Positions 1-17,090 of a DNA stretch of 17,090 nucleotides are shown here, piece by piece; position 1 is the stretch's first letter, and the number at the start of each line of letters is the position of its first letter. A model generated the notes under the pieces. It saw only the letters and a program-made list of their open reading frames with translations. It ran no database searches and was not told where the DNA came from. Source of the DNA: Synechococcales cyanobacterium PMM_0073 (lineage in GTDB: Bacteria; Cyanobacteriota; Cyanobacteriia; Elainellales; Elainellaceae); NCBI GenBank assembly GCA_949127695.1, contig CASBQH010000175.1, positions 1 through 17,090 of the forward strand, in the 5' to 3' direction. The position numbers and the translations under genes were made by a program.

Positions 1-421
1 AGAGTTTGACCTAGCTGCCGTGCAGGCGGCTGCCAAAGTGGCCAACGCCGACCAGTTTATTCGCCAGTTTTCGCAGGGCTACCATACCTGGGTGGGCGAG
101 CGCGGCGTCAATCTGTCGGGCGGGCAGCGGCAGCGGATTGCAATTGCCAGAGCGGTGCTGCTCGACCCGCGCATTTTGATTCTGGATGAGGCCACCTCGG
201 CGCTGGACTCTGAATCGGAAGCCCTAGTGCAAGAAGCCCTAGAGCGTCTGATGCAAAACCGCACGGTGCTAATCATTGCCCATCGACTGGGCACCGTGCG
301 TCGCGCTGATCGGATTCTGGTGATGGAGCAAGGGCAAATTGTGGAGTCGGGCAACCATGATGACCTGCTGAAGCAGGCGAATCGATATGCCCGATTTTAT
401 GCCCAGCAGTTTCAGCCCTAG
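1..421 (+). CDS. ABC exporter ATP-binding domain, 3' end only
   Basis: This is the C-terminal part of an ABC transporter nucleotide-binding domain, open from base 2 and truncated by the window edge. Visible motifs are the signature LSGGQRQR (about 113-136), the Walker B and D-loop segment [12 protein letters not shown] (about 173-208) and the switch histidine in [13 protein letters not shown] (about 272-310). The protein ends about 35 residues after the H-loop, as in the ABCB/MsbA-type exporters in which the ATPase is fused behind a six-helix membrane domain. The E-A-T-S-A-L-D version of Walker B also fits exporters better than importers. Its substrate cannot be told from this fragment. It converges on the tic22-like gene with only 7 bases between the stop codons. 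Confidence 0.93.
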
Positions 422-428
422 CGCCTAG

Positions 429-1241
429 CTAACGGTTAGCAGGCTGAGGCTCTGCTGCCCCGGCTGGCGCTGCACCCTGTCCTGCGCCCTGCTGTCCTTG
501 CAGCGTCCGAATAAAGTCGATGCTCTCCTGGGAGGGCACCAACAGAATTCGGTTCAGCTCCTCGTTATCGCTATCCTGCAAGGTTTGAATCACCCCTTCC
601 AAGTTCACCACCTGCATCTCAATGCCTGTGGCCATCTCAGGCCGCACCTCGCGCAGCTGAGCCAGCAGTTTTTCTAGCTCAGCCTGCTCAAAAAACATCG
701 GAATCACCTGATTCTCGCCTTGCTGAATCACCAGGTAGCCGCCGTCGGCACCGCTCTCTTTGGCCACAAATAGCGGCACACCCTGAAACTGCTGATTGCC
801 GCCCTGCTGCTGAATCAAGGCTTGAGCCGCCTGCACCTGCTGGATATCGGGCAAAAAGGCAAACCGCACCTGCTCAGCCTCAGCCTTGTCTTTTTGGGCA
901 ACTTCGTATTCGTAGATCTTGGCCAGCGGGACTGGCACAACTGTAATCCCTTCAACCGCCTGCGGTTGGCTCACCTTCAGCTCATCTAAAAATTTCTGGG
1001 CATCGTCGCGGTTAATAAAGACGCTGGCAATCGGCATTCGTGATTCGCCCTCGGTTGGAATCGCCAGCAGCGGCGCTCCCTCACCGTTGGCCAGGGTGAA
1101 AACCGGTACGGCTCGCAGGCGCTGCATCACCTGTTCGTTGGTCAAAGCCCAAACTTGCAGGCTTCCCGCTAGCAGAGTTCCTAAAACAATGCCTCCGACT
1201 AAACCCAGCTTTCGTCCCCAGCTTAGAAATGATTTCATCAT
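429..1241 (-). CDS. Tic22-like family periplasmic protein
   Basis: The protein has about 270 residues. It begins with a Sec-type signal peptide: a basic start (MKSFLSWGRK), a hydrophobic core (LGLVGGIVLGTLLAG) and a likely cleavage after VWA. The mature part carries VPVFTLANGEG, IASVFINRDDAQKFLDEL and VPLFVAKESG, which match the repeated halves of Tic22-like proteins. In cyanobacteria this family is periplasmic and is reported to act as a chaperone in outer-membrane biogenesis; the chloroplast relative works in protein import. The frame is open back to a TTG at 1256, but a GGAG at 1244-1247 lies inside that extension, 2 bases before an ATG at 1241 and 5 bases before a second ATG at 1238. Translation therefore probably starts at 1241 or 1238. 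The C-terminus is a low-complexity A/G/P/Q tail. Confidence 0.85.
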   Translation of the reverse strand: MMKSFLSWGRKLGLVGGIVLGTLLAGSLQVWALTNEQVMQRLRAVPVFTLANGEGAPLLAIPTEGESRMPIASVFINRDDAQKFLDELKVSQPQAVEGITVVPVPLAKIYEYEVAQKDKAEAEQVRFAFLPDIQQVQAAQALIQQQGGNQQFQGVPLFVAKESGADGGYLVIQQGENQVIPMFFEQAELEKLLAQLREVRPEMATGIEMQVVNLEGVIQTLQDSDNEELNRILLVPSQESIDFIRTLQGQQGAGQGAAPAGAAEPQPANR

Positions 1242-1521
1242 GGCTCCAAATTTCAAGAATCAAGTTGATCGTAACAACCGTGCTTTTTATTAAAGACTTA
1301 AGCTCAATCCGGTCGAGAGCTACAGTGCTGCCCTAAGTACTGCCCCACCGGTCTAGCTGAGTAGGTTTGCACAATTTAATCCGGCAAGCAACGGTGGATT
1401 GAGAGTTTTTTGAGACATGGCGATGGAGATTGCTATCGTGAACCGGGCTGGATGATTCACAGCTCAGTCGCTACGCTAGAGACTAAGACGGCATTTTACA
1501 GCTAATTGCAGGTAATCATTC

Positions 1522-2973
1522 ATGACCCAACCGACTCGATCTGATTCTGGCAGGTTCCGCTGGCTGCTGAGTTCGCGTCGAGCGGTGGGGCGGACGATGA
1601 GGCGCGTCGTAACTCTGGGCTGTTTATTGCTTTTGAGCGCAGCAGGCTGTAGCGCGATGCCCATCTCCTCAAGTCAGATGAGCGGTTCGGTGGAGCGCTT
1701 TTTGAATAACCCCTGGCAGAATCCATTTCAGCAGCCCAATCCTGGAGCCAGCCCTTCAGCACCAGCGCCGCCCTTAAAACTCGGAATGCTGCTTTCGCAA
1801 TCTGGTAACCTGGCGAAGTATGGCCGCACCATGCAGGATAGCATTAGCCTGCTGGCCGAAACTGCCAACAGCTGCGGCGGCGTCAGCGGACAAGCCGTAC
1901 AGCTATTTTCAGAAGACGATCAGAGCAATGCGGCGGCTGGTAAAGCCGCGATTGCCAAGCTGGCGGCAAATCAGGTAGGGGTGGTGATTGGCGCAATTGG
2001 CAGCGAAGTCTCGAATGCCACGGTGGATCTGGCTGTCAAAAATCAAATGGTGCAGATTTCTCCAGCCAGCGCCAATGCTATCCTCACCCAGCGGGCGCTG
2101 AAGGGCGAATTTCAAGGCTTTTGGTTTCGGACAATGCCCCCTGACATGCTGCAAGGCGAGGCGCTAGCGCGGGTGGCTCAGAAAAACAACTTGAAGACCG
2201 TAGCCATTCTCTATAGTGACAATGACTACGGCAACAGCATTGTCGAGGCGTTTAAGACGACGGCCAAACAGCTGGGCAGTTCTGTGGTGGGGCAGACGGT
2301 TCGCTACAGTCCAGATGCCAGCATCTACAGCATTGATTTCCAGACGCCTTTTTCTGCACAGCCGGATGCCGTACTGGTGGTGGCTCAGCCTGCTCTGGGC
2401 GGCGATATTCTCAGGGCGGCGTTTGAGTCTGGGATCTGGAGCGGCACTACCAAAATTCTTCTGCCCGCGAGCATGAAAACCAACAGTCTGGCCGAACGCG
2501 CCGGACGCTCTACGGACGGTCGCTATAGCGCCTCAAATGTCTGGGGTGTGGCGCTCAGCAGTAGCCAAAATCTGCCGCAGTTTCGAGAGATCTATCGCCA
2601 GCGGTTTGATCGTGAGCCGGGGGCTTATGACGCTCACAGTTGGGATGCGGCAGCGGTGGCAGTTTTGGCAGCAGAGGCGGCGCAGAGTACCAGCGGCAGC
2701 GCCATTCGCCGTAAAGTCGATGAAGTCGCCAGCAACCCAGGCATTGAAGTCAGCGATCTCTGTCAGGCGCTAGTGCTGGTGCGGGAAGGCAAAGATATTA
2801 ACTATCAGGGCGTCAGCGGCACGCTAGATTTCAATCAGGCTGGAGATGCTGTTGGCAGCTATGACATCTGGACGGTTGACTACACTGGCATAATCGAAGT
2901 TGATTCTACCATTCAGGTCGGCAACTCGCCTCTCCGCCCCATAGCGCCAGCTAGCCCTAAAAGCTCGCCCTGA
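1522..2973 (+). CDS. ABC-type branched-chain amino acid-like substrate-binding lipoprotein (type 1 periplasmic binding fold)
   Basis: This is a LivK/AmiC-like periplasmic binding protein. After a lipoprotein signal (LLLLSAAGC, Cys43 as the lipidation site) and a P/Q/S-rich linker comes a bilobed type 1 binding domain. Markers are LGMLLSQSGNLAKYGRTM, VGVVIGAIGSEVSNATVDLA, ILYSDNDYGNSIVEAFK and PDAVLVVAQPALGGDILRAAFESG. The start is ambiguous. ATG 1522 has a weak AGG about 9 bases upstream and gives an unusually long 25-residue lead-in with many arginines. ATG 1597 gives MRRVVTLGCLLLLSAAGC, a textbook short lipoprotein signal, and may be the true start. No permease or ATPase gene of an importer is adjacent, so the protein may serve a transporter encoded elsewhere or act as a receptor. 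The ligand is unknown. Confidence 0.85.
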   Translation: MTQPTRSDSGRFRWLLSSRRAVGRTMRRVVTLGCLLLLSAAGCSAMPISSSQMSGSVERFLNNPWQNPFQQPNPGASPSAPAPPLKLGMLLSQSGNLAKYGRTMQDSISLLAETANSCGGVSGQAVQLFSEDDQSNAAAGKAAIAKLAANQVGVVIGAIGSEVSNATVDLAVKNQMVQISPASANAILTQRALKGEFQGFWFRTMPPDMLQGEALARVAQKNNLKTVAILYSDNDYGNSIVEAFKTTAKQLGSSVVGQTVRYSPDASIYSIDFQTPFSAQPDAVLVVAQPALGGDILRAAFESGIWSGTTKILLPASMKTNSLAERAGRSTDGRYSASNVWGVALSSSQNLPQFREIYRQRFDREPGAYDAHSWDAAAVAVLAAEAAQSTSGSAIRRKVDEVASNPGIEVSDLCQALVLVREGKDINYQGVSGTLDFNQAGDAVGSYDIWTVDYTGIIEVDSTIQVGNSPLRPIAPASPKSSP

Positions 2974-3026
2974 GTTGGGCTTCAGCTACAGGCTGTCAGC
3001 CTTTGGTTTTAATACCTTTGATCAAG

Positions 3027-3100
3027 TCGGGATGACAGGATTCGAACCTGCGGCATCCTGCTCCCAAAGCAGGCGCGCTACCAAGCTGCGCTACATCCCG
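3027..3100 (-). tRNA. tRNA-Pro (UGG)
   Basis: On the minus strand a 74-base cloverleaf can be folded. The acceptor stem is CGGGATG with CATCCCG, with discriminator A at 3027. The D arm contains AGCTTGGTAGC, the anticodon arm is CCTGC-TTTGGGA-GCAGG with anticodon TGG, and the T arm contains GGTTCGAATCC. The anticodon UGG reads proline codons. CCA is not encoded (CTT follows), so the end must be added enzymatically, which is common in cyanobacteria. The gene points toward the 3' end of the binding-protein lipoprotein gene. Confidence 0.96.
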
Positions 3101-3218
3101 ATAGGCTAAACAATAGCCGTTCTCATTCATACTAACTGCAAGTGGCTAATTCGTCACTTCTGGTTTTTAATCGAGCAGCTTGGAACGGCTCTAAGCTATC
3201 TATAGATGAAGGTCACTG

Positions 3219-3260
3219 ATTAAAATCTCTGAATTAAAATCTCTGAATTAAAGTCTCTGA
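3219..3260 (+). repeat. three tandem copies of a 14-bp unit
   Basis: The unit ATTAAAATCTCTGA occurs at 3219-3232 and 3233-3246, and with one change (G for A) at 3247-3260. The array lies in the untranslated region just ahead of the ribosome-binding site of the BioD-family gene. Confidence 0.9.
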
Positions 3261-3284
3261 ACTCTGAATCACTAGGAGCAATTT

Positions 3285-3998
3285 TTGCAAACGTTACTGA
3301 TTGCTGGCACCAACGCTCAGGTTGGGAAAACCGTGGTTCTGGCTGCTTTGGCGGCCTACTGGCAGCGCTACAGAACCTCACAGGTTGGCGTCATGAAGCC
3401 GATTGATTGCGCCCGCCCGTCACGCGACCCGTCAGATCGCCCGCCTGAAGCAGACTGTGAGCGGCTCCAGCGCTTGCTGAGCCTGCCTCAGACTAGCCGT
3501 GAAATTACGCCAGTCAGGCTGGCTGTTTCATCTCTGCTGCCTGAATTTGATCAAATTGACTTTGAGCAGATCTGGCAAGCCCTGCAACAGCTTCAGCAGC
3601 GGTATGACCTGGTTTTACTAGAAGCTCTAGGGGGATTGGGAACGCCGCTGACGGCTGAAACTACAGCAGCAGATTTGGCCTGGGACTGGCGGCTACCGAC
3701 TGTTCTGGTGGTGCCAGTCCAGCCGAATATGGTGGCTGATATTGTGGCCAACGTGGCGCTTGCCAATCAATCCCGTCTGCATCTCAAGGGCATCATCCTG
3801 AATCAACTGCACCCCGACAGCTGGCCTAACTACCCAGCGGATCATGTCGCTTTAGCTGAGCTGATCCAGTCATTGACCCGAAAGCCCGTGCTGGGCTACA
3901 TTCCCCACCTCGATCCAAACAATCACTCCCAGCTGGCTCAGGCGGCGGCAGGGCTAGCGCTGGAATATCTGTTGCCCAGCCTAGAGCGCGTGGGCTAA
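3285..3998 (+). CDS. bioD: BioD-family (dethiobiotin synthetase-like) ATPase
   Basis: The protein has 237 residues and the SIMIBI/BioD fold. The P-loop GTNAQVGKT (residues 8-16) corresponds to the GTDTxVGKT of BioD. VGVMKPIDC (residues 34-42) matches the strand that carries the substrate lysine. LLEALGGLGTPL (residues 111-122) stands where BioD has VEGAGGxxxPL. GIILNQLHP and VLGYIPHLDP are the usual late motifs. BioD closes the ureido ring of dethiobiotin from diaminopelargonate, CO2 and ATP, the step before biotin synthase. The start is TTG 3285, 6 bases behind a good AGGAG at 3274-3278. No other biotin gene is adjacent. The loop after MKPIDC and the EALGG motif differ from classical BioD, so an unassigned BioD-like ATPase remains possible. 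Confidence 0.72.
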   Translation: MQTLLIAGTNAQVGKTVVLAALAAYWQRYRTSQVGVMKPIDCARPSRDPSDRPPEADCERLQRLLSLPQTSREITPVRLAVSSLLPEFDQIDFEQIWQALQQLQQRYDLVLLEALGGLGTPLTAETTAADLAWDWRLPTVLVVPVQPNMVADIVANVALANQSRLHLKGIILNQLHPDSWPNYPADHVALAELIQSLTRKPVLGYIPHLDPNNHSQLAQAAAGLALEYLLPSLERVG

Positions 3999-4096
3999 CG
4001 CGACGCGATTTTGGGGGGTGCTATGACGGGCAGATGACAATCTAATGACGTTGGTCTAGAAAATTTCAAAAAATCTAGGCTACTCCCGAAGAGCTG

Positions 4097-4105
4097 TGGT
4101 ATAGT
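4097..4105 (+). promoter_or_regulatory. extended -10 promoter for a candidate small RNA
   Basis: TGGTATAGT combines the TGn extension (4097-4099) with a near-consensus -10 TATAGT (4100-4105). No good -35 hexamer is visible 16-18 bases upstream, as is tolerated in extended -10 promoters. The predicted start of transcription is about 4111-4113. Confidence 0.45.
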
Positions 4106-4111
4106 GTGAAA

Positions 4112-4178
4112 AGTGTGAGGAGTAAAGTAGAAAAAGCTCTTGGAGTCGAAACACGGAAAGACGCCCAGGAGCTTTTTT
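4112..4178 (+). ncRNA. candidate small RNA ending in an intrinsic terminator
   Basis: Between the bioD and M20 genes an RNA of about 67 bases can be drawn on the plus strand. It starts just behind an extended -10 element and has a single-stranded purine-rich 5' part containing GTGTGAGGAGT (4113-4123). It ends in a strong hairpin with arms at 4131-4143 and 4165-4177: 13 pairs including one G-U. An inner GTC/GAC extension (4145-4147 with 4160-4162) closes a 12-base loop, and a T6 run ends at 4178. The hairpin could instead be the late terminator of bioD or an attenuator of the M20 gene, whose ATG is 105 bases further on. The reverse complement of the 5' part is the 11-base core of the cyanobacterial sRNA Yfr1. 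Confidence 0.42.
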
Positions 4179-4283
4179 ATTTTAAAATTTTCTTGCTTTA
4201 GATGTTTTTCTTGTTTTAAATAGACAGGCTAGGTGAGCAGTCAGAGACTGCGGAGCAGCACCTGCTTAAGATAAGCTAACGGC

Positions 4284-5504
4284 ATGGTAATTTCAGTCGC
4301 TCCTATTCCAATAGATTCCTCCCGGATTCGCACAGAAATTCAGGCGCTGCAAGCCCAGCTCAGTGACTGGCGACGGCAGCTGCATCAACGCCCTGAGCTA
4401 GGCTTTCAAGAGCATTTGACCGCAGAGTTTATCCAGCAGCAGCTGCAAAACTGGGGAATTGAGCACCAGACTGGGATTGCCAAGACTGGGATTGTGGCCA
4501 TCCTATCCGGCCATGCCCCCGGACGAGTCTTGGCGATCCGGGCTGACATAGACGCTCTGCCGATTCAAGAACAGAACTCAGTGCCCTATCGCTCGCAGCA
4601 TCCGGGGCGAATGCATGCCTGCGGCCATGACGGCCATACGGCAATTGCGCTAGGAACCGCCTACTACCTCTCCCGTCACCCCGAACAGTTTACAGGTCAA
4701 GTCAAAATTATCTTTCAGCCCGCTGAAGAAGGGCCGGGTGGCGCAGAGCCAATGATTGCAGCTGGCGTTCTGCATCAGCCAGACGTTGAGGCGATTATTG
4801 GCCTGCACCTCTGGAATAACCTGCCGCTGGGCACCGTTGGCCTGCGCGAAGGAGCCTTGATGGCGGCAGTCGAGGTATTTGAGCTGACGGTGCAGGGCAA
4901 AGGGGGTCATGGCGCAATGCCGCACCAGACCGTTGACTCCATTTTGGTCGGCTCCCAAATTGTCACGGCTTTGCAGGCAATTGTGGCGCGTCAGCTTGAC
5001 CCATTGCAGGCTGGCGTGGTGACGGTTGGCAAGTTTCAGGCGGGTCATACCCATAACGTGATTGCAGATAGCGCCAGCCTTAGCGGTACGGTGCGCTACT
5101 TTGACCCGGCGCTAGCAGGCTTTTTCCAGCGCCAGATTGAGCAGATGGTTAGCGGCATTTGCCAAAGTCATGGTGCAACCTACAGCCTTAACTATCAAGC
5201 GCTTTATCCGCCTGTGATCAACGATCGCGAAATGGTTGGCTTAGTGCGTTCGGTGGCTGAAACCGTGATTGAGACAGCCGCCGGAATTGTCCCCAACTGT
5301 CAGACAATGGGCGGTGAAGATATGTCTTTCTTTTTGCAGGCTGTACCGGGCTGCTATTTCTTCCTCGGCTCAGCCAACTTAAATAAGGGATTGACCTACC
5401 CGCATCACCATCCCCGGTTTGACTTTGATGAGACCGCTCTAGGGATTGGCGTTGAGCTGTTTCTGCGCTGCGTTGAACAGTTCTGTGCTGAACGACCGCG
5501 CTAA
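4284..5504 (+). CDS. M20 family metallopeptidase / N-acyl-amino acid amidohydrolase
   Basis: The protein has 406 residues, the normal length for the M20D group (hippurate hydrolase, IAA-amino acid hydrolase and N-acyl-L-amino acid amidohydrolase). These are cytosolic dinuclear metal enzymes that cleave amide-linked acyl groups from amino acids. The metal and catalytic motifs are intact: HQRPELGFQE (residues 34-43), MHACGHDGH (110-118, with Cys113 and His115 as ligands), FQPAEEGPGG (144-153, Glu148 and Glu149), GLHLWN (His175), MGGEDMSFF (342-350) and the HHHPRFD segment (374-380) near the end. The lid or dimerisation domain is marked by GKGGHGAMPHQTVDSI (205-220). The ribosome-binding site is weak. 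Substrate preference cannot be read from the sequence. The DUF3318 gene follows 67 bases downstream on the same strand. Confidence 0.92.
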   Translation: MVISVAPIPIDSSRIRTEIQALQAQLSDWRRQLHQRPELGFQEHLTAEFIQQQLQNWGIEHQTGIAKTGIVAILSGHAPGRVLAIRADIDALPIQEQNSVPYRSQHPGRMHACGHDGHTAIALGTAYYLSRHPEQFTGQVKIIFQPAEEGPGGAEPMIAAGVLHQPDVEAIIGLHLWNNLPLGTVGLREGALMAAVEVFELTVQGKGGHGAMPHQTVDSILVGSQIVTALQAIVARQLDPLQAGVVTVGKFQAGHTHNVIADSASLSGTVRYFDPALAGFFQRQIEQMVSGICQSHGATYSLNYQALYPPVINDREMVGLVRSVAETVIETAAGIVPNCQTMGGEDMSFFLQAVPGCYFFLGSANLNKGLTYPHHHPRFDFDETALGIGVELFLRCVEQFCAERPR

Positions 5505-5507
5505 ATT

Positions 5508-5557
5508 ACTCTGCTCAAGTAACTACTCTGCTCAAGTAACGACTCTGCTCAAGTACA
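5508..5557 (+). repeat. three tandem copies of a 17-bp unit
   Basis: The unit TACTCTGCTCAAGTAAC occurs at 5508-5524 and 5525-5541, and in a slightly altered third copy at 5542-5557. The array fills most of the gap between the M20 stop codon and the ribosome-binding site of the DUF3318 gene. Confidence 0.92.
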
Positions 5558-5571
5558 GTGAGGCGAAGCAA

Positions 5572-6168
5572 ATGACCACAGAGTTTGGCAGCGAAATTAA
5601 TCGCCTGGTGGAGCTGATGCCAGCCTCAGGGCGAATGTATTGCAAAATCATCAGCGATCCAAACCAGCCGACGGTAATTCTGGCTCGCCTGCCGCGCCCC
5701 AACCAAGAAATTCGCCGGATTCGGATCAACTTTGACCTCTGGCAGCAGTTCAGCCAGTCTCAGCGCGATTTGCTGCTGCTGCGCGCCGTCAGCCGTCTCA
5801 CCTCAATTCAATGGCTCAAACCCGAACTCTACCAAGGGCTAGCCGCCGCCGGAGCCACAATTACTCTGCTGGAGCTATTCCAAGCCAACGCAGCAGGGAT
5901 AATTACCTTCGGCGGCTTAACCGGGCTAGCGGTTGCTCAAATCTGGCGCAAAAATCGCAGCAGCGAAGCCGAAATGATCAGCGATGAAAAAGCCGTCAAA
6001 GTGGCTCAGCGTCGTGGCTATAGCCAGTCTGAGGCCACCAGAGCCTTGATTGAAGCGATTGAGGCGGTCGCTCAAATTGAGCAGCGCAACCTCAGCGTCA
6101 CCGAACTGCTGCGCTGCCAAAATCTGCGCGCCAGTACCGCTATGGATAGCGCCATCCCGGCTCGGTAG
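5572..6168 (+). CDS. DUF3318-type cyanobacterial protein of unknown function
   Basis: From ATG 5572 (GAGG about 9 bases upstream) the protein has 198 residues. The frame is open back to 5446, but that extension would run through the 17-bp repeat array and overlap the M20 gene, so I reject it. The N-terminal part has INRLVELMPASGRMYCKIISDP and RIRINFDLWQQFSQSQRDLLLLRAVSRL, the layout I associate with DUF3318. A hydrophobic stretch at residues 87-125 could form one or two membrane segments. The C-terminal third is a charged helical region (YSQSEATRALIEAIEAVAQIE). No catalytic motif is seen and the function is unknown. It is probably co-transcribed with the M20 gene. Confidence 0.75.
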   Translation: MTTEFGSEINRLVELMPASGRMYCKIISDPNQPTVILARLPRPNQEIRRIRINFDLWQQFSQSQRDLLLLRAVSRLTSIQWLKPELYQGLAAAGATITLLELFQANAAGIITFGGLTGLAVAQIWRKNRSSEAEMISDEKAVKVAQRRGYSQSEATRALIEAIEAVAQIEQRNLSVTELLRCQNLRASTAMDSAIPAR

Positions 6169-6288
6169 CCAGCCCTTGGCAGGCTCCAATCAGACTCACC
6201 ATGCCGACGAAATACTGTATGCAATAGAGTCTGGGATCAACATAGGGCAAGGGTTGCAGCCGATTAAGTTAATTCAACCGACTGTAGA

Positions 6289-6317
6289 TTGACGCCTCAC
6301 TAGGGCGGTGTTACATT
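6289..6317 (+). promoter_or_regulatory. sigma70-type promoter of the riboswitch leader
   Basis: A -35 element TTGACG (6289-6294), a 17-base spacer and a -10 element TACATT (6312-6317) predict a start of transcription near 6324. That is about 30 bases ahead of the riboswitch aptamer, the right place to drive it. Confidence 0.6.
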
Positions 6318-6352
6318 GTCAGAGATGGAGCGTGATCGAGTTTCAAATAACC

Positions 6353-6505
6353 CAGCCTAATCCAGCTGGCTCTGAGCTAAATGCAGAGCCGAGCTGAAGC
6401 GGAGGAACCACATTTGGGGCTTATTCTAGAGCGGCTTCTAGTCCGCCAGAAGGGGCACCTCTCAGCCCTAGCCCGTCAGCTAACTCCGTCGGCGGTGAGA
6501 GGAGA
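6353..6505 (+). promoter_or_regulatory. cyclic di-AMP riboswitch (ydaO/yuaA motif)
   Basis: The conserved blocks of the ydaO/yuaA aptamer occur in order. GCCTAATCC (6355-6363) opens it. A variable hairpin follows with arms CAGCTGGCTCTG and CAGAGCC-G-AGCTG (6363-6396). Then come GCGGAGGAACC (6399-6409), TTTGGGGCTTATT (6413-6425), AGGGGCACCTCTCA (6451-6464) and GTCAGCTAACTCCGTCGGC (6475-6493), closed by TGAGAGGAG (6496-6504). Expected pairings are present: CGGAG with CTCCG, GCC with GGC, and ACCTCTCA (6457-6464) with TGAGAGGA (6496-6503). The class binds c-di-AMP and in many bacteria turns off genes for potassium and osmolyte transport or cell-wall remodelling. The next full gene is the universal-stress-protein gene at 6939, about 430 bases on; no terminator directly abuts the aptamer. 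Confidence 0.92.
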
Positions 6506-6623
6506 TTGAGGAGACAGAATTCTAAAGCTGTTCTCGTCAGAATCTCCAACCAACAGGCCAATCAGCAGCAGAGGGTTGATTGACCGGCTGTTAACCTACG
6601 AGTTGTTAACTTTGAGGAGACTG

Positions 6624-6683
6624 ATGGAGAAATCTGATCATATGCATGACTATGGCTTGCATGACTGTGCCTTGCATGACTGA
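6624..6683 (+). CDS. possible 19-residue leader peptide with LHD repeats
   Basis: A short ORF lies in the leader between the riboswitch and the universal-stress-protein gene. It has a strong Shine-Dalgarno GAGGAG (6614-6619) 4 bases ahead of its ATG. The peptide is MEKSDHMHDYGLHDCALHD. Three 15-bp tandem copies (6643-6687) fall in frame and give three His-Asp pairs spaced five residues apart. Supporting it are the ribosome-binding site and the in-frame repeat; against it are its length and lack of known relatives. It resembles nothing I recognise. Confidence 0.3.
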   Translation: MEKSDHMHDYGLHDCALHD

Positions 6684-6687
6684 GGCA
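6643..6687 (+). repeat. three tandem copies of a 15-bp unit
   Basis: The units TGCATGACTATGGCT (6643-6657), TGCATGACTGTGCCT (6658-6672) and TGCATGACTGAGGCA (6673-6687) share the core TGCATGACT. They lie within the leader of the universal-stress-protein gene and inside the possible short ORF. Confidence 0.85.
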
Positions 6688-6838
6688 ATAGATATTAGGT
6701 TTGTCGAGCGCTCTGCCTGAATGAGCTGCCGTTGAATAGAGCCTTTTAGACAGGGTTTAGAGCATCTGCCCTAGCCAGAGGTTCAAATTATCGTCAGCTA
6801 GCAACTGCTGATGGCAACTGCTGGACTGAGTAAAATTC

Positions 6839-6915
6839 TGGAGTGGGAGCTTTAATTTAGCTTCCGCTGTAGCGCTGATCACAGTTTGTACTGACTCCCC
6901 TCCAAGCCATTTTTT
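6839..6915 (+). terminator. candidate leader terminator ahead of the universal-stress-protein gene
   Basis: TGGAG-T-GGGAG (6839-6849) can pair with CTCCC-CTCCA (6895-6904), giving 10 pairs with one bulged T. A T6 run follows at 6910-6915, 23 bases before the ATG. An inner hairpin GGGAGCT/AGCTTCC (6845-6851 with about 6859-6865) competes for the same left arm, so alternative folds are possible. The large loop makes the terminator uncertain. If real, it could be a distant expression platform for the riboswitch. Confidence 0.35.
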
Positions 6916-6938
6916 AAGTACTCCCTCACATCTACGAT

Positions 6939-7628
6939 ATGAACATTAAACCCATGCTGCTGCGCCTTCAAGGGGCACTCGGACAGGATAATTTGGGCGA
7001 GCAAATGCTGCTCTATCCGGGCGTCGAAGCCCAAAGATCACCTGAGGCGACGGGCAATTTTGTGATTGGCTACAGCGGCTCACCCAACAGCCAGACCGCG
7101 CTTGATTTTATCCTCTGGATGGCGCATCAAACCCGGCAGGCGACCGGCAAGCAGGTGATTGTGCATGTGGTCTATGTGATTGACTGCTACAGCTCGCTAG
7201 ATCTGTCGGTTCAGACCAACCGGGCTGCGGGCACTCAGCTAGCTTCATTTGGGCAGTTTGGCCTGCAAGGCAACATGGCCACCCTGGCGCAGCCTCAGTC
7301 GAGTCGGGGTGGCACCCAGCTTGCCGAACGCCAGCCTTCAGGCTGTTTGCTGCCCAATTTGCCACCCAGCCTTCAGCCCAATCTGCTCGAACAAGTTGAC
7401 CGGATTCTGTGGCAAGCTCGCTGCCTCTCAGCCGAATGGCGCGGCTCAGTTGAAGCGCATCTCCGGTTTGGGGCAGTGGCCACCGAACTACTCCAGGTGG
7501 CTGAGGCGCAGTCTGCCGACCTGCTGTTTGTCGGCTGTAGTGACGTAAACCATGCGCTGGTGCAGCAGCTGCGTTCGGAGCTCACCTGCCCGATCTTGGG
7601 CATTCCCACCGAGCTAGAGGCGCTGTGA
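6939..7628 (+). CDS. universal stress protein (UspA) family protein
   Basis: The protein has 229 residues. A Usp-type alpha/beta fold begins at FVIGYSGSPNSQTALDFILWMA (residues 41-62) and VIVHVVYVIDCY (73-84). It is interrupted by a low-complexity Q/S/G/P-rich insert (about 85-148) and ends with VEAHLRFGAVATELLQVAEAQSADLLFVGCS (171-201) and CPILGIP (217-223). The usual ATP-binding GxxG-x9-G(S/T) motif after the VVG strand is absent (GCSDVNHALVQQL instead), so nucleotide binding is doubtful. It lies at the end of an approximately 615-base leader with a c-di-AMP riboswitch, which suggests a role in osmotic or potassium homeostasis or related stress. No clear Shine-Dalgarno precedes ATG 6939; ATG 6954 is an alternative start. 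It converges with the ACT-domain gene, 27 bases apart. Confidence 0.8.
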   Translation: MNIKPMLLRLQGALGQDNLGEQMLLYPGVEAQRSPEATGNFVIGYSGSPNSQTALDFILWMAHQTRQATGKQVIVHVVYVIDCYSSLDLSVQTNRAAGTQLASFGQFGLQGNMATLAQPQSSRGGTQLAERQPSGCLLPNLPPSLQPNLLEQVDRILWQARCLSAEWRGSVEAHLRFGAVATELLQVAEAQSADLLFVGCSDVNHALVQQLRSELTCPILGIPTELEAL

Positions 7629-7655
7629 CTGGCCGCTAGCCCAATTCTCGCCGCC

Positions 7656-8384
7656 CTAAACTATCGCTCGCCCCAGCAGGCGCTGCCGCACGCCTTCGGC
7701 AATTTTCTGCCCCAGATATTCTGGAATCAGGTTTTCATTCGGGCCTAGCAGATACAGAATCAGCCGCGTGCGGCCTCGCCAGACCAGCAGGTTTGCATTC
7801 ACAATCAGCAGATCTTCCCGCCAAATCGCGTACATCACTTTATAAAACAAACCGGGCTGATTATCTGCTTCAATTAGCAAAGCGGGCAGATGAAAGACTG
7901 GATCGACATAGAACTCGGTTTCTACTTGGTCTAAGCCTGCATCTAGGTTAAACTCCACCGCCAGCATTTCTTCGACCTCAAACCGACCGGCCAGCGCCTC
8001 GCGAATCGCCCGACAGACGTTCTCAGAGGTTTTGGGGCTGAGCGCTTTGCCGCTGCGCGAGACCACCAGCTTCACAAACACCAGCATCGGCGATTCGATC
8101 TGACCGTAGAGGCTGAGGGCGTGAATGGTCAAGCCATAGGCGGCCAAGACGCCAAAAATGTCGCTGAGCAAAAATGACTGATTGCGATAGGCAAAATGCA
8201 GCGCACTCTTGTTACCTTCAGGCGTTAGCTCAATTACGGCCTGCCGAGTTTTGTAGAGCTGATAGGCCAGCTTTAAGTTTTGCAACTGGATCTCGCTGAC
8301 CACAAATTGCTCATAAAACTGCGGGAACGCTCGGTTAAAGCGTTTGAGCAATCCTAGCGTAGACGATTTCAGCCCTGAAGCCAT
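7656..8384 (-). CDS. ACT-domain protein with two ACT-like repeats
   Basis: The protein has 242 residues and no catalytic domain that I can see. Two regions resemble the ACT fold of GlnD or amino-acid-binding regulators: residues about 70-130 (SFLLSDIFGVLAAYGLTIHALSLYG) and about 164-235 (LPALLIEADNQPGLFYKVMYAIWREDLLIVNANLLVWRGR). The second has the typical D-x-P-G-L turn where small-molecule ligands sit. It is probably a cytosolic amino-acid sensor or a partner of another regulator. Its target is unknown and the neighbours give no clue. The region upstream of ATG 8384 is pyrimidine-rich without a Shine-Dalgarno, so the start is somewhat uncertain. Confidence 0.65.
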   Translation of the reverse strand: MASGLKSSTLGLLKRFNRAFPQFYEQFVVSEIQLQNLKLAYQLYKTRQAVIELTPEGNKSALHFAYRNQSFLLSDIFGVLAAYGLTIHALSLYGQIESPMLVFVKLVVSRSGKALSPKTSENVCRAIREALAGRFEVEEMLAVEFNLDAGLDQVETEFYVDPVFHLPALLIEADNQPGLFYKVMYAIWREDLLIVNANLLVWRGRTRLILYLLGPNENLIPEYLGQKIAEGVRQRLLGRAIV

Positions 8385-8637
8385 AAGCTGGAGAGAGGTT
8401 TAACCTGGGTTGAGGAACGCGGTGGCACTAGAGCAATTTATAAAGATTAGGCAGCGTAGATATCTAATCTACAAAGACTTAGACCTATAAAGCCCGCTCC
8501 AGGCATGAATCTTTCATTTGACGCTACGCTACTTTGCGGCTTTCAGTTGCGGGAGCTAGCAATGTCAGAATCATACGAGAGATCCGCTCTATACTTACTA
8601 TTACTGTCATTTAACTCCGTATACCTGAGCGACCAGC

Positions 8638-9156
8638 ATGGGCTTTTGGAAGAGCTTATTTAACGCCTCTGACGCAGCTGCCGGTGCAAAGCCCGCAGAA
8701 TCTGAACGCTACAGCACACCGATGGTGACGGTGGGCAACTCGCGAGTTTTCTTTAGCACCGATCGAGAGATTGACCTCTACGAGCTAGAGGAACTCTGCG
8801 ACGCGGTGGGATGGTCGCGGCGGCCTCTGCGAAAGGTGAAAAAAGCGATCCAGCACAGCTTTTTAGTGGTGTCGATGTGGGAGCAGCGAGGCACGCAGCG
8901 GCGCTTGGTCGGCTTCTCACGCGCCACCTCTGACCATGCCTTCAACGCCACAATCTGGGATGTCGTGGTGCATCCAGACTTTCAGGGCAACGGCTTGGGC
9001 AAGGCGCTGATGCGACAGATGATCAAGCGGCTCCGCAGCGAAGATATCAGCAACATCACCCTATTTGCCGATCCGCAGGTGGTTGATTTTTACCGTCACC
9101 TCGGCTTCATGTCTGATCCAGAAGGGATCAAAGGCATGTTCTGGTATCCCGACTAG
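8638..9156 (+). CDS. GNAT N-acetyltransferase, Ycf52 / plastid GNAT type
   Basis: The protein has 172 residues. A variable N-terminus is followed by a GNAT domain with the acetyl-CoA motif [18 protein letters not shown] (residues 108-125), containing Q-G-N-G-L-G. The late strand-helix element [17 protein letters not shown] (141-157) follows. The block [24 protein letters not shown] (40-63) is typical of the Ycf52 family, encoded in some red algal plastids and in cyanobacteria and related to plant plastid GNATs. Members acetylate protein lysines or N-termini, and a Synechocystis homologue was reported to acetylate serotonin. A stop codon just upstream in frame (8626-8628) leaves 8638 as the most upstream start. 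Its own Shine-Dalgarno is weak. It ends at a terminator shared with rtcB. Confidence 0.87.
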
Positions 9157-9166
9157 GCTGAAACTA

Positions 9167-9211
9167 AAAATATCCCAGCCCAGAAGCAGCGCCTCCGAGC
9201 CGGGATATTTT
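9167..9211. terminator. bidirectional intrinsic terminator between GNAT gene and rtcB
   Basis: AAAATATCCC (9167-9176) and GGGATATTTT (9202-9211) form a perfect 10-bp stem. The A-rich left and T-rich right flanks let it serve both converging genes. Confidence 0.8.
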
Positions 9212-9227
9212 CGGGTCTAGAACGCGC

Positions 9228-10409
9228 TCAGCCCTTGACGCAGACCAGCTGCTTCAGCGTCGCCACTACTTCGACCAGATCGGCCTGATTGGCCATTACC
9301 TGCTCGATTGGCTTGTAGGCTGCCGGAATCTCGTCGATGACGCCCTCGTCTTTGCGGCATTCCACTCCAGCCGTCTGCTGCACCAAGTCATCCAGGCTGT
9401 AGGTTTTTTTGGCTTTGTTGCGCGACATCAGCCGACCTGCGCCATGCGAGCAGGAGCAGTAGCTGACGGCGCTGCCTTTGCCTTTGACAATGAAAGACTT
9501 GGCTCCCATTGACCCCGGAATGATGCCGTAGTCAGTTTCGCGGGCGCGCACGGCTCCCTTGCGGGTGACATAGACCGATTCGCCGTAGTGCAGCTCTTTT
9601 TCGGCGTAGTTGTGGTGGCAGTTGACCTGAAGCAGCGGCTTGGTAGAATACCCGCCTGCCAGATGCCGCTCCACAACTGCCTTAAACCGCGCCATCATCA
9701 CGTCGCGGTTGAACTTGGCGTAGTCTTGCGCCCATTGCAGATCATGCCAGTAGGCGGCAAATTCGGGCTGACCCTGCACGAAGTAAGCTAGCTCCGGGTC
9801 AGGCAGCTTCGTTTCGCTTAGCCGCATCAGATCTTTGGCCGTCTGGATATGGCGCTGCGCCAGCATGTTGCCGATATGGCGCGACCCAGAATGCAGCATC
9901 AGCCAGACCTGATCTTCCGTATCCAGGCAAACTTCCAAAAAGTGGTTGCCGCCACCCAGTGACCCCAGCTGCTTCAGCGCTTTGGCCTCAAGCTCCTGCA
10001 CGCCGGGATGCAGATCTTTGAAGTCGCGCCAGCCCTGCCAGTTGGCCGCAGGCTTCTCAATCTCGCGGTTATCGTTGAAGCCGACCGGAATTACGGCTTC
10101 AATGTCGCGCCGGATCTGCTTCAGCTTGCCGTCGAGCTGCGATGCCTTAAATGGCAGCTTCACCGCGCTCATACCGCAGCCAATATCCACCCCAACTGCG
10201 GCAGGCAGAATCGCATCCTGAGTCGCCACCACTGATCCAACCAGCGCCCCTTTGCCCAAATGCACGTCGGGCATTAGCGCCACATGCTTGAACACGAAGG
10301 GCAGTGAGGCGACGTTTTTGGCCATTTTGGTTTCATCAGCGCCCAGCGGGTGATTCGCCCAAGACAGCACTGGCGCGGGAGCGGAAAGTTTGAGCTGTTC
10401 GTAAGTCAT
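9228..10409 (-). CDS. rtcB: RNA ligase RtcB
   Basis: This is a GTP- and Mn-dependent RNA ligase that joins 2',3'-cyclic phosphate (or 3'-phosphate) and 5'-OH RNA ends, acting in tRNA splicing or RNA repair. From ATG 10409 it has 393 residues. The metal and active-site blocks are complete: MPDVHLGKG (46-54), VDIGCGM (74-80, Asp75 and Cys78), GGGNHFLEV (152-160), HSGSRHIG (173-180), NCHHNY (263-268), PGSMGAKSFIV (298-308) and YCSCSHGAGR (317-326), where His322 is the expected guanylylation site. It ends in LVCVKG like the E. coli enzyme. The frame is open to a GTG at 10445, but MTYEQL at 10409 matches the family start and puts Asp75/Cys78 at the E. coli numbers. No rtcA or rtcR is adjacent. Confidence 0.96.
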   Translation of the reverse strand: MTYEQLKLSAPAPVLSWANHPLGADETKMAKNVASLPFVFKHVALMPDVHLGKGALVGSVVATQDAILPAAVGVDIGCGMSAVKLPFKASQLDGKLKQIRRDIEAVIPVGFNDNREIEKPAANWQGWRDFKDLHPGVQELEAKALKQLGSLGGGNHFLEVCLDTEDQVWLMLHSGSRHIGNMLAQRHIQTAKDLMRLSETKLPDPELAYFVQGQPEFAAYWHDLQWAQDYAKFNRDVMMARFKAVVERHLAGGYSTKPLLQVNCHHNYAEKELHYGESVYVTRKGAVRARETDYGIIPGSMGAKSFIVKGKGSAVSYCSCSHGAGRLMSRNKAKKTYSLDDLVQQTAGVECRKDEGVIDEIPAAYKPIEQVMANQADLVEVVATLKQLVCVKG

Positions 10410-10540
10410 GGCTCTGAAGTTCTCGTTGTTGTTTGGTTGCTGCACCCAGAATAGCCAGCCGCTTTACCCCGAAGCGAATGCCCTATAGTTGGGCGCAATC
10501 TAGCGGTACAGCGAGCCTTGCCGCCAGATTTCACGGTTTC

Positions 10541-10561
10541 ACTCAGGGGATTCCCCTGAGT
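10541..10561. repeat. perfect 9-bp inverted repeat with 3-base loop
   Basis: ACTCAGGGG (10541-10549), loop ATT, CCCCTGAGT (10553-10561). It lies in the divergent region between rtcB and the methyltransferase gene. No T run follows, so it is not an obvious terminator. It could be an operator or a transcript hairpin. Confidence 0.6.
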
Positions 10562-10572
10562 TGGTTTGTGAT

Positions 10573-10586
10573 ACTACATTTGTAGT
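10573..10586. promoter_or_regulatory. TACA-TT-TGTA inverted repeat, possible BlaI/CopY-type operator
   Basis: ACTACA-TT-TGTAGT is a perfect 6-bp dyad that contains TACAnnTGTA, the core recognised by CopY/BlaI/MecI-type winged-helix repressors. It lies just upstream of a possible -10 TATATT (10591-10596) reading toward the methyltransferase gene. The half-site CACTACA recurs at 10650-10656. No regulator gene is in the window, so the assignment rests on the motif alone. Confidence 0.35.
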
Positions 10587-10697
10587 GTTTTATATTTCAT
10601 TCGTCAAGCGTGGCAGAAATGGTCGGTTCTGCGCTTTCTGTCGAAATTCACTACACTTTTGAATGAGTCGATTCAGCTTGCCCTAACTTCACCGCCC

Positions 10698-11561
10698 ATG
10701 ACCACCCAGCAAGATACGCTGTTTGAACGGTTTCTGGCTCCCATGTTCAGCTTTTTGATCGACCGTGAAGCGCTGCGGCGCTATCGCCAGAGTCGAGACT
10801 GGCAGGCCGATAGCGAACGGCTCAGTCAGCCCGGTCTGGTTTATCCAGCCTACTACGCGCAGAATTTTCACGGCATCCAGGGCGGCTATCTCAGCATTGA
10901 TGCGGCAATCACCTACGATCCGGTGACGCAGTATCTCTTGCCGCCGCAGGAAGACTGGGTGCGCCGAGGCTTGATCGAGCGAATCCGCTGCCAGCCGCGC
11001 CGCATTTTGGATCTGGGCTGTGGCACAGGTTCAACAACGCTGCTGCTGAAAAAAGCCTTCCCGCAGGCCGAGGTGATTGGCCTTGACCTCTCGCCCTATA
11101 TGCTGCTGGTGGCTGCCGACAGAGCCGCTGAAGCGCATTTAGAGATTCAGGTGAAGCATGGCAACGCCGAACAAACCGGCTTCCCAGATGCCAGCTTTGA
11201 CTTGGTGACGGCTTCACTGCTGTTTCACGAAACGCCGCCGCTGGTGGCCTGCAATATTTTGCAAGAAGCTTTCCGCCTGCTGAAGCCCGGTGGCGAAGTG
11301 CTAATCCTAGACGGCAATCAGGCCACCCTGCGCCAAACCGAATGGCTGACGCAGATCTTCGAGGAGCCTTACATTCAAGACTACGCCGCAGGCGATTTGA
11401 ACCAGTGGATGAGTACCGCAGGCTTTGGCGAGGTTTCAACCCACGAAGTCTGGTGGGTGAATCAGGTGACGCGAGGCGTGAAGCCGATGCCTTACCGCAA
11501 AGTCGAGTTTAGCCGCGTCGAAACGCTGGGCGACCGGGCCTGGGCTGGAGCGCGCGGATGA
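10698..11561 (+). CDS. class I SAM-dependent methyltransferase
   Basis: From ATG 10698 the protein has 287 residues. A helical N-terminal part (FERFLAPMFSFLIDREALRRYRQ) precedes a Rossmann methyltransferase domain: motif I ILDLGCGTG (103-111), the acidic ribose-binding GLD (128-130), FDLVTASLLFHETPP (167-181) and LLKPGGEVLILDG (194-206). This is the layout of small-molecule or lipid/quinone methyltransferases; the substrate is not identifiable. The frame is open to a TTG at 10659, but neither start has a clear Shine-Dalgarno and ATG 10698 begins at the conserved part. Its stop codon overlaps the ATG of the next gene (ATGA), so the two are very likely translated together. Confidence 0.82.
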   Translation: MTTQQDTLFERFLAPMFSFLIDREALRRYRQSRDWQADSERLSQPGLVYPAYYAQNFHGIQGGYLSIDAAITYDPVTQYLLPPQEDWVRRGLIERIRCQPRRILDLGCGTGSTTLLLKKAFPQAEVIGLDLSPYMLLVAADRAAEAHLEIQVKHGNAEQTGFPDASFDLVTASLLFHETPPLVACNILQEAFRLLKPGGEVLILDGNQATLRQTEWLTQIFEEPYIQDYAAGDLNQWMSTAGFGEVSTHEVWWVNQVTRGVKPMPYRKVEFSRVETLGDRAWAGARG

Positions 11562-11836
11562 TAAAAAGCGTCTGGGACTACAAGCCTTGGTGGTGTCAGC
11601 CCTGGTCCATTCTGCTGACTGGCTGCGTGATCATCAGCGGCAGCTGGCTATTGCTGCATCGGTTCTGGATCACCGGACTCGTCGCAGTTCCCATCTTGCT
11701 CTGGATGTACTATTTCCTGCTCGTCTATCCGCGCCTAGTGCAGGATTTGCTGCCGCCTGAGCCAGATTTAGCTCCTGATTTAGCTCTAGACTCAGCTCCA
11801 GAAATCCCCTCCATCCCCACCGACTCGCCGCGCTAA
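11558..11836 (+). CDS. small two-helix membrane protein, probably DUF6737
   Basis: The protein has 92 residues. The N-terminus VWDYKPWWCQPWSILLTG leads into two hydrophobic segments (about 17-33 and 37-56), followed by a short acidic P/D/A-rich tail. The YKPWWCQPWSI signature is, from memory, that of DUF6737, a cyanobacterial family of unknown function. The tail contains a degenerate threefold PDLA-type repeat (11762-11797). It overlaps the methyltransferase gene by 4 bases, which suggests a shared job or at least fixed stoichiometry at the membrane. Confidence 0.75.
   Translation: MIKSVWDYKPWWCQPWSILLTGCVIISGSWLLLHRFWITGLVAVPILLWMYYFLLVYPRLVQDLLPPEPDLAPDLALDSAPEIPSIPTDSPR
11762..11797 (+). 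repeat. three degenerate tandem copies of a 12-bp unit, in frame
   Basis: CCAGATTTAGCT, CCTGATTTAGCT and CTAGACTCAGCT lie end to end and encode PDLA-PDLA-LDSA in the tail of the small membrane protein. Confidence 0.65.
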
Positions 11837-11941
11837 GCAATCCCATCACGCTAGGCTGGCCAATCACGATACACTGATAAGACCCCCTCGAACGGCCTGT
11901 TCCTGGGCATTATATTCAAGTCGAGTGGCTTAGGAAACGCT

Positions 11942-13078
11942 GTGACCGCAATTTCATCCGCCAGTTCATCCCTTCACTCTGCCAGTTTCACCCACGCCGC
12001 TGCCAACAGCCCATCCACTGCCCGGGGGTGGCCAGGGCTGATTGAAACCTATCGGCGCTATTTGCCCGTGACAGAGCAAACGCCTGTCGTGACGCTGCAT
12101 GAGGGCAACACGCCGCTGATTCCAGTCCCCTCAATTGCTGCCGCGATTGGCCGACAGGTGCAGGTCTGGGTGAAATATGACGGACTCAACCCCACCGGTA
12201 GCTTCAAAGACCGGGGGATGACGATGGCAGTCTCCAAAGCCAAAGAAGCCGGAGCCGAAGTGGTGATCTGCGCCAGCACGGGCAACACCTCCGCCGCTGC
12301 TGCTGCCTATGCTCGTCGCGCCGGAATGCGCGCCTATGTGCTGATTCCCGATGGCTATGTGGCGCTGGGCAAGCTGGCGCAGGCGCTGCTCTATGGTGCG
12401 GAAGTCTTGGCAGTGCAGGACAACTTTGATCAGGCGCTAGAAATTGTGCGGCAGATGGCCGAGCATTACCCGGTAACGCTGGTTAATTCAGTCAATCCTT
12501 ACCGCCTAGAAGGCCAGAAAACCGCCGCCTTTGAAATTGTGGATGTGATGGGCACCGCCCCTGACTGGCTCTGCATTCCGGTCGGCAATGCGGGTAACAT
12601 TTCGGCCTACTGGATGGGTTTCTGCCAATATCACCAGGCCGGACATTGCGACCGCTTGCCGCAGATGATGGGCTTCCAGGCCGCCGGTGCAGCGCCATTG
12701 GTTTCTGGACACCCAATTGCCACGCCAGAGACGCTAGCCACCGCGATTCGGATTGGCAACCCGGCGAGCTGGGATAAGGCCGTTGCCGTGCAGCAGGCCA
12801 GCAATGGCCAGTTTAATGCCGTCACGGATGAAGAAATTCTGGATGCCTACCGGATGCTGGCGGCACAGGAAGGAATTTTCTGTGAGCCTGCTAGCGCCGC
12901 CTCAGTGGCCGGACTGCTGAAGGTAAAAGATCAGGTGCCAGCTGGCAGCAAGGTCGTCTGCGTGCTGACGGGCAATGGCCTCAAAGACCCGGATATTGCG
13001 ATTAAGCATTGCCAAAACCAGTTTAAGACTGGAATTGCGGCAGATCAGGCTGCGGTCGCTCAGGTGATGGGGTTTTAG
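11942..13078 (+). CDS. thrC: threonine synthase
   Basis: This PLP enzyme converts O-phosphohomoserine to threonine, the last step of the pathway. The 378-residue protein is of the short bacterial type. Motifs are [11 protein letters not shown] (52-62), [13 protein letters not shown] (81-93, with Lys89 as the PLP Schiff-base lysine), [19 protein letters not shown], the phosphate-binding PVGNAGN and, near the end, [12 protein letters not shown]. The start is GTG 11942 with AGGA six bases upstream. The first 28 residues are a Ser/Ala-rich variable extension. The last 56 bases overlap the end of the convergent coiled-coil gene. The adjacent genes do not belong to the pathway. Confidence 0.96.
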
Positions 13079-13616
13079 GGCTGGAGTCTGGTTTGGTGCT
13101 GGGCGGACTGGCCGCAGGCTGGCGCAGCAGCACCACATTATCAGGCAAGGGCTGATTTGGATCTAAGGCTGCATTGGCTTGAGTCGCCTGCTTAGTTTTG
13201 GTGAGCAGATCCACCGTGTCGCCCAAAGCGGTCGTCAGGTCTTGGCGGGTTTGCCGATGCGCCTGCTGCTCTTCTTCGAGTGACTGCGCCAGCCGATCAC
13301 GCTCCAAAAGCGCCTGCAAGAGCTGAGCTTTAAGCTGTTCAGGCTGCTGCCACTGCTCCACCTGCTGATAGAGAAACTCGTCGTAGCTCACGGCATCTGG
13401 GCTAGGCGACTGCAAGGCTTCTAGCTCAATCTTCAGCGCATCGATAGTTTCACGATCGGCCTGAAGCTCGCTGCGGCGCTGTTTGGCCTCGGTTTCATAA
13501 AGGCTGCGCCAGTTGGCGGCACTGCCGTAAGCCTGATCGCGCTCTTGCTGCACTTCAACCAGCTTTTGCTGAAGCCCTTTAATTTCTGCGAGCCATTGCC
13601 GAATATCCTGGGTCAT
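13023..13616 (-). CDS. coiled-coil protein of unknown function
   Basis: The protein has 197 residues. The first 140 or so are highly charged and helical, with a heptad-like Leu/Ile pattern ([56 protein letters not shown]) broken by a short S/P linker around residue 72. The last 45 residues are a disordered P/S/K/Q tail. No signal peptide or membrane segment is seen, so it is likely a cytosolic scaffold. A good AGAGGA lies 7 bases ahead of ATG 13616. The 3' end overlaps thrC by 56 bases in convergent orientation, in a region that encodes only the disordered tail. Confidence 0.75.
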
Positions 13617-13682
13617 CAGTTTTTCCTCTGGCTGCTGCTTTTCTGAGCGGCTGTAGAGCTAGGCTATAGCCGTTCAAGCAGT

Positions 13683-15140
13683 CTAAAACAAAAACTGCGT
13701 CACGGCATTGGGGGCAGGCAAAATAATCATAATCAGCAGCGCCAGCGCCAGCAGTCCCAAAAAGTCGCGGCGATTGTCCAGTTCGCTGACATCGTTGAGC
13801 GCAGGCTCATCCACCACGGGCATAAAAAACAGCAGAATTGCCCAGAGCATATAGGCCTGCTGCACAAACACCAGCCCCAATAGTAGCAGTCGGGCAATTT
13901 GACCAATCGTAGCGCCGCGCCGCTGCCCAAACATGGCATGAACAATATGTCCGCCGTCTAGCTGCCCCACGGGCATCAGGTTAAGGGCTGTAATCACCAG
14001 CCCCAAACAGCCTGCGATCGCCACCGGATGGAGCCTCAGAGCGGTTTCAGGACTCAGGGCGCTGCCCAGCGCCAGCTTGCTCAATAGCGCTAGCATCAGC
14101 GAGGCAGCGGGCTGAAAAGATTCAAAGTTGAATAAACCTGACTCTTTGCTAAGCGGCAAGGGGGTCGAATGCGCCAGCCCCCAGAGCAAAATCGGCAGCG
14201 TCACGATAAAGCCAGACAGCGGCCCTGCAATGCCCACATCAAACAGCGCCTTGCGGTTAGGTAGATGTGAGCGAATTTGAATAAATGCCCCAAATGTGCC
14301 AAATGGAAAGGCCAGCAGCGGCGGCACCGGAATGAAATAGGGCAGCGTCGCCTTGATTCGATAATAGCGAGCGGCCAAATAATGCCCCAGCTCGTGGCTT
14401 CCCAAAATTGCCAGCAGCGCTAGCGCATAGGGCAGACCCGTTTGCAGAGCTGAAAAGCTGGGTCGATCTAGGCTGGGGTTGGCCATCAAGGCACCTGCCA
14501 TACTGGCGGTCAGCAGCGTCGCGCCCAGCAGCGCCAGCGCCAAGAGCGGGCGTGTAATCGGCGCTTGCTTGGCGGAATTATCCACGGCTTTGGCCTGCGG
14601 ATTGGGTACTAATGCGAAAAACGGCTTGCCGCTCAGCCCTTCTTGAAACACCACCAAAAACCGATCGGCAAAATAGCCTTTGACATTCTCGGCAATGGTT
14701 TTGTAGGCCAGATCGGGCGAGGCACGGAGTTGACCTTTGCAGATTAACGCCTGTGGCTTATGCTCAATGTTTTGCAGATAGTAGACCGACCAGGGAAAGC
14801 AGTTTTGCAGATGCGTTTCTTCTTCGCGGCTAATGGCCTGAAGCACCGGTCGAGTCGCGGCTTGTGTTTCGGGCTGAGCGGCGGCGGCGGGCTGGGCAAT
14901 CCGTCCGCGCTGCACCAACAGCAGATAGGTAAACGAGCTGACGACGAAGGGCAGCAGCAGCAGCAGCAGCGGAATCTGCTGATCGTTTGGGTTAAAAATT
15001 GCCCAACCCGTCCAGATAAAAGCAGGCATCATCATCACCAGCCAGAGCAGCCAAACGGGCGTTTTGGTCACATTTGCCACGCTGCGGCGCACGATAAAGT
15101 AGGTGAAGATTCCGAGTAAGAGCAGCCAGAACAAAATCAT
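13683..15140 (-). CDS. site-2 protease family (M50) intramembrane metalloprotease, EGY type
   Basis: The protein has 485 residues and is an integral membrane zinc protease. The N-terminal third has three hydrophobic segments and a soluble part with CKGQLRASPDLAYKTIAENVKGYF, close to the GNLR-containing region of plant EGY proteins. The protease core has GSHELGHYLAARYY (247-260; HExxH with His249, Glu250 and His253), PFGTFGAFIQIRS and the second metal motif NLMPVGQLDGGH (387-398, with Asp395). EGY1/EGY2 act in thylakoid biogenesis in plants, and cyanobacteria have counterparts. The substrate here is unknown. A run of CAG-type triplets (about 14954-14971, plus strand) encodes a leucine stretch. 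It is divergent from lipA. Confidence 0.9.
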   Translation of the reverse strand: MILFWLLLLGIFTYFIVRRSVANVTKTPVWLLWLVMMMPAFIWTGWAIFNPNDQQIPLLLLLLPFVVSSFTYLLLVQRGRIAQPAAAAQPETQAATRPVLQAISREEETHLQNCFPWSVYYLQNIEHKPQALICKGQLRASPDLAYKTIAENVKGYFADRFLVVFQEGLSGKPFFALVPNPQAKAVDNSAKQAPITRPLLALALLGATLLTASMAGALMANPSLDRPSFSALQTGLPYALALLAILGSHELGHYLAARYYRIKATLPYFIPVPPLLAFPFGTFGAFIQIRSHLPNRKALFDVGIAGPLSGFIVTLPILLWGLAHSTPLPLSKESGLFNFESFQPAASLMLALLSKLALGSALSPETALRLHPVAIAGCLGLVITALNLMPVGQLDGGHIVHAMFGQRRGATIGQIARLLLLGLVFVQQAYMLWAILLFFMPVVDEPALNDVSELDNRRDFLGLLALALLIMIILPAPNAVTQFLF

Positions 15141-15254
15141 GCTGAGGATCTCAAAGGTGATCAGCCTAAGAATTAATCTAAGCTGGTAAGCGAATAGCGC
15201 TCCAATTTCAAGGATAACGCCTTCAACTCGTTCAGAGCTTGTTTAGTTTGACTT

Positions 15255-15293
15255 GCTCCCAATACCAGCTCCCAATACCAGCTCCCAATACCA
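15255..15293 (+). repeat. three perfect tandem copies of a 13-bp unit
   Basis: GCTCCCAATACCA occurs at 15255-15267, 15268-15280 and 15281-15293 without a mismatch, upstream of the probable lipA start. A 13-bp unit shifts the reading frame, which argues that this part is untranslated. Confidence 0.93.
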
Positions 15294-15322
15294 GCGCCGC
15301 CCAGCTCGCACCCGCAGCTTCT

Positions 15323-15367
15323 AAACCAGTGGAAAGCAAACCAGTGGAAAGCAAACCAGTAGAAACT
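15323..15367 (+). repeat. three tandem copies of a 15-bp unit
   Basis: AAACCAGTGGAAAGC occurs at 15323-15337 and 15338-15352, with a diverged third copy at 15353-15367. In the lipA frame it would read [15 protein letters not shown]. It lies 25 bases ahead of the probable lipA ATG. Confidence 0.9.
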
Positions 15368-15391
15368 CCCATTCATTCTCCAACGGCTCAG

Positions 15392-16294
15392 ATGGCAACC
15401 TCTAGCTCTCCCCGCTCAGCCCTGGTTGAACTACCAGACTGGCTGCGTCGCCCGATTGGCAAAGCCAGCGAGATTTCGACCGTGCAGAAAATTATCAAGC
15501 AGCGCCAGATCCATACGATCTGCGAAGAAGGTCGTTGCCCGAATCGCGGTGAATGCTACGCCCAGGGCACAGCCAGCTTTTTGCTAATGGGGCCAACCTG
15601 CACCAGAGCCTGCGCTTTTTGTCAGGTGGATAAAGGCCATGCCCCAATGCCGCTTGACCCAGAGGAGCCGCAAAAGGTGGCTGAAGCAGTGAGCCTGCTG
15701 GGCTTGAGCTATGTGGTGCTAACTTCCGTGGCGCGAGATGATCTGCCAGATCAGGGCGCAGGCTGGTTCGTCCAGACCATGACCGCGATTCGTAACCAAA
15801 ACCCCGCCACGCAGATTGAGGTGCTGACGCCTGACTTTTGGGGCGGAGCGGGCGAGCCTTCAGCCGACAGCCAACAGCAGCGGGTGGCAACCGTGGTGGC
15901 GGCAGAGCCTGCCTGCTACAACCACAACATCGAAACCGTGCGGCGGCTGCAAGGCGTGGTGCGACGCGGCGCAAAATACGAGCGATCCTTGCGGGTGCTG
16001 GAACTGGTCAAGCAGCTCAATCCGGCAATTCCGACCAAATCAGGACTGATGCTGGGACATGGCGAAACTGAGGCTGAGCTGATAGAAACCCTGCAAGATC
16101 TGAGGCAGTCTGGCTGCGATCGGCTGACGCTGGGGCAATATATGCGTCCGTCATTGGCGCATTTGCCGGTGCAAAAATACTGGACGCCTGCTGAATTTGA
16201 GCAGCTGGGGCAAACCGCGCGGGCAATGGGCTTTTCGCAAGTGCGCTCTGGGCCGCTCGTCCGCAGCTCTTACCATGCGGGTGAGGAAGCCTAG
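15392..16294 (+). CDS. lipA: lipoyl synthase
   Basis: This radical-SAM enzyme inserts two sulfurs into protein-bound octanoyl groups to make lipoyl cofactors for 2-oxoacid dehydrogenases and the glycine cleavage system. From ATG 15392 it has 300 residues, the usual family length. The auxiliary-cluster cysteines are in [12 protein letters not shown] and the radical-SAM CX3CX2C in [55 protein letters not shown] and the terminal RSSYHAGE with the conserved RSSY are all present. The frame is open to a TTG at 15239, which would add 51 residues made largely of two tandem-repeat arrays. No Shine-Dalgarno supports either start and ATG 15392 fits the family better. Cyanobacteria may carry two lipA genes, so the symbol suffix is left open. 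Confidence 0.95.
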
Positions 16295-16447
16295 CAGAAT
16301 CCCAAAATCTGCCTTGAGCCAGAGCAGTTTTTTTGAGCTGAATGCAAAGATTGAGACCGCTCTGGTTGATAATTAAAAAATAATTAAGCCAGGTTGCCTG
16401 ACTTGATTCTGAACTCAGCCGATGTCTTAACCCAAGGAGAGCCAATC

Positions 16448-16567
16448 ATGACTTCTAAAGCTTCATCTACCGCCAAGCCGCCCTATACCTTCCGCACTTT
16501 CTGGGCGCTAGTCTTGCTGGCTGGCAACCTGCTAGTTGCTGCTTTTTACTTTGGCATTTTGAAGTAA
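16448..16567 (+). CDS. 39-residue single-span membrane protein, possibly Psb35-like
   Basis: The ORF starts at ATG 16448 with a strong AAGGAG (16434-16439) 8 bases upstream, and has its own terminator downstream. A short polar N-terminus (MTSKASSTAKPP) leads into YTFRTFWALVLLAGNLLVAAFYFGILK, one membrane helix with aromatic ends and a basic last residue. The build is that of small photosystem or cytochrome-complex subunits. It reminds me of the photosystem II assembly factor Psb35 (Ssl2148 family), but I cannot confirm that without alignment. It stands between lipA and the DUF2079 gene on the same strand. Confidence 0.7.
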   Translation: MTSKASSTAKPPYTFRTFWALVLLAGNLLVAAFYFGILK

Positions 16568-16616
16568 GCGAGTCTCTAGCCAATTGTCGCTACAGCCAGA
16601 TAAACTCAGTCCAGTC

Positions 16617-16648
16617 AACAAAGGACGCGCTAAACCGCGTCTTTTGTT
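16617..16648 (+). terminator. intrinsic terminator of the 39-residue protein gene
   Basis: AACAAAGGACGCG (16617-16629) pairs with CGCGTCTTTTGTT (16636-16648) over 13 bp including one G-T pair, with a 6-base loop and a T-rich right side. It separates the small gene from the DUF2079 gene. Confidence 0.75.
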
Positions 16649-16684
16649 GTTTGAGTTTTGTTTGAGCCATACCACTTGCGTTGG

Positions 16685-17090
16685 ATGCTGCGCGCCCGGA
16701 TGCCAAAATTTCGCCCACCCAAAATCACCTCCAAAATCCCACCTGCGGTGCTGCTGGCTGCTGCCCTATTTTGGGTGATCTGTAGCTTGCTGGTGCTACA
16801 ACGCTACTACAGCTTCTATCCGACCTACGTCTCGTTTGATCAAGGCATTTTCAATCAGGTGTTTTGGAACAACCTGCATGGCCGCTGGTTTGAAAGCTCG
16901 CTGTCCTCCACCGAATCTAGCCTGGTGATGCAGGGCGAGCTGCCGGACGTGGCCTATCGCCGCTTGGGGCAGCATTTTACGCCCGCGCTGCTGCTCTGGC
17001 TGCCGGTTTACGCGCTGTTTCCCTCCCCGGCTGGGTTGTCGATCCTGCAAGTGACGCTGGTGACGCTAGCTGGGTTTGTGCTGTATGCCC
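16685..17090 (+). CDS. DUF2079 family membrane protein, 5' part
   Basis: This gene runs off the end of the window. The visible 135 residues hold an N-terminal membrane helix (about 20-38, VLLAAALFWVICSLLVLQ), the block SFDQGIFNQVFWNNLHGRWFESS (50-72), LGQHFTPALLLWLPVYALFPSP (94-115) and the start of another helix. DQGIFNQ followed by HFTP is characteristic of DUF2079, a polytopic family related in architecture to GT-C glycosyltransferases and often annotated only as a membrane protein. The acidic Asp in the first loop is where GT-C enzymes keep a catalytic acidic residue. ATG 16685 and ATG 16700 are both possible starts; neither has a clear Shine-Dalgarno. Confidence 0.85.
   Translation, partial: MLRARMPKFRPPKITSKIPPAVLLAAALFWVICSLLVLQRYYSFYPTYVSFDQGIFNQVFWNNLHGRWFESSLSSTESSLVMQGELPDVAYRRLGQHFTPALLLWLPVYALFPSPAGLSILQVTLVTLAGFVLYA

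Follow-up and report, generated by a model that had tools for sequence, protein, structure and literature searches.

The stretch of DNA analysed here, 17,090 nt of Synechococcales cyanobacterium PMM_0073 and referred to below as the window, carries a genuine, standard c-di-AMP riboswitch upstream of a gene for a universal stress protein (Usp). The riboswitch is of a known kind; the long leader between it and usp is best explained by loss of an ABC-importer operon, and shortly before the usp start lies a predicted site for a small RNA.

The c-di-AMP riboswitch

A preliminary description, made from the letters of the window alone, had placed a c-di-AMP aptamer at 6353-6505 and suggested a covariance-model search. 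That search (cmscan, Rfam) finds RF00379 on the + strand at 6377-6509 with 59.6 bits against a gathering score of 38 (E 7.2e-12), which is 21.6 bits over the family cut-off, and this is the one RF00379 match in the window genome, a 3.6-Mb, 78%-complete assembly. The conserved CAGCCTAAT block occupies 6353-6361, 5' of the start of the Rfam match, and a hairpin at 6360-6397 folds at -19.8 kcal/mol (z -4.0 against shuffles). Given these two features, the true 5' edge of the aptamer is near 6353, and the start given earlier is better than the Rfam start at 6377. From the Rfam match, the fold, covariation and a tree of riboswitches, the aptamer is assigned to 6353-6509 on the + strand and to the importer (RS1) type.

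A long-range helix pairs a loop strand at 6458-6464 (+, CCUCUCA) with a tail strand at 6496-6502 (+, UGAGAGG), and all seven pairs form in the window. Among 82 of the 83 riboswitch hits in the genomes surveyed below, standard pairs are found at each of the seven positions in 74 to 82 loci, the two strands covarying as in CCUUCCA/UGGAAGG. When partners were redealt among the 27 distinct loop-tail combinations, the observed value was reached in 1 of 2000 trials, a figure that applies to related loci and to a register chosen on the same data, with the one hit of the 83 that has no parsable tail set apart. Overlapping the end of this helix is a post-aptamer hairpin at 6501-6547 (+; -19.2 kcal/mol, z -2.55), the first two pairs of which share G6501-G6502 with the loop-tail helix, and similar arms recur, by eye, in importer-type riboswitches. 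The RNA of 6353-6509 is predicted to bind c-di-AMP, and a gene for a diadenylate cyclase was found.

Other c-di-AMP riboswitches are described, in the portions available of three papers, with K+ transporters and with osmoprotectant and cell-wall genes (PMC6488665, PMC7288161, PMC3766115). The window riboswitch shares with known ones the covarying loop-tail helix and a score above the cut-off, but differs from them in its leader of about 615 nt, in what appears to be a relict ribosome-binding site (RBS) midway along that leader, and in having a Usp gene as the first full gene. Both the long leader and the Usp-domain gene as first full gene downstream had been proposed in the preliminary description, and both are borne out: the open reading frame (ORF) at 6939-7628 begins 429 nt past the Rfam match.

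Association of the riboswitch with usp

We surveyed 60 genomes, among them that of the window. Under stricter search filters, which lose weak matches, 47 gave an RF00379 hit (46 over the cut-off), and a homologue of the window Usp is present in 37. A riboswitch lies upstream of this Usp in 29 of the 37: directly in 22, with gaps of 107-965 nt, and in seven more before a three-gene importer operon, with gaps of 3.5-4.2 kb; two genomes have both forms. These counts retain riboswitch hits below the Rfam cut-off in G013 (by 2 bits) and G007, and a Usp match in G040 despite its in-frame stop. In G034 and G035 importer genes precede Usp and the contig ends before any riboswitch, and in G007, G014, G019, G025, G050 and G053 the 2.3 to 5.3 kb examined ahead of Usp showed neither form.

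Counted by riboswitch, this Usp gene lies behind 31 of the 83 hits (22 directly, 9 via the importer operon) and another Usp behind one more. The earlier opinion that a Usp output is unusual therefore does not hold: behind a c-di-AMP riboswitch, such an output is not out of place in the genomes surveyed. The other 52 hits comprise 2 without and 50 with an ORF of 100 aa or more behind them. These 50 first ORFs include 17 ABC permeases, 5 glycosyltransferases, 5 ATP-grasp, 3 NMT1-like SBP, 3 S4-domain, 2 NfeD, 1 other Usp and 1 GNAT, as picked by a mechanical rule that misses frames opening inside the aptamer (by eye, in G016 and one of G012, for example). A further 10 match CitMHS/ArsB, models to which we take Synechocystis slr0753 to belong. 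A riboswitch before a Usp gene is not stated in those parts of the literature that our search reached, among which the ydaO surveys (Nelson 2013, Block 2010) do not figure, and the association may already be in print.

Several loci of the survey have arrangements of their own. At L144 and L145 (G006 and G014) the riboswitch precedes an NfeD-domain gene rather than Usp, next to ACT-labelled and GNAT genes of the window type. Two divergent c-di-AMP riboswitches stand back to back at L013/L089 (G029) and at L025/L086 (G020), one of each pair facing Usp and the second facing what we take for the S4/YlmH-like gene of the first-ORF tally. Another class of long leaders is seen at L113, L117, L121, L126 and L100, where c-di-AMP riboswitches lie 275-442 nt before ORFs that we take for the five ATP-grasp (sucC-like) matches, L117 being the one checked singly.

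Origin of the long leader

The three-gene operon is an ABC importer: in G009 its permease and ATPase score above the NCBIfam thresholds for ntrB and ntrCD, and its binding protein is divergent. In G005 the gene order is AAA26-M20-DUF3318-RS1-permease-SBP-ATPase-RS2-USP-ACT-GNAT, RS1 and RS2 being riboswitches. The order M20-DUF3318-RS-gap-USP-ACT-GNAT is found in G001-G004 and G017, and the window has the same ("ACT" is the name given here to 7656-8384, for which Pfam yields no match and PII uridylyltransferase models only a weak one). Together with the window genome (G000), these form a group of six long-gap loci, five from genomes of the window's genus (G000-G004) plus G017, in each of which 397-965 nt separate a single riboswitch from usp. 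At the G005 locus (L148), c-di-AMP riboswitches of both types stand in a single gene row, with the importer behind the first and Usp behind the second.

A tree of about 115 nt from 35 of the 83 riboswitch loci, chosen by hand, has one split with 100/100 support, which separates a Usp-dedicated RS2 group of 7 from an importer-type group of 28; the bootstrap is unsettled and long branches meet inside the RS2 group. The window riboswitch falls in the importer-type group with RS1 of G005, while RS2 of G005 falls in the Usp-dedicated group. A second line of evidence lies in the leader itself, where an RBS and start codon at 6614-6626 (+) may be read as the relict start of a lost importer permease gene. 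In each of the six long-gap loci a Shine-Dalgarno sequence (SD) occurs between +92 and +120 counted from P1, and in other loci the SD of the ABC permease genes lies at +100 to +198 after the aptamer. Beyond the putative relict RBS the leader is hardly alignable among the six.

These observations also bear on a different origin, in which an insertion lengthened what was at first the short leader of a riboswitch dedicated to Usp. RS2-type riboswitches do lie 107-328 nt before Usp in seven loci, but the window riboswitch is on the importer side of the 100/100 split, and its leader keeps an RBS where the importer permease starts in other loci; we consider such an insertion very improbable.

The importer genes themselves were sought by their SBP. 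An orthologue (67-81% identity) is present in G001, G005, G006, G014 and G017, and in G001 and G017 it is located elsewhere in the genome, behind a riboswitch of its own. None was found in G000, G002, G003, G004, G022 or G030, where the best match has 38-41% identity, the assembly of G000 being 78% complete. In the Usp tree the window clade has support of 100/98 and is sister, weakly (87/68), to the importer-linked Usp genes plus G014. Ten gaps were also searched for importer traces, with nothing convincing: among the matches listed, the best tblastn E was 0.17, and the best blastn match to importer loci had an E of 0.008 over 20 nt.

On the strength of synteny, the importer-type placement in the tree, the SBP not found and the RBS kept, we read the long leader as probably the scar of a lost ABC-importer operon, with the riboswitch now heading usp. 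The ancestral locus would have had an importer-type riboswitch in front of the three genes of an Nrt-like ABC importer, with usp next in line. In the window group the importer genes would have gone from the locus, with the second riboswitch before usp if there was one, and the remaining riboswitch would now head a leader of about 615 nt running straight to usp. The RBS and start codon would have been kept where the importer permease began, and would now open a 19-codon frame only. That frame, at 6624-6683 (+), has an SD and a sequence that is not conserved; it agrees with the possible ORF of the preliminary description, as do the repeats noted there, three GCATGACT copies at 15-nt spacing in 6644-6682, within the ORF (MEKSDHMHDYGLHDCALHD). 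In an alignment with the nearest relative these repeats were not seen.

We infer loss of the importer rather than its insertion in other lineages. Importer-type riboswitches also stand directly before Usp in G011/G027, G024/G032 and G022/G030/G013, so the importer may have been lost more than once, in separate lineages.

Probable mechanism of the switch and its possible reach to usp

In relatives with the gene close by, the logic of the riboswitch can be followed in the letters, as at L004, where a tail GGAGA, an anti-SD AUAUCUCCUGG and an SD CCAGGAGAUAU follow in succession. In such relatives the 3' tail of the aptamer would have two alternative uses, as a strand of the loop-tail helix or as the partner that keeps the anti-SD occupied; ligand would lock the tail into the loop-tail helix, which would free the anti-SD to cover the SD. 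c-di-AMP thus most likely lowers expression, and our best guess for this type of riboswitch is an OFF switch that acts on translation. Masking the tail in partition-function calculations changed RBS accessibility by a mean of -0.079 over 54 leaders, against +0.001 for random masks (paired Wilcoxon p 7e-7, over related loci). Accessibility fell by more than 0.05 in 23 of the 54 leaders and rose in 4; the corresponding numbers for random masks were 9 and 10, in a control that is damped because each value is the mean of 12 masks per leader. The 29 loci of the 83 that dropped out (1 with no parsable tail, 28 with no RBS by pattern) include L004 and the CitMHS types, where the logic is easiest to read.

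In the window, masking the tail was without effect on its own RBS (0.42 to 0.43), and the loop-tail helix and post-aptamer hairpin compete for two base pairs only. Our reading of the locus nevertheless predicts a single transcript from the riboswitch through usp, and with it control of this usp by c-di-AMP. It would start from the promoter-like sequence TTGACG-N17-TACATT, with a TG before the -10, which a consensus scan finds on the + strand at 6289-6317, where the preliminary description had placed a promoter. In simple consensus scans of 6150-7000 this is the sole + strand promoter-like hit (both strands together give 2, against 0.6 expected), and an alignment shows, by eye, identical hexamers in G002, the nearest relative, and almost identical ones in G001.

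The riboswitch could instead be uncoupled from usp, ending as a short RNA or controlling the 19-codon ORF only, with usp driven by a different promoter and under some other control, such as that of Yfr2. The unchanged RBS accessibility under tail masking is consistent with this, as is a middle of the gap that cannot be aligned within the long-gap group. A possible parallel exists in Synechocystis, where the small RNA Ncr1680 is listed with slr0753 in a table of PMC5386190, and where slr0753, a putative chloride efflux transporter gene, is under a c-di-AMP riboswitch according to the part of PMC10117731 available. The slr0753 leader likewise contains a cyanobacterial c-di-AMP riboswitch, but there a transporter gene is behind it, whereas in the window Usp follows after a long gap. 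Uncoupling is rather unlikely, however, as the scans of 6150-7000 list neither a second promoter-like site nor any terminator-like site on the + strand, and as riboswitch and usp have stayed together at 397-965 nt in six loci despite a freely changing spacer.

The preliminary description had offered two explanations for the distance between aptamer and gene: a far-off expression platform, with a c-di-AMP-controlled terminator at 6839-6915, or an unrecognised element in between. The region 6836-6925 does fold better than most shuffles (-24.3 kcal/mol, z -2.18), and a run of six T follows. However, 6839-6915 is absent from the terminator scan, the T run is not directly behind the 6840-6903 stem, the minimum-energy fold is without that stem, and the arrangement is not recognisable in the nearest relative (leader alignment, by eye). 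We rejected this terminator and regard a far-off platform as extremely improbable; for both suggestions the remnant of an importer operon is the better fit. The leader does contain one feature that had gone unrecognised, a conserved box at 6920-6931, which is considered below.

The Usp protein

The ORF at 6939-7628 (+) encodes a Usp-domain protein of 229 aa that matches PF00582 with 35.7 bits against a gathering score of 24 (Pfam). A search of named genomes yielded four relatives, the nearest named ones being Pegethrix bostrychoides (79% identity over Usp) and Elainella. The ATP loop had earlier been reported missing, and we agree: the Walker A motif G-X2-G-X9-G-S/T was found in the C-terminal 40% of none of 45 aligned family members, hand-chosen from 120 listed homologues. 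The structural model has a mean pLDDT of 79 (residues 98-133 under 50) and the Usp fold. In Foldseek the top matches are mainly named Usp structures, with TeaD first; in a second look many Usp structures were tied and TeaD was seventh. A search of PDB sequences with the single Usp sequence gave a best E of 0.079.

TeaD of Halomonas elongata is described, in the text available of PMC9006882, as an ATP-binding Usp clustered with the TeaABC ectoine transporter. The window Usp differs in being without Walker A and in that its importer is gone, and the comparison suggests by analogy that this Usp may have been the regulator of the importer, as TeaD is for TeaABC. We also considered the protein as a c-di-AMP receptor. 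The KdpD-type c-di-AMP-binding USP motif is given as (A/G/C)XSXSX2N...(Y/F) in the part of PMC8214093 available, and by hand alignment the window Usp has four of its five positions. Across the family, the motif Asn is Ser in 45 of 45 members and the first Ser is Asn in 30 of 45. Unlike the KdpD USP domain that binds c-di-AMP (7ji4), this family does not keep the motif, and a receptor role by that motif was rejected.

A conserved box before usp

Although the sequence before it is hardly alignable, a box located 10-20 nt before the Usp start is common to the six long-gap loci. It reads ACUCCCUCACAU in the window (6920-6931, +), CUCCUCGCAC in G002 and UCCUCAC in the other four, and it is complementary to the 5' motif GUGUGAGGAGU of Cyano-1 (RF01701), an RNA that we take to be of the Yfr2 family. 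A Cyano-1 RNA, the putative trans partner of the box, is present in the window at 4109-4180 (+), between the AAA_26 and M20 genes (Rfam; 52.7 bits against a cut-off of 41), and Cyano-1 was matched in 31 of 36 family genomes, in 28 over the cut-off. The assignment of Cyano-1 to Yfr2 fits the portion of PMC2662882 available, which describes a conserved central loop and, at the 5' end, a conserved stretch that is unpaired. Cyano-1 and the riboswitch share a contig in G001-G004 as well. The window also contains, on the - strand, a tRNA-Pro (TGG) gene at 3026-3100.

In ten loci (G000-G004, G017, G008, G009, G014 and G026) the duplex with the Yfr2 motif has a mean energy of -16.8 kcal/mol, reached by 0 of 1000 motif shuffles; this group of related loci was defined after the box had been seen, and the complementarity holds in 10 of 10 within it. 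For the remaining 28 leaders the motif is no better than shuffles (29.5%), and strong sites occur also in G006, G012 and G021. The duplex tests used one consensus motif, with own-genome motifs in 7 of the 10 loci, the G002 pick not being its Cyano-1 copy. Among 12 other gene starts of the window there was no strong Yfr2 site (best -13.2), and in the fetched loci 14 of 147 gene starts reach -14 kcal/mol, nine of them Usp and two importer genes, the 33 "background" starts of this comparison coming from loci chosen for the motif rather than at random. The genome has 51 copies of WYTCCTCAC and 21 of a reversed control. We rejected UUCCUCAC as a general start-site motif: in 8 of 30 loci examined (of 51) it lies near a start, taken as the start codon of a frame of at least 100 codons within 45 nt, and several of these are weak.

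The box might instead pair in cis with the 3' tail of the aptamer (GUGAGRGGAG) as a long-range switch in which Yfr2 has no part. Two tail sequences do pair better with the ten-locus group (means of -14.0 and -14.8 kcal/mol) than with the other 28 leaders (-9.4 and -9.9), but the Yfr2/Cyano-1 motif pairs better still. When longer leaders of G000-G004 and G017 were shuffled, the tail duplex was matched in 4-34% and the six Yfr2 duplexes, with own-genome motifs, in 0 to 14%, G001 being the weakest. G014 likewise has a strong box, and no riboswitch turned up there in the 2.3 kb of upstream sequence on the contig. We set box-tail pairing aside as the weaker of the two and consider a cis switch unlikely.

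Returning to the pairing with Yfr2, we treat the site as a lead, because pyrimidine-rich leaders may be common and the ten loci are related: from complementarity, the box at 6920-6931 is a candidate Yfr2 target site on the usp mRNA, through which Yfr2 might control Usp. We put forward tentatively the possibility that the mRNA takes input from two RNA elements, with a c-di-AMP riboswitch at the 5' end and a Yfr2 (Cyano-1) site ahead of the start codon. The box resembles the Yfr1 motif. Yfr1 interacts with Yfr2, as stated in the part of PMC6778093 available; the box is likewise complementary to the 5' motif of a Yfr2-type RNA, but unlike in the Yfr1/Yfr2 pair the site is in a Usp mRNA leader that also carries a riboswitch. 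Yfr2 targeting of a Usp mRNA is not stated in the portions of the literature searched.

Implications

In this cyanobacterial family, the linkage described here connects c-di-AMP with a single conserved Usp subfamily and with an Nrt-like importer. The window locus, read as a probable scar, shows how the loss of an operon can leave a riboswitch with a long leader, and it provides a testable candidate for a Yfr2 target mRNA. If the two-input usp mRNA is real, it would be a point at which c-di-AMP osmotic signalling meets the Yfr1/Yfr2 small RNA network, and in this group it would have outlived a lost ABC importer as its orphaned regulator.
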